Positions 1 through 64,000 of a DNA stretch of 64,000 nt are shown piece by piece. Source of the stretch: Kushneria marisflavi (lineage in GTDB: Bacteria; Pseudomonadota; Gammaproteobacteria; Pseudomonadales; Halomonadaceae); the NCBI RefSeq assembly GCF_002157205.1, contig NZ_CP021358.1:1-64000 (forward strand), in the 5' to 3' direction. A program made the position numbers and the translations under genes. A model generated the notes under the pieces. That model was not told the DNA's origin. It was given only the letters and a program-made list of their open reading frames with translations, and did not search any database. Each line of letters begins with the position of its first letter. Position 1 is the first letter of the stretch.

Positions 1-831
1 GACCGAGAGAAAGAAAAGGCCCAGCAAAATGCCCTTGAAGGGCTCGATGTTGGCCTCAAGCTCGTGGCGATAGGGGGTGTCCGCCAGCAATACGCCGGCC
101 AGGAAGGCACCCAATGCCATGGAAAGACCGGCTTCTTCCATGACCCAGGCTGTGCCCAGCACCATCAACAGTGCCGCGGCGGTGAACACTTCGTGGACTT
201 CGCTACGGGCCACGAGTCTCAGTACGCGAGGAAAGACGAAGCGACCCACCAGAAGCGTTGCCACCACGATGGCGGTGGTTTTGGCAATCGTCAGCCACAG
301 ATTGGCGTCTTCAGCAGCGGCGTTACCGGCAAGGATCGGAATGACGGCCAGCAGGGGAATGACGGCAAGATCCTGAAACAGCAGAATGGCGAAGGCTGTC
401 TGACCATGCGGGCTGGCAAGATGCTGATGCTCGGTCAGAAGTTGTAAGGCAAAGGCCGTGGAGGACAGCGCAAGCGTCAGCCCAAGCAGAATCGAGGCGG
501 CCTGGCCCAGCCCGAGCATCCATCCCAATGGCGTCAACAAAAGACCGGTCAGAAAAAGCTGCAGGCTGCCCAGGCCAAAAAGCCGACCGCGCAGACGCCA
601 TAGCCTGGCCGGTTCCAGCTCCAGCCCGATCACGAACAGCAGCATGACCACGCCGATTTCGGAGAAATGAAGCACCGACTCCGGGTCGGCGATAAATCCG
701 CTGATCGAGGGCCCCAGAATCAGGCCGGCGCATAAATAGCCCAGTATTGAACCCAGACCAAATCGTGCGAAGAGGGGAACGGCCACCACGGCAGCCCCCA
801 GCATGACAGTCGCTTCCAGCAGAAAGTGCAT
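1..831 (-). CDS. Kef-type K+/H+ antiporter, N-terminal part (runs off the left edge)
   Basis: This is the start of a CPA2-family cation/proton antiporter that would exchange K+ for H+ across the inner membrane. The ATG is at 829-831 and the frame stays open to base 1, giving 277 residues of almost continuous hydrophobic helices. Typical Kef motifs are visible: LGYLCAGLILGP near residue 30, an HGQTAFAILLFQDLAVIP stretch, and near the cut end GAFLAGVLLADTPYRHELE followed by IEPFKGILLGLFF. The C-terminal half, where a TrkA-N (NAD/glutathione-sensing) domain would separate KefB/KefC from simpler antiporters, lies outside the window, so no symbol is given. It is the last visible gene of a minus-strand run that begins with the RegB-like kinase, 93 bp beyond the phosphatase gene. 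Confidence 0.88.
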   Translation of the reverse strand, partial: MHFLLEATVMLGAAVVAVPLFARFGLGSILGYLCAGLILGPSISGFIADPESVLHFSEIGVVMLLFVIGLELEPARLWRLRGRLFGLGSLQLFLTGLLLTPLGWMLGLGQAASILLGLTLALSSTAFALQLLTEHQHLASPHGQTAFAILLFQDLAVIPLLAVIPILAGNAAAEDANLWLTIAKTTAIVVATLLVGRFVFPRVLRLVARSEVHEVFTAAALLMVLGTAWVMEEAGLSMALGAFLAGVLLADTPYRHELEANIEPFKGILLGLFFLSV

Positions 832-924
832 GGCAGTGTCTTCCGAGCAGTGCAGTCCATTGCCGCGAACCGAGCGATGTCGTCATGCCTTCGCCCGGCC
901 GATCAGTTCCGTAAATTCAGGGCG

Positions 925-1740
925 TCAGCGATACTGGCCGCTGTCCGCCTTTTTGATCAATGCTTTCAGGGGAGAGTAGATCTCCGGCGTGCAGATCAGA
1001 AGATTTTCGCCATAAAGCTCGGTGGCAATGCCTTCCGGGCAGTCGTAGACATGACCGGTACGGGCGCCGGCTTCGCGAGCGATCAACAATCCCGCGGCGA
1101 AGTCCCACGGCGAGCAGCTTTCGTAGTAGCCATCCAGTCGACCGCAGGCGACAGCGCACAGATCCAGCGCTGCGGCACCGTTGCGGCGGATATCACGACA
1201 GTTTTCCAGCACCGCGTGCAGGCGTCTGAGCAGAGGGAAGCGTGCATCACGGTCGTAGGGAAAACCGGTGCCGATCAATGACGCATCAAGTTCTCGCGAA
1301 CCGCTGACCGAAATCGGCTCGTTATTGCACCAGGCGCCGCTGCCGCGAATACCGGTGAAGGTCTCCTCCAGAAAGGGCGCATGAACGACACCTGCCTGAA
1401 CGCGGCCCTTGTCGAGCCAGGCAATGGAGACCGCGACATGATGATGGCCGTGGGCAAAGTTGACGGTGCCATCAATGGGGTCCACTACCCAGAGCGGTTT
1501 GTCGTTGTTTAGATCATGGCGGTCAGGGGACAGCTCTTCGCTCAGACGAGCCTCACCCGGAAACAGCGATTCAAGCTGCTCGCTGATGTAGTGGTCAACG
1601 GCGACGTCGATATCGGTGACCAGTTCATTGCCATGCTTGATGTTGCGTTGCAGGCCACCTTCCTCGCGTGCTGCCCTGATGCGACGTCCGGCTTCGTGGG
1701 CGATGCGGGTAGCCTGTTCAAGGCGCTCTTCGAGAGTCAT
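925..1740 (-). CDS. Inositol monophosphatase family protein
   Basis: A 271-residue member of the Mg2+-dependent, Li+-sensitive phosphatase superfamily (inositol monophosphatase, SuhB, CysQ, HisN-type). The metal site is visible: the Glu pair in LSEELS (residues 68-69), the core motif WVVDPIDGTVNF at 84-95 with Asp87 and Asp90, and the C-terminal SPWDFAAGLLIAREAGA signature. The start has a good AGGAG Shine-Dalgarno six bases upstream. It lies 70 bp downstream of the RegA-like regulator on the same strand. Sequence alone does not decide between inositol-1-phosphate, histidinol-phosphate and 3',5'-adenosine bisphosphate as substrate; a general cytoplasmic sugar-phosphate phosphatase is the safest call. 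Confidence 0.85.
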   Translation of the reverse strand: MTLEERLEQATRIAHEAGRRIRAAREEGGLQRNIKHGNELVTDIDVAVDHYISEQLESLFPGEARLSEELSPDRHDLNNDKPLWVVDPIDGTVNFAHGHHHVAVSIAWLDKGRVQAGVVHAPFLEETFTGIRGSGAWCNNEPISVSGSRELDASLIGTGFPYDRDARFPLLRRLHAVLENCRDIRRNGAAALDLCAVACGRLDGYYESCSPWDFAAGLLIAREAGARTGHVYDCPEGIATELYGENLLICTPEIYSPLKALIKKADSGQYR

Positions 1741-1810
1741 GCAAACTCCTGTCGGGTGTCGTCGTGAGTCGGATATCGTCGTAAAAAACAGGGCGCTTGC
1801 CCGTGGACAT

Positions 1811-2347
1811 TCAACGTTTGACCGGACGCTTTTGAAGCTTGCGCTGCAGGGTGCGCCGATGCATGCCCAGACTGCGGGCGGTTGCTGAAATATTGCCGTC
1901 GTTGTCCTGCAATACGCGCTGGATGTGCTCCCAGGTCAGTCGATTGACGGAGGGCGGGTTTTCGGCGATTTCGGCATCCGGGTTGCCCTCCTGGGCATCA
2001 AGGGCCTGCAGCACTTCGCTGACCTCGACCGGTTTGCAAAGGTAGTTCACTGCGCCCAGCTTGATCGCCTCGACCGCGGTCGTGATGCTCGAATAACCGG
2101 TCAGGATGACGACCCGGCAGGCCGGGCTGATCGAGAGCAGCGTGGGTAGAAACTGCAGCCCGGAGCTTTCCTCAAGCTTCAGGTCAAGCGTTGCGTACTC
2201 CGGCGGGCGGCGCTGCGCCAATTGTCGTGCTTCTTCGATGGTGGCGGCCACCATGACATCAAATTCATGGCGCGTCAGGGCGCGCTCCATGATCTGGCGA
2301 AATACAGGGTCGTCATCAACGACCAGAAAGGAAGCCTTTTCGTGCAT
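1811..2347 (-). CDS. RegA/PrrA/ActR-type response regulator
   Basis: A 178-residue two-component response regulator. The receiver domain (about 1-115) has the acidic pair Asp11-Asp12, the predicted phosphoacceptor Asp55 in ATLDLKLE, Thr83 and Lys105 (CKP). After a short linker comes a Fis-type helix-turn-helix at 148-171, reading GNISATARSLGMHRRTLQRKL, which is the nearly invariant DNA-binding helix pair of the RegA/PrrA/ActR/RoxR family. These regulators control respiratory and redox genes in proteobacteria. The gene begins 6 bp after the stop of the cognate kinase, so the two are surely co-transcribed and probably translationally coupled. Targets in this organism cannot be read from the window. 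Confidence 0.9.
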   Translation of the reverse strand: MHEKASFLVVDDDPVFRQIMERALTRHEFDVMVAATIEEARQLAQRRPPEYATLDLKLEESSGLQFLPTLLSISPACRVVILTGYSSITTAVEAIKLGAVNYLCKPVEVSEVLQALDAQEGNPDAEIAENPPSVNRLTWEHIQRVLQDNDGNISATARSLGMHRRTLQRKLQKRPVKR

Positions 2348-2353
2348 GACGTG

Positions 2354-3652
2354 TCATTCCTGTGAAAGTGCAGAGGGGGCGTTGGAGTCGCCATCCGGAT
2401 GTGGCAGCCTGACCTCGGTCAGTGTGCCCCCCTGGGTTTGATTGTAGAGACTGACGCTGCCACCGAAGCGGTCCAGCGTCGAGTGCGTCAGAAAAAGCCC
2501 GATGCCCAGGCCTCTGGAGCGCCCGGAGATAAAGCTCTCGCCCATGTGGCTGGCAATCTCCATCGAAATCCCCGGGCCGTGGTCGACAATCGATATCACG
2601 ACCTCGCGCCGGCTTTCCTTGAGCGAGCTTTCGCTCAGAGTGATGGCGATATCCTGTGGGTTGGCATCGGCGGCATTGTTGAGCAGGTTCATGATGGCCT
2701 GATCCAGCGTCGGGTCGGCCATCAGCGTCAGTGCCCGGTGATCGGCATAGAGCTGATAGGTGACATCCGGACGCATGACCAGCCAGCGTTGAATCAGGGC
2801 TTCCAGCCATTCGGCGGCATTGACGCGTGTGGGTGGGTCGCTCTGACGGCGTTCAGCGCTGGCCACCAGTTCACGTAGATGGCGCTTGCAGGTATCGACC
2901 TGACTGCGCAGCAGGTCAAGATCGGCGCGCTGCATATCGGTAATCGGGTCGGATTTCATCTCATCGATCAGCATGATCATGGTCGACAGCGGCGTGCCCA
3001 GCTCATGCGCTGTGCCTGCGGCCTGGCTGGCCACGGCCAGAATCTGCTCGTTGCGCAGAGCGGCTTCACGAGTGCGCGAAAGCATTCGGTCGCGCTGGCG
3101 CAGGGTGTCGGCCATACGAAAGATCACAAAAGTGATGAGCCCTGCGCACAGGACAAAATTGAGCCACATCCCCAGAACGTTGAGGGTCAGGAGGCTGTCG
3201 CCGATCATATGGCGAAGTTCCGGCACCGGCTCGAAAAAGACCATCAGCATCGAGTAGGCCAGAAAGGCCGAAGCTGCCGTGATACAGGCATGTCGCCAGG
3301 GCTGGGTGGCGGCGGCCATGGCAACCGGAATCAGATAGTAGGTAATGGCCGGATTGGTGGCACCGCCGGTGTAATAAAAGATCAGGGTCAGACCTGCCAC
3401 ATCGATGAGCAGGTGGATCAGATATTCGACGTCGGTGACCTGTCGGGTCTGACCCAGTCGCCACCAGGTGGCCACGTTGAAAAGGCCCATGGCCACGATA
3501 ATGGCAATGATCGGCACGACCCGAAGCTTGAAGTTCATGACCTCTATGCCAAAGAGAATCACGGCCAGAAAACAGGTCCAGGTAATACCGCGAGCGATGG
3601 TCAGTCGTACCAGATTGCGAGCCGGGGTGGTCAGCAGTAGCGCCTGCGTCAT
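2354..3652 (-). CDS. RegB/PrrB-type redox sensor histidine kinase
   Basis: A membrane sensor kinase of the RegB/PrrB/RoxS family, partner of the adjacent regulator. From the chosen ATG (432 residues) it has about six transmembrane helices (residues 20-180). A GGATNPAITYYLIP loop at 96-109 corresponds to the conserved quinone-binding loop of RegB. The H-box AGTAHELGTPLSTM carries the phosphorylated His216. A QVDTCKRHLREL segment places Cys255 where RegB has its redox-active cysteine. The ATPase domain has NLLNNAADA and GLGIGLFL boxes. An upstream in-frame ATG at 3742 would add 30 residues but has no ribosome-binding site; the shorter start fits the family length and N-terminus better. It probably senses quinone or redox state and phosphorylates the regulator. 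Confidence 0.88.
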   Translation of the reverse strand: MTQALLLTTPARNLVRLTIARGITWTCFLAVILFGIEVMNFKLRVVPIIAIIVAMGLFNVATWWRLGQTRQVTDVEYLIHLLIDVAGLTLIFYYTGGATNPAITYYLIPVAMAAATQPWRHACITAASAFLAYSMLMVFFEPVPELRHMIGDSLLTLNVLGMWLNFVLCAGLITFVIFRMADTLRQRDRMLSRTREAALRNEQILAVASQAAGTAHELGTPLSTMIMLIDEMKSDPITDMQRADLDLLRSQVDTCKRHLRELVASAERRQSDPPTRVNAAEWLEALIQRWLVMRPDVTYQLYADHRALTLMADPTLDQAIMNLLNNAADANPQDIAITLSESSLKESRREVVISIVDHGPGISMEIASHMGESFISGRSRGLGIGLFLTHSTLDRFGGSVSLYNQTQGGTLTEVRLPHPDGDSNAPSALSQE

Positions 3653-3848
3653 GAGTGTCCAGAGCAGAGAATGTAGCGTTGTGTGTCCATGATATCGCAA
3701 TCGCCATACAGGCGTGGAGTAAAGAATGGCGTTGAAGGGCATGGAGCTGGCGCTGTGCCGCCTTTGTGCCTACCGTGATGAGAGCCGGGCAGGCACTGGA
3801 GTCTTCCGATACGCCTGCCCGCCTTGTGCCTCGAAGGAGGAGATGAAC

Positions 3849-4079
3849 ATGATGATGTCATCCCGTGTTGATGCCGACCAGACGCCCTGCATGGCCATGA
3901 GCGAACCGCCGGTTCAGCCACCGGATCCGGAGCCGCATTCTCCGCCCGAGCAACCGCCACAGCCTCAGGAACCACCGATCGAAGAACCTCCAATGGAGGA
4001 GCCACCCCTGCAGGACCCGCCGCCTTCTCAGCCACCGCCCGAGGTGCCGCCGGAGCAGACGCCTCACTATCAGTCCTGA
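3849..4079 (+). CDS. Proline-rich small protein (unknown function)
   Basis: A 76-residue protein of extreme composition: after a short MMMSSRVDADQ start it is mostly Pro, Glu and Gln, with repeated PPxEEPP and QPP units up to the C-terminus. There is no signal peptide or membrane helix. A perfect AAGGAGG Shine-Dalgarno at 3834-3840 sits 8 bp before ATG 3849 and argues for real translation from there; the open frame extends upstream to 3726 but without a ribosome-binding site. It is divergent from the RegB-like kinase and followed directly by a hairpin terminator, so it looks like a monocistronic unit. Poly-proline runs would be expected to need EF-P. No family was recognised and no function is claimed. 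Confidence 0.6.
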   Translation: MMMSSRVDADQTPCMAMSEPPVQPPDPEPHSPPEQPPQPQEPPIEEPPMEEPPLQDPPPSQPPPEVPPEQTPHYQS

Positions 4080-4091
4080 CCTGTTTGGAGC

Positions 4092-4117
4092 GCCAACCCT
4101 TGAAGGGGTTGGCTTTT
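4092..4117 (+). terminator. Rho-independent terminator after the proline-rich gene
   Basis: GCCAACCC (4092-4099) pairs with GGGTTGGC (4106-4113) across a 6-base loop and is followed by TTTT. It lies 12 bp after the stop of the small gene. Confidence 0.7.
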
Positions 4118-4259
4118 GGGGTCGTCATCCTGATGTGTAGCCGGAAGCGGTGATCGTGACCGATGCTCGTGCCTTCTATCCCCGCACCAGGCACTGCCTG
4201 TAGAATACGCGCAAATCCGTTCACGCCCGACTGTGTACATAATGACGACTGAAGCACCC

Positions 4260-5846
4260 ATGACCGATACCCGGATCGCCCAGGAAGCCAGCCTTCGCAG
4301 AACCTTTGCGATCATCTCCCACCCCGACGCGGGCAAGACCACCATCACCGAAAAGCTGCTGTTGTTTGGCAATGCCATTCAGGTGGCCGGGGCGGTCAAG
4401 AGCAAGCGTCAGGAGCGTAATACCACCTCTGACTGGATGAAGATGGAACAGGAGCGTGGTATCTCCGTGACCACCTCCGTCATGCAGTTTCCCTACAAGG
4501 GTCGCATCGTCAACCTGCTGGATACGCCCGGGCACGAGGATTTTTCCGAAGATACCTACCGCACGCTCACTGCGGTCGACTCCGCCCTGATGGTCGTTGA
4601 CGGTTCCAAGGGTGTCGAGGATCGAACCATCAAGCTGATGGAAGTCTGCCGCCTGCGTACCACCCCGATTCTGACCTTCATCAACAAGATGGACCGCGAC
4701 ACGCGAGACCCCATCGAGGTCATGGATGAGATCGAAACCGTGCTCAACATTGCCTGTGCGCCGGTGACCTGGCCGATCGGCATGGGGCGTCATTTCCGTG
4801 GCGTCTATCATCTGGTCAACGACACGGTACATCTCTACAAGCAGGGGCAGGGCAACCGGATTCCGGAAGACGTTCGAATCGAGGGGCTGAACAGCCCGGA
4901 GGTTGATGAAGTGCTGGGGGCTTCTCAGGCTGCCGAGCTGCGCGAAGAGATCGAGCTGGTGCAGGGCGCCTCGCATGATTTTGACCTTGACGCTTATCGT
5001 CGTGGCGAGCTGACGCCGGTGTTTTTCGGTACGGCCATGGGCAATTTTGGTGTGCGTGAAATGCTCGATGGCTTTGTTGAATATGCCCCGTCGCCGCAGC
5101 CCCGTGAGACGAATGCCCGTGAAGTGACCGCCGAGGATGGCAGCTTCACCGGATTCGTTTTCAAGATCCAGGCCAACATGGATCCGCGCCACCGTGACCG
5201 TATTGCCTTTTTGCGAGTCTGCTCGGGCAAGTACGAGCGCAACATGAAAATTCACCATGTGCGCATCAAAAAGGACGTCAAGATTGCCGATGCCCTGACC
5301 TTCATGGCTGCCGACCGCGCGCAAGTCGAAGAAGCCTGGCCGGGAGACATCATCGGACTGCACAACCACGGCACCATTCAGATCGGTGATACCTTCTCCA
5401 GTGGCGAGCAGATGCGCTTTACCGGCATTCCGCACTTTGCGCCCGAACTGTTTCGCCGCGTGCGCCTGAGAGACCCGCTCAAGACCAAGCAGCTTCAAAA
5501 GGGGCTTCAGCAGCTCTCCGAGGAGGGGGCAACCCAGGTCTTCATGCCGCTGGACAACAACGACATGATCGTGGGTGCGGTGGGTATGCTCCAGTTTGAT
5601 GTGGTGGCTCACCGCCTCAAGGATGAATACAAGGTTGATTGCATCTATGAGCCGGTTAACGTTCAGACCGCTCGCTGGATTCATGGCGACGATCGCAAGC
5701 TGGATGAGCTTCGCAACAAGGTCAGCACCAACCTGGCCATTGATGGCGGCGGGCATTTGACCTATCTGGCACCGACCCGGGTCAATTTGCAGCTGATGGA
5801 AGAGCGCTGGCCTGATCTCTCCTTTGATGCCACCCGCGAGCATTAA
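4260..5846 (+). CDS. prfC: Peptide chain release factor 3
   Basis: RF3 is a translational GTPase that recycles RF1/RF2 from the ribosome after peptide release. The G domain shows G1 at HPDAGKTT, the switch region RNTTSD, G3 at DTPGHEDFS and G4 at NKMD. The C-terminal part keeps RF3-specific stretches such as [15 protein letters not shown]. Start choice is uncertain: ATGs at 4233 (as GTG), 4242 and 4260 are in frame and none has a strong Shine-Dalgarno. ATG 4260 gives exactly the same N-terminal length before RRTFAIISH as the E. coli protein (528 residues here) and has a GAAG box upstream. A long opposite-strand open frame across this gene is a codon-bias shadow. Confidence 0.95.
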
Positions 5847-5966
5847 GGCGCTCAGGTATCGTGCGATGCGCCTTGTGATTCATTGGCTATAGTAATGCTG
5901 ATAACAGCGCTGCGGTGGTCGGCTACCGACCACCTGATACGTTCGAGCCCGGGGAGGGAGTGTGGT

Positions 5967-6470
5967 ATGCCAAGGTTTTTAACGGAATTTCGCGATTTTG
6001 CCGTCAAGGGGAATGTCGTCGATCTGGCCGTCGGTATCATCATTGGCTCGGCCTTTACGGCCATCGTCAACAGTCTGGTCAAGGATATCTTTACGCCGGT
6101 GCTCGGACTGATTACCGGCGGCATCAATTTCACCAACCTGTTTTTTGTGCTCAAGGACGGTGCTCAGACAGCGGGGCCTTACACGACGCTGGCGGATGCA
6201 CAGGCCGCCGGCGCAGTCACCATCAATTACGGCATTTTCCTCAATGCCATGATTTCGTTCACTCTGGTGGCGATGGTGTGTTTTATCCTGATTCGCAATA
6301 TCCATCGTCTGCGCGAACTGGGCGCCCGCAAGGCAGAAGAGGCGCCCGCTGCCGCTCCCACCGTGCGCAATTGTCCCTACTGCATTACGCCGATTTCGGT
6401 GGATGCCACGCGCTGCCCAAGCTGCACCTCTGTACTGGATTCGCCAAAGGATGCCGCGCCGACAGCGTAG
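5967..6470 (+). CDS. mscL: Large-conductance mechanosensitive channel with C-terminal zinc ribbon
   Basis: MscL is the inner-membrane pore that opens under extreme membrane tension to vent solutes on hypo-osmotic shock. The N-terminal FLTEFRDFAVKGNVVDLAVG amphipathic helix and TM1, the periplasmic loop, and TM2 (about residues 88-112) are all standard. The protein is 167 residues, about 30 longer than E. coli MscL. The extra tail holds two CxxC pairs (Cys136/139 in CPYC and Cys150/153 in CPSC), a zinc-ribbon-like module. ATG 5967 was chosen because it begins the conserved N-terminal helix; the open frame extends 28 codons further upstream without homology. A bidirectional terminator follows. 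Confidence 0.95.
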   Translation: MPRFLTEFRDFAVKGNVVDLAVGIIIGSAFTAIVNSLVKDIFTPVLGLITGGINFTNLFFVLKDGAQTAGPYTTLADAQAAGAVTINYGIFLNAMISFTLVAMVCFILIRNIHRLRELGARKAEEAPAAAPTVRNCPYCITPISVDATRCPSCTSVLDSPKDAAPTA

Positions 6471-6496
6471 TTTCGGCTGGGTTTTCCAGAAGTGAC

Positions 6497-6529
6497 AAAA
6501 AAGGGGCCTCCATACGGAGGCCCCTTTTT
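6497..6529. terminator. Bidirectional terminator between mscL and ygfZ
   Basis: An A-rich run leads into a GGGGCCTCC / GGAGGCCCC stem with a 4-base loop, followed by a T run. It is symmetric, so it can serve both convergent genes. Confidence 0.85.
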
Positions 6530-6546
6530 GCCGTTTATCTCCCGTC

Positions 6547-7575
6547 TCAGTCCGACAGGGTTTCCGGGTCTCGTCGTTCCAGCACGTAAGGCAGCGGCTT
6601 CAGGTGCGCCGGCTGGTCGTTGACGGTCAACGAGGGCATGTCATCTTTGATGGTCATGACCGCCAGCACTTCAACATGATTATCATTGGTAGTTGCACTG
6701 CGAACCACCTCGCCAAGCGTCTTGTCGCTGGTGGCATCCCTGATGTCTGTTCCCACCTCGATGCGTTCGGCAGTGGGGACGGAGAGCCGCATCAGGCGTT
6801 TTTTGACCTGGCCGCGATAGTGCGCTCTGGCCACGACTTCCTGGCCGGTGTAGCAACCCTTCTTGAAGCTGATGCCTGCCAGCGCTTCCCAATTGAACAT
6901 CTGGGGCAGCCATTTTTCGCGCTGCAGCTCATCAAGCCACAAAAGGCCGGCTTCGATGTCCAGTCGCTGCCAGAGCTCGTTTGATGCCAGTGTCAGGTCA
7001 GCCTTTAGCGATCGGCACAGTTCGGCGAGTCTTTCTTCCGAGGCAATTAATACCAGACGCATCATGTCATGCGGATGGCGGGTAATTGCCAGTTCTTCGT
7101 CGGCACTGACACGCACGCCCCAGTCGGCATGCGGCAGTGTCATGGTGGCACCGAGTACGTCATCAAGACGGTGACCGGCCAAACCGGCAATGGCCAGATC
7201 ATGACGCAGGGTCAGTTCAGCCTTGTAAAACGCTGCATATTTGGCCAGATGCTGGTGCAGGGCATCGGCAATGCTGCGCTCGAGCAGCAGCCAGTAGCAC
7301 TCCGGGGCGGACTTGATCAGTTGCACATTGGCAATCGCGCGTCCCTTGGGCGTACAAAAGACGGCGGGCGGCGCAATGGTGTCAGTGGCATGGACTGTGG
7401 AGGCACTTGCCTGACCCTGCAGGAATTTCTCGCTGTCCGGCCCGCGAACCTCCAGAACGACTCTATCTTCCAGAGGAACAATTACGGTGTCTCGTTGCCC
7501 ATCAACATCGGGGCCTTTCGATGAAGACTCGGCTGACGGTTGTTGCAGCAATGTCTGCCAGTGCGGATGGCTCAT
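6547..7575 (-). CDS. ygfZ: tRNA-modifying / Fe-S cluster protein YgfZ
   Basis: A folate-binding protein of the YgfZ/IBA57 family, needed for activity of some radical-SAM iron-sulfur enzymes such as MiaB. The diagnostic motif K-G-C-Y-T-G-Q-E is at residues 239-246 with the functional Cys241, followed by VVARAHYRGQVKKR, which resembles the GcvT/YgfZ fold. The ATG at 7575 has a TGGAG Shine-Dalgarno and gives 342 residues; the longer open frame upstream to 7788 would run through the divergent small gene and its promoter region and is rejected. It is convergent with mscL and divergent from the HMA-like gene at 7727. Confidence 0.93.
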   Translation of the reverse strand: MSHPHWQTLLQQPSAESSSKGPDVDGQRDTVIVPLEDRVVLEVRGPDSEKFLQGQASASTVHATDTIAPPAVFCTPKGRAIANVQLIKSAPECYWLLLERSIADALHQHLAKYAAFYKAELTLRHDLAIAGLAGHRLDDVLGATMTLPHADWGVRVSADEELAITRHPHDMMRLVLIASEERLAELCRSLKADLTLASNELWQRLDIEAGLLWLDELQREKWLPQMFNWEALAGISFKKGCYTGQEVVARAHYRGQVKKRLMRLSVPTAERIEVGTDIRDATSDKTLGEVVRSATTNDNHVEVLAVMTIKDDMPSLTVNDQPAHLKPLPYVLERRDPETLSD

Positions 7576-7726
7576 GATGACTCCAGAAAAATTTGCGCAA
7601 ACGGTGGCAATAACGCAGGGTTGATCTGCCTGATCCCCGTTTCTCCATGAGAGAGCATATCTGGGCGAGGGCAAGACTTTACAAGCAGCCGCAATCATTG
7701 CATGACTACCAGGAGACAAAAACGCC

Positions 7727-7918
7727 ATGGCGTTAACATTTACCCTCAGTGGCCTGAAGGATTCCGATGACGTTAATCGACTGACCACGGCTCTGATGGA
7801 GCTTGATGGCGTGGATACCGTTCAGGTAGCACGGGAATGGCTGGAAGTGGAAGGACGTGTTCAGCCCGGCCGCGTGGTTGAGGTTATTGAAAGACTGGGA
7901 TATTCGTCAAAACGCTGA
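7727..7918 (+). CDS. HMA-like small protein lacking the CxxC metal site
   Basis: A 63-residue protein whose pattern (FTLSGLKDSDDVNRLTTAL, GVDTVQVAREWLEVEG, then a helix ending VIERLGY) matches the beta-alpha-beta-beta-alpha-beta heavy-metal-associated fold of copper chaperones. It has no cysteine at all: the metal-binding CxxC loop after strand 1 is replaced by GLKDSDD. It has an AGGAG box 11 bp upstream of the ATG. It is divergent from ygfZ and upstream of the OsmC-family gene, 65 bp away on the same strand. Metal binding is unlikely; a protein-interaction role is possible but unproven. Confidence 0.75.
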   Translation: MALTFTLSGLKDSDDVNRLTTALMELDGVDTVQVAREWLEVEGRVQPGRVVEVIERLGYSSKR

Positions 7919-7983
7919 GTATTTGAATAACCAAGGTGGATGAATGAGGTCTGCCGTGTATTGCGACCCGGGGGCGAGCGACA

Positions 7984-8397
7984 ATGAGCATTCTGATCGA
8001 AACAGAGCGTGAGGGAACACTGCGACAGCGTATCGTGTTCAACGATCACGAGGCGCTTTACGCTGATGCGCCGATCAGCGCCGGGGGTGAGGAGAGTGCA
8101 CCGGATCCGCATGATTACTTCGATATTTCACTGGCCACCTGCAAGGCCCTGACTGTTGTCATGTATGCCCGCAAAAAGGAGATGCCGCTTGATGGTGTCA
8201 GCATTCGAGTCACCCGTGACAGTAGCGATGAGCGTGATGGTCACTATCGGTTGCAGGTAGATATCGGCCTGATCGGTGATCTCAGCGCTCAGGCGCGTGA
8301 CCGCCTGCTGGAAGTGGCCGAGCAGTGTCCGATCCACAGGCTCATGACGTCCGGTCAGATCGACATCGACACGCGCGCGCATCTCGGCGGCGCCTGA
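7984..8397 (+). CDS. OsmC family protein
   Basis: A 137-residue OsmC/Ohr-superfamily protein. Members are dimeric thiol peroxidases or relatives induced by osmotic and oxidative stress. The two conserved cysteines are present: Cys53 in SLATCKALTVVMYARKK and Cys115 in VAEQCPIHRLM. The SAGGEESAPDPHDYFDISLATC block is typical of the YhfA-like subgroup rather than classic Ohr. It follows the HMA-like gene and may share its transcript. Substrate is not predictable from sequence; organic hydroperoxide reduction is the family precedent. Confidence 0.85.
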   Translation: MSILIETEREGTLRQRIVFNDHEALYADAPISAGGEESAPDPHDYFDISLATCKALTVVMYARKKEMPLDGVSIRVTRDSSDERDGHYRLQVDIGLIGDLSAQARDRLLEVAEQCPIHRLMTSGQIDIDTRAHLGGA

Positions 8398-8650
8398 TAC
8401 CGCATTGCATCATTCCTCTACCGTGATTTTCCCATTACGGCCACAGGGCATGTCACCGTCACAGGGGCGTGCCTTGTATTCCTTCCGGCCTGCCATCATA
8501 TAAGTCATGAGCGTCAGCCCTGGCGCTTGCTCGTTATCCCGCTATCGACGTCCATCGACTACGCTTTTGACGGTAATGCCGTCTATCGGCCAGCGCATGT
8601 GCGGTGGCCCCGGAATATTTCAATCTTTTCGCTACCTGCACGGAGTGCGC

Positions 8651-10681
8651 ATGAATCGTGAGTTTCGCATTGCCTCCGACTACAAGCCGGCAGGTGATCA
8701 GCCGGCGGCCATTGATGGGCTGATCAAGGGGCTGGATGCCGGTCTGGCGCATCAGACCCTGCTGGGTGTAACCGGTTCGGGCAAGACCTTCACCATGGCC
8801 AATGTGGTCGAGCGTCTGCAGCGGCCGACCATTGTCATGGCGCCCAACAAGACGCTGGCGGCGCAGTTGTACGGCGAGTTCAAGTCGTTTTTCCCTGACA
8901 ACGCCGTCGAGTATTTCGTTTCCTACTACGACTACTATCAGCCCGAGGCCTATGTGCCTTCCTCGGATACCTTTATCGAGAAGGATGCTTCGGTCAACGA
9001 CCATATTGAACAGATGCGGCTGTCAGCCACCAAGGCGTTACTCGAAAGGCGTGATGCCCTGATCGTGGTGTCGGTCTCGGCCATCTATGGTCTGGGGGAC
9101 CCGGATCAGTATCTGAAGATGCGTCTTCACTTTACCCGGGGAGAGTTGATCAACCAGCGTGATTTTCTGCGCCGGCTGGCGGAGCTTCAGTACACCCGTA
9201 ACGATACCGACTTCCGCCGTGGCACCTACCGGGTACGTGGGGACGTCATCGATGTCTTTCCGGCTGATGCCGAGGATGAGGCGGTACGCATCGAGCTTTT
9301 TGACGATGAAATCGACACCATCAGTCTGTTCGATCCGCTGACGGGCGAAGTGCGTGGCAAGGTGCCTCGCATGACCATCTATCCCAAGACCCACTACGTC
9401 ACCCCGCGAGACACGATCCTTGGTGCGATCGAGTCAATCAAGGAAGAGCTCGCCGAGCGACTCAAGTATCTGCGCGACCATGATCGGCTGGTCGAAGCGC
9501 AGCGTCTGGAACAGCGTACGCTCTATGATATCGAAATGATGCTGGAGCTGGGTTACTGCAACGGGATCGAAAACTACTCCCGCTATCTCTCCGGGCGTGA
9601 CCCCGGACAGGCGCCGCCGACCTTCTTTGATTATCTGCCGGACGATGCGTTGGTGTTTATCGATGAGTCTCACGTCAGTGTTCCGCAAGTGGGCGGCATG
9701 TACAAGGGGGATCGCTCGCGCAAGGAGACACTGGTCGAGTACGGTTTCCGACTGCCCTCGGCGCTGGACAATCGCCCGATGAAGTTCGAGGAATGGGAGC
9801 TTATCCTGCCGCAAACCATTTTCGTGTCCGCCACGCCCGGGCCGTACGAAGAAGAGCATGCCGGTCAGGTGGTCGAGCAGGTGGTACGTCCGACCGGGCT
9901 TGTGGACCCGGAGATTGAGGTACGGCCTGCCAGCACCCAGGTGGATGATCTGCTCTCCGAGGTGCGTGCTCGTGTCGAAGTGGGAGAACGGGTACTGGTC
10001 ACTACCCTGACGAAACGAATGGCCGAGGATCTGACCGACTATCTCAGCGAGCACGATATTCGCGTGCGCTATCTGCATTCGGATATCGATACCGTCGAGC
10101 GCGTGGAAATCATTCGCGATCTGCGTTTGGGCAAATTTGATGTGCTGGTCGGCATCAACCTGCTGCGAGAGGGGCTGGATATTCCCGAGGTCTCGCTGGT
10201 GGCCATTCTGGATGCCGACAAGGAAGGTTTCCTGCGTGCCGAGCGCTCCCTGATTCAGACCATTGGTCGTGCCGCTCGTAATGCCCACGGCAAGGCGATC
10301 CTGTATGGCGATCGCATCACCGGGTCGATGCAACGCGCCATGGATGAAACGCAGCGTCGACGCGACAAGCAGGTGGCCTTCAACGAAGAGCATGGCATTA
10401 CACCGCGCACCATCACCAAGAATGTGGCGGACATCATGGAGGCCGCCCAGGCACCCGGCAGCCGACGCAGCAAGCGCAAGGGCGATCGTCAGGTGGCTGA
10501 GACCGAAGGACAGTACACGCCGGAAGCCATTGGTCAGATGAGCCTTGATGATGTGAATCGCGAGATCAAAAAGCTTGAGGACCGCATGCATGAAGCCGCG
10601 CAGAATCTCGAATTTGAAACGGCCGCCTCGCTGCGTGACCAGATGCAGACCCTTAATGCCCGCCTGATTGAATTGAAGTAG
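8651..10681 (+). CDS. uvrB: Excinuclease ABC subunit B
   Basis: UvrB is the damage-verifying helicase-like subunit of nucleotide excision repair, working with UvrA and UvrC. The protein (676 residues) has Walker A GVTGSGKT at 39-46, the beta-hairpin region with [13 protein letters not shown], the DESH helicase motif around residue 340, a full C-terminal helicase domain ([26 protein letters not shown]), and a C-terminal UVR domain that contacts UvrC. The [18 protein letters not shown] start at 8651 has a GGAG box 5 bp upstream; a longer in-frame start at 8507 adds 48 unrelated residues and is rejected. No convincing LexA box was found in the 253 bp upstream. Confidence 0.97.
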
Positions 10682-10782
10682 GGGCGATTAAAGCAGGAGT
10701 GATTAAAGCATGTCCCGTCTGCCTCGTGAGTCGAGGCAGGCGTTGGCTTGTCATCACTCGTTTTGACAATGGATGTCATGAC

Positions 10783-11616
10783 ATGCCGGAAGGACCTGAA
10801 ATAAGACGTATCGCTGATCGGCTGGGCAAGGTGCTGGCGGGTCGAACCATTGAGGAGGTCTGGTTCGCCTTTGATCACCTCAAGCCTTTTGAGGCTCGCC
10901 TTGAGGGTCAGAAGGTGACCTGGGTCGATAGTTGGGGCAAGGCGCTCCTGACCGGTTTCGAAGATGGCCATGTGATCTACTCGCATAACCAGCTCTACGG
11001 CGTCTGGCGCATCCTGCGCCGCGATGTTGAACCTGCCGGCAAGCGCTCACCAAGACTGCGATTGAGTACCGCGACGCATTCTGCCTGGCTGATGAGCGCT
11101 TCCGATATCTCGCTCTGGCACCGTGAAGAGCTCGATCAGCATCCGTTTTTGGCAAAACTCGGCCCTGATCTACTGACGCACGACGTCACAAGTGACAATA
11201 TCGTTGCCCGTCTGCAGGACTCGCGTTTTAGGCGTCGCCGGTTGGGGGCCCTGATGCTGGACCAGCATTTCTACGCCGGTATCGGCAACTATCTGCGCTC
11301 GGAAATTCTTTTCTTTGCGGGACTGCATGAGCGTTATCGACCCATGGATCTCGATGCGCTTCAGTGTCAGCACCTGGCTGAAAAAATGCTGGAGGTGACG
11401 GCACGTGCCTGGCGTCATGCCGGCGTGACCAACCTCGAAGTCTGGCGAGCGCCCATGATCGAAGCGGGCGAGCCAAGAGGGCGCTGGCGTCATGCAGTGT
11501 TCAATCGCGCGGCGTTGCCGTGTCATGCCTGCGGAACGCCCATTGAAAGGATCATGGTGACCTCGCGTCGGCTCTATTACTGCCCGCGTTGTCAGCAGGA
11601 TCAGACCTCTGCCTGA
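10783..11616 (+). CDS. nei: Endonuclease VIII (DNA glycosylase/AP lyase)
   Basis: A base-excision-repair glycosylase that removes oxidised pyrimidines and nicks the abasic site. The protein starts MPEGPEIRR, so the catalytic Pro2 and Glu3 follow the initiator Met. Lys53 lies in DSWGKALL, as in E. coli Nei. The helix-two-turn-helix region (FYAGIGNYLRSEILF) is intact, and the C-terminal zinc finger has Cys247, Cys250, Cys267 and Cys270. Length is 277 residues against about 263 in E. coli. MPEGPE is a hard constraint on the start; the frame is open upstream to 10699 but would bury the catalytic proline. It lies 100 bp downstream of uvrB, a DNA-repair neighbour. Confidence 0.93.
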   Translation: MPEGPEIRRIADRLGKVLAGRTIEEVWFAFDHLKPFEARLEGQKVTWVDSWGKALLTGFEDGHVIYSHNQLYGVWRILRRDVEPAGKRSPRLRLSTATHSAWLMSASDISLWHREELDQHPFLAKLGPDLLTHDVTSDNIVARLQDSRFRRRRLGALMLDQHFYAGIGNYLRSEILFFAGLHERYRPMDLDALQCQHLAEKMLEVTARAWRHAGVTNLEVWRAPMIEAGEPRGRWRHAVFNRAALPCHACGTPIERIMVTSRRLYYCPRCQQDQTSA

Positions 11617-11705
11617 GCCCGTGTTTCATGGTGGCAATGACCCGTGTGTCATAGTGGGTTATGCTCCTGCCCAAAATGCTTCAATAACAAGGGTGGTGCC
11701 CCGAC

Positions 11706-13127
11706 ATGACAGCCTTGCTGGGCGGTCTGCTCATTATTTGTCTGCATCTGCTGGGGGCGCTTTCGGGGCTCATGGCATTGATGTCGAGTCGCACCTCTCA
11801 GGGTGCCATCGCCTGGATCATTTGCCTGATCACCTTTCCTTACCTGGCCATTCCGGCCTACTGGTTTCTGGGTCGTCCGCGCTTTTATGGTTACGTGTCG
11901 GCGCGTGAGCAGCGTGACACTTCCCTGCGACGTGTACTGGATCAGTTCCGAACGCTGGTGGAGCCTGCCTTTGCGCGTCCCGAGGATGCTCGCCTTCGTG
12001 CAGTAGAGCGGCTGGCCATGCTACCGATGACCAGCGATAACCACTGTCAGCTGCTTATCAACGGTCATGCCACCTTTGAAAGTCTGTTCCAGGGCATTGA
12101 GCAGGCGGAAGACTATGTGCTCATTCAGTTTTTCATCGTGCGCGATGATGCACTTGGGCAAGCGCTCAAGAGACGACTGATCGAATGCGCCGAGCGTGGC
12201 GTGCATGTGTTTTTCCTCTATGACGAGATTGGCTCGCACGGCATGCCGGATCGCTACTTTAATGAACTGCGCTCGGCAGGTGTGGCCGTTCACCCCTTTG
12301 GCTCTTCGAAAGGCTGGCGGCATCGCTTTCAGGTCAATTTCCGTAATCATCGCAAGATCATGGTGGCAGATGGTCGGCAAGGATGGGTCGGTGGTTTGAA
12401 TGTTGGCGTGGAATATCGCGGTGAAAGCAAAAAACATGGTCACTGGCGTGATACCCATCTGAAGCTGGTGGGACCTGCCGTACTGGGGCTGCAGGAGTCC
12501 TTCTGGGAGGACTGGCACTGGGCGACCGGTGATATCCTGTCGCTGGCATGGCATCCGCGCAAGGCGCCGGGTGATGCACGCCAGCATGTGGTGATCGTGC
12601 CTTCAGGGCCTTCCGATCCGCTGGAGACCGCAAGCCTGTTGATCCAGCATGCCATCAACCAGGCCAACGAACGTTTCTGGGTTACCAGCCCCTATTTCGT
12701 GCCGGATCAGGGCGTGCAGGACTCTCTCAAGCTGGCAGCGCTGAGAGGTGTGGATGTTCGGGTCATGATGCCGGAGCGCCCGGACCATCTGCTGGTGTTT
12801 TTGTCAGCGTTTTCGTTTCTGGGCGACATGATTCGTGCCGGCGTTAAAATATACCGTTATCAACCCGGATTTCTGCATCAAAAAACCTTTTTGATCGATC
12901 GTCACGCCAGCGCCGTTGGCACGGTAAATCTGGATAACCGGTCGTTTCGGCTCAATTTTGAGGTCACTGCCTATGTGGCAGATGAGGGGTTTGCTGCAGA
13001 GGTTGCGCAGATGCTTGAAGAGGACTTTGCCAGCTGTCGGCAGGTGACGCTCGAGGAGATCAACAAGCGTCCGCTGTGGCACAAGCTGGCGGCCCGTGCG
13101 GCGTATCTGGCCTCACCGATTCAGTAA
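11706..13127 (+). CDS. cls: Cardiolipin synthase (phospholipase D type)
   Basis: Makes cardiolipin by transesterification of two phosphatidylglycerol molecules at the inner membrane. Two N-terminal transmembrane helices (about residues 5-60, with the typical ITFPYLAIPAYWFLGR) are followed by two phospholipase-D domains. Both HKD motifs are complete: His215-Lys217-Asp222 (HRKIMVAD) and His391-Lys393-Asp398 (HQKTFLID). Length of 473 residues is close to ClsA. Cardiolipin content commonly rises with osmotic stress, in line with the osmoadaptation genes in this window. A perfect 12-bp hairpin overlaps its stop codon. Confidence 0.93.
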   Translation: MTALLGGLLIICLHLLGALSGLMALMSSRTSQGAIAWIICLITFPYLAIPAYWFLGRPRFYGYVSAREQRDTSLRRVLDQFRTLVEPAFARPEDARLRAVERLAMLPMTSDNHCQLLINGHATFESLFQGIEQAEDYVLIQFFIVRDDALGQALKRRLIECAERGVHVFFLYDEIGSHGMPDRYFNELRSAGVAVHPFGSSKGWRHRFQVNFRNHRKIMVADGRQGWVGGLNVGVEYRGESKKHGHWRDTHLKLVGPAVLGLQESFWEDWHWATGDILSLAWHPRKAPGDARQHVVIVPSGPSDPLETASLLIQHAINQANERFWVTSPYFVPDQGVQDSLKLAALRGVDVRVMMPERPDHLLVFLSAFSFLGDMIRAGVKIYRYQPGFLHQKTFLIDRHASAVGTVNLDNRSFRLNFEVTAYVADEGFAAEVAQMLEEDFASCRQVTLEEINKRPLWHKLAARAAYLASPIQ

Positions 13128-13138
13128 TCGGTGAGGCC
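13109..13138. other. Perfect 12-bp hairpin across the cls stop codon
   Basis: GGCCTCACCGAT (13109-13120) pairs perfectly with ATCGGTGAGGCC (13127-13138) around a 6-base loop holding most of the TAA stop. There is no T run, so it is not a classic intrinsic terminator. It lies between convergent cls and the symporter gene. Confidence 0.6.
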
Positions 13139-13169
13139 GCGAACCTGCAAAGGTCGCTGCTGACAAGCC

Positions 13170-14420
13170 TCAGGAGGTCTGCCCGGCGGCCTTGTCGTTG
13201 TAGATATCCAGATCGATCTCGCGTTCGCTCTTGCCCACCAGCGTGGTAACCATCAGATCACCGGAGACGTTCACGGCGGTTCTCGCCATGTCCAGAATGC
13301 GATCGATGCCCGCGATCAGGCCCAAAGCTTCCAGCGGCAGATTGGTCTGAGCAAAGACGATCGATAGCATGATCAGCCCGGCACCCGGAACACCCGCTGT
13401 GCCGATCGAGGCCAGCGTACCGGTCAGGACAATCATGATGTAGTCGGTCGTGGTCAGATCGGTACCGGTCAGCTGCGCTACGAACAGGGCCACCACGCCC
13501 ATGTAAAGCGCCGTACCGTCCATGTTAATGGTGGCACCCACCGGAAGCACAAACCCCGAGACCCCTTGCGAAATCCCCAGCTTCTCTCGCGCACAGCGAA
13601 TGGAAACGGGCAGGGTGCCTGCGCTCGAGGCTGACGAGAAGGCCACCACAATGGCATCCAGACTGCCGGTGAGGTAGCGCCTGGGATTGAGCCGTGCCAG
13701 CAGGGCGAGCATGCCGCTGTAAACCAGCAGCACGTGAAGGATACAGGCGAGATAGACCACGCCGATGACCTTGAGCAGCGGGATCAGGACACTCAGGCCG
13801 TACTGTCCGGCAACGACCGCGATCAGGGCAAATACCCCAATAGGGGCACAGGCCATGATCAGTGAGGTCAGCTTGTAGAGCGCCTCGGCCACGGAGTCGA
13901 TCACCCGAATGGCCGGCTGTCCACGCTCGCCGATCAGTACCAGTGAAACGCCAAGTGCGATGGCAAAGACGATGATCTGCAGGATGTTGCCTTCCACCAT
14001 GGCATTGATTGGATTGGTGGGTACCAAACCTACAAGAATCTCGGTCAGAGTGGGCGCCTCACCGGGAGAGACGCTGTTGTCCATCTGCATTTCAACGCCA
14101 ATGCCCGGCTGCAGTATCGAGGCTGCCAGCATGCCCAGCGCGATGGCGAAGGCGGTCGTCACCAGATAAAGCGCGACCGCCTTGCCGCCAATTCTGCCCA
14201 TCTTGGCCGGATCGCCCATGGAAACAATGCCACTGATCAATGACGTAAAGACCAGCGGCACGATCAGCATCTTGATGGCATTGATGAAAAGCGTGCCAAT
14301 GGGAGAAAGCCACTGGGCATGATCGCCCAGCAGCCAGCCGACAAGAATACCCAGCACCAGACCCGCCATGATTTTTTGCCATAGGGGAATGCTGGAAAGT
14401 GAAAACATGCGTTGGGACAT
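13170..14420 (-). CDS. Dicarboxylate/amino acid:cation symporter (DAACS/SDF family)
   Basis: A 416-residue inner-membrane secondary transporter of the glutamate/aspartate/C4-dicarboxylate:H+ or Na+ symporter family (GltP, DctA, SstT relatives). Family hallmarks are present: the serine-rich re-entrant loop AFSSASSAGTLPVSIRCA, the TM7 motif ATINMDGTALY, and GVPGAGLIMLSIV then DRILDMARTAVNVSGD near the C-terminus, which carries the substrate-binding Asp and Arg. The substrate could be glutamate, aspartate or a dicarboxylate; the motifs do not settle it. The gene is divergent from the HypT-like LysR regulator, 135 bp apart, so regulation by that protein is plausible but not shown. Confidence 0.9.
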   Translation of the reverse strand: MSQRMFSLSSIPLWQKIMAGLVLGILVGWLLGDHAQWLSPIGTLFINAIKMLIVPLVFTSLISGIVSMGDPAKMGRIGGKAVALYLVTTAFAIALGMLAASILQPGIGVEMQMDNSVSPGEAPTLTEILVGLVPTNPINAMVEGNILQIIVFAIALGVSLVLIGERGQPAIRVIDSVAEALYKLTSLIMACAPIGVFALIAVVAGQYGLSVLIPLLKVIGVVYLACILHVLLVYSGMLALLARLNPRRYLTGSLDAIVVAFSSASSAGTLPVSIRCAREKLGISQGVSGFVLPVGATINMDGTALYMGVVALFVAQLTGTDLTTTDYIMIVLTGTLASIGTAGVPGAGLIMLSIVFAQTNLPLEALGLIAGIDRILDMARTAVNVSGDLMVTTLVGKSEREIDLDIYNDKAAGQTS

Positions 14421-14555
14421 GAGGTTGTCTCTTTTGTGCGGTCGTTGAATGTGTCATGTCTAAAGTTGGCAGCCTATCACTTGTTGGCCCGTGCCGGTTA
14501 GAATCGCCGCCTCGTGCCCCATGGGGCAGGCTGACAAAAAAGCAGGTACTACGCG

Positions 14556-15473
14556 TTGAATCTGGAAACCAAATGGCTGGAAGATTTCGTGGCCCTCAAT
14601 GCCACGCGCAGCTTCTCTGCCGCCGCACGTCGTCGACATGTCACTCAGCCTGCCTTTAGCCGCCGCATTCGGGCGCTGGAGCAGGCCACCGGGGTCATGC
14701 TGGTGGACCGCTCCACCACACCTGTCAGTCTCACTCCGGAAGGCCAGCTTTTTCTGGTGACCGCGCGTAGTCTGGTAGAGCAGCTCAACGAAAGTATTAG
14801 CCACCTGCGCGGGCTCAATATTGCCAATGAAGCACTCGATATTGCTGCCGCGCATTCATTGGCGCTGGCCTTTTTTCCGCGCTGGATTTCGCGGCTGCAA
14901 AAAGGGGTGGGAGAACTGCCCACCCGCTTGATGGCCATGAATGTTGGAGACGCCATTCATGTGCTGCGTGACGGCAATTGTGATCTGATGCTGGCCTACC
15001 ACGATCCTTACGCCACCATGCAGCTCGACAGCGAAATATTTCCCTCCTTTTCCATCGGTCAGGTCTGCATGCTGCCGGTGTGTGTGCCGGATGCTCAGGG
15101 CAATCCTCTTTTCAACCTCGAAAGTGGGGATAGCATTCCGCATCTGGCCTATACCCAGGGGGCCTTTCTGGGGCGAAGCGTACACATGCTGTTAAAAAAT
15201 GACCCTCTGCGGCTGCGGCTTCGAACCATCTATGAAACGGCCATGGCGGAGGGTCTCAAGGGCATGGCATTACAGGGGGTGGGGATGGCATGGATTCCCG
15301 ATTTCTGCATTCACGAAGAGCTGGCGTCCAATCGTCTGGTACGCGCTGGTGATGAAAAATGGAATATTCCGCTCGATATTCGTCTCTATCGTTGTTCGCT
15401 CGTACACAAGCCCGACGTTGAGCGGCTGTGGCACCAGCTGCAAAAACTCCCTCGGGATTTTTTGAAGATGTAG
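14556..15473 (+). CDS. LysR-family regulator, HypT-like
   Basis: A 305-residue LysR-type transcription factor. The N-terminal winged helix-turn-helix (FVALNATRSFSAAARRRHVTQPAFSRRIRALEQATGV) and the block IAAAHSLAL after the linker are closely like E. coli HypT (YjiE), the hypochlorite-responsive regulator; GMAWIPDFCIHEEL near the C-terminus also matches that subgroup. The only possible start is TTG at 14556: an in-frame TGA precedes it at 14532 and there is no ATG before the DNA-binding domain, and NLETKWL aligns with NIETKWL of HypT. It is divergent from the symporter. HypT is activated by methionine oxidation; whether this homologue is cannot be read from sequence. Confidence 0.88.
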   Translation: MNLETKWLEDFVALNATRSFSAAARRRHVTQPAFSRRIRALEQATGVMLVDRSTTPVSLTPEGQLFLVTARSLVEQLNESISHLRGLNIANEALDIAAAHSLALAFFPRWISRLQKGVGELPTRLMAMNVGDAIHVLRDGNCDLMLAYHDPYATMQLDSEIFPSFSIGQVCMLPVCVPDAQGNPLFNLESGDSIPHLAYTQGAFLGRSVHMLLKNDPLRLRLRTIYETAMAEGLKGMALQGVGMAWIPDFCIHEELASNRLVRAGDEKWNIPLDIRLYRCSLVHKPDVERLWHQLQKLPRDFLKM

Positions 15474-15568
15474 GCGAGTTCATAATGTAGACGGGCCCGA
15501 GAGATTACCTGCATCGGCTGGCGCGAATGTGCCAGGTTTTGAAACATCATCCATTGAAGGAGGGCGTC

Positions 15569-15835
15569 ATGCGATACATGCAGGCTCGAGTGACCGGCCA
15601 TGTTCAGGGAGTGGGGTTTCGTTATGCCACGGCGCAGCGTGCCCGCGAGCTGGGAATAGTCGGTTATGCCAGAAACCGTGATGACGGCAGTGTCGAGGTA
15701 GGCATGGCAGGCCATGATGATGATGTGGCCAATCTGATCGACTGGCTGCAAACAGGTCCGTCTGCTGCACGGGTAGATCAGGTGACAAGTGAAGAGATTG
15801 CACCGCAGTCCTGGACGGATTTCCAGACTGGCTGA
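15569..15835 (+). CDS. acyP: Acylphosphatase
   Basis: An 88-residue cytoplasmic enzyme that hydrolyses acyl phosphates. The signature VTGHVQGVGFRYATAQRARELGIVGYARN contains the catalytic Arg (GFR) and Asn (ARN) of the family. A strong AAGGAGG Shine-Dalgarno lies 6-7 bp before ATG 15569, so the longer in-frame start at 15527 is rejected. It is followed by a symmetric terminator shared with the convergent otsA. Confidence 0.93.
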   Translation: MRYMQARVTGHVQGVGFRYATAQRARELGIVGYARNRDDGSVEVGMAGHDDDVANLIDWLQTGPSAARVDQVTSEEIAPQSWTDFQTG

Positions 15836-15864
15836 TGGGCATGCCTGACACGTCAGACCTATAA

Positions 15865-15897
15865 AAAATGCCATGTCGAAGCGACATGGCATTCTGG
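15865..15897. terminator. Bidirectional terminator between acyP and otsA
   Basis: A 12-bp perfect stem AATGCCATGTCG / CGACATGGCATT (15867-15878 and 15882-15893) with a 3-base loop is flanked by an A run on the left and a T-rich tract on the right. Confidence 0.75.
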
Positions 15898-15942
15898 TTT
15901 CTGGAGAGCCGTCTTCAAACCACTTCCGTGGCGAGGTGACGC

Positions 15943-17343
15943 CTACTCGTCGGCATGTCTTGCAGCCGCTGACTGATCCAGTGCTGTCACAAAGCTTTCT
16001 CCCCAGCGATGGATGTCGTAGGTGCTGATCACCTTGTGAAGACGCTGCCAGCGCTCCTTGCGCTCTTCAAGTGACATGGAAAGCGCTGCGTCGAGCATGT
16101 CGGCCATCTCTTCGACATCAAAGGGATTGCACAGCATGGCGCCATCGAGTTCTTCGGCAGCACCGGCCAGGTTGGACAGCAGAAGAACGCCCGGGTCTTC
16201 CGGGTCCTGAGCGGCGACATACTCCTTGGCCACAAGGTTCATGCCGTCACGCAGGGGTGTTACCAGTCCGACACGGCTCTGGCGCATGAAGCCCATCAGG
16301 GTTTCCCGGTCATATCCCGTATTGAGATAGCGCAGGGGCATCCAGTCATAGGTCGAGAAGCGGCCATTGACGTGACCAGCAATGCGTTCAAGCTCGCGGC
16401 GCAGGCTGGCATAACGCTCCACACCGGTTCTCGACAGCGGGGCAATCTGCAGGTAAGTCACATTGCCGTAGCGTGTATGGGTGTTTTCCAGCAGCTGCTC
16501 GAAAGCCTGAAAGCGTTTATAGAGCCCCTTGCTGTAATCAAGACGGTCCACGCCGATGATCAGGGGGCCACCCTGGAGGGATTCCTTCAGGCGGTGGCTG
16601 CGCGAAGACTGTTCGCCCTTTTCTGCCATCTCGCGGGCAGTATCCACATCGATTGAAATGGGAAAAACGCCGGTGTTGATGCGTCGACGGTCATAAATCA
16701 CCGTGTTGCCTTCAACAGTGGCAACGCCGCTACGCTCGACATTTTCAAGGAAGTGTCTGAGGTCAGTGGCAGTCTGAAACCCGATGGTGTCATAGGCGCA
16801 TAAATGCTCAATCATGCGCGCATGATGGGGGAGAATGCGGAAGACTTCCCAGGGCGGTACCGGGATATGGAGAAAGAAGCCGATGGGGCACTCGACGTCC
16901 ATAAGGCGTAGATAGTGGCCCGTGGAAAGCAGCTGATAGTCGTGAACCCAGATCGATGCGTCGCTGTCTTTCGTGATCTGACCGGCCACTTGACGAGCAA
17001 AGCGCTCGTTGACGTGCTGATAGCCGGCATCCTTTTCGCGCGAATACTCGACCATATCCGAGCGATAGTGGAACAGGGGCCAGAGGACTTCGTTGGAATA
17101 GCCAACGTAGAAAAGCTCGTGTTCCTGTTCTGTCAGCGGGAAGGTGGCGAACTGCACGCCCTCATTTTCATAGCTTTGAGGCGCATGCTGCTCCGCATCC
17201 TCGATCAGCTGGCCATTCCAGCCCATCCATAGTCCCTGGGTACGACTCAGGGCATTCATGACACCGACGGCCAACCCGCCCTGACTACCACTGTCCTTGT
17301 CAGGCGAGGGGACACGATTGGAGACTACGATCAGTTGCTTCAA
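15943..17343 (-). CDS. otsA: Trehalose-6-phosphate synthase
   Basis: A retaining GT20 glycosyltransferase that makes trehalose-6-phosphate from UDP-glucose and glucose-6-phosphate. Visible motifs include the N-terminal LIVVSNRVP and GGLAVGVMNAL (substrate loop), WVHDYQLL, IGVDRLDYSKGL (UDP-glucose/phosphate site) and RDGMNLVAKEYVA. The best start is a TTG at 17343, preceded by a strong GGAGG box 6 bp upstream and placed just before LKQLIVVSNR; this gives 466 residues and avoids overlap with otsB, which ends at 17372. The open frame continues upstream to an ATG at 17415, which would overlap otsB. Trehalose is a second compatible solute beside ectoine. Confidence 0.94.
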   Translation of the reverse strand: MKQLIVVSNRVPSPDKDSGSQGGLAVGVMNALSRTQGLWMGWNGQLIEDAEQHAPQSYENEGVQFATFPLTEQEHELFYVGYSNEVLWPLFHYRSDMVEYSREKDAGYQHVNERFARQVAGQITKDSDASIWVHDYQLLSTGHYLRLMDVECPIGFFLHIPVPPWEVFRILPHHARMIEHLCAYDTIGFQTATDLRHFLENVERSGVATVEGNTVIYDRRRINTGVFPISIDVDTAREMAEKGEQSSRSHRLKESLQGGPLIIGVDRLDYSKGLYKRFQAFEQLLENTHTRYGNVTYLQIAPLSRTGVERYASLRRELERIAGHVNGRFSTYDWMPLRYLNTGYDRETLMGFMRQSRVGLVTPLRDGMNLVAKEYVAAQDPEDPGVLLLSNLAGAAEELDGAMLCNPFDVEEMADMLDAALSMSLEERKERWQRLHKVISTYDIHRWGESFVTALDQSAAARHADE

Positions 17344-17371
17344 GGTTTCCTCCGTGAACTCTGTGATGCCT

Positions 17372-18142
17372 TCATGAGCGTTGCAGTCGTGAGATCCACT
17401 CATCCAGCCAGGCATGAACGGCTGAAGGATCCGTCAGACGACAGGCGGCAACGCTCTCGCCTGTTCCGACCTTGATGGCCAGGCCCTGATGGGCATTAAC
17501 AACGCGAAACCCGTCTTCGTCAGTACGGTCGTCGCCGATAAATATCGGGCATCGGTCTGCAAAGGGGGCAACGGCCAGAAAGCGCTCGAGTGCCACGCCC
17601 TTGTCATAGCCCTGCCCCTTGATCTCGAACACGAATTTACCCTGATGCAGCTCCAGAAGATCAGGGTAATGCTCGATCATTGAATCCAGCTTTTGCTTGA
17701 GCATATCGCCTGCCTCGGGCCGGTGGCGATAATGCAGGGCAAGACTTGCCCCCTTGTCTTCCAGGTAGAGCGCGTCATCACGCGCTACCTGCTGACTGAC
17801 CTCTTTGCGCACGGCATCCAGTGCCTCCTGGTGCTCCTGGGCAATCTGCCGATCTCCCTGGCTATTGCGCCATTCAGCACCGTGCTGGCCCGACATGGCA
17901 AGCGTGGGCAGCCTCAGGTGCTTGTCCAGATCATCAATGGCGCGACCGCTGATGACCGCCACAGCACCATCCAGCAGTCTGGTGAGGGTTTCAAGGCGTT
18001 CGCGAAGCGCATCATCAACGGCAATGCGGTCAGGATGGTCTACCAGATCGACCAGTGTGCCATCGAGATCCAGAAAGAGGGCCCACGCCTGATCGCGTGC
18101 AGGCAGGTCGGGTACATCCTTGCCGGGTATTGTATTCACCAT
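17372..18142 (-). CDS. otsB: Trehalose-6-phosphate phosphatase
   Basis: A HAD-superfamily phosphatase completing trehalose synthesis. HAD motif I is [11 protein letters not shown] with the nucleophilic Asp (residues 24-28), motif II is the Ser in AVISGR, and the C-terminal FIGDDRTDEDGF carries the Mg2+-binding acidic cluster. The protein is 256 residues, close to E. coli OtsB. otsB precedes otsA by 28 bp on the same strand, the otsBA order found in enteric bacteria, and the two are clearly an operon. Osmotic induction is the usual pattern but no promoter element is assigned here. Confidence 0.94.
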   Translation of the reverse strand: MVNTIPGKDVPDLPARDQAWALFLDLDGTLVDLVDHPDRIAVDDALRERLETLTRLLDGAVAVISGRAIDDLDKHLRLPTLAMSGQHGAEWRNSQGDRQIAQEHQEALDAVRKEVSQQVARDDALYLEDKGASLALHYRHRPEAGDMLKQKLDSMIEHYPDLLELHQGKFVFEIKGQGYDKGVALERFLAVAPFADRCPIFIGDDRTDEDGFRVVNAHQGLAIKVGTGESVAACRLTDPSAVHAWLDEWISRLQRS

Positions 18143-18169
18143 TACCTCCCTGTCATGGCGTGACGGCTA

Positions 18170-19126
18170 TTATGCGTTGGACGATGAGGTCAGTGTCTGC
18201 TCGATCCAGTCCGAGACTGCGTCACCATCCACTTTCATGCAGACCTGTACGGCCGGTGTTTTTGACCAGCGATCGCTGACGTACTGGCGCTCTGCCGGTG
18301 CAAAGATGGTCTGGCCTTCCGCAGCTCCTTCTGTCACGACATCCAGATGACCGGTAACGGTTTCGAAAAATTCCGGATGGATGAGCCATGCGACGGCACA
18401 GCTGTCGTGGGGGCAGCAGCCGTCAAGGCCGATGGCACTGCGATAGAAGTCGGCATAAAAGTCATAGCTGTGCGACAGCACTTCGCCCAGAGCACCCTGA
18501 CCCTTTGCAATACGCGCCATGCGATCCGGCGTGATGACCGTATCGAGGGTGACATCAAGCCCTACCATGACCAGCGGCCAATCCGCCGTCAGGACACGCC
18601 TGGCGGCGTGCGGATCGGAGAAGATATTGGCTTCGGCCAGCGGTGTGACGTTGCCGCCACGAGCTGCCGAGCCGCCCATGATCACGACCTGCTTGACGCG
18701 GTTGACGACGTCTGGATCAAGGGCAATGGCCATGGCCAGATTGCCCAGAGGGCCTACGGCCATCAGCGTGATTTCCCCCGGGCGCTCGCGGGTCTTGTCC
18801 ACGATGAACTGCGCCGCACTGATGGCTTCGATCTGACCGGCAGGTTCATCAAGTGTCTGATTGCCCAGTCCATCAGCACCATGAATATGGGCCGGCACCG
18901 GATAGGGTGTTTTCACCAGCGGATAATCTGCGCCCTGGGCGACAGGGATGCTCTGGCCGGCCAGCTCGGTCAGCAGCAGGGCATTACGGGTGGCGGTTTC
19001 GACACGAACATTGCCAAAGGTAGTGGTCAGTCCCAGGACTTCGATATCCGGATGCGCCATGATCAGCGCAATGGCCTGTGCATCGTCAACGCCCGGATCA
19101 GTATCGAAAATAATGGTATGTGTCAT
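18170..19126 (-). CDS. Nucleoside hydrolase (IunH family)
   Basis: A 318-residue ribonucleoside hydrolase that cleaves the N-glycosidic bond of purine or pyrimidine nucleosides for salvage. The diagnostic calcium-binding cluster DTDPGVDDAQA is at residues 8-18; VGPLGNLAMAI, VIMGGSAARGGNVTPLAEANIFSDPHAA and the catalytic His in CCPHDSCAVAWL are all present. ATG 19126 has a GGAGG box 7 bp upstream and begins the conserved MTHTIIFDTDPG; an in-frame ATG 12 codons upstream is less likely. It ends 27 bp before otsB on the same strand and may be co-transcribed with otsBA, though no functional link is obvious. Substrate preference is not resolved. Confidence 0.92.
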   Translation of the reverse strand: MTHTIIFDTDPGVDDAQAIALIMAHPDIEVLGLTTTFGNVRVETATRNALLLTELAGQSIPVAQGADYPLVKTPYPVPAHIHGADGLGNQTLDEPAGQIEAISAAQFIVDKTRERPGEITLMAVGPLGNLAMAIALDPDVVNRVKQVVIMGGSAARGGNVTPLAEANIFSDPHAARRVLTADWPLVMVGLDVTLDTVITPDRMARIAKGQGALGEVLSHSYDFYADFYRSAIGLDGCCPHDSCAVAWLIHPEFFETVTGHLDVVTEGAAEGQTIFAPAERQYVSDRWSKTPAVQVCMKVDGDAVSDWIEQTLTSSSNA

Positions 19127-19273
19127 ACAAGGCCTCCATGTCTGTATCGACATTGAAATCACTGCTGCAGCCGCAACGGCATTTCTTTAAGTCGCTGAAA
19201 ATATTGTGATGCAAGTCTGACATAAGTTCAGTGTCCGTGCGTAGCTGATCCCCCAAAGAAGGGTGGTGACATA

Positions 19274-19302
19274 AAAAAGCCCGCCTGGTAGCGGGCTTTT
19301 GA
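19274..19302. terminator. Intrinsic terminator downstream of the PAP2 gene
   Basis: AAAAGCCCGC (19275-19284) pairs with GCGGGCTTTT (19291-19300) around a 6-base loop. The A and T runs make it usable on both strands. It lies 15 bp past the stop of the minus-strand PAP2 gene. Confidence 0.8.
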
Positions 19303-19316
19303 TCCTGAAATTGATG

Positions 19317-19916
19317 TTATCGATGTAAAAGGCCACGAGCGATCAAGGGTGAAAAAACGATGCGATAAACGCCACGGGTTACACCATAAAGCGTTTCGAG
19401 ATACAGGGGCTGCAGCCAGAGCATCATCAGGGAAGCCACACCAGCAACTATGACAGCGCCCAGCATGTCCAGCGGGAAATGCACGCCCAGATAAATACGT
19501 GACCAGGCAATGGGCAGAGCCAGTACGGCAAGTGCAACACCCGTTTTGCGTAGCGCCGGGCGTAGAATAAAGCTGAACGCAACCGTTGAAACGATCGTCA
19601 TGTGGTTGCTTGGAAAAGAGGGCGTAGGCGCATGCGAAATCAGCGTATGTCCTAGTGGCATCACGAAGGGGCGAGGGTGATACCAGATCAATGAACCGAT
19701 CAGGTTATTGATCAGCAGGGCACCCACCGTTGCCAGAAGCGCTGTCAACATTATCTTGTGATGCGCCTCGCTTTTGCCAAGCCAGCCCTTGAGCATGATC
19801 AGGGGAATACAAAAAATGGCATATTTGGCCATGATGATGGCAAACCAGATCACCAGTGGTTGACTCTGTTGCTGTGCGTTGAGGACAAGAAAAAGATGCT
19901 GATTAAAAGCTTCCAT
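19317..19916 (-). CDS. PAP2-family phosphatase, probably undecaprenyl-diphosphatase
   Basis: An integral membrane acid phosphatase of the PAP2 superfamily, most like BcrC/YbjG enzymes that dephosphorylate undecaprenyl pyrophosphate on the periplasmic face. The tripartite signature is visible: a KxxxxxxRP-like HPRPF segment, PSNH with the catalytic His, and SRIYLGVHFPLDMLGA with the second His and Asp. About five transmembrane helices are predicted. ATG 19916 (MEAFNQHLFL) aligns with the N-terminus of the family and gives 199 residues; an in-frame ATG at 19964 would add 16 residues. Neither has a strong ribosome-binding site, so the start is uncertain. Confidence 0.87.
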   Translation of the reverse strand: MEAFNQHLFLVLNAQQQSQPLVIWFAIIMAKYAIFCIPLIMLKGWLGKSEAHHKIMLTALLATVGALLINNLIGSLIWYHPRPFVMPLGHTLISHAPTPSFPSNHMTIVSTVAFSFILRPALRKTGVALAVLALPIAWSRIYLGVHFPLDMLGAVIVAGVASLMMLWLQPLYLETLYGVTRGVYRIVFSPLIARGLLHR

Positions 19917-20096
19917 GCTGCTGTTTGATACCTGAAAGAGAAGTTGTGGGCCGGTGTCTGTCATTCGATGTGGTCTTCGACCAAAGAATTATGACAATGA
20001 CAGCACTGGCCCAACATTTATTTTCAGGGTGGTTGCGTAATCAATCAGTAATTTTTATACCGTTATCTTGGGTGAAGCCCAAATTCAAACCTGAAA

Positions 20097-21035
20097 TCAG
20101 ATTTTGGATAAAAATCCTCGAATATTATCGGCCGTCATGGAAACAATATTTTGCCGGGCTTCCGGTGTTATCCATGCATTGTGGGGCGTCACGATCAGGT
20201 TGAGCGAGTTCTGTGCCAGTGCCTCGATCAACTCATGGCCTTCACGCGGCGGCTCCGTGGGCAAGACATCGACACCCAGACCGCCAAGACGCTGATGTTT
20301 CAGTGCTTCAAGTGAGGCCTGTTCATCGATCAATCCACCTCGCCCACAGTTGACCAACAGCGCATGGGATTTCATCAGCTGCAAACGTGCCTGATTGATC
20401 AGATGATGTGTCTCCGGCGTCAGCGGGCAGTGCAGTGACACCACATCAGCTTCCGGCAGAAGCGTTTCAAGCGCGGGTCGATCATCGCGTTCGGCATTGG
20501 GACGCGCGCAAAAGCTGACGTTCATTCCGAAAGCCCGGGCCAATTGCGCCACAGCCTGGCCGAGCTCACCGCTACCGACCAGCACCAGATGCTTGCCGGC
20601 CAGTTGCATCGTCGGATGATCCTGCAGGCAGAAGGATGCTGCCTGTTCCCATCGATGAGTGGCAACATCATGCTGATAGCGGGGCAGTCGTGTGGCCAGA
20701 GCCAGCATGATCATGAGCGTATGCTGTGCCACGCTTTGTGTACCATACCCTGTGACATTGGCCACGGTAATACCGCGCGCCTGTGCGGCCTGCAGGTCGA
20801 TATTGTTGGTGCCGGTTGCGGTGACGGCGATCATTTCGAGATCAGGCAGTAACGCCAGAGTGTCGCCATCAATGACGACCTTGTTGGTAATGGCAATGGT
20901 GGCACCGTCAAGGCGTTTGGCGACGTCTTCGGGTCGTGTGGCGCCCCAGCGGTCGAACTGGTCGGTCAGACCGGAAAGGGGTGAAAGATCAATGTCGCTG
21001 CCCAGGGTGTCACTGTCGAGAATTACTGCCTTCAT
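20097..21035 (-). CDS. D-2-hydroxyacid dehydrogenase (hydroxypyruvate/glycerate type)
   Basis: A 312-residue NAD(P)-dependent 2-hydroxyacid dehydrogenase. The Rossmann motif GSGELG is at 154-159. The catalytic triad is complete: Arg232 (VNCGRGGLIDE), Glu261 (DVLPTEPP) and His285 (TPHNAW). The ATG at 21035 has an AAGGAG box 9 bp upstream; an in-frame ATG 8 codons earlier overlaps that box and is rejected. The closest functional guess is HprA-like hydroxypyruvate reductase or glycerate dehydrogenase, since the TGTNNIDL and GYGTQSVAQHT blocks are typical of that branch, but the substrate is inference. Confidence 0.9.
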   Translation of the reverse strand: MKAVILDSDTLGSDIDLSPLSGLTDQFDRWGATRPEDVAKRLDGATIAITNKVVIDGDTLALLPDLEMIAVTATGTNNIDLQAAQARGITVANVTGYGTQSVAQHTLMIMLALATRLPRYQHDVATHRWEQAASFCLQDHPTMQLAGKHLVLVGSGELGQAVAQLARAFGMNVSFCARPNAERDDRPALETLLPEADVVSLHCPLTPETHHLINQARLQLMKSHALLVNCGRGGLIDEQASLEALKHQRLGGLGVDVLPTEPPREGHELIEALAQNSLNLIVTPHNAWITPEARQNIVSMTADNIRGFLSKI

Positions 21036-21235
21036 GGGGGTGCACTCCTTGCCCATCATGATGTCTGCCGCGCTATAATGCGTGTCTTGTGCAAGGTTGT
21101 ATCGTCGTGTCAGTAGACCGATGCGTCAATCAGACATCGGGAATAATGTCTGCCATCCGATGGATATTGTTTCCCGGCAGGGGCAGGTTGCTTGAGCGCA
21201 CCTGCAGTAACATCAAATATCGGGTATGAAAGACC

Positions 21236-21478
21236 ATGCCGATTTATGAATATGAGTGCCGCGCCTGCGGTACGCGCCTTGAAAAGATTCAAAAGATTGA
21301 TGCTGCTCCTCTGGTGGAATGCCCATCCTGTCATGAAGGCGCTCTGGAGCGTCTGATTTCAGCTGCGGGGTTTAGGCTTTCAGGGGGTGGGTGGTACGAG
21401 ACCGATTTCAAGAGTTCGGGTCGTCGTAACCTTGCCGGTGACAGCAAGTCCGACAAGGGCGGTACGTCCGACAGCTGA
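21236..21478 (+). CDS. FmdB-family zinc-ribbon protein
   Basis: An 80-residue small protein that opens [12 protein letters not shown], the unmistakable start of the FmdB/CxxC_CxxC_SSSS regulatory-protein family. Two CxxC pairs (CRAC and CPSC) form a zinc ribbon; after them comes a [14 protein letters not shown] segment and a polar tail. The function of the family is poorly defined. The gene lies just upstream of aspS on the same strand (98 bp gap), a placement commonly seen in gammaproteobacteria. A TATAAT hexamer at 21074-21079 could be the -10 of its promoter, although no good -35 accompanies it. Confidence 0.88.
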
Positions 21479-21576
21479 CGTTGTTGCGGGAATTGCCCCA
21501 TGCCGAAGGCCGTCAACTGCCTTCGGCATTCAAACAGCTCAGGCATTACATCAAGCGTTACAACACAGGATTAAAG

Positions 21577-23355
21577 ATGCGCAGTCATTATTGCGGCCAG
21601 CTAAACGAAAGCCTTGTCGACCAGGAAGTCACACTCTGCGGTTGGGTCCACCGCCGCCGCGATCATGGTGGGGTGATTTTCCTCGACATGCGTGATCGTG
21701 ATGGCATTGCACAGGTTGTGGTTGATCCGGACACGCCGGATGCCTTTGCCAATGCAGATCGAGCCCGCAGCGAGTATGTACTGCGTATTACCGGTCGTAT
21801 TCGCATGCGCCCGGAAGGTACCCAGAACGCCAACATGCCGACGGGTCTGATCGAGGTGCTTGCCACGCAGGTTGAGGTGCTCAATACGGCCGTAACCCCG
21901 CCGTTCCAGCTCGATGAACATGGCAAGGTCGGTGAAGACGTTCGCCTCAAGTATCGCTACATCGATCTGCGTCGCCCCGAAATGATCGATCGCCTGCGGC
22001 TTCGTTCGCGTATCACTCACAGCGTTCGCGCCTATCTTGAAGACAACGGTTTTCTCGATATCGAAACGCCCATTCTGACTCGTGCCACGCCTGAAGGTGC
22101 ACGTGACTATCTCGTGCCCAGCCGCACCCATGCCGGTGAGTTCTTTGCACTGCCGCAGTCTCCGCAGCTCTTCAAGCAGCTGCTGATGGTAGCCGGTTTT
22201 GACCGCTATTATCAGATTGCCAAGTGCTTCCGTGATGAAGACCTTCGTGCCGATCGTCAGCCGGAATTCACCCAGATCGATATCGAAGCCTCCTTTGTCG
22301 AGGAAGACGATATCATGGGGATGACCGAAGAGATGATTCGTCGTCTTTTCGCGGAAGTACTCGACGTGTCGCTGCCGCAGTTCCCGCGGATGACCTGGCA
22401 TGACGCCATGCGTCGTTATGGTTCTGACAAGCCGGATTTGCGCATTCCGCTGGAATTCGTCGACGTTGATGATCTGATGAAGGATGTCGACTTCAAGGTC
22501 TTCTCGGGTCCGGCCAACGCTGAGGACGGCCGTGTTGCCGTACTCAGGGTGCCCGGTGGGGCGAAGCTTTCACGCAAGGAAATCGACGAGTACACCAAAT
22601 TTGTCAGTATCTATGGCGCCCGTGGGCTGGCCTGGATCAAGATCAACGACCGCTCGAAAGGCATCGAAGGTCTCCAGTCACCCATCGTCAAGTTCATGGA
22701 GGGCGTGATCGAGACGCTGTTGGATCGCGCCAATGCAGAAGACGGCGACATCCTCTTCTTCGGCGCCGACCGTGCGAAGGTCGTCAACGAAGCGCTGGGT
22801 GCCCTGCGTGTCAAGCTGGGTGGGGATCTTGATCTCTACACGAAAGCCTGGGCGCCGCTGTGGGTGGTCGATTTCCCGATGTTTGAACGTGATGACAGTG
22901 GCCGCCTGGCCGCACTTCACCATCCGTTCACGGCACCGGCCTGTGACCCGGAAACGCTCAAGCAGAATCCGGAAAGCGCATTGTCTCGTGCCTACGATAT
23001 GGTCCTCAACGGTACCGAGCTGGGCGGTGGGTCGATCCGTATCCACGATCAGGGCATGCAGCGTCAGGTCTTTGAAGCACTGGGCATCAGTGATGAAGAG
23101 GCGCGCGAGAAATTCGGTTTCCTGCTGGACGGTCTGGCTCACGGCGCACCGCCGCATGGTGGACTGGCGTTTGGCCTTGATCGACTCGTCATGCTGATGA
23201 CGGGCGGGCGCACCATCCGTGATGTCATCGCCTTCCCCAAAACGCAGAGCGCAGCCTGTCTGATGACCGAGGCGCCTGGAACGGTCAGCAATGAGCAGCT
23301 CAAGGAGTTGCATATTCGTCTGCGCCAGAAAGCGTCCGATAACACAACCACCTGA
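21577..23355 (+). CDS. aspS: Aspartyl-tRNA synthetase, probably non-discriminating
   Basis: A 592-residue bacterial-type class IIb synthetase. It has the N-terminal OB-fold anticodon domain ([23 protein letters not shown]), class II motif 2 ([20 protein letters not shown]), the bacterial GAD insertion, and motif 3 ([15 protein letters not shown]). In the anticodon domain His30 and Gly81 stand where discriminating AspRS enzymes such as E. coli's have Leu and Lys; His/Gly is the Pseudomonas-type pattern linked to charging both tRNA-Asp and tRNA-Asn. ATG 21577 begins the conserved MRSHYCGQL and has an AGGA box upstream; the 32-codon extension to 21481 is rejected. Confidence 0.96.
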
Positions 23356-23413
23356 TCGACGGGCAAACGGAAACGAAACGTTTCTGTGACCGTTTCTCGG
23401 GAGTGTTAGGGTT

Positions 23414-23445
23414 AATACGGGTGTGCCTTGCACACCCGTATTTTT
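23414..23445 (+). terminator. Intrinsic terminator after aspS
   Basis: AATACGGGTGTG (23414-23425) pairs perfectly with CACACCCGTATT (23431-23442), followed by further Ts. It ends the aspS unit before the yebC promoter region. Confidence 0.85.
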
Positions 23446-23494
23446 GTATGACGCCATTGCATTGTTTATGGCGAGCGGTTGAAGGAGCTATCCC

Positions 23495-24253
23495 ATGGCC
23501 GGACACAGTAAATGGGCCAATATCAAACATCGCAAGGCGGCTCAGGATGCCAAAAAGGGCAGGATTTTTACGCGCCTGATTCGTGAGTTGACGGTTGCCG
23601 CTCGTCAGGGGGGGAGCGCTGTTGAGGATAATCCACGGCTTCGGGCGGCAGTCGACAAGGCACTGTCCAACAATATGACACGCGATACGATCGATCGTGC
23701 CATCACCCGCGGTGCCGGTAACAGCGACAGCGATGCCATGGAAGAGCTGGTTTATGAAGGCTACGGCCCGGATGGCGTGGCGGTTCTGGTCGAGTGCATG
23801 AGTGATAACCGTAACCGGACGGTCTCAGAGGTTCGCACTGCCTTCAACAAGCATGGCGGTAATTTGGGAAGCAGCGGTTCGGTCGCCTTTCTCTTTCACA
23901 AACAGGGCCGTATCGTGCTGCCTGCCGGTACCCCTGAGGAAAACGTTATTGAGGCGACTCTGGAGGCGGGCGGCGAAGACGTGCAGTCTCGAGACGATGG
24001 CACACTGGAAGTCATCACCACACCCAATGAGTTCGGCTCCGTCAGGGATGCGCTTGATCAGGCTGACATCGAGGTGATGCAAAGCGACGTCGGTATGTTT
24101 CCTGACAGCTATTCAAGCATTAACGATGTCGACACGGCGCGTCGGGTGGTGGCGCTGTTTGACCGCCTCGAAGATCTGGACGACGTACAAAACGTGTACT
24201 CCAACGTTGATTTCGAGCCTCATGTGCTCGAGGCACTCGAGGATGCATCATGA
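23495..24253 (+). CDS. yebC: YebC/PmpR-family DNA-binding and translation-associated protein
   Basis: A 252-residue member of the YebC/TACO1 family. It begins [25 protein letters not shown] and carries [26 protein letters not shown] and [18 protein letters not shown], all family signatures. Members have been described as transcriptional regulators (PmpR of Pseudomonas) and as relieving ribosome stalling on proline-rich stretches. A GAAGGAG box precedes the ATG. The gene starts the yebC-ruvC-ruvA-ruvB group, an order conserved in many proteobacteria, and lies 28 bp from ruvC. Confidence 0.95.
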
Positions 24254-24281
24254 CCGATACCGGTTCGACAGGGGGCGGGGC

Positions 24282-24818
24282 ATGATCCTGCTGGGAATTG
24301 ATCCTGGGTCGCGTCGTACCGGCTTTGGCGTAATCGATATCTCGAGCCGATCGCCGCGCTATGTGGCCAGCGGCTGCATTAAAATTGATGCCTCGACGCT
24401 GGCTCAAAAACTGGCTCAGGTATACGCCGGCGTAGCCGAAGTCATTGCCCAGCATGCACCGAACGAGATGGCCATCGAGCAGGTTTTTTTGTCCAAAAAT
24501 GCTGACTCCGCGCTCAAGCTGGGTCAGGCCCGAGGCACGGCCATTGTCTGTGCCGCCAACCATGGACTGGATGTGCATGAATACGCTGCCCGACGCATCA
24601 AACAGGTCGTGACGGGCAATGGTGGGGCTGACAAAACGCAGGTACAGCATATGGTACAGTCAACGCTCAAGCTTTCAGGGCTACCCCAGGAAGATGCCGC
24701 GGATGCTCTGGCCATTGCGCTGACGCACTTTTTTTCCTGTCGTGGGGCCGTCACCATGCCAGCGCCGGCTCGTTCAACGAAACAGCGGTCGTCCAGCTGG
24801 CGCCACTATCGGCCCTGA
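24282..24818 (+). CDS. ruvC: Holliday junction resolvase RuvC
   Basis: The endonuclease that cleaves Holliday junctions made and moved by RuvAB. The 178-residue protein keeps all four catalytic carboxylates at the E. coli numbering: Asp7 (LGIDPGS), Glu66 (AIEQVF), Asp138 and Asp141 ([10 protein letters not shown]). ATG 24282 begins [10 protein letters not shown]; the open frame reaches further upstream but overlaps yebC in another frame. It has a G-rich upstream tract rather than a clean Shine-Dalgarno. ruvA follows 78 bp later. Confidence 0.96.
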
Positions 24819-24896
24819 GCCGGGGTTTCAATATCAATGGCATTTATTAAAGTAAAGACCCTGTATTTTTATCGTTTCTGTCTGGATACATAACGC

Positions 24897-25535
24897 ATGA
24901 TAGGTCGCCTGCACGGTCAACTGCTTGAAAAGAAACCGCCCCTGATCGTGATCGATGTTCATGGGGTTGGATATGAGCTTGAAGCGTCCATGAATACGCT
25001 GCTGGCATTGCCGGCGCCGGGTGAAACGGTAAGGCTTTATACCCATCTAAGCGTTCGTGAAGACGCCCATCTTCTGTATGGCTTTATTGATGAGACCGAG
25101 CGTCGTTTGTTTCGTGAATTGATCCGTATCTCCGGAGTCGGTCCTCGTCTGGCGCTGGCGATACTTTCCGGCATGGATCGTCAGCAGTTCATGAAAAGTG
25201 TCATGGAAGATGACACCAAAACGCTGACGCGGCTGCCGGGGGTTGGCAAGAAAACTGCCGAGCGCCTGATCATCGAAATGCGAGACCGTTTCAAGCATTG
25301 GCCCGAGTTTGAACAAATGGAACAGGGCGTCGAAGAAGCCGAACTGCCACTTGAAAGTGACAATCATGCCGATGCCGAAGCAGCGTTGATTGCGCTCGGC
25401 TACAAGCCGACCGAAGCCGCCAGAATGCTGTCAGGACTGGATACTGCTCAATCAACCGAGGCGTTGATCAAGGCAGCGCTGTCTGATCGACTGGCCGGCG
25501 GCGACATGCGCAGCAGCAAGGGCAGAGCATCATGA
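24897..25535 (+). CDS. ruvA: Holliday junction branch migration protein RuvA
   Basis: The junction-binding subunit of the RuvAB branch-migration motor. The 212-residue protein starts [15 protein letters not shown] and has domain I (OB fold, [16 protein letters not shown]), the two helix-hairpin-helix motifs ([15 protein letters not shown] and [19 protein letters not shown]), and a C-terminal domain III ([20 protein letters not shown]) that contacts RuvB. Its last codons overlap the start of ruvB by 4 bp (ATGA), indicating translational coupling. Confidence 0.96.
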
Positions 25536-26578
25536 TCGAAACCGATCGACTCATTGCCGGAGCCGAGCGCCCCGATGAAGAGCGAAAGGACCATGCCATT
25601 CGCCCGCGTATGCTTGATGACTATATCGGGCAGGCGCCGGTACGCGAACAGCTGGATATTTTCATTACGGCGGCGCGTCAGCGTGATGACAGTCTTGATC
25701 ATACCCTGATCTTCGGACCACCCGGGCTTGGCAAGACCACGCTGGCACACATCATTGCCAGTGAAATGGGCGTGGATATCAAATCCACCTCTGGTCCGGT
25801 GCTTGAAAAGGCCGGTGACCTTGCCGCCATGCTGACCAATCTACAGCCGGGCGATGTGCTTTTTATCGATGAGATCCACCGGCTGTCTTCTGCCGTAGAA
25901 GAAGTGCTCTATCCGGCGATGGAGGACTTTCAGCTCGATATCATGATTGGTGAGGGTCCGGCAGCGCGCTCCATCAAGCTTGACCTGCCACGCTTTACGC
26001 TGGTCGGAGCAACGACCAGAGCCGGTCTATTAACCGCGCCTCTAAGAGACCGCTTCGGCATTGTGCAGCGTCTTGAGTTTTACAACATCGACGAGCTGAC
26101 CCACATCGTGAACCGCAGCGCCAGGCTCATGGATTTCGAGGCCGATGAAGGTGGGGCCATCGAGGTCGCACGTCGTGCGCGTGGGACGCCCCGCATTGCC
26201 AACCGCCTGCTACGCCGTGTGCGTGACTTCGCCCAGGTGCGAGGCGATGGCCGGCTGACCGCCGAAGTGGCGGACAAGGCACTCAACATGCTGCACGTTG
26301 ATCGCCACGGACTGGATCACATGGATCGACGGCTGCTTTTGACCATGATCGAGAAGTTCGATGGTGGGCCTGTAGGGGTCGAGAGTCTGGCCGCTGCCAT
26401 CAGTGAGGAGCGTGACACCATCGAGGACGTGCTTGAGCCCTATCTGATTCAGCAGGGGTTCATGCTGCGTACGGCCCGCGGTCGTATGGTGACTCGCCTG
26501 GCCTATTTGCACTTTGACCTTTCGCCCACGGATGATATTCCAGACGCCGGTGATGGCGCGGCAACAGTGGAGCCCTGA
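25532..26578 (+). CDS. ruvB: Holliday junction branch migration ATPase RuvB
   Basis: The AAA+ hexameric motor that drives branch migration. The 348-residue protein has Walker A GPPGLGKT at 62-69, Walker [10 protein letters not shown], sensor 1 GATTRAG, the arginine finger region LRDRFGI, and the winged-helix C-terminal domain ([18 protein letters not shown]). The start overlaps ruvA. ybgC follows 5 bp after the stop, so a transcript may run on into the tol genes. Confidence 0.97.
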
Positions 26579-26583
26579 ACGGC

Positions 26584-26988
26584 ATGACGTCTCTTGATCT
26601 ACGCGTTTATATCGAGGATACCGATGCCGGCGGTATCGTCTATCACGCCAACTACCTCAACTATCTCGAGCGCGGTCGTACCGAGTGGCTGCGTACGAAG
26701 GGTTTCGATCAAAACTCATTGCTTGAGCGCAATATTGCGCTGGTCGTTCGTCGTCTGGAGTGCCAGTATCGCCTGCCGGCAAAGCTCGACGACCTCCTGA
26801 ACATCGAGACCGTGGCAGGCACGCCCCGCCATTGCACCGTGGCATTTGAGCAACGAGTCATGCGAGATGGAAAACTTCTTTTCCGTGGCATGGTCGATAT
26901 TGCCTGTATTGATGCAACGCGTTACAAACCCGTTCGTTGGCCCGAAGATCTGCTCTCGGCCATGACGCTTGATTCCCAGAACGCCTGA
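26584..26988 (+). CDS. ybgC: Tol-Pal-associated acyl-CoA thioesterase YbgC
   Basis: A 134-residue hotdog-fold thioesterase acting on acyl-CoA or acyl-ACP in phospholipid metabolism. The active-site segment EDTDAGGIVYHANYLNYLERGRTEWLR (Asp14 the catalytic candidate) is the YbgC hallmark. It is the first gene of the conserved ybgC-tolQRAB-pal-cpoB cluster, 11 bp before tolQ. The start has no ideal Shine-Dalgarno and is likely coupled to ruvB translation. Confidence 0.94.
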   Translation: MTSLDLRVYIEDTDAGGIVYHANYLNYLERGRTEWLRTKGFDQNSLLERNIALVVRRLECQYRLPAKLDDLLNIETVAGTPRHCTVAFEQRVMRDGKLLFRGMVDIACIDATRYKPVRWPEDLLSAMTLDSQNA

Positions 26989-26999
26989 AGAGGTTTTTC

Positions 27000-27686
27000 G
27001 TGAACGATTCAATGTCGATCATTTCGCTGTTTTTTCACGCTGGGCTGGTCGTTCAGCTGATCATGCTGATACTGCTGGCAGCATCTGTTCTTTCCTGGGT
27101 GCTGATCTTTCAGCGAGCCTTTGCGCTGAAGAGGGACTCGCGTGAGCTGGATGACTTCGAGTCGCACTTCTGGTCAGGCGTTGATCTCAATGAGCTTTAC
27201 CAGGAAGTTCCGGCCGACAACCCGCAGGGCGCGGCACATATCTTTCGCTCGGGATTTCGTGAGTTCAATCGTTTGCTGCCGAAATCGCGCAGCCACAACG
27301 CCGTGCTTGAAGGTGTCGAACGCTCCATGCGTGTATCCGTTTCTCGTGAGGAAGAGCGTCTGACCACGCATCTGGCGATATTGGCCATTATCAGCTCTTC
27401 TGCCGTTTATGTCGGTCTTTTCGGTACTGTATGGGGCATTCTGGGGACCTTCCAGGCACTTGGTGGTGCCCAGCAGGTATCGTTGGGCACAATCGCTCCA
27501 GCGATTGCCGAAGCACTGGTCGCCACTGCCATGGGGCTTTTCGCCGCCATTCCCGCCAACATCGGTTACAACCGTCTGACCCACAAGGCGGACAAGTTGA
27601 TGGTGCGCATGGAAAATTTTGCTGAAGAGTTTCATGCCTTCCTGCACCGAAACCTGCAAAACCGCAACACTGGCGAGAATACCTGA
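27000..27686 (+). CDS. tolQ: Tol-Pal system protein TolQ
   Basis: The MotA/ExbB/TolQ-family subunit of the proton-driven TolQR motor that powers outer-membrane constriction during division. The 228-residue protein has an N-terminal membrane helix (LVVQLIMLILLAASVLSWVLI), a cytoplasmic domain, and the paired helices with the conserved GLFGTVWGILGTFQALG and AIAEALVATAMGLFAAIPANIGYN. The start is GTG at 27000 with a GAAGAGG box upstream; an ATG four codons later is an alternative. Confidence 0.95.
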   Translation: MNDSMSIISLFFHAGLVVQLIMLILLAASVLSWVLIFQRAFALKRDSRELDDFESHFWSGVDLNELYQEVPADNPQGAAHIFRSGFREFNRLLPKSRSHNAVLEGVERSMRVSVSREEERLTTHLAILAIISSSAVYVGLFGTVWGILGTFQALGGAQQVSLGTIAPAIAEALVATAMGLFAAIPANIGYNRLTHKADKLMVRMENFAEEFHAFLHRNLQNRNTGENT

Positions 27687-27696
27687 GGAGCGCTCC

Positions 27697-28134
27697 ATGC
27701 AGGGATCCTATCGACGCAACCGGCGTAAAAAGCTCTCCAGTGAGATGAATGTTGTCCCGTTCATCGACGTCATGCTGGTGCTGCTGGTTATTTTTATCAT
27801 TGCAGCACCCACGATCAATCAGGGCATTGATGTTGATCTGCCACAGATCAGCTCAGAACCGGTGCAAAGCGACAATGAGCCTTTGGTCGTGACGGTCAAT
27901 CGTGACGGGGACTATTACATCAGCCTGGGCGATGAACAGCAGAGCAAGTCACTTGATGACATTAGTGCTCAGGTCATGGCGGTACTCAACCGTAACCCGG
28001 GCACTCCCGTGATGGTGCGAGGTGATCGCAACGTTTCCTATGGTCAGGTCGTGACGCTTATGGGGGCTCTGCAAAACGCGGGTGTTCCTAACGTAGGACT
28101 GATCTCTGATCCACCGCCTGGCGACCAGCAGTAG
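27697..28134 (+). CDS. tolR: Tol-Pal system protein TolR
   Basis: The ExbD/TolR-family subunit, with one membrane helix (residues 20-42) and a periplasmic domain that contacts peptidoglycan. The functional proton-conducting aspartate is Asp24 in NVVPFIDVMLVLLVIF. A GAGGAG box precedes ATG 27697, giving 145 residues. tolA begins 9 bp after the stop. Confidence 0.95.
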   Translation: MQGSYRRNRRKKLSSEMNVVPFIDVMLVLLVIFIIAAPTINQGIDVDLPQISSEPVQSDNEPLVVTVNRDGDYYISLGDEQQSKSLDDISAQVMAVLNRNPGTPVMVRGDRNVSYGQVVTLMGALQNAGVPNVGLISDPPPGDQQ

Positions 28135-28143
28135 GGAGAGACA

Positions 28144-29472
28144 ATGGCCAGACACGATCGCCGTGTAGGCTATACGCTGCCCACCGTGCTTGCGGTTTTA
28201 CTGCACGTGGGCGTTATCGGACTGATGGCTTTTCGCTGGCCGCAAAGTGATCCTGTTGAAACCTCCAACGCTGTTGTGCAGGCCGAGTTGATTTCGATGG
28301 AGACGGCAACCGATCAGGCGCAACAGGCGACTGAAGCTCAGCCGCGCGCCCAACAGGGGCCTGAGCGCGAACAGCCCGAGCCGGAAGCCACGGAAGATAA
28401 CGCTGCCGAGGAAACCGCGCGGCAGCAGGCCGAGGCGGCAGAGCAAGCAAGAGAGCAGGCTGCTCAGGAGGCACAGGCAGCCGCGCAGCGTCGAGCTGAA
28501 CAGGCCAAAGAGGTTGCTGCTCAGCAGCAACAGGAACAGCAGGCCCGCGAAAAAGCCGAAGCCGAGCAGAAGGCACAAGCCGAGGCCAGGCAGAAGGCAG
28601 AAGCCGAAGCCGAGCAGAAGGCGCAAGCCGAGGCCAAGCAGAAGGCAGAAGCCGAAGCCAAACAGAAGGCAGAAGCCGAAGCCAAACAGAAGGCAGAAGC
28701 CGAAGCCAAACAGAAGGCAGAAGCCGAAGCCAAACAGAAGGCAGAAGCTGAAGCCAAGCAGAAGGCAGAAGCCGAGGCCAAGAAGAAGGCAGAAGCCGAG
28801 GCCAAGAAGAAGGCAGAAGCCGAGGCCAAGAAGAAGGCAGAAGCCGAAGCCAGGCAGAAGGCAGAAGCCGAGGCCAAGAAGAAGGCAGAAGCTGAAACGA
28901 AGAAAAAGGCAGAAGCCGAAGCCAAGAAGAAGGCAGAAGCCGAAGCCAAGAAGAAGGCAGAAGCCGAAGCCAAGAAGAAGGCAGAAGCCGAGGCCAAGAA
29001 GAAGGCAGAAGCCGAAACTGCTGCGAAGAAGAAAGCCGCTGCGGAGGCTGCCGCGAAGAAGAAAGCGGAAGCTGATCGCAAGCGGGCTGCAGAAGCCGCT
29101 GCCGCGGCCAGTCAGGACGCCTTTGGCGATGAGATTACCAACGAGGCACAATCCATAGCCAATGCACGTCAGGCTCAGGAAGCCTCCAATGGCTTTATGA
29201 ATCTGGTGCGTCGCGCTGTCGAGCAAAGCTGGTCACGTCCGCCCAATGCAGCTTCCGGGCTGGTCACGGTGGTTAAAGTACAGCTTTTGCCGACCGGTGA
29301 GCTTTTGTCTGCCACTGTCTCCAGCAGCAGCGGTGATCCAGGGTTTGATCGTTCGGCCGTACAGGCCGTGGAAAGAGCCGCGCCGTTTACTGAAATGAGC
29401 CAATTACCGGCTGATGCGAAGCAGAAATTCAGAAGCTTTAACCTGCGCTTTAATCCTGAGGATGTGCGCTAG
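28144..29472 (+). CDS. tolA: Tol-Pal system protein TolA
   Basis: The long periplasm-spanning link between the TolQR motor and TolB-Pal. Domain I is a single N-terminal membrane anchor (residues 12-34). Domain II (about 50-320) is a Lys/Glu/Ala-rich helix dominated by an 8-residue repeat of the AEAEAKQK type. Domain III (about 325-442) is the C-terminal partner-binding domain with FMNLVRRAVEQSWSRPP and a TonB-like fold. The 442-residue length is slightly above E. coli TolA (421). Domain II is encoded by an 18-unit 24-bp tandem repeat, so its length may vary between strains. Confidence 0.95.
   Translation: MARHDRRVGYTLPTVLAVLLHVGVIGLMAFRWPQSDPVETSNAVVQAELISMETATDQAQQATEAQPRAQQGPEREQPEPEATEDNAAEETARQQAEAAEQAREQAAQEAQAAAQRRAEQAKEVAAQQQQEQQAREKAEAEQKAQAEARQKAEAEAEQKAQAEAKQKAEAEAKQKAEAEAKQKAEAEAKQKAEAEAKQKAEAEAKQKAEAEAKKKAEAEAKKKAEAEAKKKAEAEARQKAEAEAKKKAEAETKKKAEAEAKKKAEAEAKKKAEAEAKKKAEAEAKKKAEAETAAKKKAAAEAAAKKKAEADRKRAAEAAAAASQDAFGDEITNEAQSIANARQAQEASNGFMNLVRRAVEQSWSRPPNAASGLVTVVKVQLLPTGELLSATVSSSSGDPGFDRSAVQAVERAAPFTEMSQLPADAKQKFRSFNLRFNPEDVR
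28573..29004 (+). repeat. 24-bp tandem repeat in tolA, 18 units
   Basis: Eighteen consecutive 24-bp units, each beginning GCAGAAGCCGA or a close variant, run in register without indels. Each encodes eight residues of the AEAEAKQK or AEAEAKKK type. Several neighbouring units are identical, suggesting recent duplication or gene conversion. Degenerate partial units flank both ends. Confidence 0.95.
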
Positions 29473-29578
29473 GGTTAGAAAGGTTTGCTATGTGGTGTAA
29501 GGACGTGGTCAATATTGTGCCTGTTTCTATGGCAGGCAGAAGGGATCAAGGATCGTTAAAACCCGAGGGTGTGTGCTG

Positions 29579-30874
29579 ATGAAAAAACTAATGGCACTGG
29601 CTGGTTTCATGATGCTCATGATGGCCAGTCTGATGGCGCAGGCAGCTGGTGATCTCACCATCGAGATTACCCGTGGCAATGATAATGCCATACCGATTGC
29701 AGTGGTGCCTTTCCGGGGAGAAGGGGTCAGTCCTTCTGAAGATATCGGCAAGATTATCGCCGACGATCTGGAGCATAGCGGTCAGTTCTCGCCACTGGCG
29801 CCTCAGGATCTGATCTCTCGTCCTGCCAGCGGTGACAATATCAATTATGATGACTGGCGCCGCGTCAGGGCCAATTATCTGGTCGTTGGTCGGGTCGAAG
29901 CATCCGGTAATGGCTACAAGATCACTTATGAACTGCATGATGTTGCCGGCCAGCGTCGTGAACTGGGAGAGGTGGTTACCTCAAGTGACGACCAGCTGCG
30001 GTCCCGGGCGCATTACATTGCTGATCAGATATTCGAAGAAATCACCGGTATTCGCGGCGCGTTCCAGACACGCATTGCCTATGTGACTGCCAATGGTGTT
30101 GATCCCAATATCAGCTATGCCCTGTATGTAGCCGATCAGGATGGCCATCGTCCGCAGCAGATTCTGTCCTCTGATCAGCCGATCCTTTCGCCGGCCTGGT
30201 CACCGGATGGTCAGAAGCTTGCGTACGTTTCTTTCGAGTCAGGGCGGCCTGCCATTTATGTCCAGCAGCTTTCAAGCGGGCGTCGTGTCCAGCTCACATC
30301 ATTCAAGGGCATCAACGGTGCGCCAGCCTGGTCTCCCGATGGTCGCAAGCTTGCCATGTCGCTTTCAAAGGATGGCAATCCCGAAATCTATGTCATGGAC
30401 ATTGCGTCCCGTTCGCTGACCCAGTTGACCAATTCCAGTTCTATCAATACCGAACCGGACTGGAGTACTGATGGGCGCTCGATTCTGTTTACTTCGGATC
30501 GTAGTGGGCAGCCGCAGATTTATCAGATGGATGCCACCGGTGGAAATGCAAAACGCATGACCTTTACCGGCAATTACAATGCGGGTGGGCTGTACGGACC
30601 TGACAACAAGACCATTTTCCTGACCACTCGAACCGACCGCGGTTTTCAGGTGGCCAAGCAGGATTTGTCATCAGGACGCGTTACCGTATTAACCAATACT
30701 TATCAGGATGAAGCGCCGGCAGTTGCGCCCAATGGCACAATGGTGATATATGCCACTCAGCAGGGAGCACATGGTGTGCTTGGTGCTGTTTCGGCAGATG
30801 GCAGGGCTTCTTTCGTAATACCTTCACCTAATGGTGAGGTTCGTGAACCTTCCTGGTCGCCGTTTTTGAATTAA
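29579..30874 (+). CDS. tolB: Tol-Pal system protein TolB
   Basis: Periplasmic beta-propeller protein that binds Pal and TolA. A signal peptide ([22 protein letters not shown], cleavage before AGDL) is followed by an N-terminal domain and a six-bladed propeller with repeats such as [27 protein letters not shown] and [21 protein letters not shown] 29579 was preferred over a GTG two codons upstream because it begins a good signal sequence. Length is 431 residues, as usual. It lies 106 bp after tolA. Confidence 0.95.
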
Positions 30875-30922
30875 ACGACTAGAATGAATTTTGTCATTCT
30901 TTATAAAAGCAAGGAGATCATC

Positions 30923-31441
30923 ATGCAGTTTTCTTCCTACGCCAAGACTCTGGCGGCCGCGCTCTCTCTGGCTGTTGTTGCTGGTTGTTCCAGTGGCGGT
31001 GGCACCCAGGATGGTGACCAGCAGAATAGTGGCATGAACAGCGGTTCTTCTACTCAGGGCATGAGCAGCAGCTCAGGTGCTACTGGTCAGAACACCGGAC
31101 AGCAGGCACAAATGCCGAGCGAAAACCGCGTCTACTTCGATTTCGATAGCGACAGCATTCGTCCGCAATACGAGTCCATGCTGAATCAGCATGCTCAGTA
31201 TCTGCAGCGTAATTCCAGCACCAATATCGTACTGGAAGGCCACACTGATCCGCGCGGTACTCGTGAGTACAACCTGGGTCTTGGCGAGCGTCGTGCCAAC
31301 GCCGTACGCCAGTATCTGACCATCCAGGGCGTGCCTGCTTCGCAGATTGAAGTTGTCAGCTATGGTGAAGAGCGTCCGGCAGCCTCCGGCAACTCTGAGC
31401 AGGCCTATTCTCAGGATCGTCGCGTCGTTATCGACTACTGA
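30923..31441 (+). CDS. pal: Peptidoglycan-associated lipoprotein Pal
   Basis: An outer-membrane lipoprotein anchoring the membrane to peptidoglycan. The lipobox LAVVAGC puts the lipidated Cys at residue 22. A Ser/Gly/Gln-rich linker (23-75) leads to the OmpA-like domain with VYFDFDSDSI, LEGHTDPRGTREYNLGLGERRA and RRVVIDY. AAGGAG precedes ATG 30923 (172 residues); the in-frame ATG at 30884 lacks such a signal. cpoB follows 14 bp later. Confidence 0.95.
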   Translation: MQFSSYAKTLAAALSLAVVAGCSSGGGTQDGDQQNSGMNSGSSTQGMSSSSGATGQNTGQQAQMPSENRVYFDFDSDSIRPQYESMLNQHAQYLQRNSSTNIVLEGHTDPRGTREYNLGLGERRANAVRQYLTIQGVPASQIEVVSYGEERPAASGNSEQAYSQDRRVVIDY

Positions 31442-31455
31442 TCCCGGAGTAAGTA

Positions 31456-32226
31456 ATGAAACACAGTCTTGTTCGACTGTGCGGCGCGGGAGCCTTGGTG
31501 CTCCCGCTGTCCGTTTGGGCATCCGCACAAACAGAATCCTTTTATAATCAAGCCGCCACAGGTTCCGGCACTGGCACTCTGCAAATCTTTAACCGTTTGC
31601 AGAGCCAGGAGCAGGATATCAACCAGTTGCGTGGTCAGATTGAAGAACTTCGTCATCAGCTGGAACAGCAGACAAAGCTGTCGCAACAGCGCTACCTTGA
31701 CCTTGAAGAGCGCTTGAGTGGTTCTCAGGGCGATAGCGGTGCTTCATCCGATAATAGTGGCAATGCTTCCGGCAGTGGCGACCCGATTACTCAGGCAGCT
31801 TCCGGTGGTAGTCAATCCTCCACATCCTCGAGTACATCCGCTTCTTCCAACGATGCTCAGGGTGCATATCAGGCTGCTTTTTCACATGTTCAAAAGCGTG
31901 AATTTGATCAAGCCATTTCCGCTTTCGAAGCCTTTAATCGCGACTACCCGCAATCCGGTTTAAATGGAAATGCCTGGTATTGGCTGGGTGAGCTTTATTC
32001 TGCCAAATCACAGCTGGACAAGTCTTCGGCTGCTTTTAGCAAGGTCATTAGTGACTACCCGCAAAGCAACAAGGTGCCCGATGCCATGTACAAGCTGGGC
32101 CTTGTTTATGCGCGTCAGGGAAAGGGTTCTGAAAGTCAGAACATGCTGAAAAAGGTCATTAGCGAGCATTCAGAGAGTGATGCAGCAGGCCTGGCACGCG
32201 AGTTCATGCAGAAAACCAGCGGCTGA
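31456..32226 (+). CDS. cpoB: Cell division coordinator CpoB (YbgF)
   Basis: A periplasmic protein that coordinates PBP1B peptidoglycan synthesis with Tol-driven constriction. The 256-residue protein has a signal peptide ending near ASA-QTE, a coiled-coil trimerisation segment (LQSQEQDINQLRGQIEELRHQLEQQ, about 50-75), a long Ser/Gly linker, and three C-terminal TPR units beginning AYQAAFSHVQKREFDQAI. It ends the tol operon and is followed by a hairpin shared with the convergent mupP gene. Confidence 0.94.
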   Translation: MKHSLVRLCGAGALVLPLSVWASAQTESFYNQAATGSGTGTLQIFNRLQSQEQDINQLRGQIEELRHQLEQQTKLSQQRYLDLEERLSGSQGDSGASSDNSGNASGSGDPITQAASGGSQSSTSSSTSASSNDAQGAYQAAFSHVQKREFDQAISAFEAFNRDYPQSGLNGNAWYWLGELYSAKSQLDKSSAAFSKVISDYPQSNKVPDAMYKLGLVYARQGKGSESQNMLKKVISEHSESDAAGLAREFMQKTSG

Positions 32227-32244
32227 TATTTCCAGTTCGAATTC

Positions 32245-32279
32245 GCGGGCACTTCGTCAAAGCCGAAATGCCCGCTGCT
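32245..32279. terminator. Hairpin between convergent cpoB and mupP
   Basis: GCGGGCA (32245-32251) pairs with TGCCCGC (32269-32275), extended inward by TTCG/CGAA past one mismatch. There is only a weak T-rich tail, so this is a probable rather than certain terminator. Confidence 0.5.
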
Positions 32280-32302
32280 TTCCGTCTACCGCCTGTCTCT
32301 AT

Positions 32303-32995
32303 TTAGAGATCGCCTGCTTCACGAATTTTCTGCTGTAGCAAGACTTTGCAAAGTGCTTCCGGCGTCTCGAAAAACTGACTCGCAGGCCACTCATCGGGGG
32401 CATCTTCCTGTCGAAGATAGCCGTATTTTACGGCAATGGCTGTCATGCCGGCATTGTTGGCTGCCTGAATGTCGCGAAGATGATCACCAATATACCAGCA
32501 CTTTTCTGGCTCAATACCTAGGCGCCTTGCTGCCTCCAGAAGCGGTGCGGGATCCGGTTTTTTTACGGGGAGATCATCAGCGCATAACAGCACATCGGGT
32601 TCTATTTCCAACGCCTTGAGCAAGGGTACTGCGTACTCTCTGGGCTTGTTGGTAATTATTCCCCATGGGCGTTGTGTGCGGCGATAGTGGTCGAGTACTT
32701 CCGGAAAGCCAGCAAAAAGGTGGCTCTTCTCGGCAACATTTTGGCCATAGTGCTCAAGCAAAAGCGCTCGTGCTTCATTATGGCCTGCCTCCTGCTTTCC
32801 CAGTCCCAGTGCCAGCGTTACCAGGGCGCTTCCGCCATGAGATACTTCCCGTCGAATATCACTGTAAGGCAGCGGTGACAGTCCATGTTCCTGTCTGAGC
32901 GCATTGGTTGCCTGAGCCAGATCCGGGGCGGTGTCAACCAGAGTGCCATCCAGGTCAAACAGGATAGCCATCGGGGTATCCTGCTGGCAGATCAT
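32303..32995 (-). CDS. mupP: HAD phosphatase, probable N-acetylmuramic acid 6-phosphate phosphatase MupP
   Basis: A 230-residue HAD phosphatase with motif [17 protein letters not shown], motif II ITNKP, motif [11 protein letters not shown] and motif [14 protein letters not shown]. By sequence it belongs to the Gph (phosphoglycolate phosphatase) group. It directly follows ubiG with a 4-bp ATGA overlap, which is the arrangement of mupP in Pseudomonas, where the product feeds MurNAc recycling into peptidoglycan. The MupP assignment is thus context-based; phosphoglycolate phosphatase is the alternative. An in-frame ATG at 32971 has a better Shine-Dalgarno and could be the true start. Confidence 0.8.
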
Positions 32996-33711
32996 GACTG
33001 AGACACACGGGTATGCATGAAATAGTTGACGTCCAGATCCTTGCTTGAGAGCCGATAGTGACGGGTGAAGGGGTTGTAGATCATGCCTGTAATGTCACGC
33101 ACTTCAAGATTGGCCTGTCTTGCCCAGCGTGCGAGCTCGGAAGGCCGAATAAACCGCTGGAAGCTGTGGGTGCCACGTGGCAAAAGGTTCAGGACGTACT
33201 CGGCACCCACGATGGCCATCGCCCATGATTTCGGGTTTCGGTTGATCGTCGAAAAGAAGACATGGCCACCGGGTTTGGCCATACGAGCGCAGGCTTTAAT
33301 AACGCTTCCGGGGTCGGGGACATGCTCCAGCATTTCAAAGCAGACCACGATATCAAAGCTGCCCGGCTGCTGGTCCGCCATATCCTCCGCACTGATGCAG
33401 CGATAGTCGACCTCTACACCCGTTTCCTGCTGGTGAAGGCGGGCAACAGACAGCGGCGCTTCGCCCAGATCGATGCCGGTGACTTCTGCGCCGCGATGGG
33501 CCATGGCTTCACTGAGGATGCCTCCGCCACAGCCGACATCGATCACACGATGACCGGTAAGGCCTGCACGCTGATCGATATAATCAAGGCGTAAGGGGTT
33601 GATATCGTGAAGGGGCTTGCATTCACCTTCACGGTCCCACCAGCGACTGGCAAGATCATCGAATTTGGCAATTTCACCCGGATCAACGTTGGAACGCTGT
33701 GTTTCAGTCAT
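32992..33711 (-). CDS. ubiG: Ubiquinone biosynthesis O-methyltransferase
   Basis: An SAM-dependent methyltransferase performing both O-methylation steps of ubiquinone synthesis. The 239-residue protein begins with the family segment [22 protein letters not shown], has the SAM motif [16 protein letters not shown], and the C-terminal [25 protein letters not shown] 33711 has an AGGAG box 7-8 bp upstream; the preceding in-frame TTG is not needed. It is followed by mupP in an overlapping pair. Confidence 0.95.
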
Positions 33712-34286
33712 CAATGAACTCCTGTAGGGGTAGGGACGGCAACTCTCGCCCTGATATTGATCTGTATTGTATAGAGTCTGTGAGGTTCATGAACCAGTAC
33801 GGTTTATTGATACCACTCAGTTGTGTGCGCAGGATGACTCACGAAAGCCGACAGGCTCATGGAATGAGCCATAAAATCAAGATGTTGAGATATAATGGCC
33901 CTATACACGATGAACAGTGCATCATACCGGAGTGATGCAGTTCGTCGTTGGTGAGTAAATTGATCACGTGCTGCAAGTGAGCATGATCGTGTTGTACTCA
34001 AAGCCTTCCTGAATATCAAATCAGTTTTATACCGTTATCTGAAAATTGAAAAGTAATTTAAACGGTTTGGAGTATAAGGCCTGTACAAAAAGAAACATTT
34101 TGCCAAAGATATAAGAGTAAAGGTTCGGTATTTTATGTGGTTATAACCCGAATACCCGGTAGTTGTGATTCATTTCGCCTGTTCGGGCAAGATTTTGAAT
34201 GGCTTATGAATCACGATACGGTCATGGCAAGCACGACTGTGCCATAAGCCTATATATGTTTGATATTCGATAGAAAGGGAAAAGGA
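33712..34286. other. 575-bp intergenic region between ubiG and galU
   Basis: No convincing gene was found here although two short open frames exist on opposite strands. The region is noticeably more AT-rich than its surroundings, especially 33990-34260. It contains a TATAAT hexamer (33891-33896), a 7-bp inverted repeat forming a hairpin (TGCATCA at 33918-33924 and TGATGCA at 33933-33939), and a distant GGCTTAT/ATAAGCC pair just upstream of galU. It presumably holds the divergent ubiG and galU promoters; a small RNA cannot be excluded. Confidence 0.5.
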
Positions 34287-35177
34287 ATGATTCGTAAAGC
34301 AGTATTGCCTGTCGCCGGTTTTGGTACTCGTTGTCTTCCCGCCTCCAAGGCCATTCCCAAGGAGATGATCACCATTGTCGACAAGCCGGTGATTCAGTAT
34401 GTCGTTCAGGAAGCGGTCAAGGCCGGCATCAAGGAAATTGTTCTGGTCACTCATTCTTCGAAATCAGCCATCGAAAACCATTTCGACAAGCATTTCGAGC
34501 TTGAAACCCAGCTTGAAGCAAAGGGCAAGAAAGAGCTTCTTGATGAGCTGCGCAACATTATCCCGGACGACGTCTCCATCATCAGCGTTCGTCAGCCTGA
34601 AGCTCTCGGCCTTGGTCACGCCATTCTTTGCGCGCGCCCGGTCATCGGCGACGATGCTCCGTTCGCGGTACTGCTGCCGGACGTTCTGGTCGATGATGAA
34701 GGCATGACGCGCAACGATCTGGGTGGCATGATTGATGCCTATGATCAAACGGGCGCCGCTCAGATCATGGTTCAAAATGTACCGGCTGAAGTCGCTTACA
34801 AGTACGGCATCGTGGCGCTGGAAGGTGAAACCCCTGAAGCCGGCAAGAGCGAAAAGATCACAGGCATGGTAGAAAAGCCTGAAACCGGTACCGAGCCTTC
34901 TACACTGGCTGTTATCGGCCGTTATTTGCTGCCCGGCAGTATCTTTCCGGTACTGGCTGAAACACGTCCCGGTGCAGGTAACGAAATTCAGCTGACTGAC
35001 GCCATCGATACCTTGCGCAGCAAGCAGGATGTTGCTGCCTATCGTATGGAAGGTGAAACTTTCGACTGCGGTCATCAGCTTGGTTATCTGGAAGCGACAC
35101 TGTCGTTTGCACGCCGTCATCCCAAGTACGGTGAAGGATTCCGCGAGCTGCTGAAGCGCTATCAAAGCGAGGCATAA
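34287..35177 (+). CDS. galU: UTP-glucose-1-phosphate uridylyltransferase
   Basis: Makes UDP-glucose, the precursor for trehalose (via OtsA), lipopolysaccharide and exopolysaccharide. The 296-residue protein starts MIRKAVLPVAGFGTRCLPASKAIPKEM, the nucleotide-binding signature, and has the sugar-phosphate segment GMVEKPE and GAGNEIQLTDAI. ATG 34287 has an AAAGGA box; the nine-codon in-frame extension is dropped. The dehydrogenase-like gene starts 2 bp after its stop, so the two are co-translated. Confidence 0.96.
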   Translation: MIRKAVLPVAGFGTRCLPASKAIPKEMITIVDKPVIQYVVQEAVKAGIKEIVLVTHSSKSAIENHFDKHFELETQLEAKGKKELLDELRNIIPDDVSIISVRQPEALGLGHAILCARPVIGDDAPFAVLLPDVLVDDEGMTRNDLGGMIDAYDQTGAAQIMVQNVPAEVAYKYGIVALEGETPEAGKSEKITGMVEKPETGTEPSTLAVIGRYLLPGSIFPVLAETRPGAGNEIQLTDAIDTLRSKQDVAAYRMEGETFDCGHQLGYLEATLSFARRHPKYGEGFRELLKRYQSEA

Positions 35178-35179
35178 TC

Positions 35180-36490
35180 ATGCAGGTGGTAGTGCATGGA
35201 AGCGAACTGAGTGCAGCAACGGCCGCCGCTGCACTTTCAATGGTAGGCCACCAGGTATACTGGTGGCCGCACCCTGCTCAGCCATGGAATGTCCTGTCCG
35301 AGACGGACTGGATCAGAAATGAGCCGGGGCTTTATCACCAGCTCTCTCAGAGCATCGATAACGGGTCGCTCACACTTTGTGAGAGCTCCAAGTCGCTGCC
35401 GAGCGCCAGTATCTATTGGCTGGCTGTTTCGTCGGATCAGCGCAACGATGCTGACCATTGGGTCGAGCAGACGCTGGGGCGCGAGCCGCACGACTTCGTA
35501 CTGGTCAATAACAGTACATTTCCGATCGGTCATACAGAAGTGCTTGAGACACTGCTGCGCAAGGAGCGTCAGGTTGCGGTGGCACTGCCGGATATGCTGG
35601 AAGAGGGCCGGGCCCTGGCCACCTTTACGCGTCCCGACAGCTGGATTCTTGGCAGTGAAGATGACTGGGCGACCCGCCAGATTGGCGAGCTTTTAAGAGC
35701 CTTCAATCGTCGTGAAAACAGCGTCCGTTTGATGCCGAGACGTGCCGCTGAGCTGACCAAGCTTGCCGTTATCGGCATGCTGGCCACACGTGTCAGCTAC
35801 ATGAATGAATTGGCCAGTCTGGCCGACAGCCTTGAGGTGGATATTGAGCTGGTACGTCAGGCGATGGGATCTGATCGCCGTATCGGCCGCGAATATCTCT
35901 ACCCCGGGTGTGGTTTTGGCGGCCCCAGCTTTGCTCGCAATCTTTATCGCCTGTCGACCATTCGGGCTCGCGAAGGCCAGCCCAACGGGCTGATTGAGCA
36001 GGTTGTACAGGTCAACGAGCAAAAGCAGGAAGAGCTCTTTCGCAAGCTCTGGCAGTATTACGATGGTAATCTGGAAGGGCGTACGGTGGCGATCTGGGGG
36101 GCAGCCTTCAAGCCTGGCACTGCTAGGATCGCGCATGCACCGGTCCTTCGCCTGCTGGATGCGCTCTGGGCGCAGGGCGTGCACGTCAGACTTCACGACC
36201 CCGCAGCATTGCCGGCCATCGAGCACTACTACGGCCAGCATCCTCTTTTGACGCTTGCAGGGACTGCGCAGTCGGCCTGTGAAAACGTGGATGCCCTGTT
36301 GTTGGTCACGGAGTGGAAGGAGTACTGGAATCCGGACTGGCGTCGTCTATCGACTTTGATGACAACGCCTCTGATTCTGGACGGTCGTAACATTTACGAC
36401 CCCGGTTTCGTGGCGCAGCACGGCTTCTGCTATCGCGGCATCGGGCGGAGTGCCAATCCGCAGGAGAGAGCAACAGACGACGATCGCTGA
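35180..36490 (+). CDS. Degenerate UDP-glucose/GDP-mannose dehydrogenase homologue
   Basis: A 436-residue protein with the three-domain architecture of nucleotide-sugar dehydrogenases. The middle domain is well kept: AELTKLAVIGMLATRVSYMNELASLAD (190-216) and GSDRRIGREYLYPGCGFGG (230-248). Key functional positions are altered. The NAD-binding glycine motif at 6-12 reads HGSELSA instead of GxGxxG. The catalytic GGSCFPKD block reads GGPSFARN, so the active-site Cys is Ser250 and the Lys-Asp pair is gone. The C-terminal FKPNTDDxR block reads FKPGTARIA (310-318). It follows galU by 2 bp. It may be a pseudoenzyme, a regulator of UDP-glucose use, or an enzyme with different chemistry. Confidence 0.8.
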   Translation: MQVVVHGSELSAATAAAALSMVGHQVYWWPHPAQPWNVLSETDWIRNEPGLYHQLSQSIDNGSLTLCESSKSLPSASIYWLAVSSDQRNDADHWVEQTLGREPHDFVLVNNSTFPIGHTEVLETLLRKERQVAVALPDMLEEGRALATFTRPDSWILGSEDDWATRQIGELLRAFNRRENSVRLMPRRAAELTKLAVIGMLATRVSYMNELASLADSLEVDIELVRQAMGSDRRIGREYLYPGCGFGGPSFARNLYRLSTIRAREGQPNGLIEQVVQVNEQKQEELFRKLWQYYDGNLEGRTVAIWGAAFKPGTARIAHAPVLRLLDALWAQGVHVRLHDPAALPAIEHYYGQHPLLTLAGTAQSACENVDALLLVTEWKEYWNPDWRRLSTLMTTPLILDGRNIYDPGFVAQHGFCYRGIGRSANPQERATDDDR

Positions 36491-36500
36491 GGCTCTCGGG

Positions 36501-36550
36501 CGGGCTGGTCACGATGGCTATTCGGCCATATCGTGACAGCCCGTTTTTTT
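36501..36550 (+). terminator. Terminator of the galU operon
   Basis: A long interrupted stem pairs CGGGCT (36501-36506) with AGCCCG (36538-36543) and, inside it, TCACGAT with ATCGTGA. It is followed by seven Ts (36544-36550). Confidence 0.85.
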
Positions 36551-36570
36551 AACGACACCAATCTGATGTC

Positions 36571-37191
36571 TCAGGCGTGTAGCCGATTGCGCCTGCCTTC
36601 TGCAGTCGCTACGGCATCCTCAAGACACTGTTCCACAAAGGGCCAGTTGATAATATCCCAGAGTTTTTGAAGATATTTGCGTCGATCGTTTCCGTAGTCG
36701 GCGTACCAGGCATGCTCCCAAACGTCAACGGTCAGCAGAGGAATGAAGCCCCTGAGCAGGGGTGAGCCTGCATCGGCGGCATTATGGATGTCCAGTCGAC
36801 CCTGTGGTGTGTATACCAGCCATGTCCAGCCGCCCATGAAGTGCGCCATGGCACTGGCCACGAAAGCTTCCTGAAACGCTTCCAGACTTCCCCAGCGTGC
36901 TGCCAACGCCACCGTGATGGCTTGTCCGGGCGGATGATACCAGGGCGTCAGGCACTGCCAGAGAAAGGTATGGTTCCATGCCTGGCAGGCACAGGCCTGA
37001 GCCTCTCCGCGGCCGGTTCCCATGATGTGTTCGAGCGAGCGTGTCGTGGATTCATCATCTTCGAGCAGAGTGTTCAGACGCTTTAGATAACCTGCATGAA
37101 CCCCCTCGTGGTGCATACGTAGATTGTGTTCTGAAATCACGGGCGCCAATGCATCTGTCGCATAGGGCAGGGAGGGCAGTTCAAGGGGCAT
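36571..37191 (-). CDS. sodB: Superoxide dismutase, Fe-type
   Basis: Dismutates superoxide in the cytoplasm. The 206-residue protein begins MPLELPSLPYATDALAPVIS, as in FeSOD. Metal ligands are His27 (MHHEGVH), the His in CQAWNHTFLW, and Asp and His in LTVDVWEHAWY. The Gln just before AWNH is the outer-sphere residue typical of iron enzymes rather than manganese ones. The usual KHH of the N-terminal helix reads VHA, and the QACACQ stretch has two unusual cysteines, so this is a somewhat divergent member. ATG 37191 is taken; a TTG two codons upstream is in frame. Confidence 0.88.
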   Translation of the reverse strand: MPLELPSLPYATDALAPVISEHNLRMHHEGVHAGYLKRLNTLLEDDESTTRSLEHIMGTGRGEAQACACQAWNHTFLWQCLTPWYHPPGQAITVALAARWGSLEAFQEAFVASAMAHFMGGWTWLVYTPQGRLDIHNAADAGSPLLRGFIPLLTVDVWEHAWYADYGNDRRKYLQKLWDIINWPFVEQCLEDAVATAEGRRNRLHA

Positions 37192-37362
37192 GATCAACGT
37201 TCCATTCTGGCCAGGGAGCCCCTGGTATTGCTGTTCGTACCTGTATGCTCAATCGCCTGTACTGGCTTTTAACAGGCCATGCATCGTAGCATGCATGCAG
37301 TTTCATGACCTGGCTGAAAAGGTCAGGTTATATTTCCGATTGCTACATTTTTCGAGACTTTC

Positions 37363-38097
37363 ATGCCGCCAAAAGATCATGAAGAGCCCGTTATAGGCGC
37401 TGATCGCAACGCTGCGTATTCAACCCGTACAGAATCTCGGTCTTCCGGCGCCCATCGTGGCCCACGCAGACCGACACTCTGGCCCCTTTATCTGCTTGTG
37501 CTGCTGCTTGCTGCAGCCGTTACGGCCATGGGCGTACAGTATTATCAGGACCGCCAGCGCTGGTCTGAAAGGGTGACAGCATTGACTGACAAGGCAGAGG
37601 AGGTGGCTGCCAATCGCCAGGAAATGTCGACCAATCTTGATCACATTCTTGATGGCGTTCGAAGCGAACAGCAAAGCCAGCGCATGCAGCTTGAGACCCT
37701 TCAACAACGTCTTGAAAGGCAGGCGAGCGATGATAAGCAAAAGGGTCGCCTTGACCAGCTGGAGAAGGCTGATGCCCTGCGACAGCAAACGTTTGCATCA
37801 TTACAACAGTCGCTGGATTCGCTTGATGCGGTTATCGAAGGTCTTAAAAGCACTTATGATGCACGATTCAAGGATGTAGATAATACTAACGCTGAGCAAT
37901 CGGACCGGTTGCAGATCATGGAAGGCAATCTTCAACAGTTGAAGACGCTGGCTGACAGCGTGTCTGAACAGGAAAAGACACTGTCCTCGATCAAGGCGCG
38001 TGTCGATGAGCTGGCAACGCAGACCGAGCGGCTTCAGCAGAGTCAGACCAGTCTGCACGCCGCCCAGGAGTCGATTCAGGATCTTCTGAATCCGTGA
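37363..38097 (+). CDS. Membrane-anchored coiled-coil protein (unknown function)
   Basis: A 244-residue protein with a basic cytoplasmic N-terminus (residues 1-38), one transmembrane helix (about 40-60, LWPLYLLVLLLAAAVTAMGV), and then almost continuous heptad-rich helix to residue 240 with Gln, Glu, Leu and Lys dominating. A type II membrane protein with a periplasmic coiled coil is the simplest topology. No enzymatic motif was found and the family was not recognised. It lies 65 bp upstream of tamA on the same strand, so a link with envelope assembly is possible but unproven. Confidence 0.75.
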   Translation: MPPKDHEEPVIGADRNAAYSTRTESRSSGAHRGPRRPTLWPLYLLVLLLAAAVTAMGVQYYQDRQRWSERVTALTDKAEEVAANRQEMSTNLDHILDGVRSEQQSQRMQLETLQQRLERQASDDKQKGRLDQLEKADALRQQTFASLQQSLDSLDAVIEGLKSTYDARFKDVDNTNAEQSDRLQIMEGNLQQLKTLADSVSEQEKTLSSIKARVDELATQTERLQQSQTSLHAAQESIQDLLNP

Positions 38098-38161
38098 AGG
38101 ATGCCCCCAGCCCCGTAGGCATACGGTGTGATTCATATCATCAAGGAAGATCCTGAACGTT

Positions 38162-40036
38162 ATGCGATGCTCTTTTCGTAACCGCATGATCGCCGGTACA
38201 TCTACCCGCAGGTTGCTGTTGTTGGCCCTGCTGATGACCGGTATTTGTCAGTCATCGGCCGTGTTTGCCATTGATGCCGATGTAAAGGGGGTGCGTAGTG
38301 AGCTGGCCACCAATATTCGCAACTATCTTCAGTCCCTCAATATCCCTGAAAACGCTGACACGCAAAGCTATAGCGCTGAGGTGACACAAAAGACCAGAGA
38401 TGCTCTGAGACCCTTTGGCTATTACGAACCCGATGTCTCGGTCAGCTTTCGAGACCGTGAGCACGTGACGGTCAAGGTTGATCATGGTGAACCCGTGCGT
38501 GTTCGTTCAGTCGTGGTTCGCATCGAAGGTGAGGCAAGGGATGACGAACCTTTCCAGCAGGCGCTTCAGGCCAATCCGCTGGAAGACATGGAAGGCAAAC
38601 GGCTCCTTCACACCCCGTATGAAACGCTCAAGTCCCGTCTGACCGCCCTGGCCCTTGAGCGGGGCTATTTCGATGCCCGTTACCAACAAAGCCGCATCGA
38701 GGTTCATCCCTGGGAGCATGCTGCCTACATATCGCTGATCTTTGAAAGCGGAGAGCGCTACCGCTTCGGCGATATCTTCGTTACCGGCAGCCAGATTCGT
38801 GAAGAGCGCCTGCGCAAAATGGCGCCCTTTGATCCCAATGATCGATATCTGGCCACGGATGTCGCCCGCTACAGTCAGCGCCTTGGCGACTCGGGCTGGT
38901 TTCGAAGCATCAGCGTTCGGCCTCGACTCGACGAGCGCTCAGGTCAAAGTGCGCCAACCAGGGTGACGTCATCATCGGATGCGGTGATAGAAGGCCCCGA
39001 AGGCAAGCGTCAAAATTTCCAGGATGCTGTCAGGACGCAGAAAAAGCCGCAACGAGCGACTGTGCCTATCGATGTCAACGTCACCCCGGAAGACCGACAC
39101 AAGTTCGAAACCGGTATTGGTTATTCAACGGATGTGGGGCCACGAATCAATTTTGGCTGGGAGATGCCGTGGCTCAATGATCGCGGAGATAGCCTTAACA
39201 ATGATCTGGTGCTGTCAGGGCCGGAGCAAACCCTGACGGGCGAGTACAATATACCGCTGGCCAATCCTGCGCGTGATAACTATTACATGCGCTACGGCTT
39301 TAAAAATACCGATCGAACTGAAAGTGATACCCGCAGCTTTGAAAGTTCGGTGTCTCTGGGACGAGAGTGGCGTTTTGAAAATGACTGGATTCAAAATGCT
39401 TATGTACGTACCACCTATGAAGACTTCACCCAGGGGGATGAAGAGGACAAGGTGTTGTTGTTCATTCCCGGCATGAGCTGGTCGCGCACGCGCACGGACG
39501 ACACCCGGTTTCCCATGTGGGGGGATCGACAGGACATTCTGGTAGAAGGCTCCAGTGATATCTGGGGATCGGATGCCAACTTTTTGCGTACGCGCCTCGA
39601 TAGTCAGTGGATCCGTAGCCTTGGCGAGAACAATCGGTTTGTAGGACGCGCCACGGTCGGGGCCACCAGCACAAGTGATTTCAGTCAGGTGCCGCCTTCG
39701 CTGCGTTTCTTCACTGGTGGCGACAGCAGCGTGCGTGGCTATGAATACGAAACCATTGCCCCTGAAAACAGCGACGGCGACCTGCTGGGGGGCAAACATC
39801 TTCTGGTTGGCTCATTGGAATACCAGCGTCAGGTGGCCAAAAACTGGTGGGGTGCCACCTTCGTGGATGCTGGTAATGCCTTCAATGAGTGGTGGCCGAA
39901 TGAACTCAAGAAAAGCGCAGGCGTAGGCGTGCGATGGATTTCACCCGTTGGGCCGGTTCGCATGGATATCGCCCATCCCTTTGATAGTGAGGAGGACTCT
40001 TGGCGTCTGCACTTCGGCATCGGCCCGGAATTTTGA
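38162..40036 (+). CDS. tamA: Translocation and assembly module subunit TamA
   Basis: An outer-membrane Omp85-family protein with an N-terminal signal sequence (cleavage near VFA-IDAD), three periplasmic POTRA domains (about 40-320) and a C-terminal 16-strand barrel. The lid-lock motif FFTGGDSSVRGYEYE and the final VGPVRMDIAHPF...LHFGIGPEF are diagnostic. The third POTRA carries a low-complexity insertion of about 40 residues (SGQSAPTRVTSSS onward, near 262-300). The stop TGA overlaps the tamB ATG by one base, so the pair is translationally coupled. Confidence 0.94.
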   Translation: MRCSFRNRMIAGTSTRRLLLLALLMTGICQSSAVFAIDADVKGVRSELATNIRNYLQSLNIPENADTQSYSAEVTQKTRDALRPFGYYEPDVSVSFRDREHVTVKVDHGEPVRVRSVVVRIEGEARDDEPFQQALQANPLEDMEGKRLLHTPYETLKSRLTALALERGYFDARYQQSRIEVHPWEHAAYISLIFESGERYRFGDIFVTGSQIREERLRKMAPFDPNDRYLATDVARYSQRLGDSGWFRSISVRPRLDERSGQSAPTRVTSSSDAVIEGPEGKRQNFQDAVRTQKKPQRATVPIDVNVTPEDRHKFETGIGYSTDVGPRINFGWEMPWLNDRGDSLNNDLVLSGPEQTLTGEYNIPLANPARDNYYMRYGFKNTDRTESDTRSFESSVSLGREWRFENDWIQNAYVRTTYEDFTQGDEEDKVLLFIPGMSWSRTRTDDTRFPMWGDRQDILVEGSSDIWGSDANFLRTRLDSQWIRSLGENNRFVGRATVGATSTSDFSQVPPSLRFFTGGDSSVRGYEYETIAPENSDGDLLGGKHLLVGSLEYQRQVAKNWWGATFVDAGNAFNEWWPNELKKSAGVGVRWISPVGPVRMDIAHPFDSEEDSWRLHFGIGPEF

Positions 40037-43000
40037 TGTTGCTGCCCCGCGCTATTCTCTGGGTAGTCGTCACGCTCATTGCGCTTGTGCTCCTTTTGGC
40101 AGGGGTTGCCCTGTCACCATGGGGCACCGCCAAGCTGCTTGAGCAGGCGCAGTCGCGTGGCTTTTTGACCTATCAGCACGCGGAGGGAGCGCTGCTGGAT
40201 GACTTCACCATCCAGGGGCTTCATCTGGAGTTGCCCACGCTTTGGCTCAACGTTGACCGGTTTGCACTGCACTGGGGCAGCGATTGCCTGCTGCGCGGTC
40301 GGTTGTGCATGGATCAGCTTCAGGTCAGCGGCGTGGACGCCGTGTTGCGCAGTGGCAACACGCCTGCACCCGAAGCCACTGATGATGGCTCACCCATGAG
40401 CCGTATCAGCACGCCGTTGCCTATAGAGTTGCGCGACCTGCGGCTGGACGACATCAATCTACGCCTGGCCGATGGTACCCGTGTCGAGCTGGGTCACTTT
40501 CACAGCAGCGCGGTGTTTGAAGGCAGTCATCTCACTCTGGGCGAGACGCGACTGGAAGATACCCGTGTGGTGCTTGCCTCCTCTCCGGGGCTTGATCAGC
40601 CAGACCTTCTCGATACAAGTGTCGATGTTCGCACGGCCCGGCGAGTCGCTTACCCGTACATGATAACGGCACCTGCCATTGCCGTTGCCGAGGCGGTTGC
40701 TGCATCGGCGCCACCGGTATTGATCGATAACGACATCAATTCTGCGTTGTCTGCCAGTGCTGTTGATGGCGCCTTGAAAGTGGCCAATCCCGAGCCACCT
40801 ACCGTACTGGAAACGCTCGCCGAGCTTGGACAAAAGCCATTGGCCAACCCACTGGCCGGCATGATCGGCCAGACGGACGAGCAGGGGCGCATCGTCATGC
40901 CCGACGTTACGCTGCCACTCGATATTGACGCCGAAGATGTCGCCATCAACCGTTTGAGGCTTGATGGAGAAAACCCAGTGGTCGTGCATCAGCTGGCGCT
41001 GGCTGTGAAAACAAGGGATTCAGACGTTGAGCTCCAGCAGCTGACGCTTGATTCTTCCGTGGCGCGCCTGTCCATGAAAGCGAAAGCCACACTCAGTGGT
41101 GACTATCCGCTGACTCTATCGATGAGTGCAGATACACTGCAGGCGCCGATCCAGGGCGAGCATGTTGAGGTTGACGCACATGGATCACTGGCTGATTTAA
41201 ATCTTGCCATTAACACTTCAGGGCCCATTGTGGCCGCCCTGAATGCCCAGGCTGATGTTCTGGCGCCGGAGTTGCCATTCAGTTTTGGGCTTTCGAGTCC
41301 ACAGGTGCAATGGCCGCTCAAGGCCTCATCCAACGTGCAGCCCTGGGTTGTTCGTGACATCAGCATTGACGCCGAAGGCTCGCTAAAGGGTTATCAGTTG
41401 GCGGTGGACAGCCATGTCGAAGGGCCGAATATCGCACCCCTGGATATTCGCCTGAAAGGTGATGGTGACATCACCCATTTCAGCTGGGCACCGCTGACTG
41501 TCACCACCGGCGATGGAAAGCTTGAAGCCAGAGGAACAGCCACATGGTCGCCGTCACTGGATGTCGCGACCTCAATGAGCGTTAACAACCTGGCGCTGGA
41601 GAACCTCACCAATGCAGTGACCGGCCGCCTCAATGGCACTCTGCGCGCCGGCTTCAAGCAGCAGGGGGAGCAATGGCAGGTTGATGTCCCTGAACTTGAT
41701 ATCAACGGCACGCTCCAGAAGCGGGCGCTTTCCCTGCAGGGCAGGCTGAACGGCAATAGCGATATGCAGTGGCATATTGATCAGCTGGATTTACGCCAGG
41801 GCAATAACCGGATATCGGCTACTGGAGATATCAACGAGGCGCTGTCACTCGATGCCGATATCTCGGCTCCAACACTGGGAACAATTCTCCCGGCGCTTGG
41901 TGGTAGCGTTAATGGTCAGATTCGGCTTCGCGGCACGCTGAACAACCCGAATGGCAATGTTGATCTTCATGGCCAAGGGGTTCGCTACCAGGACAATCGT
42001 ATCGGCTCACTTCAGTTGACGGCCAGGGCAGAGGGGCTCGATAACCCGAGCTTTGATGTTGATCTTGATGCCCGTGACATCAGTGCTGCCAACCAGCGTA
42101 TTCGCCAGGTTACCACCGCCTTGAAGGGCACCCTGAAGCAGCATCGACTCACGCTTGATGTCGCCGGCGGAGACGGTCTACCCGTCAGTCGGGTGAGCAT
42201 GGCGCTTGAGGGCAATTTTGATCAGGCTGCACAGCGCTACGCTGGCACCATCACCCCGTTGGAAGTCAGCGCGCCTCAGGGCGGGGATATCGCCCTTGAT
42301 GGCCCGCTAAGATTTACGGCGCTGTTGAAGCAGTCGAGCGTGACCGCTTCGCCGTTTTGTCTTTCCAGGCGTCAGGGCGGTCGGCTGTGTTCGGTTGACA
42401 CGCTCCAGGCGAGTGCCGACACCGGACGCGCGGCACTGCGCCTATCCGATATCGATCTGTCACTGGCCAACGAATACCTTCCGCCTCAATGGCGTCTTGC
42501 CGGTGGGCTGGAAGGTGACATCAATGCTCGTTGGTCACAGGCAGGGCGCCGATGGAATGTTGCAACCGATCTGCAAAGCGAGGTTGATGTGCGCGGGCGG
42601 AATGCCCAGGACCAGCCCTTTACACTGCCGCATCTGGGCATTCGCGTAAACGCCGAGGCCACGCCTGACCGAGCTCAGGCCCAGCTGAGCATGAATCTGC
42701 GCGACGCCGGTAGTCTTCGTCTTGATGCGGACGTGGGTGACCCACTGGGCCGTCGAACGCTATCAGGCCGACTGGTCGCCAACGGTGTGACGTTGTCTCC
42801 CTATACGCCGCTGGTCGCGGCGCTTGATAACCTGGCCGGTCAGCTCAATGGCGATGTCTCGCTTTCAGGCACGCTGGTAGAGCCGCGTCTTGATGGCAAC
42901 ATGGTGCTCAGTGATGTTCGTGCCAGTGGCGTTCAATTGCCGGTGAGCCTCGACGATGCGCGCATGGCGATGGCATTTCAGGGAGACCGAGGCACGCTGG

Positions 43001-44130
43001 ATGGCTATCTGCAGGTCGGTGATGCCCGTTGGGGGCTTAACGGCAATGCCAACTGGCCAACCACCGAGAACTGGCAGGCCAATATGGAGCTCGATGGTGC
43101 GAACTCGCCACTCGAAATCCGCATGCCGGAGTTCGGTCGCCTGCGCGTTGCCCCCGATATCAAAGTGGCCGCCAATCCGCAGCGTCTGGACATCAATGGG
43201 GATGTGCGTATCCCCTGGGCACGCCTCGAAATTGGTCAGATTCCGCCATCGGCCGTCAAACCTTCTTCCGATGAAGTCATTCTTACGCGTGAAGAATATG
43301 AATCCCGCCAGCAAAGGCAGGCGAAGCTCGAGGCAAGCAATGACATGGAACGCCAGCTGGCCTGGGCCAATACTCAGGATCTTGAGGCGGCCGGTATGGA
43401 GGTCAATGTTGGCGTCAATATTATTGTGGGCAACGATGTGCAGCTCGAAGCCTATGGGCTCAATGCCAATGTTCAGGGCCGCCTTAATGTGCGCCAGAGC
43501 GCCAATCAACTTCAGCTGTTCGGCGATGTCGCGCTCAAGGATGGTCGCTTTCAGGCCTTTGGTCAGGACTTGATTATCCGTCGTGGCCAGGTCCTTTTCA
43601 GCGGCCCGCCCGGGCAGCCTTACCTCAACATCGATGCGATTCGAAATCCTGACAGTACGGCAGATAACGTTATTGCCGGTCTGCAGGTCACCGGTCCCGC
43701 TGACCAGCCGGAGTTGAGTGTTTTCTCCGAGCCTGCCATGAACGAGTCACGTGCGCTGTCGTATCTGCTACGCGGCCGCGCTCCGGATGCCAACGGCGAT
43801 AGCGATGGCATGCTGACTTCGGCGCTGATCGGGTTGTCGCTGTCACGAAGTGGCAAGGCCATCGGCCAGCTGGGTGAGAGCTTTGGTATCGAAGATCTGT
43901 CGCTGGACACGGCCGGGAGCGGCGATGACAGTCAGGTGGTGGTCAGTGGTTACCTCTTTGACGATTTCCAGGTCAGTTATGGGGTAGGCCTGTTTTCCTC
44001 GATCGCAGAGCTGACCCTACGTTATCGGTTGATCCAGAATCTGTATCTGCAGGCTGTATCGGGTGCCAATCAGGCCGTGGATCTGATTTATACCTTCAGT
44101 CTGGGACGCACGCCGGAAAGACCGTACTAA
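40036..44130 (+). CDS. tamB: Translocation and assembly module subunit TamB
   Basis: A very large (1364 residues) AsmA-like protein anchored in the inner membrane by one N-terminal helix (MLLPRAILWVVVTLIALVLLLAG region) and spanning the periplasm as a long beta-groove thought to carry phospholipids or assist outer-membrane protein assembly with TamA. The C-terminal DUF490/TamB domain is clear: PSLVF-type repeats give way to GQDLIIRRGQVLFSGPPGQPYLNIDAIRNP and YGVGLFSSIAELTLRYRLIQNLYLQAVSG. The ATG at 40036 overlaps the tamA stop and begins just before the membrane anchor; an upstream TTG is rejected. Confidence 0.94.
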   Translation: MLLPRAILWVVVTLIALVLLLAGVALSPWGTAKLLEQAQSRGFLTYQHAEGALLDDFTIQGLHLELPTLWLNVDRFALHWGSDCLLRGRLCMDQLQVSGVDAVLRSGNTPAPEATDDGSPMSRISTPLPIELRDLRLDDINLRLADGTRVELGHFHSSAVFEGSHLTLGETRLEDTRVVLASSPGLDQPDLLDTSVDVRTARRVAYPYMITAPAIAVAEAVAASAPPVLIDNDINSALSASAVDGALKVANPEPPTVLETLAELGQKPLANPLAGMIGQTDEQGRIVMPDVTLPLDIDAEDVAINRLRLDGENPVVVHQLALAVKTRDSDVELQQLTLDSSVARLSMKAKATLSGDYPLTLSMSADTLQAPIQGEHVEVDAHGSLADLNLAINTSGPIVAALNAQADVLAPELPFSFGLSSPQVQWPLKASSNVQPWVVRDISIDAEGSLKGYQLAVDSHVEGPNIAPLDIRLKGDGDITHFSWAPLTVTTGDGKLEARGTATWSPSLDVATSMSVNNLALENLTNAVTGRLNGTLRAGFKQQGEQWQVDVPELDINGTLQKRALSLQGRLNGNSDMQWHIDQLDLRQGNNRISATGDINEALSLDADISAPTLGTILPALGGSVNGQIRLRGTLNNPNGNVDLHGQGVRYQDNRIGSLQLTARAEGLDNPSFDVDLDARDISAANQRIRQVTTALKGTLKQHRLTLDVAGGDGLPVSRVSMALEGNFDQAAQRYAGTITPLEVSAPQGGDIALDGPLRFTALLKQSSVTASPFCLSRRQGGRLCSVDTLQASADTGRAALRLSDIDLSLANEYLPPQWRLAGGLEGDINARWSQAGRRWNVATDLQSEVDVRGRNAQDQPFTLPHLGIRVNAEATPDRAQAQLSMNLRDAGSLRLDADVGDPLGRRTLSGRLVANGVTLSPYTPLVAALDNLAGQLNGDVSLSGTLVEPRLDGNMVLSDVRASGVQLPVSLDDARMAMAFQGDRGTLDGYLQVGDARWGLNGNANWPTTENWQANMELDGANSPLEIRMPEFGRLRVAPDIKVAANPQRLDINGDVRIPWARLEIGQIPPSAVKPSSDEVILTREEYESRQQRQAKLEASNDMERQLAWANTQDLEAAGMEVNVGVNIIVGNDVQLEAYGLNANVQGRLNVRQSANQLQLFGDVALKDGRFQAFGQDLIIRRGQVLFSGPPGQPYLNIDAIRNPDSTADNVIAGLQVTGPADQPELSVFSEPAMNESRALSYLLRGRAPDANGDSDGMLTSALIGLSLSRSGKAIGQLGESFGIEDLSLDTAGSGDDSQVVVSGYLFDDFQVSYGVGLFSSIAELTLRYRLIQNLYLQAVSGANQAVDLIYTFSLGRTPERPY

Positions 44131-44245
44131 CAGTGAGGGCTGAGGAGGGCTTGTGTTTTGCCGCCTCAGCCCCGATAACCTGTAGCCTGTTAACGTTTAT
44201 CCAGTTTCGAAGCGCATCCGTTTCGAGACCCGTTGAGGAGGCACC

Positions 44246-44878
44246 ATGTTCGGATACGACAGAACGCGTATGCCCAGTGCAGAGGAAGCACTGACAGGTC
44301 GTGACACGCCCATGAGCATCAGTGGTGTTCATCACGTTAACGACCGTGATATTTCATCATTACCCCCCGAAGGTTTCGAAGACATCGTTCTGGGTCTGGG
44401 CTGCTTCTGGGGCGCCGAGCGCCTTTTCTGGCAACTGCCGGGTGTTTGGGTGACGGCGGTCGGTTACGCCGGCGGGTATACTCCCAACCCGACGTATGAT
44501 GAGGTCTGCACTGGTAAAACCGGTCATGCCGAGGTTGTGAGGGTAGTGTTCAATCCGTCAGAGATCAGCCTGGCCGAGCTGCTCAAGGTATTCTGGGAAG
44601 CGCATGATCCGACGCAGGGGATGCGTCAGGGCAATGATATCGGCAACGAATATCGCTCCATGATTCTGGTGCGCAATGAGAAGCAGCGTGAGATAGCACG
44701 CAAAAGTCTCGAGGAGTATGAGCAGGCACTGAAGAAGGGCGGCAAGGGTGCAATTACCACCGGGATCGACGATCTCAACGCCTTTTACTACGCCGAGGAA
44801 TACCACCAACAGTATCTGAGCAAGAATCCCATGGGGTACTGCGGCCTCAAGGGCACCGGCGTCAGCTGCCCGATCTAG
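44246..44878 (+). CDS. msrA: Peptide methionine sulfoxide reductase MsrA
   Basis: Repairs methionine-S-sulfoxide in proteins. The catalytic GCFWGAE has Cys53; resolving cysteines lie in the C-terminal GYCGLKGTGVSCPI, as in the E. coli three-cysteine enzyme. The YEVCTGKTGHAE-like segment (YDEVCTGKTGHAEVV) and GNDIGNEYRSMI are also standard. The protein has about 210 residues with an E. coli-like N-terminal extension. A GAGGAGG Shine-Dalgarno precedes the ATG. Confidence 0.96.
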   Translation: MFGYDRTRMPSAEEALTGRDTPMSISGVHHVNDRDISSLPPEGFEDIVLGLGCFWGAERLFWQLPGVWVTAVGYAGGYTPNPTYDEVCTGKTGHAEVVRVVFNPSEISLAELLKVFWEAHDPTQGMRQGNDIGNEYRSMILVRNEKQREIARKSLEEYEQALKKGGKGAITTGIDDLNAFYYAEEYHQQYLSKNPMGYCGLKGTGVSCPI

Positions 44879-44908
44879 GACCTTGTTCTTCAAATCTTTC
44901 GGGGCGTC

Positions 44909-45946
44909 TCAGTCCAGTGGCTGATTGCGCCCCAGCGGTCGGGTCTGCAGTTGTCGACCGGGAACACTACGCCAGCTTTCAAGCTGCTGTGCCACACGTC
45001 TGGCAAGCCACGGTCGCAGCAGTCCCTGCCGATACTCTACAAAACCGACATGCCCCCCATGTTCGGCCATTTCGATACGTACACTTCTTGATGGCACCGG
45101 TAGGCGATCCAGCAGGTTTTTGGGCATCAATGGATCGTCGGCGGCATGCAGTATGAGCGTCGGCAGCTCGATGCGATGCAGCATGAGACCGGAAGACGCC
45201 CGCTGATAATAGTCCGTCGCGGACCCGAATCCGTGCAGGGGCGCGGTAATTTCATTATCAAAGGCCCAGAAGGTATCAAGCTCCTTGAGCTGCTGTCGGC
45301 TGATCCCGCTCATGCGGCCATCTTCCACATGTCGCATGATCTTGTGTTTCATGGACTTCAGAATGTGGCGCTGGTAGTGGCGCGCAAATCCGATATTGAT
45401 GGCATCCGACGAGGCCGCCAGATCCAGCGGTGGACTGATGGCAATAGCGCCTGCCAGATCCAGCCCGTCGCCGCCCTGTTCTGCAGCCAGCTTGAGTAAT
45501 ACGTTGGCGCCCAGCGATACACCAACAGCGACTTTAAGTGCATTGGGATAACGACGGGTCAGTTGCGAGAGCATCCAGTAGGCATCGGCAGTTTCCCCGG
45601 CGTGATAGCTTCGCAGGCAACGGTTGGGGACACGGCCACACCCACGAAAATGCATTAGCACGGCACGCCAGCCCAAACGGGCCACCGTGCGCATCAGCAT
45701 GCGGGCATACGGAGAGTCGATCGATCCCTCCAAGCCGTGAAACAGTACCATGATGGGAGCGCGGGCATCAGAAGGAGAAGGCTGAGCCCAGCTGAGCTCC
45801 ACGATATCGTTGTCGGGGAGCGTCAGAAGTTCAGTTTCAACATGCAACTTGCTGCGAGGCAAAAGCAGGGGCAGCAGGGTCTGAATATGGGGATTGGTCA
45901 GCCCGCGCGGCGCGCGAAAACCGGCCTTATGGGTCATGCCCGACAT
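44909..45946 (-). CDS. yheT: Alpha/beta hydrolase, YheT family
   Basis: A 345-residue hydrolase of the YheT/EMB8 family. Features include the FRAPRGLTNPHIQTLLP N-terminus, the HGLEGSIDSPYARML oxyanion region, the nucleophile elbow VAVGVSLGANVLLKL with the catalytic Ser, and the final His in EHGGHVGFVE. The natural substrate of the family is not established; esterase activity is assumed. ATG 45946 is chosen over an in-frame TTG at 45967 and an ATG at 45937. It is convergent with msrA. Confidence 0.9.
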   Translation of the reverse strand: MSGMTHKAGFRAPRGLTNPHIQTLLPLLLPRSKLHVETELLTLPDNDIVELSWAQPSPSDARAPIMVLFHGLEGSIDSPYARMLMRTVARLGWRAVLMHFRGCGRVPNRCLRSYHAGETADAYWMLSQLTRRYPNALKVAVGVSLGANVLLKLAAEQGGDGLDLAGAIAISPPLDLAASSDAINIGFARHYQRHILKSMKHKIMRHVEDGRMSGISRQQLKELDTFWAFDNEITAPLHGFGSATDYYQRASSGLMLHRIELPTLILHAADDPLMPKNLLDRLPVPSRSVRIEMAEHGGHVGFVEYRQGLLRPWLARRVAQQLESWRSVPGRQLQTRPLGRNQPLD

Positions 45947-46068
45947 GTTGACTCTTTCTGCCTTCAAAACGGTGAAGGTCTGTTATCACCGAGAGCAGAG
46001 AGCAGGTCAAGCGTTGTTGTGTTTATTGATGTGACGCCTGTCGGGCAGATCCGGAGAGGTTCGACGTG

Positions 46069-46713
46069 TCAGCAGGAGAGCCGGAAGGCTTCTGCCTCAT
46101 CAGAGGTGGTTACTGTACAACTCAGATCATTGACCAGGCCGTTTTTCAGGCTGTAGCACCAACCATGTACCTTGACCTCCTGATTTCGTTCCCATGCACG
46201 CTGCAGAATCTTGGTCTGACATAGGTTGGAAACCTGCGCTCTGACATTAAGCTCGCACATGCGATCAACCTGCTCATCAAGTGACAGGTCTGCCAAGCTT
46301 TCCTGATGCTGATGATAAAGATTGCGAACGGTATTGAGCCAGTAATCGACAATGCCGTTGTCTCCACCGGTAACAGCAGCGCGGACGCCCCCGCAGCCAT
46401 AGTGGCCCACGATCATGATGTGTTTAACCTTCAATACATCCACTGCGTATTGAATGACGGAAAGGGCATTCATGTCATTGTGGTGCAGCACGTTGGCCAC
46501 ATTGCGATGAACAAACACCTCACCTGGTGGAAGGTTGATGATCTGATTGGCCGGCACCCGGCTATCAGAGCAGCCTATCCACAAAAAATCGGGGTTTTGT
46601 TGATCGGAAAGCCGGTTGAAAAAGTCGGGATCACTTTCAACCATCTGATCGGCCCAGAGCCGGTTTTGCTCGAGCAGCTGCGAAATATCCTGACAATCCT
46701 TGTGATCACACAT
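46069..46713 (-). CDS. can: Beta-class carbonic anhydrase
   Basis: Interconverts CO2 and bicarbonate in the cytoplasm. The zinc site is Cys48 (WIGCSDSRVP), His104 and Cys107 (VGHYGCGGV), with the Asp50-Arg52 dyad. The 214-residue protein matches E. coli Can through HRNVANVLHHNDMNALSVIQYAVDVL. It is divergent from gor. Confidence 0.94.
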   Translation of the reverse strand: MCDHKDCQDISQLLEQNRLWADQMVESDPDFFNRLSDQQNPDFLWIGCSDSRVPANQIINLPPGEVFVHRNVANVLHHNDMNALSVIQYAVDVLKVKHIMIVGHYGCGGVRAAVTGGDNGIVDYWLNTVRNLYHQHQESLADLSLDEQVDRMCELNVRAQVSNLCQTKILQRAWERNQEVKVHGWCYSLKNGLVNDLSCTVTTSDEAEAFRLSC

Positions 46714-46874
46714 CGTTTTTTACGGCCTTTTCAATGAACAACATAGAGAATGGTAAACACGCCAGGACGGCTATGGCGCACACTCATGTGATAGCATCAT
46801 GACCCATTATTCCCAAGGCAGGATTCCAACGGAAGCGCCTTCGTTTCAAATATTTTTCAGCTGGAGCAATCAAC

Positions 46875-48236
46875 GTGTCGCAATATGATGTCGATCTTTT
46901 TGTCATCGGTGCAGGATCAGGTGGCGTCAGGGCTGCTCGCACCGCAGCCGGCAAGGGCGTCCGGGTAGCCATCGCCGAGGATCGATACCTGGGGGGCACC
47001 TGTGTCAACGTCGGTTGCGTTCCTAAAAAGCTCTATTCCTATGCCGCCCACTTTCATGATGCCTTTGAAGATAGCCAGGGGTTCGGCTGGCACTTCGATA
47101 GCGCCCCACGCTTTGAATGGTCAAAGCTTAGAGACAACAAGAAGACGGAAATCTCGCGTCTTAATGGTATTTACGAAAAGCTTTTGACCAATTCGGGAGT
47201 TGAATTGGTTCAGGGGCGTGCCGAGATCGTTGATGATCACACGGTGGCGATCAATGGGCGCCATGTCAGTGCTGAAAAAATTCTGATCGCTACTGGCGGT
47301 ACACCCTGGATGCCCGAATTTGAAGGGCGTGAGCATGTACTGTCTTCCGATCAGATTTTTGACCTGCCTGCGTTCCCCAAACGATTTCTCGTCATGGGCG
47401 GTGGTTATATTGCCGTCGAATTTGCCAGTATCTTCAACGGGCTGGGTGCAGAAACCCACTTGGCTTATAGAGGCCCGCTGTTCCTGCGCGGGTTTGATAA
47501 TGAACTGCGTGATTTCATCCGTGATGAAATGTTGAAAAAGGGCGTGAACCTGCATTTCGAGTCCACCATCAACCGTGTTGAAAAGCGTGGTGATGTTTAT
47601 GATGTGGAGCTTAGCAATGGCGAAACGCTGGAAGTGGATGCCATTCTTGGTGCAACCGGGCGACGTCCACGCTTTGAAGGGCTGGGACTTGAGAATGTTG
47701 ATGTCGAGCGTGAGTTCGACGGCAAGCTGAAAATCGATGATCGTTATCAGACTTCCGTTCCGTCGATTCTGGCGCTTGGCGATATTATCGAAGGACCGGA
47801 GCTGACGCCCGTGGCGCTAGAGGAAGCGATGCGCCTGGTTGAGCTTCATTATGGCAGCGGCAGTGCTGAACCCATCGATTACGATAGTGTAGCCACTGCC
47901 GTGTTCTGTCATCCCAACATGGGCACTGTGGGTCTGACCGAAGAGCAGGCCAGGGAAAAACACGACAGCATCCGGGTCTACACCACGAACTTCAAACCCA
48001 TGCGTCACACGCTTTCGGGCAGCGATGAGCGTTGCCTGATGAAGCTGGTTGTCGATGACAGCACCGATCGTGTGCTGGGTGCTCATATGGTAGGTGAGGA
48101 AGCCGGTGAGCTGATCCAGGGGCTGGCCATCGCAGTACGTGCCCGACTCACCAAGCGTGACTTTGATGCCACCATTGGCGTGCATCCCACCAGTGCCGAG
48201 GAATTTGTCACGCTACGCAGTGTCACCAGAACGTAA
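46875..48236 (+). CDS. gor: Glutathione-disulfide reductase
   Basis: An NADPH- and FAD-dependent flavoenzyme keeping glutathione reduced. The FAD motif GAGSGGVRAARTAA is at 12-25, the redox disulfide is Cys43-Cys48 in GGTCVNVGCVPKKL, the NADPH domain starts MGGGYIAVEFASIF, and the C-terminal GVHPTSAEEFV supplies the catalytic His-Glu pair. The start is GTG at 46875 after CAATCAAC, with a CTGGAG box somewhat far upstream. Length is 453 residues. A terminator follows, then the ect operon. Confidence 0.94.
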   Translation: MSQYDVDLFVIGAGSGGVRAARTAAGKGVRVAIAEDRYLGGTCVNVGCVPKKLYSYAAHFHDAFEDSQGFGWHFDSAPRFEWSKLRDNKKTEISRLNGIYEKLLTNSGVELVQGRAEIVDDHTVAINGRHVSAEKILIATGGTPWMPEFEGREHVLSSDQIFDLPAFPKRFLVMGGGYIAVEFASIFNGLGAETHLAYRGPLFLRGFDNELRDFIRDEMLKKGVNLHFESTINRVEKRGDVYDVELSNGETLEVDAILGATGRRPRFEGLGLENVDVEREFDGKLKIDDRYQTSVPSILALGDIIEGPELTPVALEEAMRLVELHYGSGSAEPIDYDSVATAVFCHPNMGTVGLTEEQAREKHDSIRVYTTNFKPMRHTLSGSDERCLMKLVVDDSTDRVLGAHMVGEEAGELIQGLAIAVRARLTKRDFDATIGVHPTSAEEFVTLRSVTRT

Positions 48237-48260
48237 TGAATCAACGAGTATCATGTCTAT

Positions 48261-48286
48261 AAAAGCCGCCTGCAGGCGGCTTTTTC
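48261..48286 (+). terminator. Intrinsic terminator after gor
   Basis: AAAAGCCGCC (48261-48270), a TGCA loop, then GGCGGCTTTTTC (48275-48286). It separates gor from the ect operon. Confidence 0.85.
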
Positions 48287-48397
48287 TTGTCTATAGTTAA
48301 CTTAGTCAACATCAGGGACCGATACCGGGACACAGGGGGTGCTTTTTTTCACATAAAGTCGATTTATGGAATTATCTTTCATTCATAATGAATCGAT

Positions 48398-48426
48398 TTG
48401 ATGGTTCTATAAGTTATTGTTATTAT
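48398..48426 (+). promoter_or_regulatory. Probable sigma-70 promoter of ectABC
   Basis: TTGATG (48398-48403) and TATTAT (48421-48426) are separated by exactly 17 bp, in an AT-rich tract 32 bp upstream of the ectA ATG. Position and spacing fit a vegetative promoter; osmotic control would need additional elements. No start-site data support it. Confidence 0.65.
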
Positions 48427-48436
48427 GTGTGCCTAA

Positions 48437-48451
48437 TTCGCCAATTGCGAA
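48437..48451. other. Imperfect dyad between the ectA promoter and start codon
   Basis: TTCGC and GCGAA flank CAATT (48437-48451), giving a near-palindrome with one unpaired base just upstream of the ectA ATG, where a ribosome-binding site would be expected. It could be an operator or an RNA hairpin; function is unknown. Confidence 0.4.
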
Positions 48452-48457
48452 ATATCC

Positions 48458-49039
48458 ATGATACCAACCAATCAAACAACGACGGCTGCAAGCGACATCT
48501 CTCATCCCGATCTGGCAGAAATGATCATTGAAGGGGATCCACCCATATTTATCCGTCCACCCGGCACGGATGATGGCTGGGGCATCTACGAACTGATCAA
48601 GGCCTGTCCACCACTGGACGTCAATTCCGCCTATGCCTATTTGCTGCTTGCAACGCAGTTTCGCGATCGCTGTGCCGTAGCCACGCTGGGTGACGGTGAA
48701 ATCGTTGGTTTTGTCTCGGGATACGTCAAAACCAATGCACCGGATACTTTCTTTTTGTGGCAGGTCGCGGTAGGCGAAAAGGCCAGAGGGACAGGACTTG
48801 CCCGCAAGCTGGTAGAAACCGTGCTGAGTCGGGAACACCAGTCTGGCGTACGCCACCTTGAAACCACCATTACGCCGGACAATGAAGCGTCATGGGGGCT
48901 TTTCAGGCGTCTGGCCCAGCGCTGGCAGGCGCCGCTGAACAGTCGCGAATATTTTTCTGAAGAACAACTTGGCGGAGAGCACGACCCGGAAAACCTGGTG
49001 CGGATAGGACCCTTTGATCCGCAACAGATCCAATCATGA
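48458..49039 (+). CDS. ectA: L-2,4-diaminobutyrate acetyltransferase
   Basis: A GNAT-fold acetyltransferase making N-gamma-acetyl-diaminobutyrate, the second step of ectoine synthesis. The 193-residue protein carries the highly conserved DDGWGIYELIKACPPLDVNSAYAYLLLATQF, VAVGEKARGTGLARKLVE (acetyl-CoA loop), ETTITPDNEASWGLFRRLA and QLGGEHDPENLVRIGPF. No clear Shine-Dalgarno precedes the ATG; the upstream bases instead form a dyad. ectB begins 49 bp after the stop. Confidence 0.96.
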   Translation: MIPTNQTTTAASDISHPDLAEMIIEGDPPIFIRPPGTDDGWGIYELIKACPPLDVNSAYAYLLLATQFRDRCAVATLGDGEIVGFVSGYVKTNAPDTFFLWQVAVGEKARGTGLARKLVETVLSREHQSGVRHLETTITPDNEASWGLFRRLAQRWQAPLNSREYFSEEQLGGEHDPENLVRIGPFDPQQIQS

Positions 49040-49070
49040 GCATCTGAACTTTATACCCAACCACAATTGA

Positions 49071-50351
<1,281 letters not shown>

Positions 50352-50364
50352 CTCTTGAGCTCTG

Positions 50365-50383
50365 GCGGGCGCGGAGCGCCCGC
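50365..50383 (+). other. GC-rich hairpin between ectB and ectC
   Basis: GCGGGCGC (50365-50372) pairs perfectly with GCGCCCGC (50376-50383) around a 3-base loop. No T run follows, so it is more likely an mRNA-stabilising or partial-attenuation hairpin than a terminator. Confidence 0.55.
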
Positions 50384-50429
50384 ACCAATAATGATTTCTT
50401 TATTGTGACCAGAAAAGGCAGCCAGACCG

Positions 50430-50825
50430 ATGATCGTTCGTAACCTTGAAGAGTGCCGCAAGACCGACCGCTTTGTTGAAGCCGAAAATGGCAACTGGGA
50501 CAGCACCCGTCTGATGCTGGCCGAGGATAATTGTGGTTTCTCCTTTAACATCACCCGTATTTACCCGGGTACAGAAACCCATATTCACTACAAGAACCAC
50601 ATCGAAGCCGTCTTTTGCTATGAAGGCGAAGGTGAGGTGGAAACCATCGCTGATGGCAAAAAGCACACCATCAAGGCCGGTGACATGTATCTGCTGGACA
50701 AGCACGACGAGCACTGGTTGCGTGGCAAGGAAAAGGGCATGACGGTAGCCTGCGTATTCAATCCACCGCTGACCGGTCGAGAAATACACCGCGAGGATGG
50801 CTCCTACGCGCCAGCGGACGACTAA
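50430..50825 (+). CDS. ectC: Ectoine synthase
   Basis: A cupin-fold dehydratase that cyclises N-gamma-acetyl-diaminobutyrate to ectoine. The 131-residue protein has the family segments [55 protein letters not shown] (metal-binding cupin core, split here by the loop) and [17 protein letters not shown]. It completes the ectABC operon; no ectD hydroxylase or lysC-type aspartokinase is adjacent. A strong symmetric terminator follows. Confidence 0.96.
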
Positions 50826-50852
50826 GCTTCCATGTAAATTGAACGCAAGTCG

Positions 50853-50884
50853 AAAAAAGCCTGCTCAATTGAGCAGGCTTTTTT
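50853..50884. terminator. Strong bidirectional terminator after ectC
   Basis: A perfect 32-bp palindrome: six As, GCCTGCTC, loop AATT, GAGCAGGC and six Ts (50853-50884). It serves ectABC and the convergent DUF1161 gene. Confidence 0.92.
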
Positions 50885-50928
50885 CAGGTCTGACGAAAAA
50901 GGACAAGGCAAATCCTGCTCGGCGCCAA

Positions 50929-51429
50929 TCAGTTGGCCGAGTCGTGAGGGCTGACCGGCATGTCGGAGGTCTCGACGCGCCGTTGACCTGATGAAGGCTC
51001 GCTGTCATCAGACTGACTGGAAGCCGGCGCTGCAGTGGCATCCATTGATGCAGACGGCGTTTCTGAGGTTTCAGGGAGGTCACTATTCGTTGCAGGTGCA
51101 GGCTGCGAAGCGCCATCAATTTCGTCTTCGCCAGCAGACGTGTCTTCCATGGTTTCGGCAGTATTACTGCGATAGTGACGCTGATAGACGATCTGGTACT
51201 GATTGTTATCGCAGTGCCCAACGATTTGTCCTTCAGCCTGATCGGCATCGGCTGTTGGAATGACCTGAAGTGAATAGCCCATGGGTTCGACGCCGTTGGA
51301 CTCAATGTTCTGAGCAATTCGGTCGCGAACATCCTGACAGGCACCAAAGGCAAGTGTAGGCAGACAGAGTGCCGTTAGTGTCAGTGCTGCAAGTGTCGAG
51401 CGGTTTGCCAGCGAGCGTGAATACTTCAT
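50929..51429 (-). CDS. DUF1161-domain periplasmic protein
   Basis: A 166-residue exported protein. A signal peptide (MKYSRSLANRSTLAALTLTALCLPTLAFG) precedes a DUF1161-like domain: CQDVRDRIAQNIESNGV, YSLQVIPTADADQAEGQIVGHCDNNQYQIVYQR. Two cysteines could form a disulfide. The remaining C-terminal half (from about 90) is a low-complexity Ser/Thr/Pro/Asp-rich acidic tail, typical of secreted proteins in halophiles. An AGGAG box supports ATG 51429. Function of the family is unknown. Confidence 0.8.
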   Translation of the reverse strand: MKYSRSLANRSTLAALTLTALCLPTLAFGACQDVRDRIAQNIESNGVEPMGYSLQVIPTADADQAEGQIVGHCDNNQYQIVYQRHYRSNTAETMEDTSAGEDEIDGASQPAPATNSDLPETSETPSASMDATAAPASSQSDDSEPSSGQRRVETSDMPVSPHDSAN

Positions 51430-51535
51430 TTGGCGATCTCCTGAAAGCAATACGGCATCATTATGCGATGCGGTGAATATAAACCATTATGACAATGGCC
51501 ATATGCGGATGTACTGACTGTGCACAAGGACTTCG

Positions 51536-51551
51536 CATAATATATATTATG
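51536..51551. promoter_or_regulatory. 16-bp perfect palindrome upstream of zur (candidate operator)
   Basis: CATAATATATATTATG is a perfect palindrome 162 bp upstream of the zur start. It overlaps an imperfect dyad, TATGTTAAATTACATA (51548-51563). The AT-rich dyad character resembles Fur-superfamily operators, but neither matches the enterobacterial Zur box spacing. It may be a Zur operator, part of a promoter, or both. Confidence 0.4.
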
Positions 51552-51712
51552 TTAAATTACATATTTCGGTAATGCCCTGAGTCAGCCCTGACGATCTACC
51601 TGATGTTTCTGAAGGTCATTTTGGATCGTCAAGATGCGAGCCCTGCTCGATGACGTTACCATAGACCCATATTTCACATGCTGTCCTGCGCTTTCAATGA
51701 TGAGAACATTCA

Positions 51713-52156
51713 ATGCCTGATGTATCCAGCCTGCTGCGCATGGCCGAAGAACGATGTCATGACAACGATGTGCGATTCACCCCCATTCGCCGTCGCGTCT
51801 TTGAGATCATCAGCACGCATTCCAGTGGCCTCAAGGCTTATGAGCTTCTTGATCTGCTTTCCAATGAGCATGCTTCGGCGCGTCCGCCCACCGTGTATCG
51901 CGCCCTGGATTTTCTTCTGGAACAGGGGCTGGTGCATCGTATCGAATCGCTTAATGCCTATGTCGCCTGCCCCTGTCCTGATCATGCCCGTGGTTTTCAG
52001 CTAATGATCTGTCGGCACTGCGGTCTTGTTGAAGAAATGCATGACCATGACACCATGCATCGGCTGGAGAAGACGGCCGCAGGTCATGGTTTTCTCATTG
52101 AGCGCCAGACCATCGAGCTGTCCGGCGTTTGTCAAAAGTGTCAGTTGTCACGCTGA
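51713..52156 (+). CDS. zur: Zinc uptake regulator Zur (Fur family)
   Basis: A 147-residue Fur-superfamily repressor. The winged-helix part ends with the family's RPPTVYRALDFLLEQGLVHRIESLNAYVAC, which matches Zur better than Fur (E. coli Zur reads KPPTVYRALDFLLEQGFVHKVEST). Structural zinc cysteines are Cys100, Cys103, Cys140 and Cys143; Cys86, Cys88 and His91 are candidates for the sensing site. It starts a plus-strand group with a dihydroorotase, hisI and yidD, a context typical of zinc-limitation genes. The upstream region has a perfect AT-rich palindrome that could mediate autoregulation. Confidence 0.9.
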   Translation: MPDVSSLLRMAEERCHDNDVRFTPIRRRVFEIISTHSSGLKAYELLDLLSNEHASARPPTVYRALDFLLEQGLVHRIESLNAYVACPCPDHARGFQLMICRHCGLVEEMHDHDTMHRLEKTAAGHGFLIERQTIELSGVCQKCQLSR

Positions 52157-52224
52157 ACGCTGATCGAGAGTGGTCCGATTTTTATCGTGACTTTCGTTTT
52201 ACTCAATCATACAGGTCCCATGCC

Positions 52225-53559
52225 ATGTTCGATCTGCTGATCGTTAATGCCCGCGTCGTCAATGAAGGTACCATTCGAGAACTGGATGTCGGCATTCTTG
52301 ATGGACGCATCAATGCCATTGCGCCTTCCCTGTCTCATGATGCCAAAAAGATCATCGATGCACGCGGGCGACATCTGCTTCCCGGCATGATCGATGATCA
52401 GGTGCATTTTCGTGAGCCCGGCCTGACACAGAAGGCAGATATGGCGACTGAATCTGCAGCGGCAGTCGCCGGTGGCATCACGACCTATATGGAAATGCCC
52501 AACGTCAAGCCGCCCACGCTGGACAGTCAGGCACTGGAAGCCAAGTACGCGCTGGCACGCGGCCGGTCGCATGCCAACTATGCCTTTTATCATGGCGCCA
52601 GCAACGACAACCTTGAAGCCATCAAGGCGCTTGATCCAGCCACTACCTGTGGCATCAAGATTTTCATGGGGGCCTCGACCGGCAACATGCTGGTTGATGC
52701 CCCGCAAACGTTGGAAGATATCTTCGCCAGCGCAAAAATTCCGGTCATCACGCACTGTGAAGACACTCCCATGATCCAGGAAAGTGAGCGCCAGGCGCGT
52801 GAGCGTTTCGGAGAACAGGTGCCCTTTTCACTGCACGGTGAAATTCGCTCGCGCGAGGCCTGCTACAAGAGCTCCAGTATGGCGATCGATCTGGCGCGCA
52901 AGCATGGCACGCGCCTGCACGTGCTGCATTTGACCACGGCCGAAGAAATGGCCCTTTTTGAGCCCGGTCCGGTGGATGGCAAGCTGATCACGGCTGAGGC
53001 CTGTGTCCACCATTTATGGTTCTGTGACGAGGACTACGAGCGTCTGGGTTCGTGGATCAAGTGTAATCCGGCCATCAAGACTGCCGCCGACCGCCAGGCC
53101 ATTCGCGACGCCGTCAATGATGGCCGAATCGATATTGTGGCCACTGACCATGCGCCGCATACACTGGAAGAGAAAAACAACAGCTATTTCAGCGCGCCTT
53201 CCGGCATGCCGCTGGTGCAACATGCCCTCTCCTCCCTGCTTGACCAGGTCAATGCCGGTCATTTCGAACTGACCACCATCGTCGAGAAAACCAGCCATAA
53301 CGTGGCCCGGCGTTTTGAGCTGGCCGATCGCGGCTTCATTCGCGAAGGCTATATGGCAGATCTCGTGCTGGTGGATCTTGAAAAACGCTTTACCGTGACG
53401 CGTGACGAGCTGCTCTACAAATGTGGCTGGAGCCCGTTTGAAGACGCGCCGCTGCGAGGAAGCATCGAGACCACGATCGTCAATGGCGTTGTTGCCTGGG
53501 ATGGCGAGAGCCTTGCCAGCGCCCCGGCGGGTGAACGCGTTACCTATCGTCGCCGGTAA
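52225..53559 (+). CDS. Dihydroorotase (probably a zinc-stress paralogue)
   Basis: A 444-residue amidohydrolase of the dihydroorotase group, acting in pyrimidine synthesis. The catalytic features are the carboxylatable Lys145 (GIKIFMGAS), His177 (THCED), His232 or His235 (LHVLHLTT) and Asp308 (VATDHAPH). The first metal motif reads GMIDDQVHFREPG: Gln59 replaces the first His of the usual HxH, leaving His61. This DDQVHF subtype includes the Pseudomonas Zur-regulated paralogue PyrQ. Being 68 bp behind zur, it is best read as a low-zinc backup; that the genome holds another pyrC is inference. The Met at 52225 begins the conserved domain. Confidence 0.88.
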   Translation: MFDLLIVNARVVNEGTIRELDVGILDGRINAIAPSLSHDAKKIIDARGRHLLPGMIDDQVHFREPGLTQKADMATESAAAVAGGITTYMEMPNVKPPTLDSQALEAKYALARGRSHANYAFYHGASNDNLEAIKALDPATTCGIKIFMGASTGNMLVDAPQTLEDIFASAKIPVITHCEDTPMIQESERQARERFGEQVPFSLHGEIRSREACYKSSSMAIDLARKHGTRLHVLHLTTAEEMALFEPGPVDGKLITAEACVHHLWFCDEDYERLGSWIKCNPAIKTAADRQAIRDAVNDGRIDIVATDHAPHTLEEKNNSYFSAPSGMPLVQHALSSLLDQVNAGHFELTTIVEKTSHNVARRFELADRGFIREGYMADLVLVDLEKRFTVTRDELLYKCGWSPFEDAPLRGSIETTIVNGVVAWDGESLASAPAGERVTYRRR

Positions 53560-53578
53560 ACAAGGAGTCTCCGAAATC

Positions 53579-54028
53579 ATGAGTGCATCCTCCCCTACCT
53601 ATAAGGCGCTCGAGCAGGCGCCGCCCGGTCATGAAACCGGGCTTGAGGCACTTCTAACAGCGGCAGGCTGGAACGATGACGGCCTGATACCGGCCATCGC
53701 CCAGCAGTTCGACAGCGGTGAAGTATTGATGATGGCCTGGATGAGCCGGCAAACGCTTGAGGAAACGCTACAAACGGGGCGTGTCTGCTACTGGTCACGC
53801 TCAAGGCAGAAGCCGTGGCGCAAGGGGGAATCCTCCGGTCAGGTACAAATGCTGCATCAGGCATGGCTGGACTGTGATGGGGATACCCTGCTGCTCAAGG
53901 TCGACCAGACCGGACCTGCCTGTCATACGGGCCGGCGTACCTGCTTTTATCTGGCGCTGGACGCGCAGAGCGCACGCGTGGATGCTGCGCCTCTGATGTC
54001 AACCGAGGCACTGTATGGCAGCAGCTGA
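53579..54028 (+). CDS. hisI: Phosphoribosyl-AMP cyclohydrolase (HisI), possible zinc-stress paralogue
   Basis: Catalyses the third step of histidine synthesis. The 149-residue protein has [28 protein letters not shown], the Mg2+ motif DCDGD (98-102) and the zinc cysteines Cys99, Cys115 and Cys122 (ACHTGRRTC). All three zinc ligands are present, so it is not obviously zinc-free. Position in the zur group suggests a duplicate induced under zinc limitation, as reported for HisI paralogues in other proteobacteria; it may equally be the only copy. An AAGGAG box lies 11 bp before ATG 53579, and the gene overlaps yidD by 14 bp. Confidence 0.9.
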
Positions 54029-54350
54029 TACGCTGCGTCAGTTGGGGCGGATGTTTCAGGCAGTGCTTCGAAAGGGACTGATCGGGTTGGTGCGGGTATA
54101 TCAATATGTCATCAGCCCCCTGATCGGGCCTCGCTGTCGATTCTGGCCCACCTGCTCCAGCTATGCGATCGAGGCCATCGAGTTGCATGGCCCCGTTCGC
54201 GGTAGCTGGCTGGCACTCAAGCGGCTCCTGCGTTGCCACCCCTTCTGTGCCGGTGGCGTCGACCCGGTACCGCCCGTGTCGACGTCCTGCAATTGTGGAT
54301 GCCATACAGATACCAAACAGGCCTCTGTTCGACACAAGGATCAGGCCTGA
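54015..54350 (+). CDS. yidD: YidD-family membrane protein insertion factor with Cys/His-rich tail
   Basis: A 111-residue protein with the YidD core: [30 protein letters not shown] and [20 protein letters not shown]. YidD assists YidC in membrane-protein insertion and is normally encoded between rnpA and yidC, which are absent here. The tail after residue 90 is unusual, with Cys92, Cys94, Cys96 and His97 in SCNCGCH and a later His107, a possible metal site; Cys78 replaces the usual residue after HP. ATG 54015 has a GAGG box and overlaps hisI. Its stop overlaps the convergent DUF2628 stop by 10 bp. Confidence 0.87.
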
Positions 54351-54739
54351 AAGTTGTGTGATGCCGTCTCGGAACCCTGTAGCTGTTGCCTTTCCCGGTG
54401 CATCGCGATCGCCTGTTTTACGCCTCGAGCCTCTACGGTGTTCATAAGCTGAGCTCCGTTGGCCAGCAGGTGTCGCCGCTTCCACTGATTGCCGTTGAGG
54501 CCAAACGCCGTATAAAGTCCAAGACACGCGATATTGGCCATCACATCAATCATACCGCTGTCATCAAATGCGCCTGCCATCGACACCACAAAAACGGCCA
54601 CAAGCGTCAATACGGCAATTTTCCATAACCGGCAACACAGCGCCCAGAGCGCGCCAAAAAAGAAGGCCGGCCAGTTCCATCCCTGTTTGACGGCCTCAAG
54701 ACGCCCGTCAGCGTGCTGATAAATCTCGAACTGTTTCAT
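54341..54739 (-). CDS. DUF2628-domain membrane protein
   Basis: A 132-residue protein with the DUF2628 start [36 protein letters not shown], followed by two or three membrane helices to about residue 85 and a polar C-terminal helix. Function is unknown for the family. It is convergent with yidD, the last 10 bp of both genes overlapping, and is downstream of sufE on the same strand. Confidence 0.82.
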
Positions 54740-54790
54740 GAGCGCCCTGCCGTTGTTTCAACAATCGCAGTGGGCGTGACGGCAGTCGTA

Positions 54791-55207
54791 TCAGGCATGA
54801 GCATGAGCATGAGCTGTTGTCTTGATACGCTCAAGCATGGCATGCAGCCCGTTGCTACGAGTGGGCGACAGATGCTTGTCCAGATCCAGCTCGGTCAGAA
54901 AATCAGGCGGCGTGTCGAGGATTTCCTGCGGCGTCCGGTCGTTATAGATGCGCAGCAAAATGGCGATCAGGCCTGACACGATGGCGGCATCGGATATGGC
55001 ATAAAAATGAAGAGTATTGTTCTGGTGTTCACCATGCACCCAGACGTTGGATTGGCAACCATCAAGGCGCGTGCTGTCATTTTTCCATTCATCAGGAAAA
55101 TCGGGCAGCAGCTTGCCCAGATCGATGATGTATTGATAGCGATCCATCCAGTTATCAAACATCTCGAATTCGTCGATCAGTTCCTGCTGGGCCTCTTGCG
55201 GACTCAT
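54791..55207 (-). CDS. sufE: SufE-family cysteine desulfurase acceptor
   Basis: Accepts sulfur from a SufS/CsdA-type cysteine desulfurase for iron-sulfur cluster assembly. Cys51 in RLDGCQSNVWV is the acceptor residue, at the same number as in E. coli SufE. The 138-residue protein ends in an alternating His-Ala tail encoded by a short repeat. A GGAG box precedes the ATG. No suf genes are adjacent, so CsdE-like use is possible. With nfuA and ygfZ it adds to the Fe-S theme of the window. Confidence 0.9.
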   Translation of the reverse strand: MSPQEAQQELIDEFEMFDNWMDRYQYIIDLGKLLPDFPDEWKNDSTRLDGCQSNVWVHGEHQNNTLHFYAISDAAIVSGLIAILLRIYNDRTPQEILDTPPDFLTELDLDKHLSPTRSNGLHAMLERIKTTAHAHAHA

Positions 55208-55243
55208 GCCGGCTCCATATGCTGGTATAGGGAAAGGGTCGCA

Positions 55244-56416
55244 TTATAGCGTGTCATCCACGGGTTCGTCCGATGGATCAAGCGTGTGACGATTGATCTG
55301 ACCATGCCACTCCTGCGTCTCAGCGTGAAGATAGCGTGCAGTGGTCTCAAGTCTTGAATGGCGTGCCGTGCGTGATAGATAGCGCAGCTCAACGCCCTGC
55401 TGCGCCTGATGGGTAATCGCCGTATGGCGCAGCCAGTGCGGTGTGGCCTGTCGCAGGCGCTGCGCTTCGTATGACGTTGACTCGTTTTCGTACTCTCTCG
55501 TCTGCGCCAGCCTCTCAAAGGTTGCCTTGATCATGCGATAAAGCTGATTGTCACCGACTCCTCGCTGGCCATCCAGCGCACGTATGACCGGCGTTTCCTC
55601 TTCAGGCGACGGTGTGGCCGGCAGTCCAAGCATGTCGCGCCACTGCCTCAGTGCGGCCATCATGGCATCCGGTACCGGAATGCTGGCTCGCTTGCCGCCC
55701 TTCCCGGCCACCTGCCACCACCACTGACCTTCGCGCATCCGAAAGTCATTCATGCGGGCATGGCTCATTTCGCTGATACGTGGGGCCAGCAGATAGGCAA
55801 AAGCGAAAACGAAACGCTGACGCTCAAATTCATAGCGCGCCCGAACCGTGGCGTCTGTAGGCAGCGTATTGAGCTGCTGCCAGCACCATCGCCATAGCGG
55901 GCGCTCAATATAGCGCTCAACAGCATTTGATGTGTTATCGAGTCGGCGACGCTTGTCGCGCATCAGTCTGAAGGGATTCTGACTCAGCCAACCGGCCTCG
56001 ATCAGCCAGCCAAACAGGGTCTGCAGAATGACCAGAGCCTGGCGCCTGCTGGCAGCAGAAAGCCCCTTTCGAAAGGGGCGCCACGCCTTACTATGCCTGG
56101 GGCTGGGCGGCCCAATCCATTCAGCAGCCGGTCTGGGATCGGCAAGAAATTCCTCGAACGTGTCCAGTGCACGCCGATCAAGGTGTGCAAGTCGCTTGCC
56201 CTTGTCTTCCAGCCACAACAGCAGCCGCTCGGCTTCCTTGCGGTACTGCCTGAAGGTCTGTGGGCTGGTGCGATATTCCATGAGCCAGGCCGCCACAATT
56301 TCCCGATCGCTTCCTGCTTCGACCAATTGACCGGACATGGCAGGCGCTGCCCTCTCGATCAGGGCCGCCTCCTGCATCGAATCGCTTGCAGGCTCTACGC
56401 CCAATGGCTTTTTCAT
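55244..56416 (-). CDS. Tyrosine site-specific recombinase (TnpS-like)
   Basis: A 390-residue integrase/recombinase. The N-terminal SAM-like core-binding domain (about 35-145) and catalytic domain (about 165-370) are both present and the active site is complete: Arg213 (APRISEM), Lys239 (AGKGGK), His327 and Arg330 (TPHWLRHT), His353 (RHSRLETTA) and the nucleophile Tyr362. It is divergent from a KfrA-like coiled-coil gene across 237 bp holding a 34-bp core-site-like inverted repeat. That arrangement resembles tnpS/tnpT of Tn4651-type elements. No transposase, phage gene or tRNA is adjacent, and flanking genes are core. Function here is inferred: dimer/cointegrate resolution or site-specific inversion. 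Confidence 0.9.
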   Translation of the reverse strand: MKKPLGVEPASDSMQEAALIERAAPAMSGQLVEAGSDREIVAAWLMEYRTSPQTFRQYRKEAERLLLWLEDKGKRLAHLDRRALDTFEEFLADPRPAAEWIGPPSPRHSKAWRPFRKGLSAASRRQALVILQTLFGWLIEAGWLSQNPFRLMRDKRRRLDNTSNAVERYIERPLWRWCWQQLNTLPTDATVRARYEFERQRFVFAFAYLLAPRISEMSHARMNDFRMREGQWWWQVAGKGGKRASIPVPDAMMAALRQWRDMLGLPATPSPEEETPVIRALDGQRGVGDNQLYRMIKATFERLAQTREYENESTSYEAQRLRQATPHWLRHTAITHQAQQGVELRYLSRTARHSRLETTARYLHAETQEWHGQINRHTLDPSDEPVDDTL

Positions 56417-56475
56417 CGCATCTTCGCCCTGCTTTCATCGATATCCTAGGGTGCCATTGTAGCGACTACAGTCAA

Positions 56476-56509
56476 TAAAATCATGATAAGACGCGTAATC
56501 ATGATTTTA
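56476..56509. other. 34-bp 12-10-12 inverted repeat, putative recombination core site
   Basis: TAAAATCATGAT (56476-56487) and ATCATGATTTTA (56498-56509) are perfect inverted arms around the asymmetric 10-bp spacer AAGACGCGTA. Size and form are like a tyrosine-recombinase core (compare loxP or dif, 28-34 bp). It lies 60 bp upstream of the recombinase start, inside the divergent intergenic gap. Alternatively it is an operator for the divergent promoters. Confidence 0.6.
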
Positions 56510-56530
56510 CGGCTTGTTTCATAAATAAAT

Positions 56531-56553
56531 TTACGTAATACGTAAATACGTAA
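56531..56553. repeat. Three TACGTAA repeats, candidate binding sites for the KfrA-like protein
   Basis: TACGTAA occurs at 56532, 56539 and 56547, with phases of 7 and 8 bp; the first two form a near-palindrome (56531-56545). The tract is AT-rich and lies 22 bp to the right of the 34-bp inverted repeat. It may be an accessory-protein site or part of the promoter. Confidence 0.5.
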
Positions 56554-56653
56554 TAGTGTTTTTGTCACAATAAGGCGCTATAGTGGTGAAAAAACGCAGC
56601 CCTTCTCCAACAACATCAATCATTGGGCGTTACAGGGAACTCAGGAGGCCGTC

Positions 56654-57619
56654 ATGGCACGAAGTGGCGTGCAATTCGAAGATGTACAGAGGGCGATAGA
56701 AACCCTCATCCAACGCGGTGATGTCCCAAGCGTTCAGCGCATACGCGAAGTTCTGGGCACCGGCAGTTTTACTACCATCAGTGACCACCTGCGGGAGTGG
56801 CGGGCCAGACGCGAGGAAAATCGTGATGTCCCCCTGCCGCAGGCCATCCCTGAACGCCTGCACGATGCGCTGGCCGGGCTGTGGCAGCAGGCGCAGGAGG
56901 AAGCCGGCGAAGCTCTGTCCTTCTATCGCCAGCAATCCGATGAGCAGGTAGAGCAGGCGCAAGAGGAAACACGGCAGGCCCAGCGACGTGTTGAAGATAC
57001 CGAGCAGCGTCTGGCTGCCTTGAGTGAGCGCCTGGACAGCACGGCGGCGCGACTGGAAGAAAAGGCGACCAGTCTTGCCAGGCTTGAAAGCGAAGCGGCG
57101 CATCTGCGTGGCCAGCTTGAAGAGCGCGATCAGCGTCTGGCCATGCGTGATCGTCAGATCAATACGCTCAGCGAGGAGCGTGACCGCCTTGAGCGTGAAC
57201 ATCATGAAAATCTCGAGCAGCTCGATCAGACATACAAGCGACGACTGTCACAGGAAGAGTCACGTCATGAAAGCGCTGAAAATCGCCTGATGCAGCTGCT
57301 GGATAGCGCCCGTCATGAAAAGCAGGAGCTTGAAAAACAGGCACGTCGCCGACATGAGCAGCTCGAGGAGCGGATCGAAAAGATTACGGCTCAGATGGAG
57401 CAGCAGCGCCGCACGCTACAGGAAGAAGAGCGCAAGATGCGCGATTTGAGCCAGCACGCCCGCCACAATGAGCAACAGCTTCAGGAAAGTCGGGGGCGAG
57501 AAGACCATCTTTCAGGTCTGCTGGCAGAGCGTGACCAAGAGCTGGCGCGCTTGCGCACGGAACTTAGAGTGCTGCAGGAGCGTCTTTCCAAGGCACCCAT
57601 ACCGCCTTTCGTGTATTAA
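56654..57619 (+). CDS. KfrA-like DNA-binding coiled-coil protein (TnpT-like)
   Basis: A 321-residue protein. The first 50 residues match the KfrA N-terminal DNA-binding domain (GVQFEDVQRAIETLIQRGDVPSVQRIREVLGTGSFTTISDHLREW). From about 80 to 312 it is one long coiled coil rich in Glu, Arg, Gln and Leu. KfrA proteins are plasmid-borne repressors or nucleoid-like factors; TnpT of Tn4651, the auxiliary for TnpS recombination, has the same build. An AGGAGG box precedes the ATG by 6 bp. It is divergent from the tyrosine recombinase and followed by a strong terminator, so the two form a self-contained module. Confidence 0.85.
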   Translation: MARSGVQFEDVQRAIETLIQRGDVPSVQRIREVLGTGSFTTISDHLREWRARREENRDVPLPQAIPERLHDALAGLWQQAQEEAGEALSFYRQQSDEQVEQAQEETRQAQRRVEDTEQRLAALSERLDSTAARLEEKATSLARLESEAAHLRGQLEERDQRLAMRDRQINTLSEERDRLEREHHENLEQLDQTYKRRLSQEESRHESAENRLMQLLDSARHEKQELEKQARRRHEQLEERIEKITAQMEQQRRTLQEEERKMRDLSQHARHNEQQLQESRGREDHLSGLLAERDQELARLRTELRVLQERLSKAPIPPFVY

Positions 57620-57643
57620 GAATGTGCATCGGCAGGCGATCAT

Positions 57644-57672
57644 AAAAAACCCCGGCAAGCCGGGGTTTTTTT
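57644..57672. terminator. Bidirectional terminator between the KfrA-like gene and nfuA
   Basis: Six As and CCCCGGC pair with GCCGGGG and six or more Ts (57644-57671), with a 2-base loop. Both convergent genes can use it. Confidence 0.9.
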
Positions 57673-57713
57673 ACGCCTGGAATTTGATGCTGTCAGGTAG
57701 CCCTGACACTGAA

Positions 57714-58301
57714 TCAATAGTAGGCGTTGGTCGTATCGGTGTGGTCTGTCACATCACGGATCGCTGTCAGCTCGGGGATGCGCTCGGTCAAAGTCTTCTC
57801 GACACCCTGCTTGAGCGTGATATCCACTGCAGCGCAGCCCTGGCAGCCACCACCAAACTGGAGTACGGCGACATTGTCTTCGGTCAGCTGAATCAGGCGA
57901 ATCTCGCCACCGTGAGCAGCCAGCCCCGGGTTGATCTCGCTATAAAGAATATAGTTGACGCGGTCTTCCAGTGGGCTGTCCTCGCTGACCTGCGGCATCT
58001 TGGCATTGGGGGCCTTGATGGTCAGCTGACCGCCCATGCGGTCGGCATTGAAATCAACCACGGCATCTTCCAGAAAGGCCACGCTGTGCTTTTCGAGAAA
58101 GAGGTCAAATTTTTCAAGCGGGATGCGCTCATCGCTTTCTTCTTCCTCGCCGGGCCTGCAATAGGCCAGACAGGTTTCCGCATAGGGCGTACCCGGCTGA
58201 GTGATAAAGACACGCACGCCGATGCCCTCGACGTCCTGACGCGAAAGCAGGTCGGCGAGATACTCCTGGGCGCTTTCGGTAATTTCGATGGTCTGACTCA
58301 T
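57714..58301 (-). CDS. nfuA: Fe-S biogenesis protein NfuA
   Basis: A carrier that delivers [4Fe-4S] clusters to client enzymes, especially under stress. The 195-residue protein has an N-terminal degenerate A-type domain ([26 protein letters not shown]) and the C-terminal Nfu domain with the cluster-binding Cys153 and Cys156 in [17 protein letters not shown] 58301 begins the conserved [10 protein letters not shown] with a GAGG box upstream; the open frame extends 40 codons further without homology. It is divergent from metH. Confidence 0.95.
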
Positions 58302-58507
58302 TGACGGCCTCGTACGCAATCGCGGTAAAGAAATCTGTCGATATTTTATGCCAGCCAGCCGCTCGCGACAAATCCGAGTGCAATACTCGGGTAAATAAAC
58401 CCGGCCTTCAAAGGCCTGCATCGCTTGATCCGGGGATATGCATGACCTTGGCTCACGCGCGTCGTGAATGTCTTTCAGGCAGTAAGTCTGTCTGGCTGTC
58501 AGGGGTT

Positions 58508-58516
58508 TGCTAGAAT
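58508..58516 (+). promoter_or_regulatory. Possible extended -10 promoter of metH
   Basis: TGCTAGAAT (TG at 58508-58509, TAGAAT at 58511-58516) is an extended -10 element 49 bp before the metH ATG. The -35 region is weak. No cobalamin or SAM riboswitch was recognised in the 263-bp gap. Confidence 0.45.
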
Positions 58517-58564
58517 ACGCCCTCTTTCACGACTGCCCCACTGTTTACCCGGAGATCACCTTCC

Positions 58565-62272
<3,708 letters not shown>

Positions 62273-62333
62273 TCCGGTTTTCCTGTCCTGTCCTGTCAGG
62301 TCATGAGCCCGTTAGCGGTCAATGTGTCGCGAT

Positions 62334-62364
62334 AAAAAAAGGCCTCTCATTGAGAGGCTCTTTT
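62334..62364. terminator. Bidirectional terminator between metH and the Smr gene
   Basis: Seven As precede the stem GCCTCTC/GAGAGGC (62342-62348 and 62352-62358) with a 3-base loop, followed by TCTTTTG. The gene on the other strand converges here. Confidence 0.75.
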
Positions 62365-62410
62365 GATATGACGGTCATGTGCCGGCAGCTGTTGATGGTA
62401 ATGCTGGCAC

Positions 62411-63010
62411 TTACGGCGCGCGACGGCGCTGATGCAGCTCACGGTTACGCTGGCGGGCACGATAGGATTTTTTCAGCATGACATAGGTCGCACCGAGCCC
62501 GCCATGACGTGGCTGGGCCGTGGCATAGGCCTGAACCTCGTCAAACTGCTCAAGCCATTTGCCCACATAGGAACGCACCACGTTGGCATGGCTTTCATCG
62601 CTTTTGCCACGACCGTGAACGATCATCACGCAACGCAGCTCATGCTGGTGCGCTTCACGGATAAATCTGAAAAGCTCGCGTCGACACTCGGCCACCGGGC
62701 GCTTTAACAGGTTCAATTGAGAGTCGACCTGATAGCCCCCATGACGCAGTTTCTCGATCACACCGGTTTGAATGCCGTCACGGCGAAACTCGATCGGGTC
62801 ATTGACGGGCAGTAAATCGACAAATTCATCGGACAGGAAGTTGCTTTCCTGCTCACCATCCTGGGCGCTGGCGCGTCTGGCCAGTTGCGCCTCGCTGGGA
62901 GGTCGCGCACCGGTGTTACCGGCATCGGCGCGGTTGCGTCCCTTGTTCAGCGGAATGACATCAGCCATTTCATGAAAGAACAGCTGCTCATCGCGTTGAT
63001 TGGCATTCAT
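62411..63010 (-). CDS. Smr-domain protein (MutS2-type, possible nuclease)
   Basis: A 199-residue protein. The N-terminal half (1-100) is charged and probably flexible. The Smr domain covers about 95-185 with DSQLNLLKRPVAECRRELFRFI, the HGRGKSDESHANVVRSYVGKWL loop and PRHGGLGATYVMLKKS. It is like E. coli SmrA (YdaL), a reported DNA nickase; family members elsewhere act in ribosome-collision mRNA cleavage. Which role applies is not decidable here. The C-terminal RARQRNRELHQRRRAP is strongly basic. Confidence 0.87.
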   Translation of the reverse strand: MNANQRDEQLFFHEMADVIPLNKGRNRADAGNTGARPPSEAQLARRASAQDGEQESNFLSDEFVDLLPVNDPIEFRRDGIQTGVIEKLRHGGYQVDSQLNLLKRPVAECRRELFRFIREAHQHELRCVMIVHGRGKSDESHANVVRSYVGKWLEQFDEVQAYATAQPRHGGLGATYVMLKKSYRARQRNRELHQRRRAP

Positions 63011-63148
63011 CGGGCTACTCCTCGCGTATTGGCCGGGTCACCAATAGGCTTTTCGTTCAAACAGGGGGACCGCCGTTTTGGCAGCATCAATGTCAGAGCG
63101 TCGCGTCGGGAATAAGGTATGAAGTGCCGAACCTCCCGGCCAATGCCG

Positions 63149-64000
63149 TTATGGGGTAATGGGTGTTTTCCTGTCGGATTCATTGTTCAGGGCTGACGCC
63201 ATCGAAACATCCAGCGCTTCATGATAGCGCTGCTGGGCCGTGCGCATAATGTCAGCCACCTTACTATAGCCTTCCGGCGGTCGATATTGCTCGGGCATGG
63301 TCCAGGGCAGGCCCGCCACGATTTCGCTAAGGGTAAGCGTATCAAGCGATTTGGCCAGTACCCACTCATCTTCGTCACTGATCACGACCCAGCCCTGCTC
63401 TGACAATACGTTCAGTAGCCTGTGGTAGTGACCTCCCAGCCGTTTTCGCGCATTTGACGCTTTCAAGGCGCCCTCACCACGTACATGCCTCTGATGTAGC
63501 AGTGTCAGCATGCCCAAGGCCTGCCAGAACTGCGGCCAGCGACGCCAGTCGGCATGCTGGGTTTCTCCCAGCCACGCGGCCAGTTCTGCGCCCATCAAAA
63601 TGATGAACCAGCTTAGAAAGATCCAGAGTAGAAAAAGTGGCACGGCAGCAAAAGCGCCATAAAGGATCTGATAGGAAGGAAAGTTGGTGACATAAATGGA
63701 AAAGCCCCACTTGGCCAGCTCCAGTGAAATCGATACCAATAGCGCACCCGCAGCAGCATGCTTGATACGCACGCGTGCGTTGGGCACGGTGACATAGATA
63801 AACCAGAAGGCCAGAAAGCTCAGAATCGGGGGTAAAAAGTGAAGGATCAAATCACTGCCTCCCAGCCAGGAGGCCGCTGAATTCAAAACGCTGATGGAGG
63901 CCAGATAGGAAGACAGCAAAAAGCCACTGCCGATCAGAATGGGACCCAGCGTCAATACCGCCCAGTAGACCAGAAACCCCATCAACCCATGGCGGTTGTG
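63149..64000 (-). CDS. YihY/BrkB-family membrane protein, C-terminal part (runs off the right edge)
   Basis: The frame continues past base 64000, so the N-terminus is missing; an apparent ATG at 63985 is internal, since the sequence there (YWAVLTLGPILIGSGFLLSSYL) aligns with the middle of YihY. Helices continue to about 63590 and are followed by a soluble C-terminal domain of about 130 residues with LTLSEIVAGLPWTMPEQYRPPEGY, longer than in E. coli YihY. The MFPSYQ-like NFPSYQILYGAFAAVPLFLLWIFLSWFIILMGAELA segment is diagnostic. Function is unknown; despite old annotations it is not RNase BN. Confidence 0.85.
   Translation of the reverse strand, partial: HNRHGLMGFLVYWAVLTLGPILIGSGFLLSSYLASISVLNSAASWLGGSDLILHFLPPILSFLAFWFIYVTVPNARVRIKHAAAGALLVSISLELAKWGFSIYVTNFPSYQILYGAFAAVPLFLLWIFLSWFIILMGAELAAWLGETQHADWRRWPQFWQALGMLTLLHQRHVRGEGALKASNARKRLGGHYHRLLNVLSEQGWVVISDEDEWVLAKSLDTLTLSEIVAGLPWTMPEQYRPPEGYSKVADIMRTAQQRYHEALDVSMASALNNESDRKTPITP

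Follow-up and report, generated by a model that had tools for sequence, protein, structure and literature searches.

What does a tyrosine recombinase do in the chromosome of Kushneria marisflavi, where it lies between two core genes, divergent from a KfrA-like gene and separated from it by a palindrome? The window, by which we mean the whole stretch of DNA analyzed (64,000 nucleotides, positions 1 to 64,000 of contig NZ_CP021358.1), contains the following features at and around this locus.

51534..51555, plus strand: dif site (XerCD), CGCATAATATATATTATGTTAA; pattern match with 1 mismatch, the only match in the genome
54791..55207, minus strand: sufE, flanking gene (PF02657)
55244..56416, minus strand: REC, tyrosine recombinase of 390 aa (PF00589, E 2.4e-15; catalytic residues)
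56476..56509, no strand: perfect 12-10-12 inverted repeat, putative core recombination site (TAAAATCATGAT/N10/ATCATGATTTTA)
56481..56504, no strand: conserved core 24-mer inside the inverted repeat (family comparison)
56530..56555, no strand: TTACGTAA-type repeats, likely KfrA sites (motif; kept before KfrA after REC loss)
56654..57619, plus strand: KfrA_N plus coiled-coil protein of 321 aa, TnpT homologue (PF11740, E 5.6e-26)
57644..57671, no strand: hairpin and T run 3' of KfrA, terminator-like (perfect 13-nt repeat)
57714..58319, minus strand: nfuA, flanking gene (PF01106 and PF01521)

The first-pass annotation had described a complete tyrosine recombinase divergent from a protein with a KfrA-N domain and a coiled coil, and its account of the parts holds. 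The six catalytic residues that it named (R213, K239, H327, R330, H353, Y362) are invariant in 20 of 20 aligned family members; Pfam domains and opposite strands bear out the divergent layout, with the KfrA_N domain scoring 91.9 bits against a curated cut-off of 26.1; the 237-bp gap (56417-56653) does hold the perfect 12-10-12 inverted repeat; both flanks are core genes by Pfam; and, judged from gene order in the window and the opened loci, no transposase or terminal repeat is apparent. Searches for a closer identity were less informative. PADLOC, PHROGs and NCBIfam returned generic integrase matches only for REC and generic coiled-coil matches for its partner, while the PDB searched by sequence gave weak Xer matches for the former and nothing useful for the latter. 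With the predicted REC model (mean pLDDT 76.3, with residues 347-363, which include the catalytic tyrosine, below 50), the best Foldseek folds included XerH, Cre and XerD, at low TM-scores of 0.29-0.51.

Comparison of the sufE-nfuA locus across Halomonadaceae showed that the pair is widely kept. REC matches occur in 128 of 151 genomes, or 126 once G024 (a weak match of 52 residues) and G091 (fragments only) are discounted, and KfrA-like proteins in 148 of 151, including 22 of the 25 genomes that lack REC. At 13 REC-bearing loci sufE neighbors the REC side, up to 2.9 kb off, and nfuA lies beyond KfrA wherever the stretch is long enough; in genus g21 (G021, G040) sufE adjoins nfuA with neither REC nor KfrA between them. 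REC is missing from genera g4, g17 and g24 and from single species, and the 25 REC-less genomes amount to only about six losses (g4, g17, g24, g21, G038 and G091) plus the incomplete genome G076. The gene evolves under purifying selection (dN/dS of 0.105-0.118 in comparisons with three relatives, L003, L004 and L005) and REC distances track NfuA distances (Mantel r 0.81, p 1e-4, 14 genomes). Taken together, the low dN/dS, the congruence of REC with NfuA and the conserved neighbors argue for vertical inheritance and against a passing element.

The inverted repeat has the anatomy of a recombination site. A rough calculation gives a probability of about 1e-4 to 1e-3 that two perfect 12-bp arms with a spacer of at most 16 nt turn up by chance in 237 bp, and a related site recurs family-wide, with the consensus TCAWGATAA-N5-GTAATCWTGA and nearly fixed arms. 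In an alignment of 42 of 52 loci (nine same-genome repeats and one locus with too little flank were left out), mean pairwise identity was 0.83-0.89 in the core halves and 0.28-0.41 in the 60 nt of upstream flank; it fell to as low as 0.33 at positions in the core center, where the central 7-mer takes 18 forms, and reached 0.69 at 48-59 nt downstream of the core, which is where the TTACGTAA array sits. In genus g5 (L074 and five more genomes) both arms depart from the consensus together and the symmetry is largely kept. A variable center between fixed symmetric arms is as would be expected of a tyrosine-recombinase crossover site.

The module also lies close to the terminus machinery, a point absent from the first-pass annotation: dif is 3.7 kb from REC in the window. 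Using a dif pattern and allowing up to 2 mismatches, we found dif in 138 of 151 Halomonadaceae genomes and no match in the single-contig genome G068 and 12 others. The distance from REC to dif is 3.7-33 kb in 27 genomes (26 single-contig genomes and G018). The orientation of dif relative to REC is opposite in at least eight of the genomes (G016, G018, G037, G074, G084, G103, G114 and G138), and in those eight the module is still no more than 17 kb from dif; in the REC-less genomes G003, G017, G038 and G101, KfrA is 2-8 kb from dif. Nearness to dif need not itself be selected, however, since the gene block around dif is conserved. GC skew in the window is near zero at 52-58 kb, with no clean sign change. 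The K. marisflavi genome encodes XerD (349 bits, over the cut-off) and has an XerC-like gene that scores 316.6 bits, below the strict cut-off of 335, so that the REC module is not the only dimer-resolution candidate of this chromosome.

On balance we lean toward the view that REC, together with the KfrA-like protein, makes up a vertically inherited chromosomal site-specific resolution system that stands beside XerCD/dif and is also used by plasmids. What we observe, and build on, is the conservation of the module, the anatomy of its site, the co-occurrence of REC and core, the nearness to dif and the cores on plasmids; binding by REC and KfrA, catalysis, the role of KfrA and dimer resolution we infer from sequence. 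A plausible scenario is that REC binds both core arms and exchanges strands across the short variable center, and that KfrA binds the neighboring TTACGTAA repeats and, like TnpT at rst, both represses and gives architectural help. Since there is mostly one core per chromosome, near dif, the natural partner of a core is the copy on the sister chromosome, and recombination between the two would convert dimeric chromosomes to monomers alongside XerCD/dif, while small plasmids with the same core would borrow the host enzyme to resolve their multimers. Because XerD, an XerC-like gene and dif are all present, this would be a second resolver with no obvious need for it. A fuller form of this idea, which we put forward tentatively and would not bet on, is that Halomonadaceae have two chromosome dimer-resolution systems working in parallel at the terminus: in addition to XerCD/dif, a single recombinase assisted by KfrA would act on a dif-like core of its own a few kilobases off, and small plasmids would exploit this second system, in some hosts with a core whose crossover center is that of the chromosome. 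Two different resolution systems near the terminus would be unexpected, and would raise the question of what XerCD/dif cannot do. Such a recombination system would also be compact, with two proteins and one site, and of halophile origin; it might explain how small Halomonas plasmids remain monomeric and would give KfrA a possible chromosomal role.

The evidence from plasmids bears both on this proposal and on its strongest competitor. Seven small contigs (5 to 37 kb) from six genomes carry a core that is exact or has one mismatch. Exact cores are also present on four named plasmids, one of them identical with one of the seven contigs; a plasmid search with the 36-nt core gave 16 records, of which the 4 exact ones are all from Halomonadaceae and the other 12 have E values of at least 1. 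In cer/psi-type systems the site is on a small plasmid and the recombinase gene lies elsewhere in the cell. Similarly, pHAL40, with 8 annotated genes, and pZB5060, with 7, carry the core and no annotated recombinase, although here the enzyme would be REC and no TTACGTAA array is seen by eye at the plasmid cores printed. That absence makes a helper role for KfrA at plasmid cores doubtful. The Zymobacter plasmid pZB5060 is contained letter for letter in genome G018, and its core has the same 24 bases as the G018 chromosomal core. A 7.6-kb contig of V. maris (L132), which closes into a circle through a 121-base overlap, likewise has its host's 24 bases, including the unusual center TAAGG; there is no recombinase among the 6 of its 10 listed reading frames that were compared with Pfam. 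For the seven small contigs whose core has no more than one mismatch and whose host's core is known (the two-mismatch contigs L138-L141 were left out), the centers of host and plasmid agree in three cases (V. maris C47, K. pakistanensis C7 and Zymobacter pZB5060) and differ in four (K. phyllosphaerae, C. sarecensis, O. taeanensis and K. pakistanensis C6), and this agreement is suggestive only. Some core-bearing replicons have an enzyme of their own: L134 and L136 encode a tyrosine recombinase by Pfam, and two THAF12 plasmids do so by annotation. As separate observations, the small plasmid-like Halomonadaceae contigs L136, L138 and L139 encode a short Phage_integrase-family recombinase of about 200-230 aa, and a 7,661-bp contig of Kushneria phyllosphaerae (L133) contains two head-to-tail copies of one 3.75-kb unit, both with a core; this may be either a true plasmid dimer or an assembly artefact.

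It could be argued from these cores that the module mainly serves plasmids, being a plasmid-derived multimer resolver that was kept, with a regulatory or ancestral chromosomal core and with chromosome dimers left to XerCD/dif. The small plasmids that carry a core and no annotated recombinase fit this reading, as do a related REC-KfrA pair on a Rhodanobacter plasmid, a Halioglobus plasmid on which a REC relative adjoins a KfrA-like reading frame, and the intact dif and XerD. We nevertheless consider it rather unlikely, given that REC persists near dif and under purifying selection in 126 of 151 genomes, and that core-bearing plasmids occur, among the matches listed, in only a few genomes.

Wider scans place the core largely within the family. 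A scan of genome contigs gave at least 120 matches; of those listed, 106 are from Halomonadaceae by title, 100 of them with REC and/or KfrA in the locus by tblastn, and 14 are from elsewhere, with neither gene by tblastn, although one of the latter (L234) has full arms and may be a real core. A viral scan gave 6 matches; on visual inspection, three resemble genuine cores and the other three may have arisen by chance. In Cobetia amphilecti a second exact core lies 400 kb from the module, apparently in coding sequence, and is taken as chance; further one-mismatch matches are G042:C8 and G094:C352, and no element between two cores was noticed among the matches listed.

A different possibility is that the core is an operator for REC or KfrA, through which the divergent genes are regulated, with no chromosomal recombination; in a related vein, the first-pass annotation had suggested that the system might serve to control its own promoters. 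The position of the core between divergent promoters, with other conserved repeats adjacent, is in keeping with this. However, the core is kept before KfrA only in genomes that have REC. With up to 2 mismatches the core pattern occurs in 126 of 151 genomes (2 for the reversed control), which are not the same 126 as those with REC: G056 and G078 (g5) have no core-pattern match because their arms differ, four other g5 genomes have one elsewhere, and in G115 and G024 the matches lie away from KfrA, core positions being known for the matches listed rather than for every genome. All 25 REC-less genomes lack a core before KfrA (the region was opened in 16; 6, all g4, have no genome-wide match and 3 have no KfrA match), while TTACGTAA-type repeats stand before KfrA in 15 of 15 REC-less regions with motifs listed. 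Two genera have REC at a distance from KfrA, about 9 kb in g16 and about 19 kb in g18. Their cores remain before KfrA, matching the consensus at 26/36 and 30/36 positions, and none is present before the moved REC, where the best identities (15/36 and 16/36) are background. The REC-less genomes and the moved-REC loci together indicate that the core goes with REC in the genome and not with the REC promoter. Control of the pair's own promoters as the main function of the repeat therefore fits poorly, as the core is gone with REC where the KfrA repeats stay, is not beside the moved REC and is found on plasmids with neither gene. The drifting center between fixed arms is a further point against an operator, and we regard one as quite improbable.

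A decaying transposon or island remnant that happened to land near dif would fit the layout, which the pair shares with Tn4651, and the loss in some lineages, but family-wide conservation, conserved neighbors, purifying selection and congruent distances lead us to reject a mobile remnant as very improbable; the core-gene neighbors in the opened loci also place the pair, judged from gene order, outside any Tn3-family transposon. Least credible of all is a DNA-inversion switch acting on the pair's own promoters, for although inverted arms and a recombinase are present, the opened loci have a single chromosomal site, and relative to KfrA one core orientation fits better in 51 of 52 loci (one tie), with no inversion seen across the 52. 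Of the earlier suggestion of a domesticated resolution or inversion system, then, the resident, vertically kept, resolution-type module stands and the inversion does not.

Several known systems share features with the module. In what PMC7157771 sets out of the TnpS/TnpT/rst system of Tn4651 and TnXax1, a tyrosine recombinase and a helper are divergently encoded with the site between them. The likeness to tnpS-tnpT proposed in the first-pass annotation extends to the layout, with REC divergent from a TnpT-homologous helper (blastp against pWW0 TnpT, 30% over 208 aa, E 9e-13) and the site between the genes. It does not extend to kinship of REC with TnpS: the best blastp E value is 0.073, the tree keeps the two well separated, with TnpS on a long branch, and orthology was rejected. 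The gap holds both a core and helper-type repeats, to which REC and KfrA would bind, in a sequence unlike that of the pWW0 gap; the Halomonadaceae core was not seen in the printed pWW0 gap. Our module also differs in being chromosomal, near dif and with cores on plasmids as well. It may act like TnpS/TnpT with a recombinase that falls outside the TnpS group. With XerCD/dif, XerS, XerH and XerL it shares a tyrosine recombinase and a short palindromic site near the terminus, and XerS and XerH sites are located near their genes, as stated in the relevant part of PMC9765430. In contrast to XerCD/dif and the single-recombinase Xer systems, however, the REC module coexists with XerD and dif, which rules it out as the main Xer system; it also has KfrA as a partner, with repeats of its own, and core arms unlike dif. 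No description of this module was found among open-licence papers at the level of titles and abstract openings.

The KfrA-like partner appears to have a life of its own. KfrA proteins of the plasmids RK2, R751 and RA3 combine a KfrA_N domain with a long coiled coil and have repeats before their own gene; the present protein differs in being chromosomal, paired with a recombinase and near dif. It is kept without REC, with TTACGTAA-type repeats upstream, in g4, g17, g24 and G038 (L066, L067, L076, L081 and L303-L313), and this persistence points to a possible REC-independent role. A role of KfrA in organizing the terminus through many sites was considered and rejected, as far as one motif (TTACGTAATACGTAA) shows: with up to 1 mismatch it has matches in 11 of 29 genomes (the reversed control also in 6), those of 10 family genomes all at the module and two in G156 elsewhere.

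Relatives of the module exist outside Halomonadaceae. Related RECs with a divergent KfrA_N protein are present in families f38, f40, f6 and f20, with the partner in L082 just under the cut-off, and on the Rhodanobacter plasmid. In the tree REC groups with these (support for the whole group 78/63) and apart from XerC, XerD and TnpS, with the caution that long branches meet. The gaps in f38, f40 and f6 and on the Halioglobus plasmid hold related palindromes, for example TTCATGATAATAGGGTTAATCATGAA; none was found in the gaps of L086 and L153. Distant REC relatives are also found in 1939 plasmid records, many in Klebsiella and Burkholderia, with KfrA pairing examined in three.

In two f38 genomes (G484 and G468), which have a different gene neighborhood, the REC-KfrA pair lies about 4 kb or less from a second recombinase, REC2, and its palindrome. 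REC2, a tyrosine recombinase of about 415 aa, is often near mid-chromosome (L082, L083 and L087-L100; f38, f27, f44, f6, f14, f29 and f24). The XerD model scores only 40-139 bits in the genomes tested of f38 (8/8), f27 (3/3), f44 (3/3) and f6 (3/3), in which dif had no match, as against 349-386 bits in Halomonadaceae, f14, f29 and f24. The palindrome TTCCGATAAT-N4-ATTATCGGAA is exact in 8 of 8 f38 genomes and present with 1 mismatch in 3 of 3 from f27 and with 2 in 3 of 3 from f44; it has no match in 3 Halomonadaceae, and the reversed control matched in 3 of 23 genomes. In f27 and G435 it lies 54-210 kb from REC2. Judged on XerD and dif rather than XerC, REC2, mostly with this palindrome, is a candidate replacement of XerCD/dif in four families, perhaps XerL-like, and if so would add a further dimer-resolution system. 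Relatives bear the names Thalassolituus, Bacterioplanes and Oceanobacter, and REC2 genes end about 20-40 bp from a classical dif in L094 (9434-9455) and L095 (8651-8672).
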